From positions 1 to 64,000 of the forward strand of contig NZ_FQWE01000004.1 in NCBI RefSeq assembly GCF_900129575.1: a stretch of 64,000 bases of DNA, given 5' to 3'. Origin of the DNA: Flavobacterium segetis. Lineage in GTDB: Bacteria > Bacteroidota > Bacteroidia > Flavobacteriales > Flavobacteriaceae. Position 1 is the stretch's first letter. Every line of letters begins with the position of its first letter. The translations under genes and the position numbers were made by a program. The notes under the pieces were generated by a model. That model searched no databases and was not told the DNA's origin. It saw only the letters and a program-made list of their open reading frames with translations. This document shows, in pieces, positions 1-64,000 of the stretch.

Positions 1-454
1 CGGCATCTTTTAGAAAAGATACAAAGAGTTTGAAGAGTTTTTTAAGTCCTGCTGGATTCCCCTTTCTAAAGTCGGATATACTGTGGTAGTTGGGTTTGAT
101 GCCCAATAAAAGCCACTGCAACTCTATATTACGAGCGCACTCTTTTTCTAACTTTCGGGAGCTTCTTAGCCCATTGAGATAACCATACAAATAGATTTTA
201 AGAAACAGCTTAGTATCGTAACTCGGTCTGCCTTCGCTTTTTATAGTTTGTACGGTAAAACCCATCGCCGTTAAACTCAGGGCATCTATAAAACGAACGG
301 GGTTGTCTGGTAAAATAGTGTCTTCTAAACTAGAAAAACACATTTGGTTGCGCGGTATTCCTGTGATGTGTTGCCTTGTTAAATATACAACTTTTCTTCC
401 TTTTATTAAAATAATTTGACTATTTTTGAAAGAAATAAACCGAAGTTTTTTCAC
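1..454 (-). pseudogene. IS1182-like transposase, N-terminal part (runs off the window)
   Basis: Reading down from a GTG at 454, one open frame gives about 150 residues of an IS1182-type transposase N-terminus. Visible motifs include HITGIPRNQMCFSSLED, LPDNPVRFIDALS and an RSSRKLEKECARNIELQWLL stretch. No stop or frameshift occurs before the window edge, so this copy may be intact beyond base 1. It is the best-preserved of three related copies; the others start at 1846 and 5733 and are broken. All three begin just inside a shared terminal motif close to CAGACTGACGTT. Catalytic residues lie outside the window, so activity cannot be judged. It is typed as pseudogene only because it is incomplete here. 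Confidence 0.75.
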
Positions 455-462
455 AGACTGAC

Positions 463-469
463 GTTAGGC
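463..469 (+). other. GTTAGGC core-site-like motif at IS/TA-module junction
   Basis: GTTAGGC directly abuts the IS1182-like end and precedes the parDE module. An inverted partner, GCCTAAT, lies just after parE at 1124-1130, exactly where the group II intron remnant ends. The pair matches the R'/R'' core-site arrangement of integron cassettes. The match is short and could be chance. Confidence 0.3.
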
Positions 470-515
470 ATCACTTTGGCGCGACACATAGAAAAACTGA
501 AATAAATCACAAATC

Positions 516-547
516 TTTTGCTTAAATACCATAAATTGGTATATTTG
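516..547 (+). promoter_or_regulatory. parDE promoter with overlapping operator-like palindrome
   Basis: TTTTG at 516-520 is followed after 19 bases by TATATTTG at 540-547, a near-perfect Bacteroidota -33/-7 promoter ending 16 bases before the parD ATG. An inverted repeat, ATACCA (526-531) and TGGTAT (537-542), overlaps the -7 element. ParD antitoxins usually autorepress, so the palindrome is a plausible ParD/ParDE operator; this is inference. Confidence 0.65.
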
Positions 548-563
548 TATAAAATAAAAAAGT

Positions 564-809
564 ATGGCACGAAACACATCGATTTTAATTGGAGAATATT
601 ATGAGAATTTCATAAATGGACAAATTGCAACTGGAAAATATAGTTCCGTAAGCGAAGTAGTTAGAACTGCATTAAGACATTTTGAAGAAGAAGAAAATCA
701 AAAAAAATCTTTGATTAGCGAATTAGAAATTGGAGAAAAAAGCAAAAAAATCGACAATTTTGACAGGAACGAAAACTTAACTTTGCTGAATAAAAACTTC
801 CAAAAATAA
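564..809 (+). CDS. parD: ParD-like antitoxin
   Basis: This is an 81-residue protein with the ParD/CC2985 layout. The N-terminus (ARNTSILIGEYYENFI) resembles a ribbon-helix-helix strand and helix. SVSEVVRTALRHFEEEE forms the second DNA-binding helix, and a charged flexible tail follows that would wrap the toxin. Family knowledge: ParD neutralises ParE and represses the operon as a dimer. Its stop overlaps the parE start by one base (TAATG), so the two are translationally coupled. A strong promoter and palindrome sit immediately upstream. The module lies between an IS1182-like copy and a group II intron remnant, which suggests it was acquired horizontally. Confidence 0.9.
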   Translation: MARNTSILIGEYYENFINGQIATGKYSSVSEVVRTALRHFEEEENQKKSLISELEIGEKSKKIDNFDRNENLTLLNKNFQK

Positions 810-1108
810 TGGCGGAATATATAATCAGTGAAAAAGCGCTTGAAGACTTAAATAATATTTGGAATTACACAGCAGAAAATTGGTCACTTGAACAAGCGAA
901 CCGATATTATAACTTAATTGTTGACGAGATAGAATATGTTTCTGAAAATTTTGAGGCAACAAAAGATTTTGGCTATATTAGAAAAAATTATAAATTTTCA
1001 AAAGTTAAATCGCATTTGGTGTTTTATAAGAAAACTAAAAATACAGAAATAGAAGTCGTGAGAATTTTACACGAAAGAATGGACATAAAAAATAGAATAA
1101 ACGATTAA
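809..1108 (+). CDS. parE: ParE/RelE-superfamily toxin
   Basis: This 99-residue basic protein has the ParE pattern. It opens with the strand EYIISEKALEDLNNIWNYTAE, continues with a helical hairpin, and ends with strands around SHLVFYKKT and the C-terminal VVRILHERMDIKNRI. That end is characteristic of ParE, which poisons DNA gyrase, rather than of ribosome-dependent RelE; the target is inferred. The length is normal and no frame damage is visible. The ATG overlaps the parD stop. About 15 bases after the stop lies the GCCTAAT core and the 3' end of a group II intron remnant in the opposite orientation, so any native 3' sequence has been displaced. Confidence 0.88.
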   Translation: MAEYIISEKALEDLNNIWNYTAENWSLEQANRYYNLIVDEIEYVSENFEATKDFGYIRKNYKFSKVKSHLVFYKKTKNTEIEVVRILHERMDIKNRIND

Positions 1109-1114
1109 AAAAGA

Positions 1115-1620
1115 AAAGCGAACGCCTAATCGAGTAGACGGCTCCGTCCCTAATGAAACGGAGTGCGCCTCTCACACCACCGAGCGTAAGGGTCACGTAT
1201 TCGGCGGTTCGCAAAGAGATGGATTAAGTGAGATGTAAACATCAGTCAAGGATTGATACCCTTTTTGTTTTAAGTGTTTCAAGGTTATGGTAGTTCCTAA
1301 AATTGGACTCTGAGCAATCGCCCAAGCACCTTTTCGAGTTCGACTCCATGCATAGGCGTAGTCTTGATCAATTCCTAATCGTATGAGGTTTTTCCTCTTC
1401 CGTTCAGGTTTTTTCCAATCATGCCAAATACAGTAACGAAGCCGGTTTACTCATAAGTGTTTATTGTTTTTTTTGTATTCGTGATACCGCTTCGCTACAT
1501 TCTGAGCCAGTCCTCTATATCCCGTAATTTCCCCATAATACTCGTTCCCCGAAAATAGTTTAACCATCCTCGTTGAATTTCGTTTATCTTGGCAATACGG
1601 TCTTCTAGCTTGATGGTCTA
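1115..1620 (-). mobile_element. Group II intron remnant: maturase C-terminus plus domains V and VI
   Basis: On the minus strand, 1620 to about 1215 encodes the end of a group II intron reverse transcriptase/maturase. It has a thumb/X-domain piece (RIAKINEIQRGWLNYFRG, then RLRYCIWHDWKKPERKRKNL), followed by GIDQDYAYAWSRTRKGAWAI and a C-terminus ending shortly after SPILGTTITLKHLKQKGY. No HNH endonuclease domain follows, as in class C introns. An in-frame stop and a short insertion between the two pieces inactivate it. Downstream, 1168-1210 folds as domain V (AACCGCCG paired with CGGTGGT, then GTGAGAGG). About 1127-1167 is a domain VI hairpin. The 5' part, including most of the RT, is missing and replaced by an IS fragment. 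Confidence 0.8.
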
Positions 1621-1624
1621 GTCC

Positions 1625-1846
1625 TTATGTATTTATCGTGTGAATCGTAAATACTAAAGTTTGTACAGACAAGGCGTCTACAAAACGAACTGGATTATCT
1701 GGTAAAATCGTGTCTTCTAAACTTGAAGAACACATTTGGTTGCGCGGTATTCCTGTGATGTGTTGTATTATTAAGTATACAATCTTTCTTCCTTTTACTA
1801 AGATAATTTGACTATTTTTGAAAGAACGAAATGGAAATTTTTTCAC
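1625..1846 (-). pseudogene. IS1182-like transposase fragment (copy 2)
   Basis: From a GTG at 1846 the minus strand reads about 70 residues closely related to the copy at 1-454, with shared HITGIPRNQMCSSSLEDTIL and LPDNPVRFVDALS. The frame stops at 1625, where it meets the group II intron remnant. Only the extreme N-terminus survives, so it is a dead fragment. The first bases of the downstream gene at 1876 lie just beyond this IS end. Confidence 0.75.
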
Positions 1847-1875
1847 AGACTGACGTTGGCAAACATTTAAAAAAA

Positions 1876-2730
1876 ATGAAAGAATTTATTAATACTTTTT
1901 TCCAAGCATCAAATGAAAGATTAAGAAATCCATTGATTTTTTACTTTTTTATTTCTTGGATAGCATTTAACTGGAGACCAATTATTACATTATTTCTTTC
2001 TGAAAAAAAAATTGAAGAAAGAATTAATTATATTGGTACTAATTTCAATGACATTCAGTTAACATTATATTATCCTTTGTTTGTAAGTTTAGGTTATGTA
2101 ATCTTACTACCATATTTCACTTTGCTAATAGAAAAAATTGTTCAGCTTGCTAAAATTGGAAGAAAGAACAACTATGTTAATGAAAAGATTTCTGATTTTG
2201 TTGGTAAGCAAAAAATAGCAAAAGAAGAAAGAAAATATGAACAAGAAAAAGCTGGTAATGCAGAAATTTCAGAATTGAATACACGAATTGAAGAACTTCT
2301 AAGAACAAACGATGAAAAGCAAAAATCAATTGATAGTTTGAAAATTGACTTAACAAACGAAAAGAAAGAAAGAAATAAATATGAACAATATATAAGTCTT
2401 GATAGTCAGGATGATTTAGAATATTCAATTGAACTTAAAAAGCAACTAGATGAAGAATATGAAGATTTTTTAAAAACAGAAGTGTCAACATATTTTGAAA
2501 GAATTGGAACGGAAATAAGTCAATTCAAATCAATACCAAAAAATACTGAACTAATAATAATTGAAAAATTAATATATAGTGGTTTAATAAAGAAAGTTGA
2601 TGACGATGAAAATCAAAGAACGTATTTTATTTTAACTAAAAAAGGAAAGTATTTTTGGAAAAATTATGTCATGTCCAAAAACATTTTGACTCAGCAAGAA
2701 TCAGAAAGGGAAGATGACTTACCATTTTAA
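1876..2730 (+). CDS. Unknown protein: two membrane segments, coiled coil, winged-helix-like C-terminus
   Basis: This 284-residue protein is not recognised by name. It has an N-terminal amphipathic stretch, then two hydrophobic segments (about residues 20-45 and 65-95). A long charged coiled coil runs from roughly 105 to 190 and is rich in K/E with heptad spacing. The C-terminal domain has a LIYSGLIKKVDDDENQRTYF helix-turn-wing feel. An upstream ATG at 1831 would add 15 residues, but that stretch lies inside the IS1182-like end, so 1876 is preferred. The gene sits between an IS fragment and a hairpin-rich tail, in an accessory context. A defence or stress role is conceivable from the company it keeps, but nothing in the sequence proves it. 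Confidence 0.7.
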   Translation: MKEFINTFFQASNERLRNPLIFYFFISWIAFNWRPIITLFLSEKKIEERINYIGTNFNDIQLTLYYPLFVSLGYVILLPYFTLLIEKIVQLAKIGRKNNYVNEKISDFVGKQKIAKEERKYEQEKAGNAEISELNTRIEELLRTNDEKQKSIDSLKIDLTNEKKERNKYEQYISLDSQDDLEYSIELKKQLDEEYEDFLKTEVSTYFERIGTEISQFKSIPKNTELIIIEKLIYSGLIKKVDDDENQRTYFILTKKGKYFWKNYVMSKNILTQQESEREDDLPF

Positions 2731-2742
2731 ACAAAAAAACGT

Positions 2743-2886
2743 TTGCTAATAGCAAAGGCTTCGTTGCGTCTGAAAGACGAACAATGAACCCGCGGTTGAA
2801 CGCAATCGATTACATGCCGTCAAAACTATGGAGTTATCGTAAAATGAGAAGAGAGATTACAAGAGGCTAAAACACCTCTTTTTTTT
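2743..2886 (+). other. Hairpin-rich gene tail, attC-like, ending in a terminator
   Basis: Just after the stop at 2730, TTGCTAAT (2743-2750) mirrors GTTGGCA found before the same gene (1855-1861). A hairpin with loop TGAAA follows at 2760-2788 (TTCGTTG-CGTC pairing with GACG-CAATGAA). A terminator hairpin at 2861-2886 (AAGAGG / CCTCTT then T run) closes the segment. The arrangement resembles a cassette attC site; the likeness is suggestive only. Confidence 0.35.
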
Positions 2887-2968
2887 GCATTATAAACACA
2901 CTCTTTTTTTATAGTGATTCCTGCACTCCAAGCTTCGGGATTGTGCATAAAATCGCTTACCCATAAAG

Positions 2969-3223
2969 TTAATTTTTGGGGTCCCGATAGCTTTTGGGAG
3001 AACTTTGACTACCGCCAAGATACCAAACAGGCGGACCGCGCTGGTCAAAAACCGCTATCTGGTGTAAATTACCTGCTTTGCAACACGGACATTTGGGTAA
3101 AAAATGTTTATTCTCTACCTTCTCTAGCACTTTTACCTGTAGTTTTTCTTGTAAAACCTTAATTTTTTGACATTTCCAATATTTTAGCCCCTTATAAGTT
3201 TGGAGTGTTCTTATAAATTTCAA
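2969..3223 (-). pseudogene. Transposase C-terminal zinc-ribbon fragment
   Basis: The minus strand carries an 84-residue open frame whose middle reads LPKCPCCKAGNLHQIAVFDQ followed by RGPP. A CxxC pair and this FDxRGPP ending are typical of the C-terminus of some Bacteroidota transposases, probably IS91-like. The remaining transposase is absent on both sides, so this is a remnant. The family assignment is uncertain; the fragment nature is clear from the lack of any upstream catalytic domain. Confidence 0.45.
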
Positions 3224-4206
3224 ACTCCTATATTTGATCTATATAATAAATGGACTTTTAATCAGAAGCCAGAAACATTAGCTAATGCAGAAGAAATAGG
3301 AATTGTAAAGACTTGCCGCAAATGTGCCGTTACCTAGTCAAACTAGTTTACAAAGTCTAGCAACAACTAAATTAGTTACCCTTTTTTTGAGTAAGATAGG
3401 ATTTATCCGTCTTAAACTATTTTTCTCACTAAATGATGATGCCTCCTACAATATTATTCATGAAAAAGAAATTTTCAATTTAACAAATGCAATATCATTT
3501 TGTTAAAAAATACTATCGCTTACAAGTCTTCTCCGCTAATCAACACCGCTCTAATAGCAAGTGCATCATTGGTTGAAACTTACCTGATAAATTCTTTGTA
3601 AAAATCACATTCATTAATTGAAAACAGTTCTGTTAACTTTTTGAATTACCTGCTTGTTACTAAAATTTTACTATTGTCCTATTTTGTAATTTACATTCTG
3701 CTTAAGGATATAGGTCACTGAATATTCATAATAGACATCTAATTTGCTTCGACGTCCCTTTAGACTCTTCGTTCTATTACTTTGAAATGTTTTCTTTTTG
3801 ATATTGCAAAAACAGCAATTTATTTATTTTGCATTACAAAAAGCAATATTTTAATACAGTAAAACTTAATTATTAAATCAAATCTGACAAAGTATCATCA
3901 TAAAAACTAAAGCTTAAGTACGATTAGAAATAACAGTAAAAATTATAAACCTTTCTGACTCCAATGCAGACTCTTTGTATCAAACGAATCTTTTTACTTT
4001 GACCACAGCACCTTCAACCGAAGACAAATCCTCTTCATTCTAAACATAATTTAAAAAATATTCTGCCTAAGTTTAGAAAAAAAATTAATCGAGCGAAAGT
4101 CTTTCGGCAAAAGCCAGAAAAATAATATTCAGTCACTAAAATATTTCTCCTTCTCCACCCAAAAATTCTCCAAACTCCCTTATATTGCAATAATAATTTT
4201 TAAACT
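3224..4206. other. Gene-poor decayed region
   Basis: No convincing complete gene is present. On the plus strand about 3196-3337 reads as the tail of an unrecognised protein (FQTPIFDLYNKWTF then KPETLANAEEIGIVKTCRKC) ending at TAG 3335-3337, with no start. The rest is AT-rich sequence with frequent stops in all frames. It is consistent with degraded insertions between the transposase fragment and the small gene at 4207. Confidence 0.4.
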
Positions 4207-4431
4207 ATGAAAATAAATTTACTTTATTGCGATACACAAAGACCAGATAAAAGAGCGATTGCCAAATGTATTGCAGAAATCTCTGTGAATGTAAGTGATT
4301 CGTTGGCGAATGAGCTGACAGGTATCCTGCTGGACGGTGATCCAGTGGATATTGAAATAGATGATAAAAACTCTAGTTCAGTGCTCAGAGACTTGCGGAA
4401 ACTAAATATCGACTACGAAATTATAGAATAA
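4207..4431 (+). CDS. Small protein resembling a stand-alone ribosomal L7/L12 C-terminal domain
   Basis: This is a 74-residue acidic protein. The order of elements follows the bL12 C-terminal domain: strand KINLLYCD, helix KRAIAKCIAEIS, helix SDSLANELTGILLDGDPVDI, helix SSSVLRDLRKL and last strand IDYEI. GILLDGDPVDIEI aligns by eye with the bL12 stretch LVDGAPKTVKEG. It lacks the bL12 N-terminal dimerisation domain. The gene is monocistronic, and a TATATTGC box about 25 bases upstream could be its -7 element. Function is unknown; the fold proposal is inference from pattern alone. Confidence 0.6.
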   Translation: MKINLLYCDTQRPDKRAIAKCIAEISVNVSDSLANELTGILLDGDPVDIEIDDKNSSSVLRDLRKLNIDYEIIE

Positions 4432-4579
4432 TTTTATCGGTTTTACAATAAGATATTATTGAATAAAAATATAAAAAATCGCAAATCGCTTGCCTCTAAA
4501 TGATACAAGTGATTTGCTATATTCTAGAAAGCAAAACATTCTGACGAAATATTTAGTTATGGTGCAATGTGACCTAAAA

Positions 4580-5020
4580 TTATAAAGAAATAGTTTTGAA
4601 ACCCATTTCCTGCAAGCCAAACATATAAGCGAAACCATCGGGAGTTGTATGAATTGAAGTGTGGTAATCTGATTTTTTTACCTCGAGATGATTCATTGCA
4701 AACTCACAAACTACAAGACTTATTCCTGCTTTTTCGCTCATTTCGATAAAAGGTTTTAAACTTTAGTCTGTGGCTAAATCTTTTACTACCGAACTAATTA
4801 ATACGATTTGGAAATCAATTTTTGGATTGTTGGCCTTTAGCGTTTGTCCGGTATGTACCGCAGCTTGAAAATAACGTGCATTTGGAACAAGTATCGCATA
4901 TTTACCTGTCTTTTTAACAGCATTTTCAACCGATGCAACCGATGCTGATTGCGCCATAACTGGCGTCAAGAAAATAGATCCTGCAAAAACTAAAAGAGCA
5001 ATTAAAAAATGATTTTTCAT
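4580..5020 (-). pseudogene. DsrE/DsrF-family exported protein interrupted by an in-frame stop
   Basis: From ATG at 5020 the frame gives a signal peptide (MKNHFLIALLVFAGSIFLTP, cleavage near MAQSA). A DsrE-like core follows with GKYAILVPNARYFQAAVHTG and KIDFQIVLISSVVKDLA. A TAA at 4763-4765 interrupts it. The same frame then continues as FIEMSEKAGISLVVCEFAMN, YHTSIHTTPDGFAYMFGLQE and ends at 4580-4582. Both halves are collinear, so one substitution explains the break. The Cys in VVCEFA and the periplasmic location fit sulfur or redox DsrE homologues. It is probably a recent pseudogene, though a sequencing error is possible. Two palindromes lie upstream. Confidence 0.75.
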
Positions 5021-5064
5021 TTGATTTATTATTTTTAAAAAATTTGATTTACTTGATATTTTTC

Positions 5065-5080
5065 TGTGACCTAAATCACA
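5065..5080. promoter_or_regulatory. CRP-type palindrome TGTGA-N6-TCACA
   Basis: TGTGACCTAAATCACA is a perfect five-base inverted repeat with six-base spacing, the classical CRP/FNR-superfamily layout. It lies 45-60 bases before the DsrE-like ATG and overlaps the likely transcription start. Which regulator binds is unknown. Confidence 0.5.
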
Positions 5081-5113
5081 ACTGTAAAGGTAGCCCATCT
5101 GTTTTGCGGAGCA

Positions 5114-5129
5114 TGTAACAATTGTTACA
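5114..5129. promoter_or_regulatory. Perfect 16-bp palindrome, FNR/CRP-like operator candidate
   Basis: TGTAACAATTGTTACA is identical on both strands. A TACCTTTA box (minus strand, 5091-5084) could be the -7 element of the DsrE-like gene. The palindrome centre would then lie near -41 from the start site, where class II CRP/FNR activators bind. The geometry is inferred. Confidence 0.45.
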
Positions 5130-5144
5130 AACAATGATGGCGTT

Positions 5145-5733
5145 TGAGTTTTTTTCTCAATATAAGCTAAATGTCTATCTATTTTCTTTTGATTGAAATT
5201 AGCTTTCTTGCTCTTGTGCGCTTTGCTTTTAGTACCATCGATAGAGATAGTTTCACCGGCAATCAAGTCCACATCTTTAAGGAATGACAAAGAGTTTGAA
5301 CAGGTTTTTTAATCCCGCTGAATTCTAATTTCTAAAGTTAGAAATACTATGGTGATTGGGTACAATTCCGCATAAAAGTTATTACAATTTGATATTGCGA
5401 GCGCACTCTTTCTCTAGTTTTCTAGCACTTCTTGGACCATTGATCTATCTATATAAATAAATCTTAAGAAACCATTTTGAATCGAAACTTGGACCAACTT
5501 CTGCCTTTATCGTGTGAATCGTAAAGCCTAAAGCTTGTAGTGATAACGCTTCCGCAAAAGCATTTACAAAATGAATTAGATTACCTGGTAAAAACGTGTC
5601 TTCTAAACTTGAAAAACACATTTGGTTGCGCGGTATTACTACGTGGTGTTGCACCATTAAATATACAACTTTTCATGCTTACAAATTCTAAATATATAGA
5701 ATATTAGAAAGAATAAAACGGTAGTTTTTTCAT
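5145..5733 (-). pseudogene. IS1182-like transposase remnant (copy 3, frameshifted)
   Basis: This is a third relative of the copies at 1 and 1625. From ATG 5733 the N-terminal signature is recognisable (IPRNQMCFSSLEDTFLPGN, then FDSKWFLKIYLY) but carries stops and frameshifts. A second open piece (about 5290-5145) gives LKDVDLIAGETISIDGTKSK and FNQKKIDRHLAYIEKKTQ, the central catalytic-domain region around the first conserved Asp. The middle is deleted and the C-terminus is absent. This fragment abuts the control region of the DsrE-like gene and is in frame with it, which creates a spurious long ORF. Confidence 0.75.
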
Positions 5734-6548
5734 AGACTTACGTTAGCGAGAATTTGATTATGGCAAATTATATCTTCAAAAGCTATAAAGAAGGTTCAAA
5801 AGCTGGAGCAAGATTATTGTTTTTCAACCAATTTCTAACCAACGCTATGACCTATCTTTTTCTGAATTTTAGGGCCTTTATGATTGCAATGCATCCATAA
5901 TTATTCATCAGCTCTACTCTACTCAGAATTCTAATAATTTCAATATTTCCTGAACTATTTTATGCTAAGAGATACAGCGCTTCACAATCTTTATGGGCTT
6001 ATGCATACAGCGTTTTGTACACATTTGAACTACTCTGGATCGCGGCTTATGCTTATTGCAAAAACAGGCAAAAGTGGCTGGCTAACAAGAAAATTGGCTA
6101 CTTAGCTGTCAGTCTTTTGCTAGTAGCTTCTCAGTTTGCGATAAGAAACTCGTTGCTAAAATACTCAACTATTAAATTTAATCTTCCTTTTAACAATAAA
6201 TTTTTGTGAAGCTTTAAATTCGGGAAAGATAGAAAATTTTGTCTTCGAACCTTTTTTGGGCGAGCCCTTTCGCCAGAAAGACTATTGTCAAATAGCCGAT
6301 TTATCTTGGCTCAGGTCAGGCTGTCTGCTTTTTCTTTTCTGGCAAAAAAGCCAGAAAAGGATGTCGCGACCATCCTTCTCGCATAATTTTCTTGAATAGA
6401 TATTTTTGAATTTCCAATTTTAATTGTGATACGAACGCCTACTGCATCTAGATTTAACATCGTGGCAGAGGCATATAGTCACTCATAAAGGAGACTTAGT
6501 GCTTCTTTCTATGTACCTTGCGAGCTTATGTTTATTTAATGCACATCT
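5734..6548. other. Decayed intergenic region upstream of the BCCT gene
   Basis: A 46-codon frame at 5760-5900 (starts MANYIFKSYKEGSKAGARLL) reads protein-like but has no supporting context. A 64-codon frame at 6015-6209 looks like chance. A copy of the dispersed hairpin repeat occupies about 6313-6380. No other gene is supported. Confidence 0.4.
6313..6380 (-). repeat. Dispersed hairpin repeat, copy 1
   Basis: On the plus strand, arm GCTGTCTGC (6320-6328) and arm GGATGTCGCGACCATCC (6359-6375) flank a perfect 10-bp inverted repeat, CTTTTCTGGC and GCCAGAAAAG (6334-6343, 6350-6359), with an A6 loop. The arms match, in reverse orientation, those of the copies near 13.1 and 46.1 kb. The hairpin core does not. 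Confidence 0.6.
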
Positions 6549-8237
6549 ATGCCCGAAAAATTACAAGATTTACACAAAAAAAAACCATTTCTAGGTCTCA
6601 TTGTTAACAAAAAAGTGTTTTATCCGTCACTTCTTATTGTCGTTGTTAGTGTCATACTAGCAATGCTCTTCAGCGGACAAGCTCAAAGTAGTTTTGAAAA
6701 TGCACAGCGAATTGTCGCCGAAAAGGGCGGATGGATTTACACAATTTCTGTCAATGCTTTTATTATATTTTGCCTTTTTATGGCCTTCGGAAAATATAGC
6801 TCCATTAGATTGGGCGGACCAAAAGCCAAGCCCGAATTTAAAGTTCACGCTTGGTTTGCAATGCTCTTTAGTGCAGGAATTGGAAATGGCCTGGTACTCT
6901 TTAGTATTGCAGATCCCGTTCGAGATTTTATGAACCCTCCCCGACTCGCCGCAGATGCTGCTCCTACGGCAATAGCTCAAGAAGCTATCAATTTTTCTTT
7001 TTTGCATCACGGAATTCACGGTTGGGCAATATACTCTGTGATAGGCCTTTCACTAGCGTACTTTACTTACAATAGAAAAATGCCGCTCACTATACGCTCG
7101 GCCTTTTATCCATTACTTGGCGATCGGATCTACGGCTGGATCGGCGATGTTATTGATGTTATTGCTGTGGTCGCCACGCTCTTTGGTCTAGCAACGACAA
7201 TGGGCTTTGGTGTTGGACAAATTAATGCTGGTTTCAATCATGTATTTGGCATCGCAAACAGTCTTCCTACCCAATATTTAATTATTTTGGGTATTACTCT
7301 TATAGCCACAATATCAGTGGTAAGTGGTGTCAATAAGGGAGTTAAATTTTTAAGCGAACTAAATGTTGGTGTTGCCGCAGTCATTTTTATTATGGTGTTA
7401 TTATTGGGTCCGACCGCATTTATTCTTACAAGTTATGTACAAAATATTGGAAGTTACCTGACCAACTTTTTAGATCTAGCCACCTGGTCTGATTCGTATG
7501 GAGGTGATTCTTGGCATAATAATGTCACACTGATGTATTGGGGCTGGTGGGCTTCTTGGTCGCCTTTTGTAGGAACATTTATTGCTCGAATTTCCAGAGG
7601 TAGAACAATCCACGAATTTATTCTAGGCGTTTTATTTCTTCCAGCCTTAGTCACGTTTTTATGGTTTTCTGCTTTTGGTGGTACCACAATGTTAGGATTA
7701 ATGGAAGGTGATTTCGCAGTAGCAAATGCGGTAGACGAAAATATTTCTACTGCGCTCTACGTCTTTTTTGAAAAATTTCCATTAGCAATAGTGCTAAAAG
7801 TCTTAGGAATGATTCTTATTTGTAGTTTCATTATTACTTCTGCAGATTCGGGAGCACTAGTAGTAGACGGAATTACCTCTGGTGGTGACAAAAAAACACC
7901 AGCGATCCAAAGGATTATTTGGGTATCACTTTCTGGAATTATTGCAGCAACATTATTAACTGGAGGTGGCTTAGGTACATTACAAGCCGCGGTTACTATT
8001 TCAGGATTACCTTTTACAATTCTGCTTTTGATGATGTGCGCGTCTTTATATATGGGTATTAAAGAAGATTACAAAGTTAGTCAGCGTAGATCTAATTTAA
8101 AGCCAGACGAATCCTATAATAGCGATTTAATTAAAATTTTAGAAGAAGAAAATGTTTTAGAAGAAGATGAAAAACTGATACTAACCGAGGAAAAAATCGC
8201 AAAACAAATCACTGATAAAGAAGAAGGAAAATTTTAA
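6549..8237 (+). CDS. BCCT-family betaine/carnitine/choline-type transporter
   Basis: This 562-residue inner-membrane protein has about twelve hydrophobic segments. The BCCT signature lies near residues 329-350 (YWGWWASWSPFVG then IARISRGRTIHEF). The Trp-rich segment forms the substrate aromatic box. GIGNGLVLFSIADP near residue 109 corresponds to the family's GIGxGLxxxxxxEP stretch, with D replacing the usual E. The C-terminus carries a charged tail of about 60 residues (ILEEENVLEEDEKLILTEE) that could be the osmosensory or regulatory region. The family takes up compatible solutes with Na+ or H+. A universal stress protein follows in the same direction with a short gap, so the pair is probably one operon for osmotic stress. 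The exact substrate cannot be read from sequence. Confidence 0.9.
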   Translation: MPEKLQDLHKKKPFLGLIVNKKVFYPSLLIVVVSVILAMLFSGQAQSSFENAQRIVAEKGGWIYTISVNAFIIFCLFMAFGKYSSIRLGGPKAKPEFKVHAWFAMLFSAGIGNGLVLFSIADPVRDFMNPPRLAADAAPTAIAQEAINFSFLHHGIHGWAIYSVIGLSLAYFTYNRKMPLTIRSAFYPLLGDRIYGWIGDVIDVIAVVATLFGLATTMGFGVGQINAGFNHVFGIANSLPTQYLIILGITLIATISVVSGVNKGVKFLSELNVGVAAVIFIMVLLLGPTAFILTSYVQNIGSYLTNFLDLATWSDSYGGDSWHNNVTLMYWGWWASWSPFVGTFIARISRGRTIHEFILGVLFLPALVTFLWFSAFGGTTMLGLMEGDFAVANAVDENISTALYVFFEKFPLAIVLKVLGMILICSFIITSADSGALVVDGITSGGDKKTPAIQRIIWVSLSGIIAATLLTGGGLGTLQAAVTISGLPFTILLLMMCASLYMGIKEDYKVSQRRSNLKPDESYNSDLIKILEEENVLEEDEKLILTEEKIAKQITDKEEGKF

Positions 8238-8326
8238 ATTTCAGAAGTTTTTTTTTAAATTAAAAAGTGTCGAAAATAGCTTCCCGCTTTAGTTACACTA
8301 CTGATAATGATTATAAAATTGCCATT

Positions 8327-9190
8327 ATGAAAAATATTCTCGTTGCTACCGACTTAACCGAAATGGATGAAAAAGTAATCAACTATGCAAAATTCCTAAA
8401 AAATAAATGGAATCTTGACACTATAAATTTTGTTCATAACATCCGTCTCTATGACATTGATGATACGCTAAAAGATCTATTGGGAACAAAAGATATTAAA
8501 TCTATAATTCACCGAAACCTTAATGCTAAAATATCCAAAATTTTTCAAGAAGATGAAAATTATACTTTAGAAATCCTTGAAAATGCAAATACCGAGTACG
8601 CGTTGAAAAATTGGGCAGAGCGAAATAATGTCAGTACGATTTTGCTAGGATTTAAACAAAAAGACAATGGTACTGCCGCAATGTCACAAAAACTGATTCG
8701 GATTTTTAAGGGAGATGTCCTACTGGTGCCGGCAAATGCGGCTCTGAGTTGGGATCGAATTTTAGTGCCTACAGATCTAAGCGCAATGTTTCGCACAATA
8801 CATGCAAAAATGGAGGTCTTAAAGAGGATAAATCCACCAGTAAACTTTAGGATTGTGAAATCTTTTAATATTCCAACTGTGTTTTTTCCTTATATTGATA
8901 TTGAGGATCAAAAGGTCATAAAAGAAGCTGAAAAACACATTAACAAACAATTTATCGATGCTAAGAAAAAATATAAAATTAGCGACGATGATGTTTTTGT
9001 TGCAGTCTTTAGAGGTAAAAATAGTATTGTAGAAATTATCAAAAAAGAAAGTAAGGCATTTAACGCCGACTTGATATTAATGAGTGCCAAAGGCGATAGT
9101 AGTGTGAGTTCAATCCTAATTGGTAGCACTATTAATGAGCTGATAAATAGCGCACCGTTTAAAGCTATCTACATTTTAAAGGAAAAGTAA
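8327..9190 (+). CDS. Tandem-domain universal stress protein (UspA family)
   Basis: The protein has two Usp repeats. The first begins at the start codon with KNILVATDLTEMDEKVINYA and the second near residue 141 with WDRILVPTDLSAM. The C-terminal half ends with LILMSAKGDSSVSSILIGST, a degenerate version of the nucleotide-binding G-2x-G-9x-G(S/T) motif, so ATP binding is uncertain. A GTG at 8267 would add 20 residues ahead of the first domain; the ATG at 8327 is preferred because it starts exactly at the domain. It lies about 90 bases behind the BCCT gene. Usp domains are commonly coupled to transporters as stress sensors. A strong terminator follows. Confidence 0.85.
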   Translation: MKNILVATDLTEMDEKVINYAKFLKNKWNLDTINFVHNIRLYDIDDTLKDLLGTKDIKSIIHRNLNAKISKIFQEDENYTLEILENANTEYALKNWAERNNVSTILLGFKQKDNGTAAMSQKLIRIFKGDVLLVPANAALSWDRILVPTDLSAMFRTIHAKMEVLKRINPPVNFRIVKSFNIPTVFFPYIDIEDQKVIKEAEKHINKQFIDAKKKYKISDDDVFVAVFRGKNSIVEIIKKESKAFNADLILMSAKGDSSVSSILIGSTINELINSAPFKAIYILKEK

Positions 9191-9211
9191 ACTTTAAGGT
9201 CCTAGCAATAT

Positions 9212-9263
9212 GAATTATACAAAAAAAGACTAGTTAAAAATTTCATCTTTTTTTGTATAATTC
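9212..9263. terminator. Strong hairpin terminator after the Usp gene
   Basis: There is a perfect 18-bp inverted repeat, GAATTATACAAAAAAAGA (9212-9229) and its complement (9246-9263), with a 16-base loop. The A7/T7 tract inside the stem makes it act as an intrinsic terminator in both directions. Confidence 0.8.
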
Positions 9264-10380
9264 TAATCTTGAAGTCAGTGCTGCCTAAAACTGGGCGGTA
9301 CAAGAAAGTAATTCCTATAGTAATTAGATTCAAATTTATTGCTACAAAAAGATAAATCTGTCAATTTTTGATTGTCAATTTTTGCAACACTTATTATCCA
9401 CAAAGCTATTTCAAAAATTAATTAGAAATCAGATTGAATCGATTTCGATTAATTTTTCAGATGGCGGTGTAAATCACTTCAATTTACAATACCGCAGGAA
9501 AGGTGTCATAAAGATGTGATTATGACACATGCAATGAACTTTGTTCAACTTAATAATTATCTAAATAGATTTTAAAAATTTTCTCTCTTAAACTTACTAT
9601 ATAAAAAAAATGTTGTGATCATTCACTATATTCCATTTTAATAGATAGTACGTTTACTTATTTTTCTTAGCCACTTCCTATTTTTTACTATTTCAATCGG
9701 TGAGTTCTGTTAAGGCAATTCGTGTGAGGCACGATTTTTCTGTACCTGTGGTTTCGCCCATTTCAAAATCTTTTAGTTTGTCCAAATTATCCAAACAACA
9801 TTAAAAAAAACGTTTTCAGAATCTTTTAACACATGCTTTAAAATTAAATACGGCTTCTTGTTATCCAATCTAAAAACCCCGCTGGCGATATGAGTCGAAC
9901 TTTCTACAAAGCTCAAAAAGAAATTTCACTAGAACCTTAGGTTTTTAAAATGATACGTTTAAAGTTTTTTAGGAATATAAGTTCATCGAGCAAATACAAT
10001 TTAATTCAGTTGAAGAGTATAATAAAATGTACCATGAAGCCGAAGTGCGCATCGAGAGGAATTTGTGTTTTCTAAATAAAGTTAGCAAGTATCACCTTTA
10101 TTCTATTTCAAATAGTTGTAAAATTTATATTGGAGATTTTCGAAATATTGTGCTTCAATTTTTTGTTAACCATAATAGTAGAAATAATTGCGATCCTTTA
10201 CTTTATCAATTATCGTACTCTATTTATTCATAGTTCAATCATCACTGGTTTAAAATTTAGCAAAAGTCAGTTATAAAATAATTGCACATTGATTTTATTT
10301 CAAATTTATTATGTTGTTTAAACTTCAATATCGATGCTTAATTCGTTGCCTCAATCAACAGTACTTTTAGCGTACTGTTT
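9264..10380. other. Long gene-poor region with a gene relic
   Basis: No complete gene is supported. A minus-strand relic lies at about 9693-9935 (listed separately). The 68-codon plus-strand frame at 10027-10233 has no family features. The rest is AT-rich with frequent stops. Confidence 0.5.
9693..9935 (-). pseudogene. Unrecognised gene relic with one frameshift
   Basis: On the minus strand one frame reads FVESSTHIASGVFRLDNKKP then YLILKHVLKDSENVFF. After a frameshift around 9785-9800 a second frame continues LDNLDKLKDFEMGETTGTEK and SCLTRIALTELTD to a TGA at 9693-9695. The two pieces read as ordinary protein and join end to end, which supports a decayed gene rather than chance. I do not recognise the family, and no start is visible. 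Confidence 0.4.
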
Positions 10381-11358
10381 CTAGTCATAATATTCAAATG
10401 CATCAATGATATCTAAATAAACGCCGTCAAATCCGGCATTCAGTATTTTTTTAAGATAAGAATTTTCATTGCTGTAAATAATATTTTGCCAGTCAGAACT
10501 CCAATATCTAACTTTGAAGTTCCCTGGCCAAGCCGGATTTTCTGCATCTAGCCAAACCGGTTTATTTTTACTCCAGCCTGATTCCCAATAATATCTATAA
10601 TCTTCAGCCTCGCCTATTGACATATAGGAAACTACAAGTCTTTTGCCACCATTTGCCTTATTTTTTAATTGATTTATTTCTAAAGCTGTAAATGGTGTTC
10701 CATCCGTAAAGAATAAATCCATAATTAATAAATCATAATTTGTGGTCACAACGGCATTAATAAAACTATTTTTTGAGGAATAATTTGTTGGATTTATAAG
10801 ATAGAGAAAGTTTTTCACTTGACCCATAGATGTTGCTGCAGCATTATTTTCTAGGTAAATTTTGATAGGATAATTTGGAATAGTATTTAATTCTCGCTGG
10901 TTTGCTGCAAAAGAAACATATCCTGAATTATTGTTTTGAAGATAGGAATTGTCAACCTTGGTAGATGTTGAGCAATAATCAGTTACTAATATTTTTTTAT
11001 TTGAACTTCTAGCAAGATTTAAAAATTCTTTAAGATAGGAAATGGTAACAGCTGGTGTAGCTTGATTGTCATCGTCGTAGCCATACCATAAATCCTCTTG
11101 ACCAACTGCATCTATGGCATTTAAGTATTCATTATTTTTTTGTTGTGTATTGTCTCCATCAATGCTCACTAATTCGATTCCGTTTTGAGGTATGATATTA
11201 AACTTTGGGTTGATCGCTTTAGAATATCGACTTATTCCAATGACAAAATCGCGCATTTTTTGCTTGGAATTTGCGACAGTGTTCTCAGTTGACTCGTCAT
11301 TTTTACTACATGATGAAAAAGTAATAAGTACTAGGAAAGTGAAGTATAGGATTTTCAT
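10381..11358 (-). CDS. GH114-like (endo-alpha-1,4-polygalactosaminidase / TM1410-type) lipoprotein
   Basis: This 325-residue protein begins with a lipoprotein signal (ILYFTFLVLITFSSC, Cys at 17), so it is probably attached to the outer membrane or surface. The body resembles the TM1410 / GH114 TIM-barrel family. RDFVIGISRYSKAINPKF forms the first strand, KKILVTDYCSTSTKVDNSYL follows, then DLLIMDLFFTDGTPFTALE. RLVVSYMSIGEAEDYRYYW is the most diagnostic piece, and NAGFDGVYLDIIDAFEYYD closes the barrel. YMSIGEAEDYR and GVYLDIIDAFE hold the acidic residues expected at the active site. Characterised relatives cut galactosaminogalactan; the substrate here is unknown. It is a lone gene, with intergenic spacers on both sides. 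Confidence 0.8.
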   Translation of the reverse strand: MKILYFTFLVLITFSSCSKNDESTENTVANSKQKMRDFVIGISRYSKAINPKFNIIPQNGIELVSIDGDNTQQKNNEYLNAIDAVGQEDLWYGYDDDNQATPAVTISYLKEFLNLARSSNKKILVTDYCSTSTKVDNSYLQNNNSGYVSFAANQRELNTIPNYPIKIYLENNAAATSMGQVKNFLYLINPTNYSSKNSFINAVVTTNYDLLIMDLFFTDGTPFTALEINQLKNKANGGKRLVVSYMSIGEAEDYRYYWESGWSKNKPVWLDAENPAWPGNFKVRYWSSDWQNIIYSNENSYLKKILNAGFDGVYLDIIDAFEYYD

Positions 11359-11843
11359 ATTACATTTTAGTAAGTTTTTAGTTATTTTTTTGCAAACTCA
11401 ATTATGAGAAAAGCTTAAACGAGTTTAATTTATTAAACGACTGAAAATAAACGGTATTGTAAGAGAAAGTTAAATTATGATAATTAAAGCTTTCTACTCC
11501 GATCATGCAGATTTGAAATCTGTGCGCGCTCTTATGATCAATTAAACATAAATACATTTAAAGCAACTTTCAAGTTTCACTTAAATGATTTTCCTTTTAA
11601 AAAAAAACCTCTTTTTTAATGAATGTAGCTTTTGAATCGTTTTATTTACTCAACTTTATTGGCACGAAATACAATTCGGCGTTCTCATTCGCGAGAGTAA
11701 CTTGTAATATCTGAGCGATCGGCTATTGAAATAGCAATAATGAAAAATTGCTAGATCGAAAAAAGTTTGTTACGGCTCAAAATTTTTAATGGTTGATAAT
11801 AACTCAGTTTTGTAATTGTAAATTTCATCTAAAGAAGATATTA
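11359..11843. other. Intergenic spacer, nothing identified to 11769
   Basis: The AT-rich spacer between the GH114-like gene and the HsdR_N-type gene shows no protein-like frame, RNA gene or repeat. A putative promoter for the leftward lipoprotein gene would lie at its left edge but no clear -7 box was found. The interval overlaps the 3' end of the next gene from 11770. Confidence 0.4.
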
Positions 11844-12846
11844 ATTTTTTTTCTCCGTTGTCCTTTCCGTTATTAAAAAGCTCGATATATTTATTGGAAG
11901 AATTAAAATGTAAACGACAAATAGGCTTTCTATTATTATCATCTAATAAAATTCCAAAATAAGACTGCGTATCTCTAAATGCAATTCTTGAGGCAGGTAG
12001 TACTTCGCGTAGTATTGCTTTAACGATTTGAGAACCTTCAATTTCTTCTTCTGATGTAATGAATTTTGGAGTTTCCACGTTATTGTCAATTGCAGTAATT
12101 TGTTCACCTGCTTTTGAAGGAACGGCTTCTGAAATATTTAAAGCATTTTTTAAGCGGAAATTTATAGATTCATTAATAGAACTAGAAAAAGCCTTTTTCG
12201 TATATTCTCTAAATGCAATTAATCTTGGTGCTGTTAAAGGCTTACTAAAAAATCGATTGACTAAAAGACGAACCATTTCATCAGAAGGTTCTTGAATTTC
12301 TTTTTCAAATTCGTTTCTAATTGCTTTTATATACTTTAGTCCTTCTGCTGAATCTAAGATCTCTTCGAGATTATAACCATTTTTCGAAAAATTCTCTAAG
12401 ATTTTTAGACTTGTATCTTTTAAGTCAGATATGTCTAAAGTGAAAAATGGTTTTTCGTCCATTATATTCGGCTTTTCTAAATCTGCATAAAAATTATAAA
12501 TATGTCCATTAGTTAAAACTCCAAAACGTGACTTTGAGACATGATAATATCTATGAAGTTGAGAATTATGCGCATCAACATTTTCTTTCCAATTTTTACA
12601 TTCTATTATTAAAATTGGCTCACCATCTCGTTTGATAACGTAGTCGATCTTCTCTCCTTTTTTAGTCCCTATGTCACAAATAAATTCAGGAATTACCTCC
12701 GTTGGATTGAAGATATCATATCCAAGAATTTGAATAAAAGGCATAACAAAAGCATTTTTTGTAGCCTCCTCCGTATTTATTTGATCTTTTAAAGAGTCAA
12801 CTCTTTGATGTAATTGTTGTAATTTTAATTTTAAATCTTCCATCAT
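11770..12846 (-). CDS. Orphan type I restriction HsdR_N-domain protein (PD-(D/E)XK nuclease fold)
   Basis: This 358-residue protein (from the ATG at 12846) has an N-terminal coiled coil and a HSDR_N_2-type nuclease domain at about residues 25-170. Its catalytic pattern is clear: D68 in KIDYVIKRD and E82-C-K84 in LIIECKNWK, preceded by FNPTEVIPEF. The Gln-containing LTNGHIYNFY stretch follows as in HsdR N-termini. The C-terminal half (about 200-358) resembles no named domain I recall. There is no helicase, HsdS or HsdM nearby, so it is not a type I restriction system. Such solo proteins are frequent in Bacteroidota. An earlier ATG at 12897 would add 17 residues without domain support. The role is unknown; defence or DNA repair is a guess. 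Confidence 0.8.
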   Translation of the reverse strand: MMEDLKLKLQQLHQRVDSLKDQINTEEATKNAFVMPFIQILGYDIFNPTEVIPEFICDIGTKKGEKIDYVIKRDGEPILIIECKNWKENVDAHNSQLHRYYHVSKSRFGVLTNGHIYNFYADLEKPNIMDEKPFFTLDISDLKDTSLKILENFSKNGYNLEEILDSAEGLKYIKAIRNEFEKEIQEPSDEMVRLLVNRFFSKPLTAPRLIAFREYTKKAFSSSINESINFRLKNALNISEAVPSKAGEQITAIDNNVETPKFITSEEEIEGSQIVKAILREVLPASRIAFRDTQSYFGILLDDNNRKPICRLHFNSSNKYIELFNNGKDNGEKKLISSLDEIYNYKTELLSTIKNFEP

Positions 12847-13306
12847 ACAATTAATTTTAATTTTATTTACAATTTTATTTTGCGGGATTTCACACAACTC
12901 GTATATTTATAAAACTTTATTTAACCAATCTACCCATATTTGGGTTATACTAGATAGTTCGAATCATTTTTGTTATCCCCTCAAATATATAATTTATTTC
13001 CGAAAAAACTGATATAAAATTATTTGTCCAAATTAATTTTTACAAATACAGTATCATGACGGTAACCCGTTCACGTCCTCAAATAATTGAGATTTCCTAG
13101 CCCTGATGGAAGTGGTATCCTTTTTAATAATTCAGGCTAGAAGCCTTTGAAAGGCTTTTAGCCTGAATTATTAAAAAGATATAGCGGACAGCAGGATTAG
13201 CTCCAAAAAATTGATACTAGTAGCACTAGATTAAGAAACCGTTCAGTGCTTAAGATTTGGAATTATAATCTCAACTTGAAACAACTTACTTTAAACAAAA
13301 ATTTCG
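12847..13306. other. Intergenic region holding dispersed repeat copy 2
   Basis: This spacer lies between divergently transcribed genes. Its left part should hold the promoter of the HsdR_N-type gene. The dispersed hairpin repeat occupies 13099-13205. The prfA promoter lies at the right edge. No coding sequence is evident. Confidence 0.5.
13099..13205 (+). repeat. Dispersed hairpin repeat, copy 2 (longest core)
   Basis: The left arm is AGCCCTGATGGAAGTGG...ATCC (13099-13120) and the right arm GATATAGCGGACAGCAGGAT (from 13178). Between them, 13121-13177 is an almost perfect 57-bp palindrome: an outer stem TTTTTAATAATTCAGGCT with its complement, and an inner stem AAGCCTT/AAGGCTT. The arms match the copies near 23.5 and 46.1 kb. 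Confidence 0.8.
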
Positions 13307-13314
13307 TAAATTTG
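13307..13314 (+). promoter_or_regulatory. prfA -7 promoter element
   Basis: TAAATTTG, 23 bases before the prfA ATG, matches the Bacteroidota -7 consensus TAnnTTTG exactly. No good -33 TTTG occurs at the usual spacing, so the upstream half is weak. Confidence 0.5.
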
Positions 13315-13337
13315 CACTCCAAATAAAGGACTAGAAT

Positions 13338-14414
13338 ATGTTAGATAGACTTCAAATAGTAAAACAACGTTTCGATGAGATCTCGGATTTGATTATACAA
13401 CCCGATGTAATCTCTGATCAGAAGCGTTATGTGCAGTTGAATCAAGAATACAAAAGTTTGAAAGCGCTCGCTGAAAAACGTGATGAATATGTAATTTTAA
13501 TGGCCAATATAGAAGAAGCCAACGAAATTATTGCCGATAACAGTGATGCCGATATGACCGATATGGCCAAAATGCAACTGGATGAAGCTAAAGAAAGATT
13601 ACCAGAATTAGAGGATGAAATAAAATTCATGCTTATTCCTAAAGATCCCGAAGATGCAAAAAATGTGATGGTGGAAATTCGTGCCGGAACCGGTGGCGAT
13701 GAAGCAAGCATTTTTGCAGGAGATTTATTTCGCATGTACACTAAATATTGTGAAAACCATGGCTGGAGAACATCTGTGGTTGATATGAATGAGGGAACTT
13801 CGGGCGGTTTTAAAGAGGTGATTTTTGAAGTAAGCGGGGAAGATGTGTATGGAACTTTAAAATTTGAAGCTGGTGTTCACCGTGTGCAACGAGTTCCTCA
13901 AACGGAGACGCAAGGACGGGTTCACACATCGGCAGCGACAGTGATGGTGCTTCCTGAAGCCGAGGAATTTGATGTGCAAATTGACATGAACGATGTGCGT
14001 GTCGATTTCTTTTGCTCGTCAGGACCTGGAGGACAATCCGTAAATACAACTAAATCAGCAGTGCGATTGACTCACATTCCTACTGGATTAGTAGCGCAAT
14101 GTCAAGATCAAAAATCACAACATAAAAATAAGGATAAAGCGTTTGGGGTTTTACGTTCTCGTTTATACGAACAAGAATTAGCTAAAAAGCAAGCGGAAGA
14201 TGCCACTAAGCGTACTTCTCAAGTGAGTTCAGGTGACCGTTCAGCTAAAATTCGTACCTATAATTATGCTCAAGGTCGTGTTACAGATCACCGTGTAGGT
14301 TTAACTTTATACGATTTAGGAAATATAATGAATGGTGACATTCAAAAAATTGTTGATGAATTAGCGCTAGTCAACAACATGGAAAAACTAAAAGAAGCTA
14401 GCGAAGTTTTCTAA
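13338..14414 (+). CDS. prfA: Peptide chain release factor 1
   Basis: This 358-residue cytoplasmic protein is the normal length for RF1. It recognises UAA and UAG stops and triggers peptide release. The catalytic GGQ sits at about residue 230 ([20 protein letters not shown]). The anticodon-like tripeptide is P-Q-T in [20 protein letters not shown], the RF1 PxT form rather than the RF2 SPF. The [20 protein letters not shown] region is also typical. The gene stands alone between a promoter with TAAATTTG and a strong hairpin terminator. In related genomes pyrF often lies next to it (from memory); here four genes intervene. Confidence 0.97.
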
Positions 14415-14434
14415 TCTTAGATTCTACTTAAAAT

Positions 14435-14469
14435 AAAAAGCCAGCGAAAATATTTTCCGCTGGCTTTTT
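14435..14469. terminator. prfA terminator
   Basis: AAAAAGCCAGCG and CGCTGGCTTTTT form a perfect 12-bp stem around an 11-base loop, ending in T5. It can serve both prfA (plus) and the converging lipoprotein gene at 14493 (minus). Confidence 0.9.
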
Positions 14470-14492
14470 GAGTAAAAAATATTTTTTAAAGA

Positions 14493-14837
14493 CTAAAGAA
14501 TGCTTTCTTGTTCTTTTTCAAGGCTTAATTTCTTTTCAAAAATTTTATTTCTAAAGGACTCATATTGGGCTGTAGCAGCATTAATTTTTTTATCAAAAAT
14601 GGTGTTGTCTTCAAGCTTGTCAATTTCCAGATTGAGTTTTATTAATTTCATATCGTACTCCCTAGCTATTGCGCTCCAGTTTGCAATGGCGTGATCATTA
14701 TCTCCTTTCCGGACAGAATCAATAAAGCTTACATAATCTTTCGTTACTTTTTGCGCTTTCAGTTCGTTTTCACTTTTACATGAAATTAGTGTTATCAAGA
14801 CTAATAACAGTAGTAATTGTAATTTTAAATATTTCAT
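14493..14837 (-). CDS. Small lipoprotein with coiled coil
   Basis: This 114-residue protein has a lipoprotein signal (LLLLLVLITLISC, Cys at about 20). The remainder is almost wholly helical and charged (LIKLNLEIDKLEDN, then FRNKIFEKKLSLEKEQE), consistent with a short periplasmic coiled coil. I recognise no named domain. It is monocistronic on the minus strand and shares the prfA terminator. The function is unknown. Confidence 0.65.
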   Translation of the reverse strand: MKYLKLQLLLLLVLITLISCKSENELKAQKVTKDYVSFIDSVRKGDNDHAIANWSAIAREYDMKLIKLNLEIDKLEDNTIFDKKINAATAQYESFRNKIFEKKLSLEKEQESIL

Positions 14838-15278
14838 TGTATTTTAATATTTTTAATCAATAACATAGTAGACTGACATCAAGATAGATTTCTATTTCAC
14901 TTTTACTATCTTACAAAGAGATCATTTCTATTTCTTAATGATTGATTTAGGGATTTACAGTACTTCCAAAGGAATTTTATGCAAGTGTTAAACTGTATAA
15001 TTAATTCATTACATGCTGCTACAAAATTATAGTAGTCATAATAAAATCTGTTACATCTAGAAAGAAGTATGTTATAAAATTTAAAGATATTAAAAACGGA
15101 GGAATCGTACAATCCATTACTGTTTTTTACGGGAGTTCAGTATCGAATTCTTAGAAGTTTTTTTTAAAATTTAATTAGGTACAATTCACATTGACATTAA
15201 ACCGAATTCACTTTCAAGAATCGATTATAAACTTTCGTGTTTAAGAATCGTGAAATAAGCGAAACAACAAGTTAACTT
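14838..15278. other. Spacer, nothing identified
   Basis: The region between the small lipoprotein gene and the sensor kinase is AT-rich. A 68-codon minus frame at 14906-15112 lacks any family feature and overlaps the likely promoter region of the lipoprotein gene. No repeat or RNA gene is visible. Confidence 0.4.
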
Positions 15279-17063
15279 TTATTCAACTGGCAAATAAACA
15301 GTAAATTCAGATCCTACGCCTGTTTGGCCTTTTGCAAAAATAAATCCTTTGTGGTTTTCAACAATTTTTTTACAAATAGCAAGACCAATTCCTGTTCCTT
15401 TATATTCATTTTTGTTGTGCAGTCTATTAAATAGCACAAAAATATTTTTAGCATATTTTTGTTCAAAACCTATTCCGTTATCTGTAATATTTATTTTGTG
15501 GTAATTATGGTATGTATCGGGCAAAAATTCTTCCTCATTAGAAATAACTTCTGCATAAGTAATCTCGACAATTGGCGGAATGCCTTGTCGGTGATATTTA
15601 AGAGAGTTACCAATTAAATTGATAAACAATTGCTGAATTTGGAACGGAATAACATCCAAAACGGGTAAGTTATTAATTTTTATAATCGCGTTTGTATCCT
15701 CTATGGTTTGAGCCAGATCTTGTTTTGCATTTTCAAGTAACGTATTTAAATCCGTTTCTTCAAAGTTCTTTTCTGTTCTGTTTGTTCGCGAAAACTGCAA
15801 TAGGTCGTCAATCAAAACGCGCATTCTGTTAGTTGATTTTTGAATATTAGAAACGTATTGCTGACCTGACGGTGATAGATTATTAAAATCTTTAGTGATG
15901 AGTCGAGAGATAAAAGTTTCAATTTTACGCAAAGGTTCTTGTAAATCGTGGCTTGCTATATAATTGAAAGCGCTTAGTTCCTTATTATTGCTTTCTAACT
16001 CTCTATTACGCTCTTCCGTTAGTATTTTATCGTCTATATCAGATGTTATGTCTCTAGTTGTACCAATGAATATTTTATTATCAGATGAAAATGTGACAAC
16101 TTCTCCCGTTCCTTTTAAATACCTCACTTCTCCATCCTTTCTAATTATACGATACGTAAAAGGATGCAAATCATTATGAGTTAGTATGTTTTTTGTGTTT
16201 TTATCTAATAATTCTTTATCATCAGGATGAATAAATTTAGCATATTCCTCTCTTCCTGCCTCGAATGACTGCGGTTCACAACCCAATAATCGATATTGAT
16301 TATCTGAAAAAGTATATTTTCCAGTTTCTAGATTTAATTGCCAACTCCCAAAATTTCCAATAATTTCTGAAAGCTTATTGACTTCTATGGCAACGGAAAG
16401 AGTATTAATTGTATTTCGAAGTAAAACTAAATCTTTATTCATCTTAATGAAAGCAATCGTAATTAAGATTAAAGTTATTAATAGTGTAAGGTAAATTAAG
16501 AGCGGTGTATAATTCATAGTTGAATTATAATCTTGCTGTCTGTATCTCAAAAGGCTTTTTTGAGTAACTATCATCCCTTCAATCTCAGTCCGAATAGAAT
16601 CCATTGCAAGTTTGCCAATAGTCGAATTTTCAGCTAATGCCTTTTCATCATTTACTTCTTGTTCTACTAGATAAAGCGTTTTTGATAAAAAATTTAGTCG
16701 CCTACTGATGAGATATTGCAGCCGTTTTAAATTTCGTTGTTGTGTACGGCTATTTGAAGTGAGTTCAGCAACTCTTTTATATGATTTTTTTATTCGTTGC
16801 TTAGAACTGTAATAAGGGGTTAAAAAATTCTTGTCTTTGCTTAATAAGTAGCCTCTTTGACCCGTTTCAGCATCTTTAACATAAGAGAGTAAGCGCTCCA
16901 ATTCTATATTAACTTCATAACTTTGAGCAATCCATGTTGACGATTTTTTTAAAACCGTAATATGCTTAAAAGTAATTGCCCCTATGAAAAAGATAATTGC
17001 CACTGAAATGATGAAAATTATCTTTAAAAAAAGAGGGGATTTATGAAGCTGAATATGTTCCAT
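15279..17063 (-). CDS. CHASE3-PAS hybrid-free sensor histidine kinase
   Basis: This 594-residue membrane kinase has a first TM segment (residues 12-32). An extracytoplasmic CHASE3 domain (about 35-185) carries the diagnostic KDAETGQRGYLLS, and a second TM follows at about 188-207. A PAS/PAC domain (about 230-345) includes YRLLGCEPQSFEAG and FIGTTRDIT. The HisKA phospho-acceptor lies in FNYIASHDLQEPLRKIE (His near 374). The HATPase has N box LIGNSLKYH, DNGIGF and GTGIGLAICKK. It is the last gene of a three-gene operon; the response regulator ends one base before its start. It probably phosphorylates that regulator. The signal sensed is not evident. Confidence 0.92.
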   Translation of the reverse strand: MEHIQLHKSPLFLKIIFIISVAIIFFIGAITFKHITVLKKSSTWIAQSYEVNIELERLLSYVKDAETGQRGYLLSKDKNFLTPYYSSKQRIKKSYKRVAELTSNSRTQQRNLKRLQYLISRRLNFLSKTLYLVEQEVNDEKALAENSTIGKLAMDSIRTEIEGMIVTQKSLLRYRQQDYNSTMNYTPLLIYLTLLITLILITIAFIKMNKDLVLLRNTINTLSVAIEVNKLSEIIGNFGSWQLNLETGKYTFSDNQYRLLGCEPQSFEAGREEYAKFIHPDDKELLDKNTKNILTHNDLHPFTYRIIRKDGEVRYLKGTGEVVTFSSDNKIFIGTTRDITSDIDDKILTEERNRELESNNKELSAFNYIASHDLQEPLRKIETFISRLITKDFNNLSPSGQQYVSNIQKSTNRMRVLIDDLLQFSRTNRTEKNFEETDLNTLLENAKQDLAQTIEDTNAIIKINNLPVLDVIPFQIQQLFINLIGNSLKYHRQGIPPIVEITYAEVISNEEEFLPDTYHNYHKINITDNGIGFEQKYAKNIFVLFNRLHNKNEYKGTGIGLAICKKIVENHKGFIFAKGQTGVGSEFTVYLPVE

Positions 17064-17064
17064 C

Positions 17065-17511
17065 TTACATTCTCATTAAAAAATTTTCTTTATTTAATCC
17101 TGATGTATGGTATTGCCAGTTCATGGTTACAACCTCGGAAAGGATTTTTTTAAGATTTTCAAAATCATTTGGTTTTTTAATGTAAATATTGGCGCCATTT
17201 ACAAAAGTTTCCTCAATATGCTCTTCTGAGGAAGAAGTCGAGTATATTGCTATTGCAATATCATCTAATTTTCTATTTTTTTTAATCTCTAATAAACATT
17301 CTACGCCGTTCTTTTTTGGCATATTTAGATCTAGAAACAATACATTAGGCAAAATTGAATCTTCATTGTTTAAATAATTCATCAACTCAACACCGTCATT
17401 AAATGTGCTTACTTTTGTATTTATTCTCAACTCATCAAATGCATCTGTAAAAAACAATCTGTCGTCTTCATCATCGTCAGCAAGGCAAATGTTAATGTAA
17501 TCAGCTGTCAT
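17065..17511 (-). CDS. Single-domain response regulator (Rcp1/CheY-like)
   Basis: This 148-residue receiver domain has no output domain. The acidic pocket is LADDDEDD at residues 10-17. The phospho-acceptor is D61 in VLFLDLNMPKKNG, the switch Thr/Ser lies in IYSTSSSEE and the conserved Lys in IYIKKP. It belongs to the short Rcp1-like receivers that partner with bacteriophytochrome or CHASE-type kinases. It lies between the AraC-like gene (11-base gap) and the kinase (1-base gap), so all three are co-transcribed. With no output domain it must act by protein contact or in a phosphorelay. Confidence 0.92.
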   Translation of the reverse strand: MTADYINICLADDDEDDRLFFTDAFDELRINTKVSTFNDGVELMNYLNNEDSILPNVLFLDLNMPKKNGVECLLEIKKNRKLDDIAIAIYSTSSSEEHIEETFVNGANIYIKKPNDFENLKKILSEVVTMNWQYHTSGLNKENFLMRM

Positions 17512-17522
17512 AAAAGTGGGGT

Positions 17523-18086
17523 TTAGTTGTTGTTTTTATTTGATAATTCTCGTCGTTTGTTTATGATTTTATGGAAAGCAGAGGGAGTCATTCCTGTCAT
17601 GTGTTTAAACTGTGTACTTAAATGAGCTACGCTTGAATAATTCAATTGAATTGAAATTTCAGTTAAATTGAATGAAGTATTGATCATTAATTGTTTTGCA
17701 AGTTCTATTTTTTGAATTATGATAAAATTTTCAATCGAAGTATACGTTACTTCTGAAAAAACATTAGATAAATAAGGATAGCTAAGATTCAATTTTTCAG
17801 CAATATAAACGGAGCTCTTTATATTAAATGGTTTATCAGTGTGAACCATTTCAACAATTGTATCTTTTATTTTTTGAACCAAAACACTTTTTTGATTTTC
17901 AACAATGCCAATGCCATATTCAGAGAATGTGCGGGTAATTTCCTCGATTTTATCAGAGGGTACTTTTTCTAGAAAATTGAATTCTCCAAATCCAATAATG
18001 TTAAATTTAAATCCCAATTCTGATAGCTTTTCATGAACAATTTTTTTTGTCAGTTGAGCGTAATCAAACTTTAAATATATCTTCAT
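17523..18086 (-). CDS. AraC-family DNA-binding protein
   Basis: This is a 187-residue protein. The N-terminal 75 residues form a small domain without a known name. Residues about 80-180 form the AraC double helix-turn-helix (VYIAEKLNLSYPYLSNVFSE and LTEISIQLNYSSVAHLSTQF, ending KHMTGMTPSAFHKIINKRR). It lacks a cupin sensor domain. As first gene of the AraC-receiver-kinase operon it probably mediates the transcriptional output or autoregulates. The N-terminal domain recurs in Bacteroidota proteins of this kind, as I recall, and may contact the receiver; that is inference. Confidence 0.88.
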   Translation of the reverse strand: MKIYLKFDYAQLTKKIVHEKLSELGFKFNIIGFGEFNFLEKVPSDKIEEITRTFSEYGIGIVENQKSVLVQKIKDTIVEMVHTDKPFNIKSSVYIAEKLNLSYPYLSNVFSEVTYTSIENFIIIQKIELAKQLMINTSFNLTEISIQLNYSSVAHLSTQFKHMTGMTPSAFHKIINKRRELSNKNNN

Positions 18087-18449
18087 AAAATTCTGTTTAA
18101 CGGTAAAGATATAAAATTGTTTAAATTAAATTGAATTTCCTTTTTAAATCATATCAAAATAAACAACTGTAAAAAGATACAGTACTTTTGTACGCCTATT
18201 TTATGTACTTAACATTAGTTTGTTATATTTTGAATATAAGGAATTTATAAAAAAAAATAGATTGACATTTGCAAAAAATTAAATTACAAAAAAACCAAAT
18301 TATACAATTGTTAATTTTAAATTATTTTTAAAATAAGTTTATTTTTTAAAATACAATTTGATTCTTTACGAACTTATAATCTAATATTTTATGCAATTTA
18401 AAGTCGATATCAATTCTATGTTTGTAATTTTGCAAAACAACTTACAAAC
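18087..18449. promoter_or_regulatory. Divergent promoter region between the sensor operon and pyrF
   Basis: This is a very AT-rich spacer. Before pyrF there are two overlapping -7 candidates, TATGTTTG (18417-18424) and TAATTTTG (18425-18432), the latter 17 bases from the ATG. No clear -33 element is seen, and no gene is present. Confidence 0.45.
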
Positions 18450-19283
18450 ATGACAACACAACAAATAATTGAACAGATTAAATTTAAAAAATCATTTCTT
18501 ACAATAGGCTTAGATGTTGATTTAGAAAAGATTCCAACGCACTTATTACAAGTCGAAGATCCAATTTTTGAATTTAATAAAGCGATAATTGATGCTACAC
18601 ATGATCTTGCAGTTGCTTATAAACCCAACATCGCTTTCTATGAAGCTTACGGGATTAAAGGCTGGATTTCATTAAAGAAAACAATTAATTATATCAATGA
18701 GAAATATCCTGAGATATTCACTATCGCTGATGCAAAACGAGGAGATATAGGAAACACCTCATCAATGTATGCAAAGGCATTCTTTGAAGATCTTCAATTT
18801 GATAGTGTTACGGTAGCCCCTTATATGGGGAAAGATTCAGTAGAACCCTTTTTAGCTTTCGAAAATAAACATACAATTATGTTAGCGCTTACTTCTAATG
18901 ACGGCGCTTTTGATTTTCAAACGTTACTTGTAAATAAAGATCAACAAGAAAAGGAATTGTATAAAGAAGTTTTAGAAACTTCAAAAAAGTGGAAAAATAG
19001 TGAAAACTTAATGTATGTTGTAGGAGCTACAAAAGCAGAATATTTCGCTGAAATTCGAAAAATAATCCCTGATAGTTTTTTATTAGTTCCTGGGGTTGGT
19101 GCACAAGGCGGAAGTCTTGCTGAAGTTTGTAAATACGGTTTGAATTCAAATATTGGATTACTAATCAATTCGTCACGAGCTATTATTTATGCTTCAAATC
19201 GAACTGATTTCGCTAAAAAAGCAAGAGAAGAAGCATTGAAAATAAAACAAAAAATGGAAGTGATATTGCAAGCAAATTTATAA
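18450..19283 (+). CDS. pyrF: Orotidine 5'-phosphate decarboxylase
   Basis: This 277-residue cytoplasmic enzyme makes UMP from OMP, the last step of de novo pyrimidine synthesis. It is the longer type-2 (PyrF2) form. [17 protein letters not shown] opens the barrel, [14 protein letters not shown] carries the first conserved Lys, and the catalytic D-K-D stretch is [20 protein letters not shown] near residue 92. The phosphate-binding end is VPGVGAQGG then [10 protein letters not shown]. The gene is monocistronic, with a possible TAATTTTG promoter. Confidence 0.96.
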
Positions 19284-19615
19284 AATATAACAATATTCAG
19301 TAACATTAATTTATAGGAATCAAAATACCAGGTCTATAACAGTAAAATTTGCTGCTTAATGCCTTTGTGGCAAAAGATAAAATCAAATGATAGAATAAAA
19401 TTTGAATCTTTCGTCATAATTTTTATGTTGATTTCTTATTTATAGTCAAAGCTTGTTGATTCATTTTGAGCTTTTAGAACAACAAGAACTGCAGCATTTC
19501 ATCAAGCATCAGTTAACAAATAAAACAGTGAAGGATCTAAAAAGTAAGTAAAACTGCAATAATTTGCGTCTTCGTAGCTAAAAAAAAAATTCCCTAAGTA
19601 AAATAAAATTTTAAA
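19284..19615. other. Spacer, nothing supported
   Basis: AT-rich spacer. A plus-strand frame ending at about 19552 contains LLEQQELQHFIKHQLTNKTV, which looks helix-like, but it has no good start or neighbour support. No terminator was identified after pyrF. Confidence 0.4.
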
Positions 19616-20428
19616 GTGAAATTAAAAACACTAATTGATCAAATTGGCACTTCCCATTCTTTTACAACTTCGCCACAGCGAATCATTTCTCTCGTTCCTT
19701 CACAAACAGAATTGTTATTTGAATTAGGTTTAGAAAGTCGTTTAGTAGGAATTACAAAATTTTGTGTTCATCCTTGTCATTTAAAATCCACAATTAAATT
19801 AGTAGGCGGTACAAAAAAAGTGCATTTTGAAAAAATTAAATTATTAAAGCCTGATATTATAATTTGTAATAAAGAGGAAAACACAAAGGAAATTGTAGAA
19901 GAATTAAGTAAGATTTGTCCAGTTTGGATTACTGATATTATCACCATTGAAGATAATTTCCAAATGATAAATGATTTTGGAAAACTTTTTAATTGCAGAA
20001 CTGAAGCGCAGAAGTGGAATGACAAATTAGCTTTTGCATTGAGCGATTTCAAAAATTTTGTAAAAAATATTCCAGTTAAAAAAGTTGCGTATTTTATATG
20101 GAAAGATCCTTTTATGGTCGCCGGAAGAGATAATTTTATAAATGAATTACTAAAACTTAATCATTTTGAAAACATCTACGCCAACAACTCTGAAAAAGCA
20201 GGAAGATATCCCGAAATCGAGATCGAAAAAATAAGATCAGCTGGTGATCCAGATTTAGTATTTCTTTCTTCGGAGCCATTCCCATTCAAAGAAGAACACG
20301 CTTTCGAAATTGGATTACACACACATCACGCGACAACGGTATTTGTAGATGGTGAAATGTTCTCTTGGTACGGAAGCCGCTTGCTTAAAGCATTCGACTA
20401 CTTTAAAAAATTACATGCAAAGCTATGA
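19616..20428 (+). CDS. Helical-backbone metal/cobalamin-binding protein (BtuF-like, no signal peptide)
   Basis: This 270-residue protein has the periplasmic-binding-protein fold of BtuF/FhuD. RIISLVPSQTELLFELGL starts the first lobe, and LKPDIIICNKEENTKEIVEE is the usual Rossmann-like turn. A long backbone helix links to the C-terminal lobe (KVAYFIWKDPFMVAGRDNFI). The start is GTG at 19616, and no signal peptide or lipobox is present. That is odd for an ABC-transporter receptor but recurs in Bacteroidota homologues, as I recall. No permease or ATPase gene is adjacent. The ligand is unknown; corrinoid or iron chelate is inferred from family. Confidence 0.8.
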   Translation: MKLKTLIDQIGTSHSFTTSPQRIISLVPSQTELLFELGLESRLVGITKFCVHPCHLKSTIKLVGGTKKVHFEKIKLLKPDIIICNKEENTKEIVEELSKICPVWITDIITIEDNFQMINDFGKLFNCRTEAQKWNDKLAFALSDFKNFVKNIPVKKVAYFIWKDPFMVAGRDNFINELLKLNHFENIYANNSEKAGRYPEIEIEKIRSAGDPDLVFLSSEPFPFKEEHAFEIGLHTHHATTVFVDGEMFSWYGSRLLKAFDYFKKLHAKL

Positions 20429-20665
20429 TTCGCATTTTTCCAAAATTAATTCTTTTTTAAATACAGGAATTTTAGTACAGTCAAAATTAATTTTAGACAT
20501 CATTTTATATTCGGCGACAAGCTTTTCAATTTCACTATTATCTTTCAATAATCCTTTCATAAATGAAAATTTTGACGAATTTACATTTTACATTTTTAAT
20601 TTTAGCATTATTTTTGGTTAAGATTGACTTTTAAAATTAAAGTTCTATTTTTACAAAAAAAAGAG

Positions 20666-21451
20666 GTGATCAACTATACCATTTACGAAAACACGAATAC
20701 TACACAATGGGTTACTTTTGTGCATGGTGCGGGCGGTAGCTCTTCTATTTGGTTTAAGCAAATACGTGATTTTAAGAAAGAATACAACGTTTTACTACTT
20801 GATTTACGCGGACATGGCAAAAGTAAAACCACTCTTAAAACAGCTTTTAAACAAAAATATACTTTTTCAGCACTTGCTAATGATATTCTTGAGGTCTTAA
20901 ATTTTTTAAAAATTGAAAAATCACATTTCGTTGGAATATCTTTAGGAACTATTTTAATTCGGCAATTAGCTGAAATGTATCCTGAACGTGTACAAAGCAT
21001 GATTTTAGGAGGCGCAATTTTAAAAATGAATTTTAGATCACAAGTTTTAATGCGCGTAGGAAATGTTTTTAAATATGTTTTACCTTATTTACTGCTGTAT
21101 AAGCTTTTTGCATTTGTAATAATGCCAAAAAAAAATCACAAACAATCTCGTTTGCTTTTTATCAATGAGGCGAAAAAATTATATCAAAAAGAGTTTATAA
21201 AATGGTTTAAATTGACCGCAGAAATTAATCCAATATTAAAATGGTTTCGCCAAGTCGAATTAAATATCCCTACGCTTTATGTAATGGGCGAAGAAGATTA
21301 TATGTTTCTCCCTTCTGTTAGAAAAGTAGTTGAAAGTCATTATAAGTCATCAGAGTTATTTGTAGTAGAAAACTGTGGACACGTTGTAAATGTGGAACAA
21401 CCTAATGCTTTCAATGAAGCTGTTCTTGCTTTTATGAAAAGGACTAAATAA
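20666..21451 (+). CDS. Alpha/beta-hydrolase fold protein
   Basis: This is a 261-residue protein from a GTG at 20666 preceded by AAAGAG. A TTG at 20624 would add 14 residues. VTFVHGAGGSSSIWFKQIRD contains the oxyanion HG motif. LLLDLRGHGKSK is the strand-5 turn and the nucleophile elbow is VGISLGT (Ser). The acid lies in YVMGEEDYMF and the catalytic His in VENCGHVVNVEQP. The catalytic triad is complete. A hydrophobic cap (FKYVLPYLLLYKLFAFVIM) suggests a lipidic substrate or membrane contact. It may be co-transcribed with the BtuF-like gene ahead (about 240 bases). The substrate is unknown. Confidence 0.85.
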   Translation: MINYTIYENTNTTQWVTFVHGAGGSSSIWFKQIRDFKKEYNVLLLDLRGHGKSKTTLKTAFKQKYTFSALANDILEVLNFLKIEKSHFVGISLGTILIRQLAEMYPERVQSMILGGAILKMNFRSQVLMRVGNVFKYVLPYLLLYKLFAFVIMPKKNHKQSRLLFINEAKKLYQKEFIKWFKLTAEINPILKWFRQVELNIPTLYVMGEEDYMFLPSVRKVVESHYKSSELFVVENCGHVVNVEQPNAFNEAVLAFMKRTK

Positions 21452-21743
21452 AAAAATGCCCACATCACAAAGTGATGAAGGCAATTCTTTAACTAACCAA
21501 AACCAAAATAATAAATAACCAGTTTATTACTCTACAAAGATCAGGTTAAAAGCCGTGTTTCGTTGTTAAGATTATGTTATTACTTTGTTGATGATAAGTT
21601 AAAGATTATTGGCTGATTTTTTGGCTTATTTATAACTAAAGATTTAATGTATAGATTTATAATATTAATAGTTCAATTCTACTTTACGATCGTTTTTATT
21701 CACTGCTAAGCAAGGCAACTTGCTCCTAAATTTCTATCCTGAA

Positions 21744-22595
21744 TTAATAAAATACGACTGTCTTATTTTCGTAGACCATCACCTTCCTCTCCGCATGTAA
21801 TTTTATGGCTCTCGCCAAAACCGTGCGTTCTAAATCCTTGCCTTTCATAATAAAATCAGCAACTGAATTTACATGTGAAACTCTTACTATATCTTGCTCA
21901 ATAATGGGGCCTTTATCCAGTGCGTCTGTCACATAATGACTCGTTGCACCTATTATTTTTACACCTCTTTTAAAAGCAGAATGATATGGTTTTGCTCCCG
22001 GAAAAGCAGGTAAAAAGGAATGATGAATATTGATGATTTTGTTTTCATACAATGAGATCATTTTAGGTGTAATAATTTGCATGTAACGCGCTAGAACTAT
22101 GAAGTTAATTTCAAACTTTTTAAGTAATTCTAGCTGTCTTTTCTCGCCTTCATCTTTAGTTTCTTTAGTGATAGGAATATGATAAAAAGGAATATTAAAC
22201 TGATCTGCAATTGATTTTAAATCATTGTGATTACTAATAATCAAAGGAATTTCAACATTCAATTCTTCCGCACTAAACCGACCTAAAATATCATATAAAC
22301 AATGATTGTATTTGGATACAAATAATGCCATTCTTGGCTTTACTCCGCTAATGTAAAAATTCCACGACATGCTAAAATCTTTTGCAAGAGTTTGCTCGAA
22401 AATAGTTTTTACAGCGACAAAATCTGTCTTTAGTGAAAATTCACCTTCTAAACGCATGAAAAATACATTTTGTTCCACATCAACATGTTGATCTAAATAG
22501 GTAATATTTCCTTCGACTTTAGATATAAATGAGGTAACAGCGGCAATAATTCCTTTTTGATCTTTACAGTGAATGAGGAGTGTGATCTTTTGCAT
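21744..22595 (-). CDS. purU: Formyltetrahydrofolate deformylase
   Basis: This 283-residue cytoplasmic enzyme hydrolyses 10-formyl-THF to formate and THF. That balances one-carbon pools and can feed formate to PurT. An N-terminal ACT domain (residues 3-80; LLIHCKDQKGIIAAVTSFIS) is followed by a formyltransferase-fold domain. The latter carries VLARYMQIITP, the catalytic IHHSFLPAFPGAKPY, and the conserved Asp in ATSHYVTDALDKGPII. The length matches the family. It is followed on the same strand (29-base gap upstream) by the DUF4197 gene's 3' end, so the two may share a transcript. Confidence 0.94.
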   Translation of the reverse strand: MQKITLLIHCKDQKGIIAAVTSFISKVEGNITYLDQHVDVEQNVFFMRLEGEFSLKTDFVAVKTIFEQTLAKDFSMSWNFYISGVKPRMALFVSKYNHCLYDILGRFSAEELNVEIPLIISNHNDLKSIADQFNIPFYHIPITKETKDEGEKRQLELLKKFEINFIVLARYMQIITPKMISLYENKIINIHHSFLPAFPGAKPYHSAFKRGVKIIGATSHYVTDALDKGPIIEQDIVRVSHVNSVADFIMKGKDLERTVLARAIKLHAERKVMVYENKTVVFY

Positions 22596-22623
22596 TTTGG
22601 TTGATTAATTTACACGTAGTTGA

Positions 22624-23334
22624 TTAAAACTTTTTATCTTGAATAGCAAAAACTTTTTGAAGTAAAGTCGAGGTTCGAGATTTTAAATCTGTTCTAATAT
22701 TTTTTTCCTCAATGGCTACCATTTTAAACACACCATTTAAAGCTTGGTTCGTAACATAATCAGTTAAGTCGGGATTAACTTTATTAACCAATGGAATACT
22801 GTTGTATTTAGTGATAATATTCGCCCACACTTTATCAGCCCCAACTCTACTAAATGAATTTTTAATCACTGGATTAAATTTACCGTACAAAGCAGTCGAA
22901 GTACTATTTTGTAAATAATTAGTGGCCGAGTTTTGACTTCCTAGCAAAATTGCTTTTGCATCCATGAAACTCATATTTCTAACTGCATCTACAAATATTG
23001 GAGTAGCTTCTTTTACGGCATCTTCAGCAGCCCGATTCAAGACTTTTAATCCTTCGTCAGCTAGCGAACTTAAGCCAATTTTGCGCAAACGAGAATCTAC
23101 TTTTCGCAATTCCTCAGGTAATAGTATTTTTACTGCTTCGTTTCTGTAAAAACCGTCAGTAGCAGTAAGCTTGGTAACTTGTTTAGTAATCCCGTTGTTC
23201 AGTGCTTCCTTCAAACCACCAGCTATGTCAATTCCGTTGATGCCTTGCGTTTGCGGTAGTTGATTGATAACTTGCTGCACCTGAGCACAACTTGAAAGGG
23301 AGGCTGCAACCATTACAATTAAAATTTTTTTCAT
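22624..23334 (-). CDS. DUF4197 lipoprotein-like protein
   Basis: This is a 236-residue exported protein. The N-terminus MKKILIVMVAASLSSCAQ is a short lipoprotein signal (Cys 16). The rest matches DUF4197: GGLKEALNNGITKQV, then FYRNEAVKILLPEEL, and the central MSFMDAKAILLGSQNSATNY. The function of DUF4197 is not established. It lies directly upstream of purU on the same strand. A dispersed hairpin repeat stands before its promoter region at 23450-23509. Confidence 0.9.
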   Translation of the reverse strand: MKKILIVMVAASLSSCAQVQQVINQLPQTQGINGIDIAGGLKEALNNGITKQVTKLTATDGFYRNEAVKILLPEELRKVDSRLRKIGLSSLADEGLKVLNRAAEDAVKEATPIFVDAVRNMSFMDAKAILLGSQNSATNYLQNSTSTALYGKFNPVIKNSFSRVGADKVWANIITKYNSIPLVNKVNPDLTDYVTNQALNGVFKMVAIEEKNIRTDLKSRTSTLLQKVFAIQDKKF

Positions 23335-23449
23335 CTTATTTAAATTTGTTATTAAAATACCTTTTGGCGTTTGATTAAAAACTACCGTTTCAAAAATAGT
23401 TCCATAATTTTTTTTAGGAGCAGCTATTAATCTTTTTTTTTAACATTGA

Positions 23450-23509
23450 TCCCGCTTTTTGCTGTATCCTCGCCCGAAAAGGCGAGGGATGCCGCTACAA
23501 TCGGGGCTA
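23450..23509 (-). repeat. Dispersed hairpin repeat, copy 3
   Basis: Read on the plus strand, arm TCCCGCTTTTTGCTGTATC (23450-23468) and arm GGATGCCGCTACAATCGGGG (from 23487) flank a hairpin, CTCGCC / GGCGAG with loop CGAAAA. The arms equal the reverse complement of those at 13.1 and 46.1 kb; the core is unrelated. Confidence 0.8.
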
Positions 23510-23610
23510 AATAACAACAATCTTTCGTATTTATTAACAAGCTATCAATACTTCAGATAATTTTTAAAATAAAATTGTAAATTGCAGGCTTAAATTATCA
23601 TATTCATAAA

Positions 23611-26600
23611 ATGGAACAACAAATACCATATATCCCTATTAATAAAGTAAGAATTGTTACGGCAGCTGCCCTTTTCGATGGGCACGATGCAGCAATCAAC
23701 ATCATGCGTCGAATTATTCAATCTACAGGTGTAGAAGTCATACACTTAGGACACGATCGAAGCGTTGAGGAAGTGGTTAATACAGCCATTCAGGAAGACG
23801 CTAATGCAATAGCAATTACTTCTTATCAAGGCGGACATAATGAATACTTTAAATACATGTATGATTTGCTTCAAGAAAAAGGAGCGGGACAAATAAAAAT
23901 ATTTGGTGGCGGTGGTGGCGTAATTCTACCCTCTGAAATTGCTAATTTACAAGCGTATGGTATCACCAGAATATATGCTCCTGATGATGGACGTGCGATG
24001 GGATTGCAAGGAATGATTAATGATTTAGTAAAGCAATCTGACTTTGCTACTGGAGATAAATTGACGACTGAGTTGGAGGAATTAGAATTAAAAAATCCAA
24101 CTGCTATTGCGCGAATTATCTCTGCTGCAGAAAATTTTCCTGATGTAGCAAAACCTGCTTTGGAAGCCATTCAAAAAATGAACCAAAACTGCAAAACTCC
24201 AGTTCTTGGAATTACAGGAACAGGCGGTTCAGGAAAATCTTCATTAGTGGATGAATTAGTGCGTCGCTTTCTTATTGATTTTCCGGAAAAAACAATCGGA
24301 CTAATTTCTGTAGATCCGTCTAAGCGTAAAACTGGTGGCGCACTTCTAGGAGATAGAATCCGAATGAATGCGATTAATAGCCCAAGAGTCTACATGCGTT
24401 CCTTAGCAACTCGTCAATCTAATTTAGCATTATCTAAGTATGTAGCTGATGCGATTCAAGTAATCAAAGCGGCAAAGTACGATCTAATTATTCTGGAAAC
24501 TTCAGGAATTGGACAATCGGATACTGAGATTATGGATCACTCTGATGTTTCTTTATATGTGATGACACCTGAATTTGGAGCTGCAACTCAATTAGAGAAA
24601 ATCGATATGCTTGATTTTGCTGATTTAGTAGCTTTAAATAAATTTGACAAGAGAGGTGCTTTAGATGCAGTTCGTGACGTGAAAAAACAATACCAACGCA
24701 ATCATAATTTATGGGATGTCAGCCCAGATGAAATGCCTGTTTTTGGAACTATTGCTTCACAGTTCAATGATCCGGGAATGAATACGCTATATAAAGCGAT
24801 CATGGATAAAGTGCATGAAAAAACTGATTCTGATTTGAAATCTACATTCCAAATCACTCGTGAAATGAGCGAAAAAATTTATGTAATTCCACCTCATAGA
24901 ACCCGCTACTTATCTGAAATTGCTGAAAGTAATCGCAAATATGATGTTACAGCGGTTACTCAAGAGCAAGTGGCTCAAAAATTATATGGTATTTATAAAA
25001 CCATTGAAACAGTATCTGGTAAACTTCCTACCATTAATAAAGCTGGAATTGGTGATGAATCTGTAATGCCTTCTGCTTTAGAACTAGAAAAAGCGGGAGC
25101 AGCTGAAAATAAAATATTCTTGAATTTACTACTCAATCAATTTGAGAAAGTAAAAATGGATCTCGATGCGTACAATTGGGAAATAATATTGACTTGGAAC
25201 GAGAAACTAAACAAATACAAAAATCCAATTTACACTTTCAAAGTTCGAGATCGAGAAATAAAAATGGCAACGCATACCGAGTCACTATCGCATTCTCAAA
25301 TTCCGAAAATTGCTTTACCAAAGTACCAAGCTTGGGGTGACATCTTACGCTGGTGTTTACAGGAAAATGTGCCAGGTGAATTTCCTTTTACTGCAGGATT
25401 GTATCCGTTCAAGAGAGAAGGTGAAGACCCTTCTAGAATGTTTGCTGGAGAAGGTGGACCAGAAAGGACAAACAAGCGTTTTCATTACGTAAGTGCCGGT
25501 TTACCAGCTAAAAGATTGTCTACTGCTTTTGACAGTGTTACTTTATATGGTAATGATCCACATGTACGCCCTGATATTTATGGAAAAATAGGTAATGCTG
25601 GAGTTTCTATTTGTTGCTTAGACGATGCTAAAAAACTATATTCGGGTTTTGATTTAGTTCACGCTATGACTTCAGTTAGTATGACTATTAACGGTCCAGC
25701 TCCTATGTTACTTGGCTTTTTTATGAATGCGGCTATAGATCAGCAATGTGAATACTACATTAAAGAAAACGGTTTAGAAAAAGAAGTTGAGCAAAAATTA
25801 AATAAAATATATAAAGATAAAGGAGTTGAAAGACCGCATTATCAAGGTGATTTACCAGCTGGTAATAATGGATTAGGCTTAATGCTTCTGGGAGTGACTG
25901 GGGATTTAGTTTTACCGCTCGAAATTTACAATGAAATTAAAGCGAGAACGCTTTCACAAGTTCGAGGAACAGTGCAAGCTGATATTTTAAAAGAAGATCA
26001 AGCACAAAATACGTGTATTTTCTCTACTGAATTTGCACTTCGATTAATGGGTGACGTTCAGGAATATTTCATCAATAAAAATGTCAGAAATTTTTATTCA
26101 GTATCTATTTCAGGCTATCATATTGCTGAGGCTGGAGCAAATCCGATTACACAATTGGCGTTCACACTTTCTAATGGTTTTACTTACGTAGAATATTATT
26201 TGAGTCGTGGGATGAACATCAACGATTTTGGACCTAATTTATCCTTCTTCTTTTCAAACGGAGTAGATCCAGAATATGCGGTAATTGGCCGTGTAGCACG
26301 TAAAATATGGGCGAAAGCCATGAAAATTAAGTATGGCGCTAATGAAAGAGCACAAATGTTGAAATACCATATTCAAACATCGGGACGTTCTTTACATGCA
26401 CAAGAAATTGATTTTAATGATATACGTACTACTTTACAAGCACTTTACGCGATCTACGATAACTGTAATTCATTGCATACAAACGCTTATGATGAAGCGA
26501 TTACTACACCTACAGAAGAATCAGTGCGTCGTGCAATGGCGATTCAGCTGATTATTAATAAGGAATTAGGTTTAGCTAAAAACGAAAACCCAATTCAGGG

Positions 26601-27063
26601 TGCATTTATTATCGAAGAATTAACTGATTTAGTAGAATCAGCTGTGTTATTAGAGTTTGATAGAATCACAGAACGTGGTGGAGTTCTTGGTGCAATGGAA
26701 ACCATGTATCAACGAAGTAAAATTCAGGAAGAGAGCTTGTATTATGAAACTTTGAAACATACTGGTGAATTTCCTATTATTGGAGTGAATACTTTTTTGA
26801 GTTCAAAAGGTTCTCCAACGGTTATTCCAGCAGAAGTAATTCGCGCAACGGAAGAGGAAAAACAATACCAAATCACAATGTTGAATAATTTACATCAGTC
26901 TAATCAAGAAAATGTGAGCAAACAATTAAACGACATTCAGGAAGCAGCCATTAAAAACGAAAATTTATTTGAACACTTGATGGAAGCTACAAAGGTATGT
27001 TCATTGGGACAAATCACTGCTGCGCTGTTTGAAGTTGGTGGTCAATACAGACGAAACATGTAA
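23611..27063 (+). CDS. icmF: Fused acyl-CoA mutase IcmF (B12-dependent mutase with GTPase chaperone)
   Basis: This 1150-residue cytoplasmic protein has three modules. A B12-binding domain (about 10-140) contains [14 protein letters not shown] with the axial His. A MeaB-type G-protein chaperone (about 190-430) has Walker [10 protein letters not shown] near residue 203 and [15 protein letters not shown], then [10 protein letters not shown] mutase TIM barrel (about 560-1150) starts near [20 protein letters not shown]. This order identifies IcmF (isobutyryl-CoA mutase fused), which interconverts branched and linear acyl-CoAs, rather than separate methylmalonyl-CoA mutase subunits. Substrate specificity between isobutyryl, isovaleryl and methylmalonyl forms is not certain from sequence. 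A nine-unit tandem repeat starts right at its stop codon. Confidence 0.95.
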
Positions 27064-27626
27064 GCAGAGAACCATTTTCTTAGTAGAAGAAAATGTGTGA
27101 ATCGCTTATCCCGGATTAGAACGGGATCGCAGAGAACCATTTTCTTAGTAGAAGAAAATGTGTGAATCGCTTATCCCGGATTATAACGGGATCGCAGAGA
27201 ACCATTTTCTTAGTAGAAGAAAGTGTGTGAATCGCTTATCCCGGATTAGAACGGGATCGCAGAGAACCATTTTCTTAGCAGAAGAAAATGTGTGAATCGC
27301 TTATCCCGGATTATAACGGGATCGCAGAGAACCATTTTTTTAGCAGAAGAAAATGTGTGAATCGCTTATCCCGGATTAGAACGGGATCGGAGAGAACCAT
27401 TTTCTTAGTAGAAGAAAATGTATGAATCGCTTATCCCGGATTATAACGGGATCGCAGAGAACTATTTTCTTAGTAGAAGAAAATGTGTGAATCGCTTATC
27501 CCGGATTATAGCGGGATCGCAGAGAACCATTTTCTTAGTAGAAGAAAATGTGTGAATTGCTTATCCCGGATTATAACGGGATCACAGAGAACCATTTTCT
27601 TAGTAGAAGAAAATGTGTGAATCGCT
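27064..27626 (+). repeat. 65-bp tandem repeat, about 8.7 units, two hairpins per unit
   Basis: Nine units begin at 27064, 27129, 27194, 27259, 27324, 27389, 27454, 27519 and 27584 (the last partial). Each unit has CATTTTCTT-AGTAG-AAGAAAATG (9-bp stem) and ATCCCG-N8-CGGGAT (6-bp stem). Divergence is a few bases per unit. The loop of the second hairpin alternates GATTAGAA and GATTATAA over units 1-6, so a two-unit, 130-bp block was the copying unit. At 65 bp it cannot code in one frame. It sits directly after the icmF stop. Confidence 0.97.
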
Positions 27627-27758
27627 TTTTGTTTAGCGAATAACACATCATTCTTTGTTAAAGAAAAAATATAAAATACGATCTCATTTTTTAGTTTGAT
27701 CTTTTTCAGTTCGGTACTCAAAAAGATAGAGTTAGAAAAAATACTAAATGTAAAGCAT

Positions 27759-27791
27759 AAAAAAAGGCAGAAATTAATTTCTGCCTTTTTT
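27759..27791. terminator. Bidirectional terminator
   Basis: AAAAAAAGGCAGAAAT and its complement ATTTCTGCCTTTTT form a hairpin with T-runs on both strands, between the icmF repeat region and the converging DJ-1/PfpI gene. Confidence 0.9.
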
Positions 27792-27804
27792 GTTTTAAGA
27801 ATAT

Positions 27805-28350
27805 TTATAACGCTGGTTGATGTTTACCTTCTTTAATTTCTTCAACCATTTTTTTATTAAAGGCAATCAAGTCATCTGGATTTCTACTTGTGACTAAACC
27901 TTTATCGACCACAACTTCTTCGTCATACCATTCTGCACCTGCATTAATTAAATCTACTCTAATAGAAGGATTCGAAGTCATTTTTCTTCCCTTAACTAAA
28001 TCTGCACTGATTAGAATTTGCGGTCCGTGACAAATTGAAGCAACTGGCTTTCCTACTAAAAAAAATTCTCTAATAAAAGATAAAGCATCTTCGTTTGTCC
28101 GCAATTTATCAGGATTAATAACTCCACCTGGTAAAACTAAAGCATCGTACTCACTCGCTTTTACACTTTTCAATTCTTTATCAACTTTGTACTCTTTTCC
28201 CCAATCGGTAGCAGCCCATGATTTTATATATCCACTTTCTGGACTCACTATTTCTACTTTCCAACCTTGTTTCTCTAGATATTCTTTAGGTGAACTTAAT
28301 TCAACTTCTTCAAATCCATTTGTTGCTAAAATTGCTATTCTCTTTTCCAT
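27805..28350 (-). CDS. DJ-1/PfpI family protein (type 1 glutamine amidotransferase-like)
   Basis: This is a 181-residue cytoplasmic protein. RIAILATNGFEEVELSSPKE carries the conserved Glu of the family, and the nucleophile Cys lies in VASICHGPQILISADL (near residue 104). DALVLPGGVINPDKLR precedes it. It fits the YhbO/PfpI subgroup, whose members have been described as proteases, chaperones or deglycases. The exact activity is disputed in the literature and cannot be set here. It is monocistronic and shares a bidirectional terminator with icmF. Confidence 0.92.
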   Translation of the reverse strand: MEKRIAILATNGFEEVELSSPKEYLEKQGWKVEIVSPESGYIKSWAATDWGKEYKVDKELKSVKASEYDALVLPGGVINPDKLRTNEDALSFIREFFLVGKPVASICHGPQILISADLVKGRKMTSNPSIRVDLINAGAEWYDEEVVVDKGLVTSRNPDDLIAFNKKMVEEIKEGKHQPAL

Positions 28351-28473
28351 ATTGTATTTTTTTGATGAATAATACGTCTTTTCATAAAATTACAAATTAG
28401 ATATATTAAAGTCTCATAAAACGTGGTTAAAAAAGTAATAAAACATGTTAATGCTTTTGTGTGAAAATTAATT

Positions 28474-29043
28474 CTATAGAAGTTTACTTAATTTTACATA
28501 TCCAATATTTAATTGGTTTTTTTCCAAAGTTGTGCCCGATTTTACAATTCTAATTGTATATTTTTCTTTGAAATGTGCGCTAAGCATTTCATTGACATTA
28601 TAAATATCATCAACATCGATTCCGTATTTATCATCAATGTGTGAGGTAGCACCTTGGAAACCGCAATGTTTATAAAAGGCTGATTTCTTAGATTCTTTTG
28701 AGGCTGATGCTAAATTTTCTGCAACTGTTATCAATTTATAATGATATTCTTCAAACTCATTTTCTTTATAGCCACCAAGATTAATGAAATATAAATTATC
28801 TAAACTTTTGATTGGTTCCGTAGTTTTTGGAATGATTTGTATGGAACAATTATCTACCACGGTAACTTCTCTCCAAGCATCAATGTGAAGTTGTCCTTTG
28901 GCTTCAGGCCAAAAAAGATTCATGCTTGGAATCAAATCTTTAAGAGAATTTCCGATTCCAAAAAAAACATCATGCTGCTCTGTAAATCTACCCTTGGGCT
29001 TGCAGCCTAGCAATATCATATATAATTTAAGTTCTTTATCCAT
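28474..29043 (-). CDS. DUF1543 protein
   Basis: This 189-residue cytoplasmic protein matches DUF1543: LYMILLGCKPKGRFTEQHDV and FFGIGNSL at the N-terminus, then PEAKGQLHIDAWREVTVVD, LYFINLGGYKENEFEEYHYK and KHCGFQGATSHIDDKYGIDV. Two copies of the roughly 50-residue DUF1543 unit are plausible from the repeated D-W-x-x-V / H-x-D patterns. The biochemical function is unknown. It stands alone between the DJ-1/PfpI gene and a divergent lipoprotein gene. Confidence 0.85.
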   Translation of the reverse strand: MDKELKLYMILLGCKPKGRFTEQHDVFFGIGNSLKDLIPSMNLFWPEAKGQLHIDAWREVTVVDNCSIQIIPKTTEPIKSLDNLYFINLGGYKENEFEEYHYKLITVAENLASASKESKKSAFYKHCGFQGATSHIDDKYGIDVDDIYNVNEMLSAHFKEKYTIRIVKSGTTLEKNQLNIGYVKLSKLL

Positions 29044-29129
29044 TTGCCAAAAGTAAGTAATATATCAAAATAAATTTTGGCACAATTAGTGAATAGTGTA
29101 CTCAAGTACAAATTAAAAACGATAAAAAA

Positions 29130-29639
29130 ATGAAAAAAATTACCTTATTCTTAGTTTTCATCGGGATGATGGCGCTACAAAGTTGTGAAGTAACTGAAGT
29201 AACAGAACTATATGAAACTAATAATGCTGGGCCTAAAACCGAAGTGTTTGAAATAACCAAAACATTTAATTTCAATAATAATTACAGTGTTTTGGTGCCG
29301 TTTGATCCACCATTACGATCATCAGATTCGGTTTTATTTTATCACTTGTATGACGTTGTGAACGGCCAAGATGTTTGGAAATTAATGCCACAAACTTATT
29401 TCTTTAATGATGGTGGTGAACTAGATTTTAACTTTGATTTTACAAAATTCAATGCGAAAATATTCTTAACAGCTAATTTTAATTTAAACACCTTAGATGC
29501 AACTTGGACAAAAGATCAAACTTTTAGAGTTGTGATAATACCCGATGGTTTTGCTAAAACAGTAAATAAAAACAATATCGATGCTGTTTTATCAGCATTA
29601 AAAGTGGCAAAGACTGATATCAAGAAAATTAATCTTTAA
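29130..29639 (+). CDS. Unknown lipoprotein
   Basis: This 169-residue protein has a lipoprotein signal (ITLFLVFIGMMALQSC, Cys 19). The mature part is beta-rich (SVLVPFDPPLRSSDSVLFYH and AKIFLTANFNLNTLDATW) and resembles no named family to me. It is divergently placed from the DUF1543 gene and converges on the TerC-type gene with a shared terminator. It is probably a small outer-membrane or periplasmic protein of unknown role. Confidence 0.7.
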   Translation: MKKITLFLVFIGMMALQSCEVTEVTELYETNNAGPKTEVFEITKTFNFNNNYSVLVPFDPPLRSSDSVLFYHLYDVVNGQDVWKLMPQTYFFNDGGELDFNFDFTKFNAKIFLTANFNLNTLDATWTKDQTFRVVIIPDGFAKTVNKNNIDAVLSALKVAKTDIKKINL

Positions 29640-29647
29640 AAAATTAC

Positions 29648-29689
29648 AGTATGAAAAAGGGAAACTAAATTGTTTCCCTTTTTCATACT
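29648..29689. terminator. Bidirectional terminator
   Basis: AGTATGAAAAAGGGAAAC and its perfect complement form an 18-bp stem with a six-base loop between the unknown lipoprotein gene and the converging TerC-type gene. Confidence 0.92.
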
Positions 29690-29695
29690 ATAAAA

Positions 29696-30637
29696 TTATG
29701 GTTTACTGCTTTTCTTCAATGAAATTATTATACCAAGAATTAGAGAAAGTGCTATGAATGCTAATGAAACCCATTCAGGAAGTTTAATGAAATCATGAAG
29801 AAGCATTTTAATACCCACAAAACTTAATATTGCAATTAAACTGTATTCTAAATAACTAAATCTAGCTAACATGTTCGCTAAGAAAAAATACATGGAACGC
29901 AAACCTAATATTGCAAATATATTAGAACTAAAAACTAAAAAAGGATCATTTGTAATCGCTAGAATTGCGGGCACGCTGTCAATAGCAAAAACTACATCCA
30001 TTACTTCAATTACTACAAGTGCTACAAAAAGCGGAGTCGCAGCTGTAATATGTTTTCGTTTAACAAAGAAATGTTCACCATCGATATGATTTGAAATGGG
30101 CATTATTTTTTTCAAAGTGCGATAAACTAATGACTTTTTAGGTTGAAACTGCTCATCTTCACCACTAAAAAGCATCTTCAAAGCGGTATAAAGTAAAAAC
30201 GCCCCAAAGATATAAGTCATCCAAGTAAATTTATTGATCAGCATTACTCCAAAAAAGATCATCAGACCTCTAAAAATAATAGCACCCATAATTCCCCAAA
30301 ATAGTACTCGATGTTGATACTTAGGTGGGATTTTAAAAGCAGCGAATATTAGTGCGATCACAAATATATTATCGATACTTAGTGATAATTCAATTAAATA
30401 TCCAGTGATAAATTTAATAGCAGCGGTTGTTGGCAGCAATCCATCAGGATTTGCAATATAATCTGTAGAATATAACCAGTACACTACGCCAGAAAACATA
30501 AATGATAAAGCTACCCATATTGCGGTCCATTTTCCTGCTTCTTTAGAACTTATAACGTGTGCCGTTTTATTGAAAACACCTAAGTCAAGAGCTAAAAAAA
30601 TTAAAACAGCGGCAAGAAAAATTATCCAGACAATCAT
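29696..30637 (-). CDS. TerC/Alx family membrane protein
   Basis: This 313-residue protein has about nine TM segments. The TerC signature acidic segments are present: GYLIELSLSIDNIFVIALIF and VIEVMDVVFAIDSVPAILAI. Both carry the E-x-(4-6)-D pattern thought to bind Mn2+ or other divalent ions. Family knowledge: TerC/Alx proteins export manganese or support metal loading of exported proteins, and some belong to tellurite-resistance loci. No ter genes are nearby. I see no yybP-ykoY riboswitch in the 290-base leader, but this cannot be excluded by eye. Confidence 0.93.
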   Translation of the reverse strand: MIVWIIFLAAVLIFLALDLGVFNKTAHVISSKEAGKWTAIWVALSFMFSGVVYWLYSTDYIANPDGLLPTTAAIKFITGYLIELSLSIDNIFVIALIFAAFKIPPKYQHRVLFWGIMGAIIFRGLMIFFGVMLINKFTWMTYIFGAFLLYTALKMLFSGEDEQFQPKKSLVYRTLKKIMPISNHIDGEHFFVKRKHITAATPLFVALVVIEVMDVVFAIDSVPAILAITNDPFLVFSSNIFAILGLRSMYFFLANMLARFSYLEYSLIAILSFVGIKMLLHDFIKLPEWVSLAFIALSLILGIIISLKKSSKP

Positions 30638-30882
30638 AAATTCTATTATTTAATATTTTTGGTAAAGATACTTTTTGGTTTTTAAATTCTTACACATAAA
30701 TAAAGCAAAGTTAGATTTACTCTTTTTTGTCATTTTTTTTATCTAATTATAGGAATAGAATAAATTGGATAAGTAGAATTACTATATGATAATTTTACAG
30801 GCCTGTTTCTCTAATATTAATAAAAATTTATTTTTATCCTATAAAAACAAGAGGTATGAACTTAATAAAATGATAAATAAAT

Positions 30883-30890
30883 TATATTTG
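30883..30890 (+). promoter_or_regulatory. glnN -7 promoter element
   Basis: TATATTTG fits the TAnnTTTG consensus, 41 bases before the glnN ATG. No convincing -33 TTTG is seen at the usual distance. Confidence 0.45.
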
Positions 30891-30931
30891 CATCAAAATA
30901 ATAGGGGTCTAATTAATAAAAACTAATTTTT

Positions 30932-33121
30932 ATGTCAACATTACGTTTCCAAGCTTTGAGAGAAGCTTCAACAAGAAAGCCAGTTAAATTTGAAGAATCA
31001 GATAGAAAGTCAGCAATTTTTGGTTCAAATGTATTTAATGATAAGGCAATGAGGCAATATTTAACGGCTGATGCCTTTAAAGGGGTACAAGGTGCCGTGC
31101 AACATGGAACTAAAATAGACAGAAAACTAGCTGATTACATTGCTATGGGAATGAAAGAGTGGGCACTATCTAAAGGAGTGACTCATTACACGCATTGGTT
31201 TCAGCCACTTACAGGTATAACTGCTGAAAAACATGATGCTTTTTTTGAAACTTCGTACGACGGTAGCGATCCGGTTGAAAAATTTGGTGGTGCACAATTA
31301 GTACAGCAAGAACCTGATGCTTCTAGTTTTCCAAATGGTGGAATTAGAAATACATTTGAAGCGAGGGGTTATACGGCTTGGGATCCAACTTCTCCCGCAT
31401 TTATTTTTGGAACTACTTTATGTATTCCAACCGTTTTTATTTCCTACACTGGAGAGGCGCTAGATTACAAAACACCACTCTTACGTGCTTTAACTGTAAT
31501 AGATGATGCTGCTACGGAAGTGTGCAAGTATTTTGATAAAAATGTAAAGAAAGTAACTGCAACATTAGGTTGGGAGCAAGAATATTTCTTAATAGATAGT
31601 GCTTTGGCTAATTCTCGTCCAGATCTTATGATGACTGGAAGAACTTTGCTAGGACATACTTCAGCTAAAGGACAGCAACTAGATGATCATTATTTTGGAT
31701 CGATACCTACTCGAGCCCTAGTATATATGAGAGACCTTGAACAACAATGTATGTTATTAGGTATTCCAGTAAAAACGCGTCATAACGAAGTAGCACCAAA
31801 TCAATTTGAGTTGGCACCCATTTTTGAAGAAACAAATCTTGCAGTAGATCATAATTGTTTGCTTATGGATGTGATGCAAAAAGTGGCGGAACGTCATAGC
31901 TTTAAAGTACTTTTCCATGAGAAACCTTTTAAAGGGGTGAATGGCTCAGGAAAGCATAATAATTGGTCACTGGCAACTGATACGGGAGTTAATCTTTTAA
32001 GTCCAAGTAAAACACCAATGAGTAATTTACAATTTTTAACTTTCTTCATTAATACAATCAAAGCGGTAAATGACAATGAATCATTATTAAGGGCGGCCAT
32101 AGCATCTGCAAGTAATGACCATCGCTTAGGAGCTAATGAAGCACCGCCAGCGATTATTTCAGTATTTATTGGTGCACAGTTAACTAAAGTCCTAGCAGAA
32201 TTAGAGGGTGTCACCGCAGGTAAATTATCTCCAGAAGAAAAAACAGATCTCAAATTGAATGTAGTAGGAAAAATTCCAGATGTCTTATTAGATAATACCG
32301 ATAGAAATAGAACTTCACCGTTTGCTTTCACAGGAAATAAATTTGAATTTAGAGCAGTGGGTTCAACCGCAAACTGTTCTAATTCAATGACCACCTTAAA
32401 TGCAATAGTTGCAAAACAACTGAGAGATTTTAAAGTAGAAGTTGATACTTTAATTGAAAAGAAAGACATGAAAAAAGACGATGCCATCTTTAATGTGTTG
32501 AGAGAATATATTAAGCAATCTAAAAAAATCCTTTTTGAAGGTGATGGTTATAGTGAAGAGTGGGAAATTGAAGCTGCAAGTAGAGGTTTAAGTAATTTTA
32601 AGACCACTCCTGAAGCGCTAAAAGCGAGAATTTCAAAACAATCTTTAGATTTGTTTTCTGAATTGAATATCATGAATCATGTTGAAGTTGAAGCGCGATA
32701 TGAAATTGAGTTAGAAGAGTACACTAAGAAAATCCAAATTGAAGGTAGGGTTTTAGGAGATATTTCTAAAAATCATGTGATCCCAACCGCAATTCGTTAT
32801 CAAAATACGCTTATCGCCAATGTCAAAGGTTTAAAAGATATTTTTGGTGATGAATTTGAAAATATCGCTAAAGAGCAAATAATTCTTATCAAGCAAATTT
32901 CTAAACATATAGAAGGTATAAATTCTAATGTTGTTGAAATGACTAATGAAAGAAAAAAGGCAAACATGCTAACTGACGCACAAGAAATGGCGGAGGTTTA
33001 TTGTAATAAGGTTAAGCCTTATTTTGAAATCATTAGAAAACATTGTGATAAATTAGAGCTGCTTGTTGATAATGAAATTTGGACTCTTACCAAATACCGA
33101 GAGTTATTGTTCACCAAATAG
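30932..33121 (+). CDS. glnN: Type III glutamine synthetase
   Basis: This 729-residue cytoplasmic enzyme condenses ammonia and glutamate using ATP. The length and sequence are those of the GSIII class found in Bacteroidota and cyanobacteria, not GSI. Typical pieces are FGSNVFNDKAMRQYL, WFQPLTGITAEKHDAFF, SYTGEALDYKTPLLRAL, LGWEQEYFLID (metal-binding Glu), TRHNEVAPNQFELAPIFEE and NGSGKHNNWSLATD. The C-terminal 150 residues form the GSIII-specific helical extension. It is monocistronic, with a TATATTTG promoter and a strong terminator. Confidence 0.97.
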   Translation: MSTLRFQALREASTRKPVKFEESDRKSAIFGSNVFNDKAMRQYLTADAFKGVQGAVQHGTKIDRKLADYIAMGMKEWALSKGVTHYTHWFQPLTGITAEKHDAFFETSYDGSDPVEKFGGAQLVQQEPDASSFPNGGIRNTFEARGYTAWDPTSPAFIFGTTLCIPTVFISYTGEALDYKTPLLRALTVIDDAATEVCKYFDKNVKKVTATLGWEQEYFLIDSALANSRPDLMMTGRTLLGHTSAKGQQLDDHYFGSIPTRALVYMRDLEQQCMLLGIPVKTRHNEVAPNQFELAPIFEETNLAVDHNCLLMDVMQKVAERHSFKVLFHEKPFKGVNGSGKHNNWSLATDTGVNLLSPSKTPMSNLQFLTFFINTIKAVNDNESLLRAAIASASNDHRLGANEAPPAIISVFIGAQLTKVLAELEGVTAGKLSPEEKTDLKLNVVGKIPDVLLDNTDRNRTSPFAFTGNKFEFRAVGSTANCSNSMTTLNAIVAKQLRDFKVEVDTLIEKKDMKKDDAIFNVLREYIKQSKKILFEGDGYSEEWEIEAASRGLSNFKTTPEALKARISKQSLDLFSELNIMNHVEVEARYEIELEEYTKKIQIEGRVLGDISKNHVIPTAIRYQNTLIANVKGLKDIFGDEFENIAKEQIILIKQISKHIEGINSNVVEMTNERKKANMLTDAQEMAEVYCNKVKPYFEIIRKHCDKLELLVDNEIWTLTKYRELLFTK

Positions 33122-33135
33122 AAAAAAAGTTAAGT

Positions 33136-33169
33136 AAAAGCCTAGTCTTAAACGATTAGGCTTTTTTTT
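33136..33169 (+). terminator. glnN terminator
   Basis: AAAAGCCTA and TAGGCTTTTTTTT form a 9-bp stem with a T8 tail, 15 bases after the glnN stop. Confidence 0.9.
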
Positions 33170-33613
33170 GCCTAGTAATGAAGAAAATTAATGAATATAG
33201 ATCAAGCCACTTTATATTATAAAATCTGGTTAAAAATTTGATGCTTTTTATTTTAAATAATAAATTTAAGATAATATAAGTAAAAACTGATATTAATTAT
33301 TTTAAAAATATTTATTAACAAGTTATTTACAACTAAAGTGATATTAAATAATTTTTCTTATAAGAAATATCTTTATTTTAATTAAAATGTTTATGTAATT
33401 CATCGATTATATTACACAGATCATCTTTTAATTGTATAAATCCTTAAAATTTAAGTACTTATAATTTTTTTGTCAAATTCAAATTTTCTAAATTTGAATA
33501 GTTAAAATAAAACGCCGGTGTTGTTTTAAACTAATTGCAATTGTAAAGAATGCCCTTATTCTTCTTAACCTACGTAATAAAAATTATTAATAACCAATTA
33601 AACATTATTTATT
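33170..33613 (+). promoter_or_regulatory. Long AT-rich leader and promoter of the curli operon
   Basis: This 440-base spacer has no gene. Near its end TTTG (33469-33472) and TAAATTTG (33489-33496) form a promoter with 16-base spacing, slightly short. It would give an untranslated leader of about 110 bases. The leader contains AAGAAT-N6-ATTCTT, a small hairpin. The very AT-rich upstream 250 bases could hold activator sites; no specific operator was identified. Confidence 0.5.
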
Positions 33614-34468
33614 ATGAAGAAAGTAATTTTAAGCATCTCCGCGATGCTATTTGTAGGAGCTATGTCATTTGCTCAGGGAAACATTTCTAACGCAAATCAA
33701 GTTGGTAACAGCAATGCTGCACTTGTGGATCAATTCGGTAACGTTAATAGTTCCGATATAGATCAAATAGGAAACAGTAACAAATCTGATGTTTTTCAAG
33801 GTAGAAAACCGTCAAACTTTAATGCTGTGAACAATAAGGCAGAAGTAATGCAAAATGGAAATTCCAACACGGCTTTTGTTTCTCAAAGCAACAAAAATAA
33901 TGAGGCTTATCAAACTCAAACGGGGGACAATAACTCTGCTACTATCTGGCAAGATCAAATCGTTGGAGCACCTGCAGCAACTCAAGGTTCTGATTGGGGT
34001 AAACAAGTACAAACTGGTAAGTCTAATAAAGCTACTATAGATCAAGGTACTTCTGGTAATGAGAGACCAACATCTTCATCTGTATTTAGCCCTGCTCAAA
34101 TTGCAGCAGTTGCATTAGTTCCTGTTCCTGTATCGCCTAACACTCTTAACAAGGCACTGCAAACTCAAACTGGTGATTCTAATACGGCGTATGCAAGTCA
34201 AGGTGGTGAAAGAAATTCATCTACTCAAACTCAAACGTCTCCAGCGGGAACCTCTCTCGCAAATGGTAACTTATCCAATCACTATCAATATGGCAAAGAT
34301 AATAAGGCCACAAATACTCAGAATGGAACTAAATTAACGAATAATACACTTCAAATTGGTGAATCCAATATGGCAACTGTTAGTCAAACTGGTTCAATGC
34401 ATCAAAGTATTAATTATTCACAAGGGAATTTAAATTCAATTTCTGTGACTCAAAACAACGGAATGTAA
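33614..34468 (+). CDS. csgA: Major curlin (CsgA-like amyloid subunit)
   Basis: This 284-residue secreted protein has a signal peptide (ILSISAMLFVGAMSFAQG, cleaved near residue 21). The mature part is made of about ten to twelve imperfect curlin repeats of the form Q-x-G-x-x-N-x-A-x-x-x-Q. Examples are QVGNSNAALVDQ, QIGNSNKSDVFQ, MQNGNSNTAFVSQ and QIGESNMATVSQ. Such Gln/Asn ladders stack as a beta-solenoid amyloid. A non-repeat insert near residues 150-175 (SSSVFSPAQIAAVALVPVPV) breaks the series. It is first in the curli operon and is separated from the next curlin gene by a hairpin terminator, which should give it excess expression. CsgG/E/F downstream would export it. Confidence 0.93.
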   Translation: MKKVILSISAMLFVGAMSFAQGNISNANQVGNSNAALVDQFGNVNSSDIDQIGNSNKSDVFQGRKPSNFNAVNNKAEVMQNGNSNTAFVSQSNKNNEAYQTQTGDNNSATIWQDQIVGAPAATQGSDWGKQVQTGKSNKATIDQGTSGNERPTSSSVFSPAQIAAVALVPVPVSPNTLNKALQTQTGDSNTAYASQGGERNSSTQTQTSPAGTSLANGNLSNHYQYGKDNKATNTQNGTKLTNNTLQIGESNMATVSQTGSMHQSINYSQGNLNSISVTQNNGM

Positions 34469-34485
34469 ATTTTCATAAGTATTAG

Positions 34486-34520
34486 AAGATGAGATAGTCG
34501 AAATACTATCTCATCTTTTT
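34486..34520 (+). terminator. Intra-operon terminator/attenuator between the curlin genes
   Basis: AAGATGAGATAGT and ACTATCTCATCTT form a perfect 13-bp stem with a six-base loop and a T tail, between csgA and the second curlin gene. Partial read-through would set a high CsgA to export-machinery ratio. Confidence 0.85.
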
Positions 34521-34537
34521 AATTTAAAACGATAGTG

Positions 34538-35077
34538 ATGAAAAATATCTCTTTAAAATCGACCGCGTTTTTGCTTTTTTTAAGTTCAATATTATTTTCT
34601 CAAAATAGGGAGGATAATTTGGTGTTTCAAAACTATAGTTCTTCTGCTTTCGATCAAAAAGATATAGCACTGAATCTAGTTGGTAATTCTAGCAGCATTA
34701 ATGAAAGTAATAGAAATTCTTATTTATCGTATCGAAGTTCCTTGATTAATATTCAGCAAATAGGAAATTACAATAATGCGATAGTAAATATAAATTCGCA
34801 AATTTCTTCTGTAAGTGTATCGCAAGAAGGAAATAATAATAAATATTCTTTAGTAAAAGATGTAAAAAAAATTATCATGAGTGTGCAGCAAAGTGGAAAT
34901 GACAATATAATAAATGATTATTCTTACCGAAGTAATTATGATATCAATGCAAAAATGATTCAAAATGGTAATGATTTAAATATCAAAAGTATTGGAGCCA
35001 ATTCAATATCTAAGGATATGACTGTTTCTCAAAAAGGTAATAGCGCTTCCGTAATAATAATTAATAAACTTAATTGA
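34538..35077 (+). CDS. csgB: Second curlin-repeat protein (CsgB-like nucleator candidate)
   Basis: This 179-residue protein has a signal peptide (STAFLLFLSSILFSQN). Curlin-like units are spaced more widely than in the first subunit: IQQIGNYNNAIVNIN, VSQEGNNNKYSLV, VQQSGNDNIIND, MIQNGNDLNIKS and SQKGNSASVIIIN. The divergent repeats and hydrophobic C-terminus resemble CsgB, the surface nucleator. The assignment rests on position and repeat pattern, not on a clear ortholog match. The start is ATG 34538; an upstream GTG adds one residue. The downstream gene begins one base after its stop. Confidence 0.85.
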   Translation: MKNISLKSTAFLLFLSSILFSQNREDNLVFQNYSSSAFDQKDIALNLVGNSSSINESNRNSYLSYRSSLINIQQIGNYNNAIVNINSQISSVSVSQEGNNNKYSLVKDVKKIIMSVQQSGNDNIINDYSYRSNYDINAKMIQNGNDLNIKSIGANSISKDMTVSQKGNSASVIIINKLN

Positions 35078-35078
35078 C

Positions 35079-35483
35079 ATGCAGTTTATTAAAAAAATTT
35101 TAATCATAAGTCTCTTTTTATTTTTTACAAATTTTTATTCACAAGAGAGCACAACTCAAGATGAAGTTAAGGCAAAGATCGAGATTGAAAGAATTGAAAA
35201 TAATATAAAAATATTTGGAACAGCCGAAAACTTCACTGAGATAACAAAAAGTGCTTCCTACAAATTATCTGTTATACGAAAAAATATTTTGGATGGTAAT
35301 ACCAGTAACAATGCCCAAGAGGGAATATTTACTTTGAAACCTAATGAAAAGATAAAATTATCTACAACTCAAGTCAATATTACTGCTGATGACGAAGTAA
35401 TTGTAATGTTAATTTTTTATAATGAACAGAAACAAATTATTAGTAAGGAAAGATTGGTTTTTAATTCAGAAAAAAAAAAGTAG
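35079..35483 (+). CDS. CsgH/CsgC-like curli assembly domain (upstream half of a CsgH-CsgE reading frame)
   Basis: This is a 134-residue secreted protein with a signal peptide (ILIISLFLFFTNFYSQ). The mature beta-sandwich resembles CsgH: KIEIERIENNIKIFGTAEN, ASYKLSVIRKNILDGNTSNN, then QEGIFTLKPNEKIKLSTTQV and NITADDEVIVMLIFYNEQ. CsgH/CsgC proteins hold curlin subunits soluble in the periplasm. The frame ends at TAG 35481-35483 immediately after an A10 run (35470-35479). In the -1 frame the sequence continues as CsgE, which has no start of its own. The full product is therefore likely a CsgH-CsgE fusion of about 247 residues. Confidence 0.85.
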   Translation: MQFIKKILIISLFLFFTNFYSQESTTQDEVKAKIEIERIENNIKIFGTAENFTEITKSASYKLSVIRKNILDGNTSNNAQEGIFTLKPNEKIKLSTTQVNITADDEVIVMLIFYNEQKQIISKERLVFNSEKKK

Positions 35484-35818
35484 AAGAAGTACTAAAAAAG
35501 CCTGATCAAAGTTTCATTTTAAAAGGAATTATTACTGATAATACAAAAACTAGAGTTGGAAAAGAATTTTACGATAAATATTTTTATTTCTATAATGATC
35601 TTGAAATTAATGGTGGCGAAATTGTTATTATTGGAGAGGAGTTTAGTTTTGGCCGGAACATTAAAATATCAGTCGAAATCAACAATGAGATTATTTATGA
35701 ATTTATCGCAAGACCGGATGAAGAGTTTTTAGAATCAGCAGCTTCTGAAGCTGTTAATGTGACATTCTTTTATTTTAAGGAAAAAGAAAAACTAAGTAAA
35801 TATTTTACTCAATACTAA
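35465..35818 (+). CDS. csgE: CsgE domain in the -1 frame (no start codon)
   Basis: Open from 35465 without any ATG, GTG or TTG before the domain. From 35480 it encodes 112 residues of a CsgE homologue: GIITDNTKTRVGKEFYDKYF, then INGGEIVIIGEEFSFGRNIK, ISVEINNEIIYEFIARPDEE and YFKEKEKLSKYFTQY. CsgE caps CsgG on the periplasmic side and selects curlin. The frame is -1 relative to the CsgH-like ORF. Joining needs one slip back on the A10 run at 35470-35479, one extra A, or two fewer. It is functional only as a slippage product or a phase-on variant; otherwise it is a fresh frameshift or a sequencing error in a homopolymer. csgF follows after 14 bases. Confidence 0.85.
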   Translation, partial: FRKKKVEEVLKKPDQSFILKGIITDNTKTRVGKEFYDKYFYFYNDLEINGGEIVIIGEEFSFGRNIKISVEINNEIIYEFIARPDEEFLESAASEAVNVTFFYFKEKEKLSKYFTQY

Positions 35819-35832
35819 AATCATTTTTTGTT

Positions 35833-36237
35833 ATGAAATATTTTTATTTTTTAATAGCGTCAATTTTTTCTTCAGTTCCTACAAATGCACAAGCGTTCGT
35901 GTATAAGCCTGTTAATCCGGCCTTTGGTGGAGACACTTTTAATTATCAATGGTTAATGAGTAGTGCAGAGAACCAAAATAAATTTAAAGATAAAGTAAGC
36001 CAACTAGAACAAAAAACTGACCTACAAAAATTTAAAGAAAGTTTAAATTCACAATTATTAAGTCAGATTTCTAGTTTGCTTTATAGACAGCAGTTTGGTA
36101 CTGATGGTCTTTCGGAGGGATCTTATACTTTTGGAAGCTATTCAGTAGATATTTTTCCTACCGCAGATGGTCTTTCACTAAATATTCTCGATACAAATAC
36201 TGGCGAGCAAACTCAAATCATTATCCCAAAAAAATAA
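35833..36237 (+). CDS. csgF: Curli assembly protein CsgF
   Basis: This is a 134-residue secreted protein. The signal peptide (YFLIASIFSSVPTNA) leads into AFVYKPVNPAFGGDTFNYQW, the conserved F-x-x-x-NPxFGG start of mature CsgF. That segment inserts into the CsgG pore and forms a second constriction. A helical middle (KFKDKVSQLEQKTDLQKF) and a short beta C-terminus follow, as in the family. The length matches E. coli CsgF (about 138). It lies between csgE and csgG with one base before csgG, so expression is coupled. Confidence 0.95.
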   Translation: MKYFYFLIASIFSSVPTNAQAFVYKPVNPAFGGDTFNYQWLMSSAENQNKFKDKVSQLEQKTDLQKFKESLNSQLLSQISSLLYRQQFGTDGLSEGSYTFGSYSVDIFPTADGLSLNILDTNTGEQTQIIIPKK

Positions 36238-36238
36238 T

Positions 36239-37600
36239 ATGAGAATTTTAACCTACACTTCTTTACTAATTTTATCGGTTTTATCTAGTTGCACTGCTTA
36301 CTATAATCAGCCCACTGGATTGCAAAAAGCAATCATAGGAGAGGGTACCCCAGCAACATCTTTATTAAGAAATCTTCCAACTCCAAAAGAGCAGGTTGTT
36401 GTAGGTGTTTATAAATTTAGAGATCAAACCGGTCAATATAAACCCCAAGATAATGGAAATAGTTTTAGTACTGCAGTTACCCAGGGCGCTACTTCAATTT
36501 TAATTAAAGCACTAGAAGATTCAAAGTGGTTTATACCAATTGAAAGAGAAAATGTTGGTAATTTACTTCAAGAACGAAATTTAATTCGTTCAACACGACA
36601 AGAATATAATAAAAATGCAAATCCAAACGATCCTCAGTTGACCCCATTATTATATGCGGGTGTCTTGCTTGAAGGTGGAATAATATCTTATGATTCCAAT
36701 ATTATCACTGGTGGATTTGGAGCACGTTACTTTGGAGCTGGAGGGTCGGTTAAGTATCGCCAAGATAGAGTTACAATTTATTTGAGGATGGTCTCTACTT
36801 CTAATGGTAAAATTCTTAAATCTGTCTACATATCAAAAACAATACTATCTCAAGCTGTTGATCAAAGTTTATTCAGATATGTCAATTTCAAACGACTTTT
36901 AGAAGTGGAAACAGGATACACGGCAAATGAACCTATTCATATGGCGGTTAGTGAAGCGATTGAAAAGGCAGTAGAATCGATTGTGTTAGAAGGTATTCAA
37001 GATGGAATTTTATTGACAGACGATCCAAAGGAAAAGGTCGAGGCTCTTTTAAATAATTATAAAAAAGAAAATGAAATAGCTGATAATTCAAAAATTTATG
37101 GCCGAGCTTTAACACCACAAAGACGCAAGTTTGGTATCGAATTATCTGGAGGAAGTACATTTATGAACGGCGACTATTCTAATCCGTTAGCGAAGCCATT
37201 TATTAGAGGTGCTTTAAAATTTGCTCCTTCTCAAAGTTTTATTATTTCAGCATCTACAAATGCTTTAAAACTGGCAAATGAAAACGCAATAAATGTTGGG
37301 TATGCCACTTTTGATTTAAACGGTGAATGGATTATTTTACCTAAAGATAAACTGTCACCATATTTGTCCGCTGGTGCTGGAATTGGGTTTAACAGTAAGT
37401 TTGAAAACAGCCATAGTAAAGTACAGTTTGGTACTGGCTTAGAATATTTAGTTTCGGACAATTTTGGTATAAAATTGTTTGGTGAATACAATGTTAATTT
37501 TAGCGACAACATTGACTATTTGGTCGCTGGAATTAGAGATGATTATTATTATAAATTTGGTTTTGGAATCACTTATTATTTAGGTAAAAAAGCAAAATAA
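36239..37600 (+). CDS. csgG: Curli secretion channel CsgG with C-terminal barrel-like extension
   Basis: This is a 453-residue outer-membrane lipoprotein (LLILSVLSSC, Cys 18). Residues about 40-265 match CsgG: VVVGVYKFRDQTGQYKP, TSILIKALEDSKWFIPIERE, YAGVLLEGGIISYDSN and the channel hairpins around GGFGARYFGAGGSVKYRQDR. The E. coli protein ends near residue 277. Here about 150 further residues (from about 300) form alternating beta strands ending in YYYKFGFGITYYLGKK, like a small OmpA/OmpW-type barrel. The extension is seen directly; its fold and role are inferred. It forms the curlin export pore with CsgE and CsgF from the genes just upstream. Confidence 0.95.
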   Translation: MRILTYTSLLILSVLSSCTAYYNQPTGLQKAIIGEGTPATSLLRNLPTPKEQVVVGVYKFRDQTGQYKPQDNGNSFSTAVTQGATSILIKALEDSKWFIPIERENVGNLLQERNLIRSTRQEYNKNANPNDPQLTPLLYAGVLLEGGIISYDSNIITGGFGARYFGAGGSVKYRQDRVTIYLRMVSTSNGKILKSVYISKTILSQAVDQSLFRYVNFKRLLEVETGYTANEPIHMAVSEAIEKAVESIVLEGIQDGILLTDDPKEKVEALLNNYKKENEIADNSKIYGRALTPQRRKFGIELSGGSTFMNGDYSNPLAKPFIRGALKFAPSQSFIISASTNALKLANENAINVGYATFDLNGEWIILPKDKLSPYLSAGAGIGFNSKFENSHSKVQFGTGLEYLVSDNFGIKLFGEYNVNFSDNIDYLVAGIRDDYYYKFGFGITYYLGKKAK

Positions 37601-37631
37601 ACAGGTATTTTTAATTCTAAAATAACGCTAA

Positions 37632-39134
37632 ATGAAATATATTACCCCACTTATTATTTTAACATTTATGTCCGTTTTTTTTTCGTGTAGTGAGGAAAAA
37701 ATAGATGGTAGTGCAGAAATATTCGGAACAGTCAAAGGTAAAATAGTGTCGAGTGATACTTTCGAACCATTAGAAAATGTTAAAGTTTTTTCAAGTCCAA
37801 CATCAAGTACTGTTTTCACTGATGCTGAGGGTAAATTTACGATCAGTAATATAAAAGTTGGTGAATATTCAATCCAAGCGCAGAAAGACGGCTATTTATC
37901 AAAATTTGAATCGGTTACCGTTAATAAAAATTTAGAAAGTGAAGTTGTATTTGAACTAACAAAAAACACTGGTAACAACCTACCACCTTTGGAACCCAAG
38001 ATTGTTGCACCTTTGGATAATGCTACAAATCAAAGCTTGAGTACAAAAATAGAGTGGGCAGCAAGTGATCCTAACGGAGATGTTTTAAGCTATGAAGTCA
38101 CGTTGAGAAATGATAAAAGTAGCACTGTTTTAATATATTCAGGCATAAAGGAAAAGGAGCTGTTACTGACAAATTTATTCTACGGAACTAAGTATTTTTG
38201 GCAGGTATCTGTTACAGATTCTAAAAGTAAACCAGTTTTTAGTTCTGTTTTTACATTCTCAACTTTAAGTTTTCCGTCAACTAGATATTTAATGGTAAAA
38301 AAGATCAATTCAAACAATGTGATTTTTGCTGCTGACCAAGATAAAAATAGATATCAAATAACTAGTTCGGAGACAAATAGCTGGCGTCCCAGAAAAAACA
38401 ATCAATCTGGTAAAATTGCATTCATACAATCTAATGGTTCGCAAAATCATATCTTTATTATGGATGCAGATGGATCAAATAAGACCAAAGTCACTAACTC
38501 AGTTTCTATTGCTGGATTTAACCCTGACTTTATAGGATTTTCTTGGAATACCACTGGCGATAAATTAATCTATCCAAATTTTGATAAATTATACCAGATT
38601 AATAGCGATGGTAGTGGATTGAAAAAAATATTTGAAACATCAAATGGTAAGTTTATATCAGAATGCGATTGGAGTAATGATGGTATGAAAGTAGCAATAA
38701 AGGTTAATGACAACGAAGGATACAACGCTGAAATATATGTAATTAACCTTGCAGGTGCAATTATTAGCAATGTCCTGCCGTCACAAACTGGTGCTGTAGG
38801 TAGCTTAAATTTTTCGATCACAGGTAGAAAACTACTTTATACAAGGGATGTTTCTCAGTATGAAAGTCCTAATTACAGACAACTCGACAATAGGATTTTC
38901 GAATATAATTTTGACACCTCTTTTTCGGTTCAAATTACGACAGAAAAAATCGCAGGTACTAATGATCAAGATGCGAGGTATTCACCTAACGAAGCAGAAA
39001 TTATATTTACGAACACATCAAATGATGGCACGTCTGAAAAAAATATTTTAAAAATTGAAGTAAATCCCGCTGGTCTCAATGCATTAAGAAGAGAAACCTT
39101 ATTTACTGGACAATTTATGCCTGATTGGGAATAA
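37632..39134 (+). CDS. Curli-operon lipoprotein: carboxypeptidase-like, FnIII and TolB-like propeller domains
   Basis: This is a 500-residue lipoprotein (FMSVFFSC, Cys 19). The domains in order are as follows. A carboxypeptidase-regulatory-like beta sandwich (about 28-112) includes GKIVSSDTFEPLENVKVFSS. A fibronectin III-like module (about 120-212) includes PLDNATNQSLSTKIEWAASD and KYFWQVSVTDSKS. A TolB-like beta-propeller (about 215-500) has repeated IFIMDADGSNKTKVTN, LYQINSDGSGLKKIF and DQDARYSPNEAEIIF blades. It starts 31 bases after csgG and is followed by the operon terminator, so it belongs to the curli transcript. It has no counterpart in the E. coli csg operons. Surface anchoring or fibre binding is inferred. 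Confidence 0.85.
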   Translation: MKYITPLIILTFMSVFFSCSEEKIDGSAEIFGTVKGKIVSSDTFEPLENVKVFSSPTSSTVFTDAEGKFTISNIKVGEYSIQAQKDGYLSKFESVTVNKNLESEVVFELTKNTGNNLPPLEPKIVAPLDNATNQSLSTKIEWAASDPNGDVLSYEVTLRNDKSSTVLIYSGIKEKELLLTNLFYGTKYFWQVSVTDSKSKPVFSSVFTFSTLSFPSTRYLMVKKINSNNVIFAADQDKNRYQITSSETNSWRPRKNNQSGKIAFIQSNGSQNHIFIMDADGSNKTKVTNSVSIAGFNPDFIGFSWNTTGDKLIYPNFDKLYQINSDGSGLKKIFETSNGKFISECDWSNDGMKVAIKVNDNEGYNAEIYVINLAGAIISNVLPSQTGAVGSLNFSITGRKLLYTRDVSQYESPNYRQLDNRIFEYNFDTSFSVQITTEKIAGTNDQDARYSPNEAEIIFTNTSNDGTSEKNILKIEVNPAGLNALRRETLFTGQFMPDWE

Positions 39135-39152
39135 ATTTCACATCTATTATTT

Positions 39153-39190
39153 AAAAGATGCCTATTTCATTTGATTTAGGCATCTTTTTT
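39153..39190 (+). terminator. Curli operon terminator
   Basis: AAAAGATGCCTA and TAGGCATCTTTTTT form an 11-bp stem with a T8 tail, 18 bases after the last curli-operon gene. Confidence 0.92.
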
Positions 39191-39310
39191 TTCAAAATTA
39201 TAAATTGCAAGGATTCATTCTTAATAAAACATCATATTCAAAACCCAATTAAAATATTTACCTTTGTCCAACAACTAACTGCTTCAAAACAGATTTTACA
39301 ACTATACTAC

Positions 39311-40489
39311 ATGAGTTCAGATACTTCAAAACGATATGCACTTAGAGGCGTTTCGGCATCTAAAGAAGATGTACATAATGCCATAAAAAATATTGACAAA
39401 GGATTGTTTCCGCAGGCTTTCTGTAAAATTGTTCCCGATTATTTAACTCAAGATCATGAGTATTGTCTTATCATGCATGCAGATGGAGCTGGAACTAAAT
39501 CCTCTTTAGCATATATGTATTGGAAAGAAACGGACGATATTTCAGTTTGGAAAGGCATAGCTCAAGACGCATTGATAATGAATATTGACGATTTATTATG
39601 CGTAGGTGCAACTGACAATATTTTGCTTTCTTCCACTATTGGTCGAAATAAAAACTTGATTCCCGCAGAAGTTATTTCAGCAATTATAAATGGAACTGAA
39701 GAATTAATAAAAGAACTTGAAACCTTTGGAGTTACTATTCATTCAACAGGAGGCGAAACTGCTGATGTAGGTGATATTGTGCGCACAATAATTGTTGACT
39801 CAACCGTAACGGCTCGTATGAAACGCAGCAAAGTAATTGATAATGCCAACATTAAAGCTGGTGATGTAATTGTTGGGCTAGCTTCTTTTGGTCAAGCTAG
39901 TTACGAGAAAAGTTATAATGGTGGAATGGGAAGTAACGGACTTACATCAGCCAGACATGATGTTTTTGAAAAATATTTGGCAACCAAGTATCCAGAAAGT
40001 TATGATGCAGCTGTTCCTGAGGACTTAATTTATTCTGGTCAAGTCCAATTAACTGATAAAGTAGAAAATTCTCCTATCAATGCTGGACAATTAGTGCTTT
40101 CGCCAACACGAACTTACGCGCCAATTATTAAGAAAATTTTAGACAAATATACTTCCAGCGAGATTCATGGAATGGTTCATTGCAGTGGCGGTGCTCAAAC
40201 AAAAATTTTACATTTTATTGAAAATCTGCATGTCATAAAAGATAATTTATTTCCCGTACCACCACTTTTTAAATTGATTCAAGAGCAGTCACAAACCGAC
40301 TGGAAAGAAATGTATCAAGTGTTTAATTGTGGACACCGAATGGAAATTTACGTTTCTGAAGCTATTGCGCAAGATATTATTTCAATTTCAAAATCTTTTA
40401 ACGTTGATGCTCAAATTGTAGGGCGAGTGAGTGAATCAGATGGTAAAAAGCTAACGATTAGCAGCGAACACGGAACTTTTGAATATTAA
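39311..40489 (+). CDS. purM: AIR synthase-fold protein (PurM, phosphoribosylformylglycinamidine cyclo-ligase type)
   Basis: This is a 392-residue cytoplasmic protein of the PurM/PurL/SelD superfamily. It has RYALRGVSASKEDVHNAIKN, CLIMHADGAGTKSSLAYMYW (ATP-phosphate loop DGAGTK), NIDDLLCVGATDNILLSSTI and STGGETADVGDI. The C-terminal half carries GMVHCSGGAQTKILHF and NCGHRMEIYVSE. It is longer than E. coli PurM but matches the Bacteroidota variant; PurM is the likely role, catalysing step five of purine synthesis. An ORF reaching back to 39158 overlaps the curli terminator and is rejected; the start is ATG 39311. A small gene of unknown function follows at 40549. Confidence 0.85.
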   Translation: MSSDTSKRYALRGVSASKEDVHNAIKNIDKGLFPQAFCKIVPDYLTQDHEYCLIMHADGAGTKSSLAYMYWKETDDISVWKGIAQDALIMNIDDLLCVGATDNILLSSTIGRNKNLIPAEVISAIINGTEELIKELETFGVTIHSTGGETADVGDIVRTIIVDSTVTARMKRSKVIDNANIKAGDVIVGLASFGQASYEKSYNGGMGSNGLTSARHDVFEKYLATKYPESYDAAVPEDLIYSGQVQLTDKVENSPINAGQLVLSPTRTYAPIIKKILDKYTSSEIHGMVHCSGGAQTKILHFIENLHVIKDNLFPVPPLFKLIQEQSQTDWKEMYQVFNCGHRMEIYVSEAIAQDIISISKSFNVDAQIVGRVSESDGKKLTISSEHGTFEY

Positions 40490-40548
40490 TTAATCCATTG
40501 AATAGTTTTATATTTTAATCTAATTATTTCAATTTTATAGATATTAAC

Positions 40549-40908
40549 ATGTACGAATTACTTTTTTGGAATTATATTGAAGGAATATATCTAAATCACC
40601 ACGAAGTTTACGAAGCCATTATTGAGGAACAATCAGACATTGATGGACTTGAGGAGCTTCCTGTTCAGATTATTCTAAATAGAATTGCAAAAGTATTTTT
40701 AAAATGGGAAAAAGTAGATGAGAGAAGTTGGAAAAATAACGACGGATTAGGAGCTTTTCACATTAGAACTACACCTCAAAGTATAAAAATTGATTGTTAT
40801 GGCACCGAGGGTAAAACTATGGACACGTTAGTCAATATTATGGAGGAATTCAATTGTGCGCTCTATGACCCGCAAGTTCCGCAGCGATATGATGATATGG
40901 CTGAATAA
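40549..40908 (+). CDS. Unknown small acidic protein
   Basis: This is a 119-residue acidic cytoplasmic protein, not recognised. ELLFWNYIEGIYLNHHEVYE begins a helical part, and SWKNNDGLGAFHIRTTPQSI then KIDCYGTEGKTMDTLVNIME form an alpha/beta C-terminal part. It follows the PurM-like gene by 59 bases on the same strand and could share its transcript. The compact ordered sequence and good codon use support a real gene. No function is offered. Confidence 0.75.
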   Translation: MYELLFWNYIEGIYLNHHEVYEAIIEEQSDIDGLEELPVQIILNRIAKVFLKWEKVDERSWKNNDGLGAFHIRTTPQSIKIDCYGTEGKTMDTLVNIMEEFNCALYDPQVPQRYDDMAE

Positions 40909-40916
40909 TACTATAA

Positions 40917-41043
40917 GGAGCTAGATCCAGCACTCCGTTTCAAGTCCTCCCTAAAAAAAATATTTTTCTAAATCCTGAAAGGAGCTTCTTTTAGTCGCTC
41001 TTTCAGGATAATAAAAATTATTTTTTTGTAGTCCGGGCTTTTC
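40917..41043 (-). repeat. Divergent copy of the dispersed hairpin repeat
   Basis: GGAGCTAGATCCAGCACTCC (from 40917) resembles the arm GGAGCTAATCCTGCTGTCC of copy 2 read in reverse. A hairpin follows, ATCCTGAAAGGAGC (40972-40985) and GCTCTTTCAGGAT (40997-41009), then GTCCGGGCTTTT. The arms are diverged; membership of the family is tentative. The hairpin and nearby T-run may also terminate transcription. Confidence 0.4.
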
Positions 41044-41106
41044 ACTTCTTTCTGGGCTAAAAACGATTCGTATAAATAAACAATACTTTTATTACTTGCT
41101 CGTTTT

Positions 41107-43935
41107 TTATTTTGTAGCAGATTCATTTAAAAGTATCGGTTTTCCAAAACCAATTTGCTCCAATTTCCCTAGTTGCGTTTCTGCATCGCCTATAATCAAG
41201 TAAATCATTTTATCTGCGTTTAAATATTTGTCTGAAAGCACTTTTACATTGGCTAACGATATATTTTTTACAACATCCTCTTGTTCTTTTGCGTAAGCAT
41301 CCGTATAGCCATAATTGCTTATGTTGTACAACATATCTAATTTTGAACTAAGTGTTTCAAATTCTCTAGCATTACTCTTTATTAAATAACCTTTAGTAAC
41401 ATCGAGATCGTTTTCATTGAAATTTTTGCCATAATTATTCAAGATTTCTTTAATTAAACTTACGGCTTCAAATGTAATATTAGAACGAACGCCACTAGAA
41501 ATACTAAACGGCCCTTTATTGTTAGATCCTGAAAAAGATGACCCTATGCCATACGTATATCCTTTTCCTTCACGTAATTGTTGGGTTAATTGTGATGCAA
41601 ATCCTCCACCACCTAAACGATAATTTAAAATAGTAGCTGGATAAAAATCAGTATCAGTAGCTGCTAAAGCAGGATATCCAATTCTAATCACGGACTGTTT
41701 TGCGCCAGGAACATCATAAAAATATATCTTAGATGCCGTAACTACATTAGCAGCTGGCATTTTAGGAAATAAAACTTCTTTAGACTTCCATTCTTTATTC
41801 AAAGAAGAAACTGATTTTATTACTTCATTCTCTGAAACAGCTCCTACAATTTGAAAATTAGAAACGGATGGCGATCCGTTAAGTAGATAATAACTTTTCA
41901 AATCATCCATTGAAATACTCTCCACACTTTTCTCAGTCCCTATTCTATTGTGAGATAATATAGATTCATTTCCATACACTAATTTTTTAAATTCATTTCT
42001 CGCAATGCTATTAGGATCAGCTTTTTGCTGTTGAACTTGGCTCAACGTGCTTTGCTTAATTAAATCAAATTCCTTCGTGTCCCATCTAGGCTGAAGAATT
42101 ATTTCCTGCACTAGTGCTGCAGTCGCTTTATAATTTTTTGCCAGTGAACTTCCGCTAATAAATATGCCTTCATCAGAAGAATAAGCTTTAATTGTTGCTC
42201 CTAAACTTTCAATAGCGTTCTCTAGTTGCTCTGGTGTTTTATTTTTTGTGCCTTTAGTCAGTAAATCCGCCAGCATATTAGAAACTCCAATTTGAGTCGA
42301 TTTTTCAAGCAACATTCCTCCTTTTATTTGTAGTTGAAACTGTACTAATGGTACTTCATAATTCTCAATTCCTATTAAGTTTAAACCAGATGATAATTTA
42401 CTTTTCCATACTTTAGGTAATTTTACATCAGGACTTTCTCCATAAGCAGGCTCGGCACTTCGGTCAAATGACGATGGTGTTTTATCATAAGTTGCTACAA
42501 TACTTGCGTCAAAAGAATCTTCTTTACCTTCAATTATTTTTTCCTCTACTACTGTTGCCAGTTTTGATTCAGATAAAACAAGATTAGATTCTCCTTTTGG
42601 TACAAAACTAGTGGCAATAAAGTTTTTCCCTTTAATGTATTTTTGATAAACTCGCATTACATCTTCAGTAGTTACTGCAAGAATGTTCTTCACATCTTGA
42701 GTGATATAATTTGGATTTCCTGCAAAAATCTCATACTGAGCAAGCTGAAATCCTTTCCCGAGAACACTTGATAAGCTTGTATAAAAAGCAGTTTCTTGTC
42801 CTGCTTTAATTCTGTCAAGATCTTGTTGCGAAATCCCTTTGGATTCAAAGTCCTTAAATGCCTCATTTATGCCATTCATTACGGCATTAAGATTTGTTTT
42901 TTCAAATGCAGTTACACTTAACATATATTGACCAGCAATTTCGGAATTGTATTGATAAATATCTACAGCATCAGTTAACTTTTTATCTTCGACGAGTGTT
43001 TTATAGAGTGGTGCTTTTTTACCTTTTGATAAATAACTAGCCAGAACTTCAAGCGCATAGCTATCAGGATGATATTCATAAACTGAAGGCCAAGTAAGTG
43101 TAAGTTGTGGTAGTCGTGCAAAATTATCTTCGTAATATAATTTTTTAGTTGTCGTTAGACTTACTGCTTGCTTTTCCATTTTTGGGATATCTTGACCTCG
43201 TTTAATCTCGCCAAAATATTTTTCAACCCAACTTTTAGTTTGTATTACATCAAAATCTCCAGCAATAGTTAATGTTACATTATTAGGAACGTACCAGCGG
43301 TTATAAAAGTTTTTTACATCTTCAAGTGTAGCGTTTTGCAAATCTTCAAGTGAACCAATTACTTCCCAATTGTACGGATGCGTTTCAGGATATAAATTTT
43401 TAGAAATCACAGAATTAGTATGTCCATAAGGTCTATTGTCATAACTCTGTCTTTTTTCATTTTTCACCACTTGTTTCTCTTTAGCTAAAACAGGCTCAGT
43501 TACCGTATTGATAAAATAACCTAATTTATCAGCCTCGGCCCAGATCATTTTTTCTAAGGCATCTTTTGGAACTGTTTGAAAGTAATTTGTTCGATCGCGG
43601 CTCGTGGATCCATTTGCTCCCTCGCCACCAATGCGTGCACTCATTTTATCTAATCCACCTTTACCTAGATTCTCTGATTCTAAAAATAGTAGATGTTCAA
43701 ATAAATGTGCAAACCCAGTTCTACCCACTTTTTCTCTTGCTGAACCCACATGACTTGTTAGAGCAACAGCCACAACAGGATCTGATCTATCAACGTGCAA
43801 GATAACTTGCAATCCATTTTTTAATGTAAATTTTTCGAAATCTACCTTAAAATCTTTAGATTTCTCATTCTGTGAATAGCTAGAAATTGAAACACAAATA
43901 AATAAATAGAGAGATAGAGATTGAATTTTTTTCAT
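41107..43935 (-). CDS. M16 (insulinase/pitrilysin-type) zinc metalloprotease
   Basis: This is a 942-residue exported protein with a signal peptide (KIQSLSLYLFICVSISSYSQ; start chosen at ATG 43935, as 15 extra residues from 43980 precede the signal). The first M16 unit has the inverted zinc motif HLFEH in GFAHLFEHLLFLES (near residue 80) with the distal Glu in EKQVVKNEKRQSYDNRPYG. A second M16 unit starts near residue 505 (KSKLSSGLNLIGIENYEVPL) and lacks HxxEH, as in the usual active/inactive pair. RLGGGGFASQLTQQLREGKG is the typical C-terminal clamp segment. It is probably periplasmic and degrades peptides. It is monocistronic. Confidence 0.93.
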   Translation of the reverse strand: MKKIQSLSLYLFICVSISSYSQNEKSKDFKVDFEKFTLKNGLQVILHVDRSDPVVAVALTSHVGSAREKVGRTGFAHLFEHLLFLESENLGKGGLDKMSARIGGEGANGSTSRDRTNYFQTVPKDALEKMIWAEADKLGYFINTVTEPVLAKEKQVVKNEKRQSYDNRPYGHTNSVISKNLYPETHPYNWEVIGSLEDLQNATLEDVKNFYNRWYVPNNVTLTIAGDFDVIQTKSWVEKYFGEIKRGQDIPKMEKQAVSLTTTKKLYYEDNFARLPQLTLTWPSVYEYHPDSYALEVLASYLSKGKKAPLYKTLVEDKKLTDAVDIYQYNSEIAGQYMLSVTAFEKTNLNAVMNGINEAFKDFESKGISQQDLDRIKAGQETAFYTSLSSVLGKGFQLAQYEIFAGNPNYITQDVKNILAVTTEDVMRVYQKYIKGKNFIATSFVPKGESNLVLSESKLATVVEEKIIEGKEDSFDASIVATYDKTPSSFDRSAEPAYGESPDVKLPKVWKSKLSSGLNLIGIENYEVPLVQFQLQIKGGMLLEKSTQIGVSNMLADLLTKGTKNKTPEQLENAIESLGATIKAYSSDEGIFISGSSLAKNYKATAALVQEIILQPRWDTKEFDLIKQSTLSQVQQQKADPNSIARNEFKKLVYGNESILSHNRIGTEKSVESISMDDLKSYYLLNGSPSVSNFQIVGAVSENEVIKSVSSLNKEWKSKEVLFPKMPAANVVTASKIYFYDVPGAKQSVIRIGYPALAATDTDFYPATILNYRLGGGGFASQLTQQLREGKGYTYGIGSSFSGSNNKGPFSISSGVRSNITFEAVSLIKEILNNYGKNFNENDLDVTKGYLIKSNAREFETLSSKLDMLYNISNYGYTDAYAKEQEDVVKNISLANVKVLSDKYLNADKMIYLIIGDAETQLGKLEQIGFGKPILLNESATK

Positions 43936-44221
43936 GATATGTTTGAGTTTTGGCTTTGTTACAACTTTGATTTTAAACAACTAAATTAATAAATAATTGC
44001 GATAAATTAAAAAATGATTTATATCGAAGTAATAATTTGTTATGCTCTTGAATAAGATCGCCTGAAATAATAAATAAATAAAACATTTACTAATTTAACT
44101 TCTTATCTTTCACCTATTATAATTCACTATATAATTAGGATCGTTGCTAAATAAAAGTGTGAACTAAAAATGTTTTGGGAACAAATATAATAGCACAACC
44201 ATTTACTTTAACAGAAAATTT
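43936..44221. other. Spacer before the FNT gene
   Basis: AT-rich divergent promoter region between the M16 protease and the FNT channel. No gene, repeat or clear operator was seen. Confidence 0.4.
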
Positions 44222-45067
44222 ATGGAACCAGAAAATAAAAGTCAAGAGAAACACCAGCAAGAATTAGAGGAAACTTCAAAAGAGATTGATGGAGTTAGTG
44301 AATACCGTGACATCTTAAGCAGAGTGATTCACGAGGGCGAAGAAATATTTAAAATAAAAAGCCAAGCATTGACTTTAAGTGCTGTTATCGCAGGTTTAGA
44401 AATTGGATTTAGTTATTTATTACTTTGTACCTTATATTTTTCATTACAGGGAACTTACGAGGAAACCACTATTTTTAAAATGTTCAGTTTTGTATATCCT
44501 GTAGGATTCATGTTTGTTATTTTAGGCAAATCTGCTTTATTTACGGAGCAAACATCTGTATTGACTCTGCCCGTTTTGAACGGCCAACGCTCTATTTGGG
44601 AATTATTTAGAATTTGGGGATTAGTGATCTTAGGAAATGTTGTCGGCGGAATTTTATTTACTCTATTTATTGCATTTTTAGGGCCAAATCTAAAATTGTT
44701 CACGCATGAAACGATGGTCAGTATTGGTACACATGTAATTCACCATGAAAGTTGGGTTTTATTTTTGAGTGCAATAGTTGCTGGTTGGCTTATGGGTTTG
44801 CTGAATTGGTTATTGAACAGCACCATAAACTCAATGACGCGTATAATTCTAATTTTTATAATTACAGGCGTAATTGGTTTTGGTGGATTTCATCATAGCA
44901 TTGTTGGAAATTTAGAAGTGTTTGGTGCTTATTTATATTCCGATGCCATTACTTTAGTAGACTATTTGTGGTTTTTACTTTTAGCTTTACTTGGAAACGC
45001 AATTGGCGGCGCAATAGTCGTTGGACTTTTTAAATATCGAATATTTGAATCTAATTATTCCGAGTAA
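44222..45067 (+). CDS. Formate/nitrite transporter (FNT) family channel
   Basis: This 281-residue inner-membrane protein has six TM segments after a 45-residue charged N-terminal tail (ENKSQEKHQQELEETSKEID). FNT features include SQALTLSAVIAGLEIGFSYL, GKSALFTEQTSVLTLPVLNG (omega-loop region) and WLMGLLNWLLNSTINSMTRI, and the central His-type segment IGFGGFHHSIVG. It is closer to the YfdC-like branch than to FocA or NirC. The substrate (formate, nitrite or other small anion) cannot be set. It is monocistronic. Confidence 0.9.
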   Translation: MEPENKSQEKHQQELEETSKEIDGVSEYRDILSRVIHEGEEIFKIKSQALTLSAVIAGLEIGFSYLLLCTLYFSLQGTYEETTIFKMFSFVYPVGFMFVILGKSALFTEQTSVLTLPVLNGQRSIWELFRIWGLVILGNVVGGILFTLFIAFLGPNLKLFTHETMVSIGTHVIHHESWVLFLSAIVAGWLMGLLNWLLNSTINSMTRIILIFIITGVIGFGGFHHSIVGNLEVFGAYLYSDAITLVDYLWFLLLALLGNAIGGAIVVGLFKYRIFESNYSE

Positions 45068-45405
45068 TTATTGATAAATATTTTTTACAACACTATATTT
45101 TGTTGTTTATGAAATTTTTTACATTATCAAAATAGATACAACAATTTAGTATTTGAATGTAGTTAATTATTAATCTGAACAAGACGTATATTTTTTTAAA
45201 TTATCATAATTCATGCGAATGACTTTTTTTAAAGCTAATTATAATGGTTAAAATCCCGAGCGATAATTACGGTTTAATCCGGAATTTTATTTCGGTGATT
45301 TCGATCTAAAGCTACTATTTTTTACATTAATTATTTTTTATTTTCGTTTCACTCTTTTTCATAATTTTGCATCGCTTTCGAAATAATAGTAAGCCTAATA
45401 TTCAA
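45068..45405. promoter_or_regulatory. Spacer with -7 element of the next lipoprotein gene
   Basis: No gene is present. TAATTTTG at 45362-45369 matches the -7 consensus, 36 bases before the ATG at 45406. A weak TTTTCG lies about 20 bases further up. The rest is unremarkable AT-rich sequence. Confidence 0.45.
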
Positions 45406-45885
45406 ATGAAAAATACTATCGTTGTTTCCTTAATCGTCCTGAGTTTTGTTGCTTGTAAAGATGCAAACGCAGGTGAAAAAGATAAAATTAAATTAGCTCA
45501 TGATTTATTGGGAAAGTGGGAAAACAAATCCGTCGACGGAACATTAACTGAAAATTGGACAAAAGTTAACGACAGCACCTTTGAGGCGACTTCTTACTTT
45601 ATCAAAAACAAAGACACTTTGCATTTTGAGTTTATATCGCTGCAGCAAAAGACAGATGAACTAACGTATCACTCTACTATTAAAGGACAAAGTGGTGATA
45701 AGCCCGTTGTATTTAATTTAATAGTTTCAGACGAAAAACAACTGGTTTTTGCAAACTTGAAACAGGATTATCCTCAAAAAATCATTTACAAACAATTGTC
45801 AAAAAACAATGTAGTTGTCGAAATTTCAGGTGTTCAACAAGGTAAACCAAGTGCCGAAAAATATACAATGATAAAATTAAAATAG
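45406..45885 (+). CDS. DUF6265-like lipoprotein
   Basis: This is a 159-residue lipoprotein (IVVSLIVLSFVAC, Cys 15). LLGKWENKSVDGTLTENWTK and VNDSTFEATSYFIKN match the lipocalin-like DUF6265 pattern (G-x-W-x...-E-x-W). KQLVFANLKQDYPQKIIYKQ lies in the second half. A longer ORF begins at 45367, but it starts at the -7 element and lacks a signal, so ATG 45406 is used. The function is unknown; a periplasmic or outer-membrane ligand-binding role is inferred. Confidence 0.8.
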   Translation: MKNTIVVSLIVLSFVACKDANAGEKDKIKLAHDLLGKWENKSVDGTLTENWTKVNDSTFEATSYFIKNKDTLHFEFISLQQKTDELTYHSTIKGQSGDKPVVFNLIVSDEKQLVFANLKQDYPQKIIYKQLSKNNVVVEISGVQQGKPSAEKYTMIKLK

Positions 45886-46111
45886 ATTATCTGTACTATT
45901 TGTCTAAAATAATATCAAAATTTAGTTTTCAAAAGGACACAAATGATAAAAATTATAACCATTTTTTAAAAAATATTTCTGAGTTTAAGTAAACAAAATA
46001 TTTTCTTATGCTTGTGAAAATAATTGCTTCTAGATCGTCAAATTTAGAAAAATTCTTAAAGAATTCATTTTTATTTCTAAGATTTAGTCCTGAAATTAAG
46101 TCGCGATAATT

Positions 46112-46169
46112 AGCCCTGATTGAAGTGGCATCCTCGAAGCGCAGCGAAGAGATACAGCGTAAAGCAGGA
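46112..46169 (+). repeat. Dispersed hairpin repeat, copy 4
   Basis: The left arm is AGCCCTGATTGAAGTGGCAT...CC (46112-46133) and the right arm GATACAGCGTAAAGCAGGA (46151-46169), around a short core with CTCG / CGAAGAG pairing. The arms match copy 2 almost base for base; the core differs. It lies before topB. Confidence 0.8.
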
Positions 46170-46303
46170 CGAATCGTCACCAAATAAATCACTTTTCTGC
46201 TCTTAAAGAAACCTACAAAATAAATTACGTTTATAACTCGCATTCATTTACTTGCGATTTCAATTTCTAAAATGGTACTTTACAACTTTAAATAAACGAT
46301 AAA

Positions 46304-48631
46304 ATGAAGGTTTGTATTGCTGAAAAACCAAGTGTGGCTCGTGAAATTGCTTCTGTTTTAGGAGCAAATACTAAGCATGACGGCTACTTTGAAGGCAATG
46401 GTTATATTGTGACCTATACTTTTGGTCATTTATGTACTTTGAAAGAGCCTAATGATTACAAAGCGCACTGGAAAAGTTGGGATTTAAATAATTTACCTAT
46501 GCTTCCGGAAAAGTTTGAGACAAAAGTAGTTGCCAATTCTGGTATACAAAAGCAATTTAAAATCATAAAAAGTCTGTTTGATAAAGCTGACTTGGTTATT
46601 AATTGCGGAGATGCTGGACAAGAAGGTGAACTAATCCAGCGGTGGGTGATGAATGAAGCAAATTATAAAGGTGAGGTAAAGCGTTTATGGATTTCATCCT
46701 TAACCACCGAAGCAATTAGAGAAGGTTTTGAAAACTTAAAACCGTCCTCTAACTACGATAATTTATATTACGCAGGATTTTCCAGAGCGATAGGAGACTG
46801 GTTGCTTGGAATGAATGCAACGCGGTTGTACACTGTAAAACACGGCGGATACAAGCAAGTGTTATCAATAGGTCGCGTACAAACGCCAACTTTAGCAATG
46901 GTTGTAAATCGCTTCAAGGAAATTGAGACTTTCACATCTCAACCTTATTGGGAGCTACAAACGATGTATCGCGATACTCTTTTTAATTACGAGGAAGGAC
47001 GTTTTTTAAAGAAAGAAGATGGTGAGATTTTAGCAAATAAAGTAAAGGACTGTGAATTTGAAATTGTTTCAGTGGAAAAAAAGAACGGCAATGAGTTTGC
47101 ACCAAAATTATTTGACTTAACAGGCTTGCAAGTTTATTGTAATACTAAATTTGGCTTTTCGGCAGATGAAACTTTGAAAATTGCACAAACACTATACGAG
47201 CAAAAAGTGATTAGTTATCCAAGAGTTGACACGACATTCTTACCCAATGATGTGTACCCAAAAGTAGCTGGGATTTTGCAAAAATTAACGAATTACGCTG
47301 CACTGATTCAACCGTTATTGGATAAAAAGATAAAAAAATCTCCTAAAGTTTTTAATGATAAAAAAGTTACGGATCACCACGCAATTATCCCAACAGGGGT
47401 TCAAAATAAGTTGCAACACAATCAGCAACTAGTTTATGAAAGTATTACAAAGCGATTTATTGCTGTGTTTTATGATGATTGTTTAGTAGCAAACACCACA
47501 GTTATAGGGAAAGTGGATAATGTTGTTTTTAGGGCCACTGGAAAAGAAATTTTAAAAAAAGGATTTCGCGTTGTATTTGATACTTTAAGTTCGCAAAGTG
47601 TGAACGCCAAAGAAAAGGAAATAGATTTACTACCCAGTTTTATAGTGGGCGAAAAAGGCCCTCACCAACCTTCTTTTTTAGAGAAAGAAACAAAACCGCC
47701 TAATCAGTTTACAGAAGCCACTTTGTTACGAGCAATGGAAACGGCTGGCAAGCAAGTTGATGATGACGATCTACGGGAACTAATGAAAGAAAATGGTATT
47801 GGCAGACCTTCAACTAGAGCAAATATCATAGAAACTTTGTTTAGGAGGCAATATATTGTTCGGAATAAAAAGCAAGTTTTACCAACTTCTACCGGAATTA
47901 AATTGATTGACATCATTCAAAATGATTTAGTTAAATCAGCTGAACTAACAGGATCATGGGAAAAGCAACTGAAAGATATTGAAAAAGGAACTTTTAGTGC
48001 TGCTGCTTTTATCAATAATATGAAACAAATGGTGGAAGGATTAGTATCTGAAGTACGAAGTGAAACTACACATGCTAATATTTCACACACTGAAAAGACG
48101 CCGAAAATTATAATCGCCGTTGAAAATAAGAAAGCAAAAGGAATTTTAGCAGAAGTATGTCCTAAATGTAAAAAGGCCAAGCTTATCAGAGGAAATTCGG
48201 CTTTTGGTTGTGCTAATTACAAGGTAGGTTGTGACTTTGTGTTACCGTACACCTTTAATTCAAAAAAAATATCAGAAAATCAATTTTTACGTTTATTACA
48301 AAAAGGCTCGACAGTAAATTTAAAGGATTTCAAAACAGATGCAGGACTTGTTGATGGTTTGCTTCGTTTTGATGAGAATTTTAAAACTATACTAGAACCA
48401 AAAAAAACAAATACTCCTACTCTATCAAAAACTAGTAAAAATAACATATTAACAATACCATGTCCTAAATGTAATAAAGGAACGGTCTTAAAAGGAAAAG
48501 CAGCATACGGTTGTAGCAACTATAAATATGGCTGTAATTTTCAAGTACTTTTTACAGTGGTTCGCGAAAAATTACAAAACATGAAGCCCACAAAGGAACG
48601 TGTTTTTAGAATTTTGTCTGAAAATTATTGA
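46304..48631 (+). CDS. topB: DNA topoisomerase III
   Basis: This 775-residue type IA topoisomerase decatenates single-strand junctions. The Toprim domain starts at the N-terminus (KVCIAEKPSVAREIASVLGA) and has INCGDAGQEGELIQRW with its DxE-type acidic residues. SIGRVQTPTLAMVVNRF follows, and the catalytic Tyr lies in VISYPRVDTTFL near residue 303. GIGRPSTRANIIETLFRR is the conserved C-terminal lobe motif. Two zinc ribbons end the protein (CPKCKKAKLIRGNSAFGC near 620 and CPKCNKGTVLKGKAAYGC near 724). Plasmid and ICE TopB proteins also look like this, but no conjugation genes are near, so a chromosomal copy is likely. Confidence 0.95.
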   Translation: MKVCIAEKPSVAREIASVLGANTKHDGYFEGNGYIVTYTFGHLCTLKEPNDYKAHWKSWDLNNLPMLPEKFETKVVANSGIQKQFKIIKSLFDKADLVINCGDAGQEGELIQRWVMNEANYKGEVKRLWISSLTTEAIREGFENLKPSSNYDNLYYAGFSRAIGDWLLGMNATRLYTVKHGGYKQVLSIGRVQTPTLAMVVNRFKEIETFTSQPYWELQTMYRDTLFNYEEGRFLKKEDGEILANKVKDCEFEIVSVEKKNGNEFAPKLFDLTGLQVYCNTKFGFSADETLKIAQTLYEQKVISYPRVDTTFLPNDVYPKVAGILQKLTNYAALIQPLLDKKIKKSPKVFNDKKVTDHHAIIPTGVQNKLQHNQQLVYESITKRFIAVFYDDCLVANTTVIGKVDNVVFRATGKEILKKGFRVVFDTLSSQSVNAKEKEIDLLPSFIVGEKGPHQPSFLEKETKPPNQFTEATLLRAMETAGKQVDDDDLRELMKENGIGRPSTRANIIETLFRRQYIVRNKKQVLPTSTGIKLIDIIQNDLVKSAELTGSWEKQLKDIEKGTFSAAAFINNMKQMVEGLVSEVRSETTHANISHTEKTPKIIIAVENKKAKGILAEVCPKCKKAKLIRGNSAFGCANYKVGCDFVLPYTFNSKKISENQFLRLLQKGSTVNLKDFKTDAGLVDGLLRFDENFKTILEPKKTNTPTLSKTSKNNILTIPCPKCNKGTVLKGKAAYGCSNYKYGCNFQVLFTVVREKLQNMKPTKERVFRILSENY

Positions 48632-48807
48632 CTTAAAGCTCACTCACATCTTTGATTTATACTACTTTTCGCTTAAAAGAACTTAACAACTTAAAATTCT
48701 AAGGGCTCTAATTTTTGAACAAATGTTAAACTTTAATGTTACATAATTGATTATCAATTATTTAATTTTTTGTCGTAAATATTATTGATATTAAGTCTAA
48801 ATAAACT

Positions 48808-48837
48808 TTGTGAAATCAAAATGAGATTTTATCTTTG
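48808..48837 (+). promoter_or_regulatory. Promoter of the TonB-dependent receptor gene
   Basis: CTTTG (ending 48810) and TATCTTTG (48830-48837) are spaced by 19 bases, matching the Bacteroidota -33/-7 consensus. The ATG follows 33 bases later. No Fur box was confirmed by eye. Confidence 0.7.
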
Positions 48838-48869
48838 CATCATTATTTTTAATTATTCCAAATAAATTT

Positions 48870-51263
48870 ATGAACATGCATTTTAGAATACTCATTATCT
48901 TATTTTTTACATCAGTTTTTGGTCAAGCGCAGGAATATGGCATTATCAAGGGAAAAATTCTTTCAGCAGATGGATATCCACTTGCAGGAATAGCCATTAA
49001 ATTAGGTAAAGATGTAACTACTACGGAAACCAACACGAGCGGCGATTTTAACTTTACTAATTTCCCGGTGGGAACTCATACAATTACCTTAGAAGGAAAC
49101 GGTATGAAAAAGCAGTCAAAACAAATTTTGGTTTTAGGCGGTCAAACTAATTATATAGAATTCAAATTAATTGAGGATATTACAACTCTAAAAGAGTTAG
49201 TAATTAAAATTAAGCAAAGTCCCAATAAGAAAAAATTATCTATTTTATCTGGCTTAAATATCAAGGCTATTGATTTACCTCAAAGTATACAAGTAATAGG
49301 CGCTGACGTGATTGAACAGCAGCAAGCTGTTCGAATGAGCGATGTAATTAGAAATGTAAACGGTGTTTATGTAGGATCAGCTCGAGGTGGTGCACAGGAA
49401 TCTTTTTGGTCGAGAGGATATGACATGTCAGCTAATAATATGTTTAAAAATGGATTCCGTTTTAGCAATGGATCCGTTCCAGAAGTTTCTTCACTAGAGC
49501 GAATTGAAGTGCTTAAAGGAAGCGCTGCTCTACTTTTTGGGAATGTAGCGCCAGGGGGAATATTAAATATGGTTACAAAAAAGCCCAGTTTTACAAGTGG
49601 TGGAGAAATAACAATGCAGTTAGGCAGCAATGCGTTTTACAAACCATCAATTGATATTTATGGCCCTTTAGATAAAAATATTGCCTATAGATTTACCGGC
49701 TCTTATGAAAATTCAGAGAGTTTTAGAGATGTCGTCAAAAAGGAACGTTATTATATCAATCCTTCATTGCTTTTTAAAGTCGCTGAAAAAACAGAGATTG
49801 TGTTACAAGGGGATTATCTACACGATGATTGGACACCAGATTTTGGAACTGGAATCATCGGAAAAACAATTGCCGATTTGCCACGAAGTACTTATTTAGG
49901 CGCTACATGGTCAAATGGTCAAACCAGACAAGCAAGCGTTTCTGGATTAGTAAAGCAGGAAATTAATGACTATTGGAAGCTTAATTTTAATAGTTCATTT
50001 CAAAATTATGAAAGAGATTCAAAAGGAACAGAACGCGTGCAACCCAGTGCGAATGGCGATTGGAGCAGACCGCTAGGACAAAATAGAAATTTAGAACAAA
50101 TTTTAGGCGAACAAATTAGTTTACAAGGAAACTTTTTAACTGGAAAAGTGAAACATCAATTGTATACTGGAGTTGATTTTGAAAACTCTTTTGCGCAAGC
50201 ATATACCTTTACTTTCTCGCCAAAAACTTATGGTAGTGGAAATATTTTTGACTTTGATAATTTTAATCAAGGAGGTGCAATTCCAGACGGCACTAACACA
50301 AAAATAGTTAAAACAAATACGAATCGTTTTGGAATATATGCACAAGATTTAATATCACTTACAGATAAATTCAAAGTATTAGCTGGAGTTCGCTGGTCTT
50401 GGCAAGAAGCACAAGCCGAAACCACTGATTTAACCAAAAATCCAACAATAATCGACAAAGCTGCGAAACGTATGGATCAAGCTTTTACGCCACGTGTAGG
50501 ATTGGTCTATCAGCCTAGTAAAGATATCTCTTTGTTTGCTAGTTATTCTAACTCCTTTACTCCAAATTCCGGAACTACAGTTGATTTAAAAGTGATCAAA
50601 CCATCTTTGATCGATCAATATGAAGTAGGGATTAAGCATGATTTTTTGCGCGGTTTATTGAGTACGAACATCACCTTCTATCAAATTGAAAATAGTAATC
50701 TTGCACAAACTGCTGAATTTAAAGCCGATGGTTCGCCTAATACTGATTCAAGCATTAAATTACTAAGTGGATCTACAAAAAGTAAAGGTGTTGAATTAGA
50801 TATTACAGCTAGACCTATAGACGGCTTAAGTATAATTGCAGGATATAGTTACAATGATATGCGCTATACAAATACATCAGGATTAGAGGGAAGTTTCATA
50901 GAAGGCAATCGTTTAGCTCGAACACCAGCAAATACAGCAAATTTAAGTTTCTTCTATACAATGCCAACAGGTTTATTGAAAGGATTATCTATAGGCTCAT
51001 CTACTAATTATATAGGCAACCGTGTAGGAGGCTGGAATAATCAATATAGAGCTGGAGATCCAAATGGTATTTGGGATCGTGAAATTCCATTAAATGATTA
51101 TACAACTATTGATTTTTCTGCAGGTTATGAATGGGGGAAATTCTCGATATTATGTAAACTTTCTAATATTACTAATGAGTTGAATTATACGGTACATGAA
51201 AATTATAGTGTTAATCCAATTGCTCCTCGCCAAGTTCTAACATCGCTACGATATAAATTCTAA
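48870..51263 (+). CDS. TonB-dependent (siderophore-type) outer-membrane receptor
   Basis: This is a 797-residue protein with a signal peptide (LIILFFTSVFGQAQ). A carboxypeptidase-like regulatory domain (about 25-110; GIIKGKILSADGYPLAGIAI) comes first. The plug (about 125-240) has LPQSIQVIGADVIEQQQAVR, MSDVIRNVNGVYVG and RIEVLKGSAALLFGNVAPGG. The 22-stranded barrel ends with VLTSLRYKF. The plug wording (SIQVIGADVI, RMSDVIRNVNGV, PGGILNMVTKKP) fits the ferrichrome/siderophore receptor group rather than SusC. A PepSY-type membrane protein follows 114 bases downstream, a common iron-uptake pairing. The ligand is unknown. Confidence 0.93.
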   Translation: MNMHFRILIILFFTSVFGQAQEYGIIKGKILSADGYPLAGIAIKLGKDVTTTETNTSGDFNFTNFPVGTHTITLEGNGMKKQSKQILVLGGQTNYIEFKLIEDITTLKELVIKIKQSPNKKKLSILSGLNIKAIDLPQSIQVIGADVIEQQQAVRMSDVIRNVNGVYVGSARGGAQESFWSRGYDMSANNMFKNGFRFSNGSVPEVSSLERIEVLKGSAALLFGNVAPGGILNMVTKKPSFTSGGEITMQLGSNAFYKPSIDIYGPLDKNIAYRFTGSYENSESFRDVVKKERYYINPSLLFKVAEKTEIVLQGDYLHDDWTPDFGTGIIGKTIADLPRSTYLGATWSNGQTRQASVSGLVKQEINDYWKLNFNSSFQNYERDSKGTERVQPSANGDWSRPLGQNRNLEQILGEQISLQGNFLTGKVKHQLYTGVDFENSFAQAYTFTFSPKTYGSGNIFDFDNFNQGGAIPDGTNTKIVKTNTNRFGIYAQDLISLTDKFKVLAGVRWSWQEAQAETTDLTKNPTIIDKAAKRMDQAFTPRVGLVYQPSKDISLFASYSNSFTPNSGTTVDLKVIKPSLIDQYEVGIKHDFLRGLLSTNITFYQIENSNLAQTAEFKADGSPNTDSSIKLLSGSTKSKGVELDITARPIDGLSIIAGYSYNDMRYTNTSGLEGSFIEGNRLARTPANTANLSFFYTMPTGLLKGLSIGSSTNYIGNRVGGWNNQYRAGDPNGIWDREIPLNDYTTIDFSAGYEWGKFSILCKLSNITNELNYTVHENYSVNPIAPRQVLTSLRYKF

Positions 51264-51377
51264 AAGAGCACTAAAAAACTTTTTTTTGTATTCTCAGAAA
51301 ATGAAAAATTAGAAAAAAGTTTTTATAAGTGGTTGTATTTTGTATTATTTTCGCCAATTCAAAAACATTAAAAACGA

Positions 51378-51926
51378 ATGAAAAAGAAAACATTTCGCAA
51401 TCTTCATAGAGATTTAGGTTATTTTTATGTAGGACTTATTATTTCGTTCGCTGCATCTGGATTACTAATGAACCATAGAGATTCTTGGCATCCTGAAAAG
51501 TACACTACAAATACTAAAGTAATTAATGTTACGCTTCCGGCAGAAGATAAAATCACTGAAAAATTTGCAGAAGAGTTAGGTAAAACTTTAGGTATTGAAG
51601 ATAAACTTCGTAAGCACAATGTAAAAAAAGGAGCTTTGAAAATTTCGTTTGAAAATCACGATGTTGAAATAGATGTTGCAACTGGAAAAGGTGAAGTGGT
51701 TACTTTTATAAAAACACCAATCATCAGCCAAACGATGAAATTACACAAAAGCACTTCTAACTTTTGGATTTATTATTCTGATATTTTTGCGCTTAGTTTA
51801 ATAGCGATTGCACTTACTGGAACGATAATGGTAAAGGGCGGTAAGTTTAGTTTTAAAGAACGCGGCTGGAAACTCGCTCTTGCAGGAATTATATTTCCAC
51901 TAATTTTCTTGTTTTTGTTGGGGTAA
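51378..51926 (+). CDS. PepSY-associated transmembrane protein (iron-uptake accessory)
   Basis: This is a 182-residue inner-membrane protein with three TM segments: LGYFYVGLIISFAASGLLMN, IYYSDIFALSLIAIALTGTI and LALAGIIFPLIFLFLLG. Its periplasmic loop carries a PepSY-like unit (about 55-115), and RNLHRDLGYF with MKLHKSTSNFWIYYSD holds His residues that may bind heme. Homologues accompany siderophore receptors and are thought to help ferric-siderophore reduction or handling. Here it lies just downstream of such a receptor on the same strand and is followed by a terminator. Confidence 0.88.
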   Translation: MKKKTFRNLHRDLGYFYVGLIISFAASGLLMNHRDSWHPEKYTTNTKVINVTLPAEDKITEKFAEELGKTLGIEDKLRKHNVKKGALKISFENHDVEIDVATGKGEVVTFIKTPIISQTMKLHKSTSNFWIYYSDIFALSLIAIALTGTIMVKGGKFSFKERGWKLALAGIIFPLIFLFLLG

Positions 51927-51949
51927 TAAGTACAGCGATGTACTCACTG

Positions 51950-51985
51950 ATCCGTCTCGTTTAAAAATAGCGAGACGGATTTTTG
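51950..51985 (+). terminator. Terminator after the PepSY gene
   Basis: ATCCGTCTCG (51950-51959) and CGAGACGGAT (51971-51980) form a perfect 10-bp stem with an 11-base loop followed by T4. Confidence 0.88.
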
Positions 51986-52754
51986 TGTTTCTGATTTATC
52001 ACCCAGACATTCCATTAGAATTTTCATGCATTGATGAACGATAAATTAAGTTATATCTATTCTAATCTTACATCTTAGTAAATTTCACGCCTTCCAATTT
52101 ACAGTAAAAACAATTGTTTAAAAAAACAAATAACTTATGAATTCATTACAATATTTCTCCTTGATAGCACCATTACTGGTAACTTTATCACGTTCATTAA
52201 TGAAAAAAACTACTAAAAATTTAAATGTAAACAGTAAATTCAATTAGGTGTACAAGACATGTATAAAATTATTTTCGGATAATTTAAATTCTGAACAATT
52301 CATTAAATTAATACCTGCACTTGAAAAAGTTTTAAAATACAATACTGCCTACAGACAAATTTATTTAAATAAATTTTAGTCAAAATGCTTAGAATTGTTT
52401 CTCAGCATGTAAAAGTAAAGATGGTGCGTCAATATTTATAAATAAAGGAAGACCATGAAATACAAAACAATATGCGAAGAAAACAACACTATTGCGTTCT
52501 TTATTTTCTCAGAACAGGCGTTCTTTGAAAAGCAACTTGAGGTAAAACCGAATTTTATATTAGATACTGGGGGTTTTTCTACTTAAGTCTTTACACTTCA
52601 TAAAAATGATAAGGCCTTTTTTTTCTTAAATTCAACGGAGATTTTATAAAATTCTACGGCGAAGATTATTTTAGTAATATTCCAAGCTTCTTGAAGAGTG
52701 ATGAATTTTAATGCGAATTGTAAAGACTTTTTACATCTCCTTAAGTAGTTAAAG
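51986..52754. other. Gene-poor region with small possible ORFs
   Basis: Nothing above about 45 codons is open. A 36-codon frame begins near 52138 (MNSLQYFSLIAPLLVTLSRS). A 43-codon frame at 52455-52586 has a purine-rich AAAGGAAGACC before its ATG and reads KYKTICEENNTIAFFIFSEQ. After its stop, another frame near 52640-52710 reads FYGEDYFSNIPSFLKSDEF, as if one gene had decayed. None can be confirmed. Confidence 0.35.
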
Positions 52755-53621
52755 CTAAGATTTTAAAAACATCTTTTTAAAGCCATCAGGAGTATTATTT
52801 TCGTATTTTTTAAAGAATCGACCAAAATATGAATTATCAGTAAATCCTAATTCATAAGCAATCTCTGATGCTGTTTTTTTCTCGTGGATTAACAATCGTT
52901 TCGCTTCTAGAATGATTCTATTCCGAATTAAATCACCTGCTGCACTATTCGTTACTTCATTGCAAACGGCATTAAGGTAGTTAGGACGCACGTGCAATAT
53001 TGAGGCGTAATCTTTTACAAAATGCTTCTCTCTATAATATTTATCAATCAGTTCCTCAAAATGATAAATTAATTGAAGAGACTGAGTGAATTCAGTGTTT
53101 TTATTATTTGTTTTGAACAAACGATCCAATTCTAACAATAATAAATTAAGTAAAGAATATAAATGTTTATCAAAATTATTTTCCTTTCCGTTAAACTCTT
53201 TTAACATCCAAATTGCAATCGATTTTAAATTTTCAAATTGCTCCCGTGAAACTGTAGCGTAAGGAATTTTGTGTCTATATGTTAAAAATGAAAACTCACT
53301 TAGTTGATAATTTTGATGGCGCAATGCAAAGAAATCGTTTTCGAATATAATTATATAACCTTCAATTTTATCATAATCTAACCATTGATGAATTTGTCCG
53401 TAATGCAAGCATGTAATAGAAAATGGTTCTATTACACATTCCTCAAAATCAACTAGTTGTTTTCCTGAATTACGTTCGTTCAACAAAATCATATTGTAAT
53501 TATGTCTGTGCGGAACATCCAATTCTTTCATGTAGGGGAGAAAATCAATCGTTTTATAAATAGAAAATTTCAACTTATTTCGGGCAATAGCGGTAGAGTT
53601 GATATTTTTTATTTCACACAT
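52755..53621 (-). CDS. AraC-family transcription regulator with N-terminal cupin
   Basis: This 288-residue regulator has an N-terminal cupin-type sensor (about 20-110; VPHRHNYNMILLNERNSGKQ with metal- or ligand-pocket His residues). The C-terminal AraC double HTH (about 190-285) carries DYASILHVRPNYLNAVCNE and TASEIAYELGFTDNSYFGRF, then KKYENNTPDGFKK. It is the last gene on the strand of the oxidase operon, four bases after the small membrane protein gene. It may be co-transcribed and could control the oxidase or an adjacent target. The effector is unknown. Confidence 0.9.
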   Translation of the reverse strand: MCEIKNINSTAIARNKLKFSIYKTIDFLPYMKELDVPHRHNYNMILLNERNSGKQLVDFEECVIEPFSITCLHYGQIHQWLDYDKIEGYIIIFENDFFALRHQNYQLSEFSFLTYRHKIPYATVSREQFENLKSIAIWMLKEFNGKENNFDKHLYSLLNLLLLELDRLFKTNNKNTEFTQSLQLIYHFEELIDKYYREKHFVKDYASILHVRPNYLNAVCNEVTNSAAGDLIRNRIILEAKRLLIHEKKTASEIAYELGFTDNSYFGRFFKKYENNTPDGFKKMFLKS

Positions 53622-53625
53622 AATT

Positions 53626-54024
53626 TTATCCTAAAGAAGTAATTGTATAATATATAGCCCATGCTACAAAAGCGATAATTCCCGCAATGACTCCTGACGG
53701 CACACTTTTAGGTGTTTCAGAACCGTCAATTAAAAATTGCTTTTGATTTCCTTTACCATAAGCGTTTATCATTAAAGGCAAAATACCATCCACTTCATCA
53801 TTTGGATCTAGGCCATCAATGGTAATTGAAGGCCCGTTTCTTACCATGAATGGAATGATTTTTATCCCTTCCTTTCCAATAGGATCTTTGCTTACTATTT
53901 TTAAATGGTGTAATCCATCGATCAGTTTTCTGGTGTCCAAATCAAAATTTACCGGCGTTATAAATTCGCCTATCGGCAAAACGTCCTCATCTACAAATAT
54001 AATCACTTTTGTTTTACTGTCCAT
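53626..54024 (-). CDS. Unknown tail-anchored protein of the cbb3-type oxidase operon
   Basis: This is a 132-residue protein without an N-terminal signal. A beta-rich soluble part (VIIFVDEDVLPIGEFITPVN, LHHLKIVSKDPIGKEGIKII, VRNGPSITIDGLDPNDEVD) is followed by one C-terminal TM segment (SGVIAGIIAFVAWAIYYTIT). It lies one base after the small CxxC protein gene and is clearly part of the oxidase operon. I do not recognise the family. A Cu/heme assembly or structural subunit role is a guess from position. Confidence 0.75.
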   Translation of the reverse strand: MDSKTKVIIFVDEDVLPIGEFITPVNFDLDTRKLIDGLHHLKIVSKDPIGKEGIKIIPFMVRNGPSITIDGLDPNDEVDGILPLMINAYGKGNQKQFLIDGSETPKSVPSGVIAGIIAFVAWAIYYTITSLG

Positions 54025-54025
54025 A

Positions 54026-54286
54026 TTAGTCGAATTTTAGGATGGTTCGTTTAATGTGATTACTATTTGTTTCTTTTGGTTGAACAATGTATTTCACTGA
54101 GTAAAAAAGTGTTATCAAAACGATGATACTCATTGCAATCACGATAGCATAATCCACGTTTCCGTCTGGACCTGCCCCGTGTGCGATACCTTGTAAAATT
54201 TTAGGCTGTTGTTTATCACAAACTGGACAAGCAAATAAACCTACTGAAAAAAGGCTAAAAAGCGTAATAAAGATTGATTTTTTCAT
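54026..54286 (-). CDS. Small CxxC membrane protein of the cbb3-type oxidase operon
   Basis: This is an 86-residue protein. The signal-like N-terminus (SIFITLFSLFSVGLFACPVC) leads directly into CPVCDKQQPKILQG, a CxxC with a following QQPK. One TM segment follows (YAIVIAMSIIVLITLFYSV), then a short basic tail. The CxxC could bind copper or act in thiol chemistry; this is inference. It begins five bases after ccoO. A size and position like CcoQ/CcoH are tempting, but the sequence is not obviously either. Confidence 0.8.
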   Translation of the reverse strand: MKKSIFITLFSLFSVGLFACPVCDKQQPKILQGIAHGAGPDGNVDYAIVIAMSIIVLITLFYSVKYIVQPKETNSNHIKRTILKFD

Positions 54287-54291
54287 ACTAT

Positions 54292-55305
54292 TTATTGTAC
54301 TGGTGCGGTTGCTTTTGCAAGCTCCATTAATTTTTTTACTTGATCCACTGTCACTTTTTTGGCATCATTACCCCAACTCGTTTTCTCATGGTTCATGATA
54401 GCTGCTACTTCTTCGGCGGTAAGACCAGCATTTGTCCCAACAGCGGGCATAACACCGTATTGTTCTTGAGCGTTATATCCATTCATAATAATGGCAACCA
54501 TAATTTCAGAGTCATCATTGAGCACAACTTTACTTCCCTTTAAAGGTGGAAATGCCCCAGCAAGTCCTTCACCATTTTGCTGGTGACAAGCCATACAATT
54601 TGCAGCATATAAATCACTTCCATTTAGCTCAGGCTCAGCACCACCTGCAACAGCCATTGCCTCTTTTTTCTCTTTCTTGTATAAAAATTTTGGATCTGGC
54701 ATACCATCTGGTAATTTAACTTGTTTCAAGCTTTGTAGATAGGCTACTAAATTTAAGCCATCTTGTGTAGCCACTACAATTCCTTTTTGGCCTTTCATGA
54801 ATGCTTCTGGAACCGCAACTTTAACATCCCCTTTTGCTGCTTTGTCTTTGACCTCAAATAGCCATGGATAAGGTGCCATAATAGATTGTGGCGTAACGAT
54901 TCTTGGATTGTACAGGTGAACTAAATGCCAATCTTGACTTGGCTGACGTTCACCAATATTCGTCAAATCGGGACCTGTACGCTCGGTTCCCATCAAAGTT
55001 CCTGCGTTTTGCCAAATACTTTTTCGAGTACTTAACGCATAATCCGCTGCAATTCCCGGACGTTTTCCCCATGTTTTATCCATATCTACATTTCGGACTT
55101 GCTGCGTGTGACAGCCTACGCACCCATTACTAATATAGATTTGTCTTCCTGCTTCCTGAGCCTCTGTTAAAGGAATAGCTCCGTACAACGGAACGCTGTT
55201 TTTTTGATTATACAAACTTGGAATTACAGCAACAAAAAGTGTCAGAGTCCCAAATAATAGTGACGCCGCCGTAAATAATTTTTTATGATCGTGAAATATA
55301 CTCAT
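54292..55305 (-). CDS. ccoO: CcoO-like cytochrome c fused to a second c-type heme domain
   Basis: This is a 337-residue membrane-anchored di-heme protein. One N-terminal TM anchor (KLFTAASLLFGTLTLFVAVI) is followed by a CcoO-type heme domain. That domain has YISNGCVGCHTQQVR (heme motif near residue 63), LMGTERTGPDLTNIGER, and the axial Met expected in SIMAPYPWLF. A second c-type heme site, NCMACHQQNGEGLAGAFPPL (near 238), forms a CcoP-like C-terminal domain with Met in YGVMPAVGTNAG. It transfers electrons to CcoN, whose stop lies five bases before it. Having CcoO plus one heme domain in one chain replaces separate CcoO and CcoP. Confidence 0.92.
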   Translation of the reverse strand: MSIFHDHKKLFTAASLLFGTLTLFVAVIPSLYNQKNSVPLYGAIPLTEAQEAGRQIYISNGCVGCHTQQVRNVDMDKTWGKRPGIAADYALSTRKSIWQNAGTLMGTERTGPDLTNIGERQPSQDWHLVHLYNPRIVTPQSIMAPYPWLFEVKDKAAKGDVKVAVPEAFMKGQKGIVVATQDGLNLVAYLQSLKQVKLPDGMPDPKFLYKKEKKEAMAVAGGAEPELNGSDLYAANCMACHQQNGEGLAGAFPPLKGSKVVLNDDSEIMVAIIMNGYNAQEQYGVMPAVGTNAGLTAEEVAAIMNHEKTSWGNDAKKVTVDQVKKLMELAKATAPVQ

Positions 55306-55310
55306 CGTAA

Positions 55311-57479
55311 TTAAATTTTAGGTTCAGCCAAATTTGTTTCCAAATTTTGATTGATAATTTCAAATGCTTTTTCCTTAACATCAACATCCACAGTTGGTTG
55401 TAGCATTTTATACATATTATAAACTAACACAATATGCGAAAGCCACATTAAAGTTCCTCCAATTGCTCTCCACAACCAATACGGACCCATCATGACAACA
55501 CTATCTATAAATGGAGCACCTTCAGCCCACATTAATCCTTTTAGAGTACCACCAATCATCAATGGAATAGTATAAAATTGCAAACCTATTAATGCCAACC
55601 AGAAATGCGCTCCTACCCCTAATTGTGGTGGTTCTTTTCCTGTGAGTCGAGGGACTATAGCGTAAATTCCTCCAAAAAGTAAGAAAGTAATAATTCCGTA
55701 CATGGTGATGTGCGAGTGAGCAATCGTAAAATCAGTAAAGTGCCAAATTAAATTAGTAGAACGAAAGGCCTCGGCTGTTCCTTGAAAAGATCCTGTAAAA
55801 TAATAAATGATCCCTACAAAAAAGAAAGGTAGCGAATAACTATTACTCACTTTACTCCAAGAACCTCGCAATGTCATTATGTAATTAGTAGTTCCTGCAA
55901 CTACTGGAATTAGCATTCCCACACTTCCTACAATGGCAACCGTTTGCAACCACCAAGGTAAAGCACTAAATACAAAGTGGTGAGTACCTATAACTGTGTA
56001 GAACAATATTTGCGACCAGAACGCTAAAACTCCTAAACTATAGGAATAAATAGGTTTATTCAATTGTTGCGGTAATAAATAATAAAGAACACCTAACATA
56101 GAAAACATAAACCACATTCCTACTGCTTGATGCATGTAATAACCTTGCACAATAGTTTCGCCAATTCCATCTTGTCCCATTGGGATGTAAGCGATAAAAG
56201 CAACAATTAAAATAAATATATAAGAAGCAACAATGAACCAATTGGAGATATAAATTTCAGTAGTGGTGCGTTTAGCAATTGTTTTTATAAAATTAATTAC
56301 AGTAAGAAGTAATCCAACAGCCCAAATTGCCATAATAGGCCAAATGATTTCACGATATTCTCCACCCCCATTATTAATTCCTGCCATAATTGTTATAGCT
56401 CCTACAAACATGGCAAAATTTACACAAATAAGTGCGATCCAACCATTTTTTATACTATTCAAAGGGGCATTGCTTACCATAGGAACAATGTAATAACCCA
56501 AGCCCATAATTCCGATAGTTGCCCAAGCCCAAAAAACTAAATTAGTATGAACGGCACGCAGGCGGCCAATGCTCAACCAACTATAGGTATCAGCATCAGG
56601 GACTATAAATTTAATTCCCACATATTCGCCAACAGAACTACCCACAAAAAGCCAAAAGACAGCTGTTCCTAAAAACCACAAAACCAACTTCGTCAGTGCA
56701 GGATCGATTTTTGGACGTTTTATTGGCGGTCTTTTTGTAGCGAAGAATCGGTAATTAGTTTCAGAAGTTACATTTTTCAGTAAACCTTTAGAATCGTGTG
56801 ATTTTTTACCAGCAGAAATTTCATTGGGAACTACTTCAAAAGTTGACTTTTGTTTGATTTCCTCTAATTCCGTGTCACTCGGCAAATTTTCGTCATCAGA
56901 GATAAATTCGGCAAATGCTTCTGCTTCTTTGAGTTTTTGAAAATTATTATAATTCCTAAAACTGGTAGTCACTTTTGAAACTAAATAAATTAAAGCGAAA
57001 AAAAGTGGAATAAAAATTAGCACTAAAGTAATTACGATTCCGGGTTCAGAGAAAATGTCTTCCCTTTTTGCTGGACCAGTCTGTGCAAAAATAATTTGCG
57101 GAGAGAGATAAAGTAATCCTATAATAACAACAGAAAGCCTTTTATTACTATTGCTTCTTTTACTTTTAATAACATCAATTTCAGCAGCATTTAGATTAGT
57201 GATATATTCTTTAAACTTGCTTTTTTGATGTTCCGTCTGGTCGTTGGCTGTCTTATTAGTATTAGAAATGAGCTTTAACAATAACACAACAATAGATGCG
57301 ACTGTGATCAAAACGACTGTGATGAGCAAATCTATAAATTGTATAGATTTGTTAGGAAAAAAACTAATATCAGTATCATTTTGAGAGAAACCAATAAAAG
57401 GCTGGAAAAATAGACAAAGAGTTATAATAACCAGCTGTAGCTTAGATTTAAATAAACGATTTATTGTTTTGAATATCAT
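55311..57479 (-). CDS. ccoN: cbb3-type oxidase catalytic subunit (CcoN) with long N-terminal extension
   Basis: This is a 722-residue protein. Residues from about 240 match CcoN: AVHTNLVFWAWATIG (heme b ligand), YYMHQAVGMWFMFSMLG (CuB His near 448), FYTVIGTHHFVFSALPWWLQ (Tyr six before HH, as in the His-Tyr crosslink) and HFTDFTIAHSHITMYG (heme ligands). The conserved cbb3 Glu (Glu323 in Pseudomonas stutzeri) is Gln here, in GSFQGTAEAF near residue 566. The first about 240 residues carry a signal-like segment and two to three TM helices (LLITVVLITVASIVVLLLKL and IVITLVLIFIPLFFALIYLV) with a charged coiled-coil linker. It is first in a five-gene operon and probably a high-affinity O2 reductase. 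Confidence 0.92.
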   Translation of the reverse strand: MIFKTINRLFKSKLQLVIITLCLFFQPFIGFSQNDTDISFFPNKSIQFIDLLITVVLITVASIVVLLLKLISNTNKTANDQTEHQKSKFKEYITNLNAAEIDVIKSKRSNSNKRLSVVIIGLLYLSPQIIFAQTGPAKREDIFSEPGIVITLVLIFIPLFFALIYLVSKVTTSFRNYNNFQKLKEAEAFAEFISDDENLPSDTELEEIKQKSTFEVVPNEISAGKKSHDSKGLLKNVTSETNYRFFATKRPPIKRPKIDPALTKLVLWFLGTAVFWLFVGSSVGEYVGIKFIVPDADTYSWLSIGRLRAVHTNLVFWAWATIGIMGLGYYIVPMVSNAPLNSIKNGWIALICVNFAMFVGAITIMAGINNGGGEYREIIWPIMAIWAVGLLLTVINFIKTIAKRTTTEIYISNWFIVASYIFILIVAFIAYIPMGQDGIGETIVQGYYMHQAVGMWFMFSMLGVLYYLLPQQLNKPIYSYSLGVLAFWSQILFYTVIGTHHFVFSALPWWLQTVAIVGSVGMLIPVVAGTTNYIMTLRGSWSKVSNSYSLPFFFVGIIYYFTGSFQGTAEAFRSTNLIWHFTDFTIAHSHITMYGIITFLLFGGIYAIVPRLTGKEPPQLGVGAHFWLALIGLQFYTIPLMIGGTLKGLMWAEGAPFIDSVVMMGPYWLWRAIGGTLMWLSHIVLVYNMYKMLQPTVDVDVKEKAFEIINQNLETNLAEPKI

Positions 57480-57598
57480 ATTATATTATTTTATACAAGG
57501 TGTAAAAATAAAAATAGAAGCTTATCGATTTATGGTAATAAAAGTTGTAATGATGGTACTATTTACTGTAAGTGATATTTAACTATTGTTCAAGACTT

Positions 57599-57646
57599 AA
57601 AAATCCCAACCCTGAAAATTTTCAGAATTGGGCTTTTTATTTTTTG
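57599..57646. terminator. valS / oxidase intergenic terminator
   Basis: CCCAA (57605-57609) and TTGGG (57628-57632) enclose CTGAAAA/TTTTCAG, a long stem with runs of A on the left and T on the right. On the minus strand it terminates valS before the ccoN promoter. Confidence 0.85.
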
Positions 57647-57663
57647 TAGAAAATCTTTAATCT

Positions 57664-60297
57664 CTATTGTAATCCAGCTAAACTTTGTTCAATAGTCGCA
57701 ATTTTCGCTAATGAATCTGATTCTTTTTGTTTTTCATTTGCTAGAACTTTCTCTGGTGCACCAGCTACAAATTTTTCATTCGCTAATTTGTTTTGAACTG
57801 ATTTTAAAAAGCCCTTAATATAAAGTAACTCTGTATTAAGTTTAGCGATTTCAGCCTCAACGTCAATACTGCCACTGATTGGAATAAAATACTCATTCGA
57901 TTTTACTCTAAAAGATAAAGCACCATCCACTTTCTCAGAAACATATTCTAGTGCAGTAATATTTCCTAATTTGATTACAACCGAATCAAAATAGGTAGAA
58001 GTTTGATCATTATTCATCACCTTCAATTCAATTTCATCTTTGAAAGGTATGTTCTTGTCTTTACGAATGGTTCTGACACCTGAAATTACGTCGATCGTAT
58101 GATCAAAATCTACGATTAATCTAGCATTAAAAGATTTTATTTCTGGCCAAGTAGAAACAATTAAAGCTTCATCAATAGTTCTTTCTGCGATTATTTGCCA
58201 AATTTCCTCAGTCAAAAATGGCATAAACGGATGGAGTAATTTTAAATTATTTTCCAGCATTTCTATTGCTTTCGCAAAAGTTACGCTGTCAATTGGTTGC
58301 TGGTAACTTGGTTTAATCATCTCTAAAAACCAAGAACAAAAATCGTCCCAAACCAGTTTATAGATCGCCATTAGAGCATCAGAAATTCTATATTTTTCAA
58401 AATTATCTTCTATTTCTAATAGTGTCTGTTGCAACTTAGCTTCGTACCATTCTATCGCTACTTTTGACGATTCCGGTTGCGGAATAGAATCTAAAACTTC
58501 CCATCCTTGAATCAATTTAAACGCATTCCAAATTTTATTTGTAAAAGCTTTTCCTTGATTACATAATTCTTCATCAAACATAATATCGTTTCCGGCAGAA
58601 GCGCTTAAAAGCAAACCTACACGAACACCATCGGCACCAAATTTTTCGATTAACTCTAATGGATCTGGAGAGTTACCTAATGATTTAGACATTTTACGAC
58701 GTTGTTTGTCGCGAACTAAACCAGTTAAATAAACATTTGTGAATGGTTTTTTACCCGTGTACTCGTAACCTGCAATAATCATTCGCGCTACCCAAAAAAA
58801 CAAAATATCTGGACCAGTCACTAAATCATTCGTTGGATAATAGTATTTAAAATCTGCACTTTCTGGATCCATAATCCCCCCAAAAACAGACATTGGCCAT
58901 AACCAAGAAGAAAACCACGTATCAAGAGCATCTACGTCTTGAGTTAAGTCCGCAGTACTTAGTTCATAGTTCTTTGTCTTTTCTCTGGCTAAAGTCAGAG
59001 CATCATTTATGTTTTCAGCAACTACAAAGTCCTCCTTCGCGTCACCATAAAAATAAGCAGGAATTTGTTGTCCCCACCACAATTGACGCGAAATATTCCA
59101 ATCCCGGATATTGTTTAACCAATGTGCATAGGTATTATTAAAACGTGCTGGATGTAATTTTATATCTCCATCAACTAAAACAGATTGAATAGCTGGTTTG
59201 ACTAAATCCTCCATTTTCAAGAACCATTGATCTGATAATCGGGGTTCTATAACCGCCTTTGTTCTCTCAGAAGTACCCACTTTATTTAAATGAATCTCCG
59301 TTTTTGCTAAAGCGCCACTCGTTTCTAATTCTGTAGCAATTTCTTCACGAACGACAAAACGGTCTTTACCTTGATAATGCAATCCAAAACTATTTAAAGT
59401 AGCATCCTCATTAAGAATATCAACGATCTCTAAATTATGCTTTTCGCCTAGAGCTTTATCATTCATATCATGAGCGGGAGTTACTTTCAGGCAACCAGTT
59501 CCAAACTCAACATCAACATAATTATCTTCGATAATAGGAATTATTCTCCCACAAATAGGTACAATAACTTTTTTACCTTTCAAATGAGCAAATCGCTTAT
59601 CATTAGGATTAATACAAATAGCGGTATCTCCAAAAATTGTTTCGGGACGTGTTGTAGCAATCGTTAGAAAGTCTTCACTTCCATCAATTTTATATTTTAT
59701 AAAATACAATTTACCTTGTTGTTCCTCGTAAATAACTTCCTCATCAGACAAAGTTGTTTTTGCTTCGGGATCCCAATTTACCATACGGTAACCTCTATAA
59801 ATCAAACCTTTGTTGTATAAATCCACGAACGATTTAATTACAGATGCTGACATATCAGGATCCATAGTAAACTTTGTACGTTCCCAATCGCAAGAAGCGC
59901 CCAGTTTTTTAAGTTGTTCGAGAATTACGCCACCATATTTATCAGTCCATTCCCAAGCATGTGCCAAAAATTCATCCCGCGTTAAATCATTTTTATTAAT
60001 TCCTTCGGCTTTTAACTTAGCCACTACTTTTGCTTCTGTCGCGATCGAAGCATGGTCTGTTCCTGGGACCCAGCAAGCATTAAATCCTTTTAGACGAGCT
60101 CTCCTAATTAAAACATCTTGAATAGTATTGTTTAACATGTGACCCATATGTAAAACTCCAGTCACATTTGGTGGTGGAATTACAATGGTATAAGGAGTTC
60201 GATGATCTGGCTTTGAATGAAAATAATTGTTTTTCATCCAGTAATCATACCACTTATCTTCTATAGTTTTAGCGTCAAATTGTGCGGGAATAATCAT
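57664..60297 (-). CDS. valS: Valyl-tRNA synthetase
   Basis: This 877-residue class I synthetase charges tRNA-Val. The HIGH motif is NVTGVLHMGHMLN at residues 50-53 and KMSKS is in RRKMSKSLGNSPDP near 535. The ValRS editing (CP1) domain contains TTRPETIFGDTAIC and GTGCLKVTPAHDMND. DWNISRQLWWGQQIPAYFY and a C-terminal coiled-coil arm (about 810-877) are typical. The ATG at 60297 (MIIPAQFDAKTIED) is chosen over a TTG three codons earlier. It is monocistronic with a strong terminator. Confidence 0.97.
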   Translation of the reverse strand: MIIPAQFDAKTIEDKWYDYWMKNNYFHSKPDHRTPYTIVIPPPNVTGVLHMGHMLNNTIQDVLIRRARLKGFNACWVPGTDHASIATEAKVVAKLKAEGINKNDLTRDEFLAHAWEWTDKYGGVILEQLKKLGASCDWERTKFTMDPDMSASVIKSFVDLYNKGLIYRGYRMVNWDPEAKTTLSDEEVIYEEQQGKLYFIKYKIDGSEDFLTIATTRPETIFGDTAICINPNDKRFAHLKGKKVIVPICGRIIPIIEDNYVDVEFGTGCLKVTPAHDMNDKALGEKHNLEIVDILNEDATLNSFGLHYQGKDRFVVREEIATELETSGALAKTEIHLNKVGTSERTKAVIEPRLSDQWFLKMEDLVKPAIQSVLVDGDIKLHPARFNNTYAHWLNNIRDWNISRQLWWGQQIPAYFYGDAKEDFVVAENINDALTLAREKTKNYELSTADLTQDVDALDTWFSSWLWPMSVFGGIMDPESADFKYYYPTNDLVTGPDILFFWVARMIIAGYEYTGKKPFTNVYLTGLVRDKQRRKMSKSLGNSPDPLELIEKFGADGVRVGLLLSASAGNDIMFDEELCNQGKAFTNKIWNAFKLIQGWEVLDSIPQPESSKVAIEWYEAKLQQTLLEIEDNFEKYRISDALMAIYKLVWDDFCSWFLEMIKPSYQQPIDSVTFAKAIEMLENNLKLLHPFMPFLTEEIWQIIAERTIDEALIVSTWPEIKSFNARLIVDFDHTIDVISGVRTIRKDKNIPFKDEIELKVMNNDQTSTYFDSVVIKLGNITALEYVSEKVDGALSFRVKSNEYFIPISGSIDVEAEIAKLNTELLYIKGFLKSVQNKLANEKFVAGAPEKVLANEKQKESDSLAKIATIEQSLAGLQ

Positions 60298-60458
60298 ATA
60301 ATGCAACTGTTAAAACCAAAACATTATGTTTGGTGTGATATTTGTAATTGGAATTGGCAACAAAAGTAAATAATTAAGTACAGTATAAAAAGAGAAATAA
60401 ATATTTGTGCATTAATTAAAACAAAGTATATTTACTAAATGATCCCAAATAAACAAAC

Positions 60459-60845
60459 ATGAAAAAAAATATAATTTTACTCGCAATAATACTAATTAGC
60501 ACTATTAGTTTTGCTCAAAATGGTCCTAAAATCATATTTTCTGCCAAGGATAATACAATAGATTATGGCACGGTTAATAAAACAGAAAATGGAGCACGTG
60601 ATTTTATTTTTACAAATACAGGTAATGCTCCCCTAATAATTACAAATGTACTATCTACTTGTGGTTGTACAGTTCCTACTAAACCAGAGGAGCCTATTAT
60701 GCCAGGTAAGACTGGTAAAATTACTGTAAAGTACAACATGGCTCCCGGACCTATTAGAAAAACGATTACAGTTGAATCGAATGCCGTGAATTATGACAAC
60801 GGTAGAGTTGCCCTGAAAATAAAAGGTGAGGTAGTTTCAAACTAA
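60459..60845 (+). CDS. DUF1573 exported protein
   Basis: This 128-residue secreted protein has a signal peptide (IILLAIILISTISFAQN). The mature domain is DUF1573: IDYGTVNKTENGARDFIFTN, NAPLIITNVLSTCGCTVPTK and GPIRKTITVESNA. The CGC motif is conserved. The fold is Ig-like. The role is unestablished; it is common in Bacteroidota as a single periplasmic domain. It is divergent from valS and converges on the aspartyl-protease-like gene with a shared hairpin terminator. Confidence 0.93.
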   Translation: MKKNIILLAIILISTISFAQNGPKIIFSAKDNTIDYGTVNKTENGARDFIFTNTGNAPLIITNVLSTCGCTVPTKPEEPIMPGKTGKITVKYNMAPGPIRKTITVESNAVNYDNGRVALKIKGEVVSN

Positions 60846-60858
60846 TATTATTAATTCT

Positions 60859-60897
60859 AAAGTGCTTTTAAAAAAATAATTATAAGCACTTTTTTTT
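60859..60897. terminator. Bidirectional terminator
   Basis: AAAGTGCTT and AAGCACTTT form a 9-bp stem around an AT-rich loop with T8 on the plus strand, between the DUF1573 gene and the converging protease-like gene. Confidence 0.85.
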
Positions 60898-62224
60898 ATA
60901 AAATATTAGTAAGTTCAAATCTAAACTTTAGGATTACATTATTGCGTTCCACTTCAAGACTAATCCATTTATCGTTTTCAGATCTAAATATAGAGTTAAT
61001 AGTTTGCAATGAATACTTGATTGTGGACACATTGTTTATTTTAATAATAATATCGCCTTTCTCTAATCCTGCTAACGCTGCTGGAGAACTCTTTCTAACA
61101 TTCGAGATTTCAAAAACGGGTTTTAGCTTAAATTTATATTTAAAGTCTGACCTCGAATGGTACACTTCAATTCCATTTGACTGAGAGTTTACTGGTACAG
61201 TTTCTAATGGAACGGTCTCTTGAACCCATTGTAAGCCATTATGCTGAATATCTACACCACTTTTGTTGTAATTAAAGACAAAGGAGTAATTTCTATTCTT
61301 TTTTAGGTACAACTGCTGATTTTGATAATCAAAAACCACATCAAATCTCTTCATAATTTCGCCCCCAACTGATCCCATCCTATCAGCGACCATAGTAACG
61401 TGTTTTGTTGAAATGGAATCGGGAAAAGCAGCTATCAGATTTTTAAATTCGAAATTTGCAATTTGAAACTTTTTTATACGCGCTCGTTTACCTTCAATAT
61501 CGCCACTAAATCCCTTTCCTAAAAAATCACTAAAATTTTTAATTGGAACTTTTATTAGATCAGAGCGATCTTCAAATAACCAAACAGCATCGCTATTGCC
61601 GATATCTACGAGTAATTTTACATCAATATCGTGATCATTCAATGTTACTTTACTATTTACATACGGTTTTGATTTTTCGATAGAAATAGGAATTACACTA
61701 AACTTTTTCTCAATCCTTTTGCGATTTTTTGGAATATCCTTGTAAACTGAAATACATTTTTTAGCGTAATTAATTTCAACTAAATTATCTCTAAAAAACT
61801 GGTAACCAATGATTCCATTAACAGGAATACCTATATGCGAAGACAAATTGAATTCAGGGTCAAGAACAACATACAGCATATGATTTGTAATCTTCAACCC
61901 GTCAAATTCTAAAATATTGCTAGTAGATTTTAATCCTTCAACAGCAGTTTGATTACCTAAGCCTTTTAGCAATATTTTTTCGGCATTAAAAAAACGCACT
62001 TCTTTTTTATCTTCTAAACTAAATAAAATTGTTTCAGAAACTCCGGTGTCTAGCAGGAAATTCAGTTCAATTCCATTGACTTTGATAGGAACAAAAATTA
62101 AATTGTTTATCAACTTAAACGGAATTTTGATCTTAGTACTTTCCTTGTCAAACCTAAAACCTTGTTGTGCAAATACTAAAGTTGCAGTAATAGAAAAAAG
62201 AAATAAAAACACTACTCTAATCAT
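60896..62224 (-). CDS. Exported retropepsin-like aspartyl protease with C-terminal PDZ
   Basis: This is a 442-residue exported protein with a signal peptide (VVFLFLFSITATLVFAQ). Two pepsin-like halves follow. The first has NFLLDTGVSETILF with the active Asp-Thr-Gly near residue 58. The second has VKLLVDIGNSDAVWLF near 205, where DIG replaces DTG. A PDZ domain closes the chain (about 360-440; SSPAALAGLEKGDIIIKINN). The domain set is common in Bacteroidota and is presumably periplasmic. The DTG-to-DIG change in the second half may still support catalysis, as only the Asp is essential. Substrates are unknown. Confidence 0.9.
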   Translation of the reverse strand: MIRVVFLFLFSITATLVFAQQGFRFDKESTKIKIPFKLINNLIFVPIKVNGIELNFLLDTGVSETILFSLEDKKEVRFFNAEKILLKGLGNQTAVEGLKSTSNILEFDGLKITNHMLYVVLDPEFNLSSHIGIPVNGIIGYQFFRDNLVEINYAKKCISVYKDIPKNRKRIEKKFSVIPISIEKSKPYVNSKVTLNDHDIDVKLLVDIGNSDAVWLFEDRSDLIKVPIKNFSDFLGKGFSGDIEGKRARIKKFQIANFEFKNLIAAFPDSISTKHVTMVADRMGSVGGEIMKRFDVVFDYQNQQLYLKKNRNYSFVFNYNKSGVDIQHNGLQWVQETVPLETVPVNSQSNGIEVYHSRSDFKYKFKLKPVFEISNVRKSSPAALAGLEKGDIIIKINNVSTIKYSLQTINSIFRSENDKWISLEVERNNVILKFRFELTNIL

Positions 62225-62351
62225 TGTTTTTGTTTTTGATAAAAATAATAAAATAATATTATGTTAACTGCAGATTTAACAATTTATACACTTTTAAGTT
62301 GCCTAAAATTCAAAAAAAAAATCGCAAATTTGCAATTCAATAATTAATACT

Positions 62352-63557
62352 ATGCCAACAATATCAAGCAAAGGCAGATCAATGCCTGAATCCCCAATTA
62401 GAAAATTAGTTCCTTTCTCAGAAATTGCAAAGAAAAAAGGAAATAAAGTATTCCATTTGAATATCGGTCAACCGGATATAAAAACTCCCGAAGTTGCCAT
62501 GAATGCAGTTAAAAACATCGATTTAACGATTCTTGAATACAGTCATTCAGCTGGAAATGAAAGCTACAGAAAAAAATTAGCTCAATATTACAGCAATCAA
62601 GATATTCCGGTAAACATCGAAGATATTATTGTTACAACGGGAGGATCAGAAGCGCTGATGTTTGCTATGGGAAGTATAATGGATCCAGGAGATGAAATTA
62701 TAATTCCAGAACCATTTTACGCTAATTACAATGGATTTTCAATAGCTTCAGGAGCAGTAGTAATTCCAGTAATTTCATCTATCGAAACGGGATTTGCCTT
62801 ACCAGCAATTGCTAATTTCGAAAAATTGATTACCGCTAAAACCAAGGCAATACTTATATGTAATCCGGGAAATCCGACTGGATATTTATATTCAAAAGAG
62901 GAAATAATGCAACTGGCTGATTTAGTTAAAAAACATGATTTGTTTTTAATTTCTGATGAAGTATATCGTGAATTTACTTATGATGGTGATATTCACCACT
63001 CAGTAATGAATATTTTAGGACTTGAGCAACATGCCATCATGATTGATTCTGTTTCAAAAAGATACAGTATGTGCGGTGCTAGAATAGGCTGTATCGTATC
63101 TAAAAACAAAGAATTAATGGCTACTGCTATGAAATTTGCACAAGCAAGATTAAGCCCACCAACAATTGAACAAATTGCAAGTGAAGCTGCGTTAGACACT
63201 CCACAAAGTTATTTTGATGAAGTTATATCAGAATACAGAGAACGCAGAGATACACTTGTAGAGGAGCTAAATAAAATTGAAGGTGTTATTGTAAGTAAAC
63301 CTAAAGGTGCTTTTTATTGTATCGCGCAACTTCCTATTGATAATGCTGATGTTTTTGCACAATGGCTTTTAGAAAGTTATGATTTAAATGGTGAAACGGT
63401 TATGGTCGCACCAGCAGCCGGATTCTACTCTACTCCTGGAATGGGATCGAATCAAGTACGAATAGCTTATGTTTTGAAAAAAGAAGATTTAATTAGTGCA
63501 GTACGAATATTAAAAGCGGCCATTCCAGTTTATAACGCAATACCGAGAAAAGGCTAA
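62352..63557 (+). CDS. Class I PLP-dependent aminotransferase (aspartate aminotransferase type)
   Basis: This is a 401-residue cytoplasmic fold-type I aminotransferase. LNIGQPDIKTPEVAMNAV at the N-terminus and VTTGGSEALMFAMGSIMDPG (PLP phosphate region) are diagnostic. CNPGNPTGYLYSKEEIMQ and SDEVYREFTYDG follow, and the PLP Lys lies in DSVSKRYSMCGARIG near residue 235. NQVRIAYV holds the substrate carboxylate Arg. It resembles the aspartate/aromatic group, but the substrate cannot be set. A pyrimidine-rich -7 candidate lies just upstream. It is monocistronic. Confidence 0.93.
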   Translation: MPTISSKGRSMPESPIRKLVPFSEIAKKKGNKVFHLNIGQPDIKTPEVAMNAVKNIDLTILEYSHSAGNESYRKKLAQYYSNQDIPVNIEDIIVTTGGSEALMFAMGSIMDPGDEIIIPEPFYANYNGFSIASGAVVIPVISSIETGFALPAIANFEKLITAKTKAILICNPGNPTGYLYSKEEIMQLADLVKKHDLFLISDEVYREFTYDGDIHHSVMNILGLEQHAIMIDSVSKRYSMCGARIGCIVSKNKELMATAMKFAQARLSPPTIEQIASEAALDTPQSYFDEVISEYRERRDTLVEELNKIEGVIVSKPKGAFYCIAQLPIDNADVFAQWLLESYDLNGETVMVAPAAGFYSTPGMGSNQVRIAYVLKKEDLISAVRILKAAIPVYNAIPRKG

Positions 63558-63964
63558 CAAGAGTTAGAATTTCAAAATTTTTCTAAGTATCGAGTAATTA
63601 TAAAAAAGCAACAACCTACCAGTTATTGCTTTTTTCTGTTTCAGTGCGTAAATGAAAGGCCAACTCAATATAACTTGACTTATTTTTTAGTCTACACCAA
63701 AAATATCTAATAAAAGAAAGTTAATTTTAAGGAGTAGCGGAGCCTTTTTTTATTTTTATAGAAATTCCACAAATTCAATTAATTAACCCTATTATTTCTC
63801 CTGTGATCATCGTGCTCCTAGATTAAACTTAGGTAGACCTCACAACATTTGATTCAAAATTAACAAGCATCCATTTAAATAATACAAGCTAAAGAAATTC
63901 TTTAATTTTTATTATTTATCTTTACCCCTTAAATAAAATACAATCAATTTAACAGTTGCATTTA
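63558..63964. other. Intergenic spacer with the aminotransferase terminator
   Basis: A hairpin (AAAAAGCAA and TTGCTTTTT, about 63602-63636) terminates the aminotransferase gene. The remainder is AT-rich, and TATCTTTA near 63918 could be a weak -7 element for the gene at 63965. No other gene is seen. Confidence 0.6.
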
Positions 63965-64000
63965 ATGATAAATAAAGAAGAATTTCAAGACGAAATAGGA
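63965..64000 (+). CDS. Start of a gene cut by the window edge, possibly folE
   Basis: ATG at 63965 opens a frame of only twelve codons (MINKEEFQDEIG). From memory this resembles the start of Flavobacterium GTP cyclohydrolase I, which begins with a similar N-x-x-EF-x-x-EIG. Twelve codons cannot support a firm call. Confidence 0.35.
   Translation, partial: MINKEEFQDEIG

Follow-up and report, generated by a model that had tools for sequence, protein, structure and literature searches.

A conserved A10G tract between a CsgC/CsgH-like frame and an out-of-frame csgE is a very likely programmed recoding site in Flavobacterium

Runs of about ten As inside secretion-system genes have been described in tssM1 of Citrobacter rodentium and tssM3 of Yersinia pseudotuberculosis (PMC4256274). 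The curli locus of Flavobacterium reported here has such a run as well and, like tssM1 and tssM3, would give two length variants of one gene. Slippage leads to the longer variant in tssM1 (A11, about 20% frameshifting) and to the shorter one in tssM3 (15–25%; PMC4256274); the split form of our locus would parallel tssM1, and its fused form with an A run would parallel tssM3. The two tssM genes are each known from a single species, belong to type VI secretion, and their slippage is proven. In contrast, the csgE tract is kept in dozens of species, belongs to curli, and slippage in it is inferred.

The dnaX gene is also similar, as it has a poly-A slip site and two products with a common N terminus (PMC3711429). 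Its orthologues use either machine: the ribosome at A_AAA_AAG in Escherichia coli, and RNA polymerase at A9 in Thermus thermophilus (PMC3711429). Slippage in E. coli dnaX yields the shorter product, with a Shine-Dalgarno-like sequence and a hairpin as stimulators (PMC3711429), whereas the slipped form proposed here is the longer one and no conserved stimulator was found.

The proteins involved are known from other bacteria. CsgC and CsgH inhibit amyloid formation by CsgA at substoichiometric amounts, and they have been modelled as holding CsgA in readiness for CsgE and CsgG (PMC4838910). E. coli CsgE caps the CsgG channel. The CsgC/CsgH and CsgE proteins described elsewhere resemble those of our locus in domains, fold, and operon company, but they are encoded by separate genes (PMC4838910, PMC3521004), and the relevant sections of these two papers name neither a CsgH-CsgE fusion nor a frameshift. 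A 2012 survey reported the Bacteroidetes to be without csgC (PMC3521004). In the open-licence literature that we searched, supplements excluded, there was no report of programmed frameshifting in curli or csgE of Flavobacterium, and none of recoding in a functional-amyloid secretion system was described; the main text of GeneTack (PMC3711429) does not mention csg or curli. A mechanism of this type is already known. What appears to be new is the gene concerned, its two-domain outcome, and how deeply the site is conserved.

The window, that is, the whole stretch of 64,000 nucleotides of Flavobacterium segetis that was analyzed, has a G+C of 0.325 and carries a curli operon on its + strand. The order is a curlin-repeat gene, an unmatched ORF, a csgH-like ORF, csgE, csgF, and csgG:

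33614–34468, + strand: curlin-repeat protein (CsgA/B type subunit; Pfam Curlin_rpt E 2.5e-19, four stretches)
34538–35077, + strand: ORF without a Pfam match, between the curlin gene and the csgH-like ORF
35079–35483, + strand: csgH-like ORF, 0 frame, predicted unslipped product of 134 aa with a signal-peptide-like N terminus and a seven-stranded beta-sandwich
35470–35480, + strand: very likely recoding site, A10 then G, read (G)AA AAA AAA AAG in the csgH frame, with A_AAA_AAG in phase
35481–35483, + strand: 0-frame stop TAG, directly behind the tract
35465–35818, + strand: csgE, −1 frame, CsgE domain from about 35519, stop at 35816–35818
35833–36237, + strand: csgF, next gene of the operon (Pfam CsgF E 1.9e-39)
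36239–37600, + strand: csgG, outer-membrane curli channel (Pfam CsgG E 5.1e-64)

Curlin-like NxxxVxQxGNxN repeats were seen by eye in the ORF at 34538–35077, which might be a second subunit or a nucleator. Directly 3′ of csgG lies a lipoprotein-like ORF (37632–39134) with carboxypeptidase-regulatory-like and fn3 domains, and a T9 run occurs near its start (37675–37683).

The csgH-like ORF ends in GAA AAA AAA AAG TAG, and the run has exactly ten As (35470–35479). The −1 frame is open over 117 codons (35465–35815) up to the stop at 35816–35818. Its 111 codons past the tract (35483–35815) matched Pfam CsgE PF10627 with an E value of 1.5e-12 and 48.2 bits, above the curated cut-off of 25. No ATG, GTG, or TTG is present in the csgE frame of the window upstream of the domain. 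The original prediction that csgE has no start and lies in the −1 frame behind a CsgH-like ORF that stops after an A10 run held fully. An A10 run is common as such, with 79 overlapping matches in the 3.46-Mb genome; the window holds three, and only the one at csgH/csgE is located in a gene body.

The CsgH/CsgC label given to the upstream ORF in that prediction held for the fold and was borderline by sequence score. The NCBIfam CsgH model (NF041112) reached E 3.2e-07 and 30.3 bits with the window ORF, below the curated cut-off of 35, and Pfam Tafi-CsgC reached only 0.031. Among fused relatives, L195 passed the CsgH cut-off with 38.2 and L211 stayed below it with 34.1. The AlphaFold model of the csgH-like protein (mean pLDDT 85.7) has a helix at residues 2–19 and seven strands, and Foldseek ranked CsgH (2n59) first and CsgC (2xsk) second against it. 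VIA gave Z values of 10.7 and 11.9 for CsgH/CsgC structures, and of up to 11.5 for unrelated Ig-like domains; since its list is rich in such domains at similar Z, the fold alone is no proof of function. A sequence search of solved structures returned CsgC alone for the CsgH-like alignment (E 0.29 and 0.35), and E. coli CsgE (2na4, E 0.0082) for the CsgE alignment. A disulphide pattern distinguishes CsgC from CsgH (Taylor et al., PMC4838910). The translated window protein has no cysteine and does not meet this pattern, and we therefore call it CsgC/CsgH-like.

In two fused relatives, L211 and L195, NCBIfam models matched one stretch as CsgH and another as CsgE. The model of the L211 fusion (mean pLDDT 76.6) shows a beta domain, a stretch with pLDDT below 50 at residues 122–139, and a second domain. 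The EKKK encoded by its run starts at residue 122, inside the low-confidence stretch, so the tract is predicted by the model to sit in a linker.

The relatives show that CsgH-CsgE was ancestrally one fused ORF. CsgE was present in 86 of 397 family genomes, the source genome included. In the 85 others, the frame that holds it spans 238–405 aa, apart from one genome (G651) with 152 aa. The locus of this genome is shorter than the others, probably because it lies at a contig end, although this was not confirmed. A class sample had CsgE in 12 of 395 genomes, eight of them outside the family with frames of 177–256 aa. The expectation that one slip at the run would join CsgH and CsgE held, as relatives carry the single long frame. 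Fusion ORFs in relatives with 11 As had been named as support and were found in F. turcicum, F. poyangense, and F. ichthyis; no relative was seen with a separate csgH and a csgE that has its own start, which had been named as a refutation. In another genus of the family, one 238-aa frame (L253, G661) has an internal TAA in its CsgE match; it could be a true pseudogene or another case of recoding.

Within the genus, a draw of 398 genomes had CsgE in 92, and the lengths of the open frames formed two groups, 52 fused and 40 split. All but one of the split loci have A10G with csgE in −1; the exception, G415, has A12 and csgE in the other frame. Among named genomes, 78 loci were recovered; 31 were fused and 47 split, the latter all with A10 and csgE in −1. 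The split records include F. weaverense, F. johnsoniae CI04, F. piscis, F. chilense, F. aquidurense, F. hibernum, and F. frigoris. A further genus draw, which partly overlaps the first, had CsgE in 125 of 396 genomes. Loci that agreed fully over the last 240 nt of csgE were merged, which reduced 209 loci to 139 distinct ones, and these were assigned as split or fused by the length of the open frame: 58 were split (57 with A10G, one with A12G) and 81 fused. The frame offset was computed for the overlapping sets of 40 and 47 split loci and not for the extra loci of the further draw; csgE was in −1 in 39/40 and 47/47, and A_AAA_AAG was in phase in the A10G loci with a computed frame.

The split loci have a median DNA identity of 0.71 over the csgE domain, so that the same tract at the same place in 57 of 58 is beyond chance. 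Outside the tract, the region of about 780 nt of these 58 loci contains four A9 runs and none longer. Three fused loci (those of F. turcicum, F. poyangense, and F. ichthyis) have A11 in frame and an uninterrupted fusion. In the other genera of the family, a linker run of at least nine As was found in 2 of the 86 loci measured, out of 87; the locus of G651 (L116) is cut short and was void. Outside the genus, the linker of an uncultured Aquimarina (L239) and that of G496 (L117) have A10, and the frame is intact in both.

Purifying selection on the out-of-frame csgE is strong. Using pairs with dS of 0.1–1.2, the csgE domain of split loci had a median dN/dS of 0.052 (146 pairs, maximum 0.414). Fused loci had a median of 0.097 (92 pairs, 14 of which exceeded 0.5), and the csgH part of the split loci one of 0.131 (84 pairs). 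The csgH frame, when read through the csgE domain, meets at least four stops (median nine). A csgF-sized ORF, identified by size and place, with a profile used only in the window, follows 11–66 nt 3′ of csgE in 40/40 split loci.

These results bear on the simplest rival, namely that a recent deletion made csgE a pseudogene or that the assemblies miscount the homopolymer. In its favor, homopolymers are prone to indels, and outside the clade, relatives encode the fusion without a break. Against it, the arrangement is common to 58 distinct loci from many projects, the out-of-frame domain is strongly selected, and a csgF-sized ORF stands behind csgE in every one of the 40 split loci. A fresh mutation or an assembly error, which the original prediction left to be excluded, is untenable given this recurrence and selection; it was rejected and can be all but ruled out.

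Another possibility is that csgE is begun anew behind the csgH stop, by reinitiation or from an internal start. The 0-frame stop is close to csgE, and in 21 of the 40 split loci the csgE frame contains an ATG, GTG, or TTG at the beginning of the domain or close to it. However, these 21 codons share no position, and the remaining 19 loci, the window included, have none. CsgE functions outside the cytoplasm, and a product begun here would have no signal peptide, as inferred from the short stretch before the domain. With no start in the window and no shared one in the split set, an own start for csgE was rejected and is practically excluded.

The tract itself is conserved beyond what it encodes. 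On the tree, its three leading codons show no third-base change among the 40 split loci. By comparison, 25 other sites in the two domains with conserved Glu, Lys, or Gln have 0–10 such changes each, on average 4.9, and two of the 25 likewise have none. That the first tract codon has no such change is weak evidence alone, because two of nine other sites with conserved Glu are also unchanged; this codon switched between Glu and Gln three times and always retained its AA. In 40/40 split loci the run is followed by G, a base with 0 steps on the tree versus 8 and 14 at the next two codon positions. From this conservation, it is very likely that the tract is a kept signal and does more than code for lysine.

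The split state requires at least four changes on a quick tree, in which the starred branches force two. F. frigoris DSM 15719 (G254) is split, yet it was placed among fused loci without a run. A single clade of the 40 split rows with five fused neighbours was rejected (p-AU 0.0004), with the reservation that the group was picked after viewing the tree. On this tree, the split form arose a second time in an independent lineage, and hence at least twice.

Changes in the length of the tract were found at a few tips. F. turcicum (A11) is 97% identical in its csgE DNA to an A10 relative (G152), and G415 (A12) is 97% identical to another (G256); both lengths are likely to be late changes. The loci L187, L211, and L223 (A11) and that of G415 (L069, A12) have a tract one or two As longer than that of A10 relatives. 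Such tips may serve as natural controls for slippage, or they may be hints of length change.

The latter sense is that of phase variation, in which the genomic length of the tract would toggle csgE, ON at A11 (or A8) and OFF at A10 or A12. It is supported by the single-A gap between F. turcicum and G152 and by the A12 of G415 against the A10 of G256, and csgE would then act as an all-or-none switch of a surface structure. However, 57 of the 58 split loci have A10, A11 occurs in only three loci, a hypermutable switch is expected to give many lengths, and a gene that is mostly OFF would not reach a dN/dS of 0.052. Because the length is nearly constant between species, phase variation fits poorly, and we consider it very unlikely.

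Taken as a whole, the A10G tract is very likely a site of programmed recoding by one machine or the other; its products, their ratio, and their functions are inferred from the sequence. Of the three mechanisms originally offered, phase variation is disfavored, and slippage by RNA polymerase and −1 ribosomal frameshifting both remain. Polymerase is slightly ahead, and the sequence cannot settle the matter. Without RNA or protein data, we can give polymerase slippage as the main mechanism no better than an even chance.

On the polymerase side, the run of A10 or A12 exceeds what the heptamer A_AAA_AAG needs, and the extra As are conserved. It also reaches the nine or so As expected of a transcriptional slippage site of the tssM1 type, and tssM1 itself is a proven precedent. 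No RNA structure was found 3′ of the tract in the window (z +1.98); elsewhere the picture is mixed, as structure behind the run (z < −2) occurred in 22/54 split and 15/63 fused windows, so that the split set is somewhat more structured, which counts against polymerase. No conserved RNA stimulator 3′ of the run was found across the split loci. In some split loci, such as L016 and L170, a hairpin is possible at the start of csgE, about 15–20 nt behind the run; it is absent in the window. A −1 ribosomal slip cannot serve the A12 genome G415, since its csgE lies in the other frame and is conserved (dN 0.004 and dS 0.161 against a relative), but this support comes from one genome only. The A11 relatives read csgE in frame. 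Against polymerase stand the nearly uniform direction of the shift (57 to 1), a constant direction being regarded as a mark of ribosomal shifting by the GeneTack authors (PMC3711429), and the invariant G behind the run, as A_AAA_AAG would demand.

In −1 ribosomal frameshifting, tRNA-Lys(UUU) would slip at A_AAA_AAG while the mRNA stays A10, and the overlapping A_AAA_AAA would perhaps aid the slip into csgE. This rival is favored by the same invariant G and near-constant direction, by the heptamer in phase in the A10G split loci, by its identity with the E. coli dnaX site (PMC3711429), and by the hairpin of some species. In addition, the 39 tRNAs found include two tRNA-Lys genes, each with UUU, in a search that scored 150 of 317 candidates. 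It is opposed by the surplus of conserved As, by the failure to find a conserved stimulator 3′ of the run, or any there in the window, and by G415. A Shine-Dalgarno sequence is the usual upstream helper of ribosomal frameshifting. The mRNAs of F. johnsoniae have no Shine-Dalgarno sequences (PMC6847099), so upstream helpers are not expected in this group, which also counts against the ribosome. On balance, we hold the ribosomal reading to be a little less probable than not.

The leading proposal thus remains slippage by RNA polymerase, which would add one A (A10 to A11) in part of the mRNA. The tract would lie in a flexible linker between the CsgC/CsgH-like and CsgE domains of what was ancestrally one protein. 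Without a slip, translation would stop behind the tract and yield a secreted CsgH-like amyloid inhibitor alone; with a slip, a secreted CsgH-CsgE fusion of about 246 residues would be made, able to serve the CsgG channel. That both products are made, in which ratio, with which functions, and by which machine are all inferences. If the slip rate is below one half, the free CsgH-like chaperone would be in excess of CsgH-CsgE.

The 0-frame stop lies at most three codons after AAG in 51/54 split loci (background 0.334). We found similar stops behind the fused A runs. Among the 14 fused loci with A9–A11, adding one A brings up a stop within one codon in 12/14, and removing one brings up a stop two to four codons on in 14/14; the background probability of meeting a stop in four codons is 0.40–0.46. 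Five of these 14 loci are near-identical and two are sisters, which leaves about nine lineages. These stops may reflect a retained two-product state, but a mechanism that cuts losses after accidental slips would look alike.

A bolder reading is that slippage on A10 sets the ratio of free inhibitor to CsgE-tethered inhibitor for amyloid export, and that selection would retain both products, no matter which of them arises without a slip. It is in keeping with the stops behind the fused A9–A11 runs and with the two or more origins of the split form. It is an inference, and we regard it as tentative and more likely to be wrong than right.

If the recoding proposed here is true, it would explain the broken-looking csgE of many Flavobacterium genomes, a gene that callers would split or drop. 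The series formed by A10 split, A11 fused, A10 fused, and run-less loci would provide a natural comparison of slippage by polymerase and by the ribosome. It would also become testable whether amyloid can be exported safely only when free and channel-bound inhibitor are kept in a fixed ratio.
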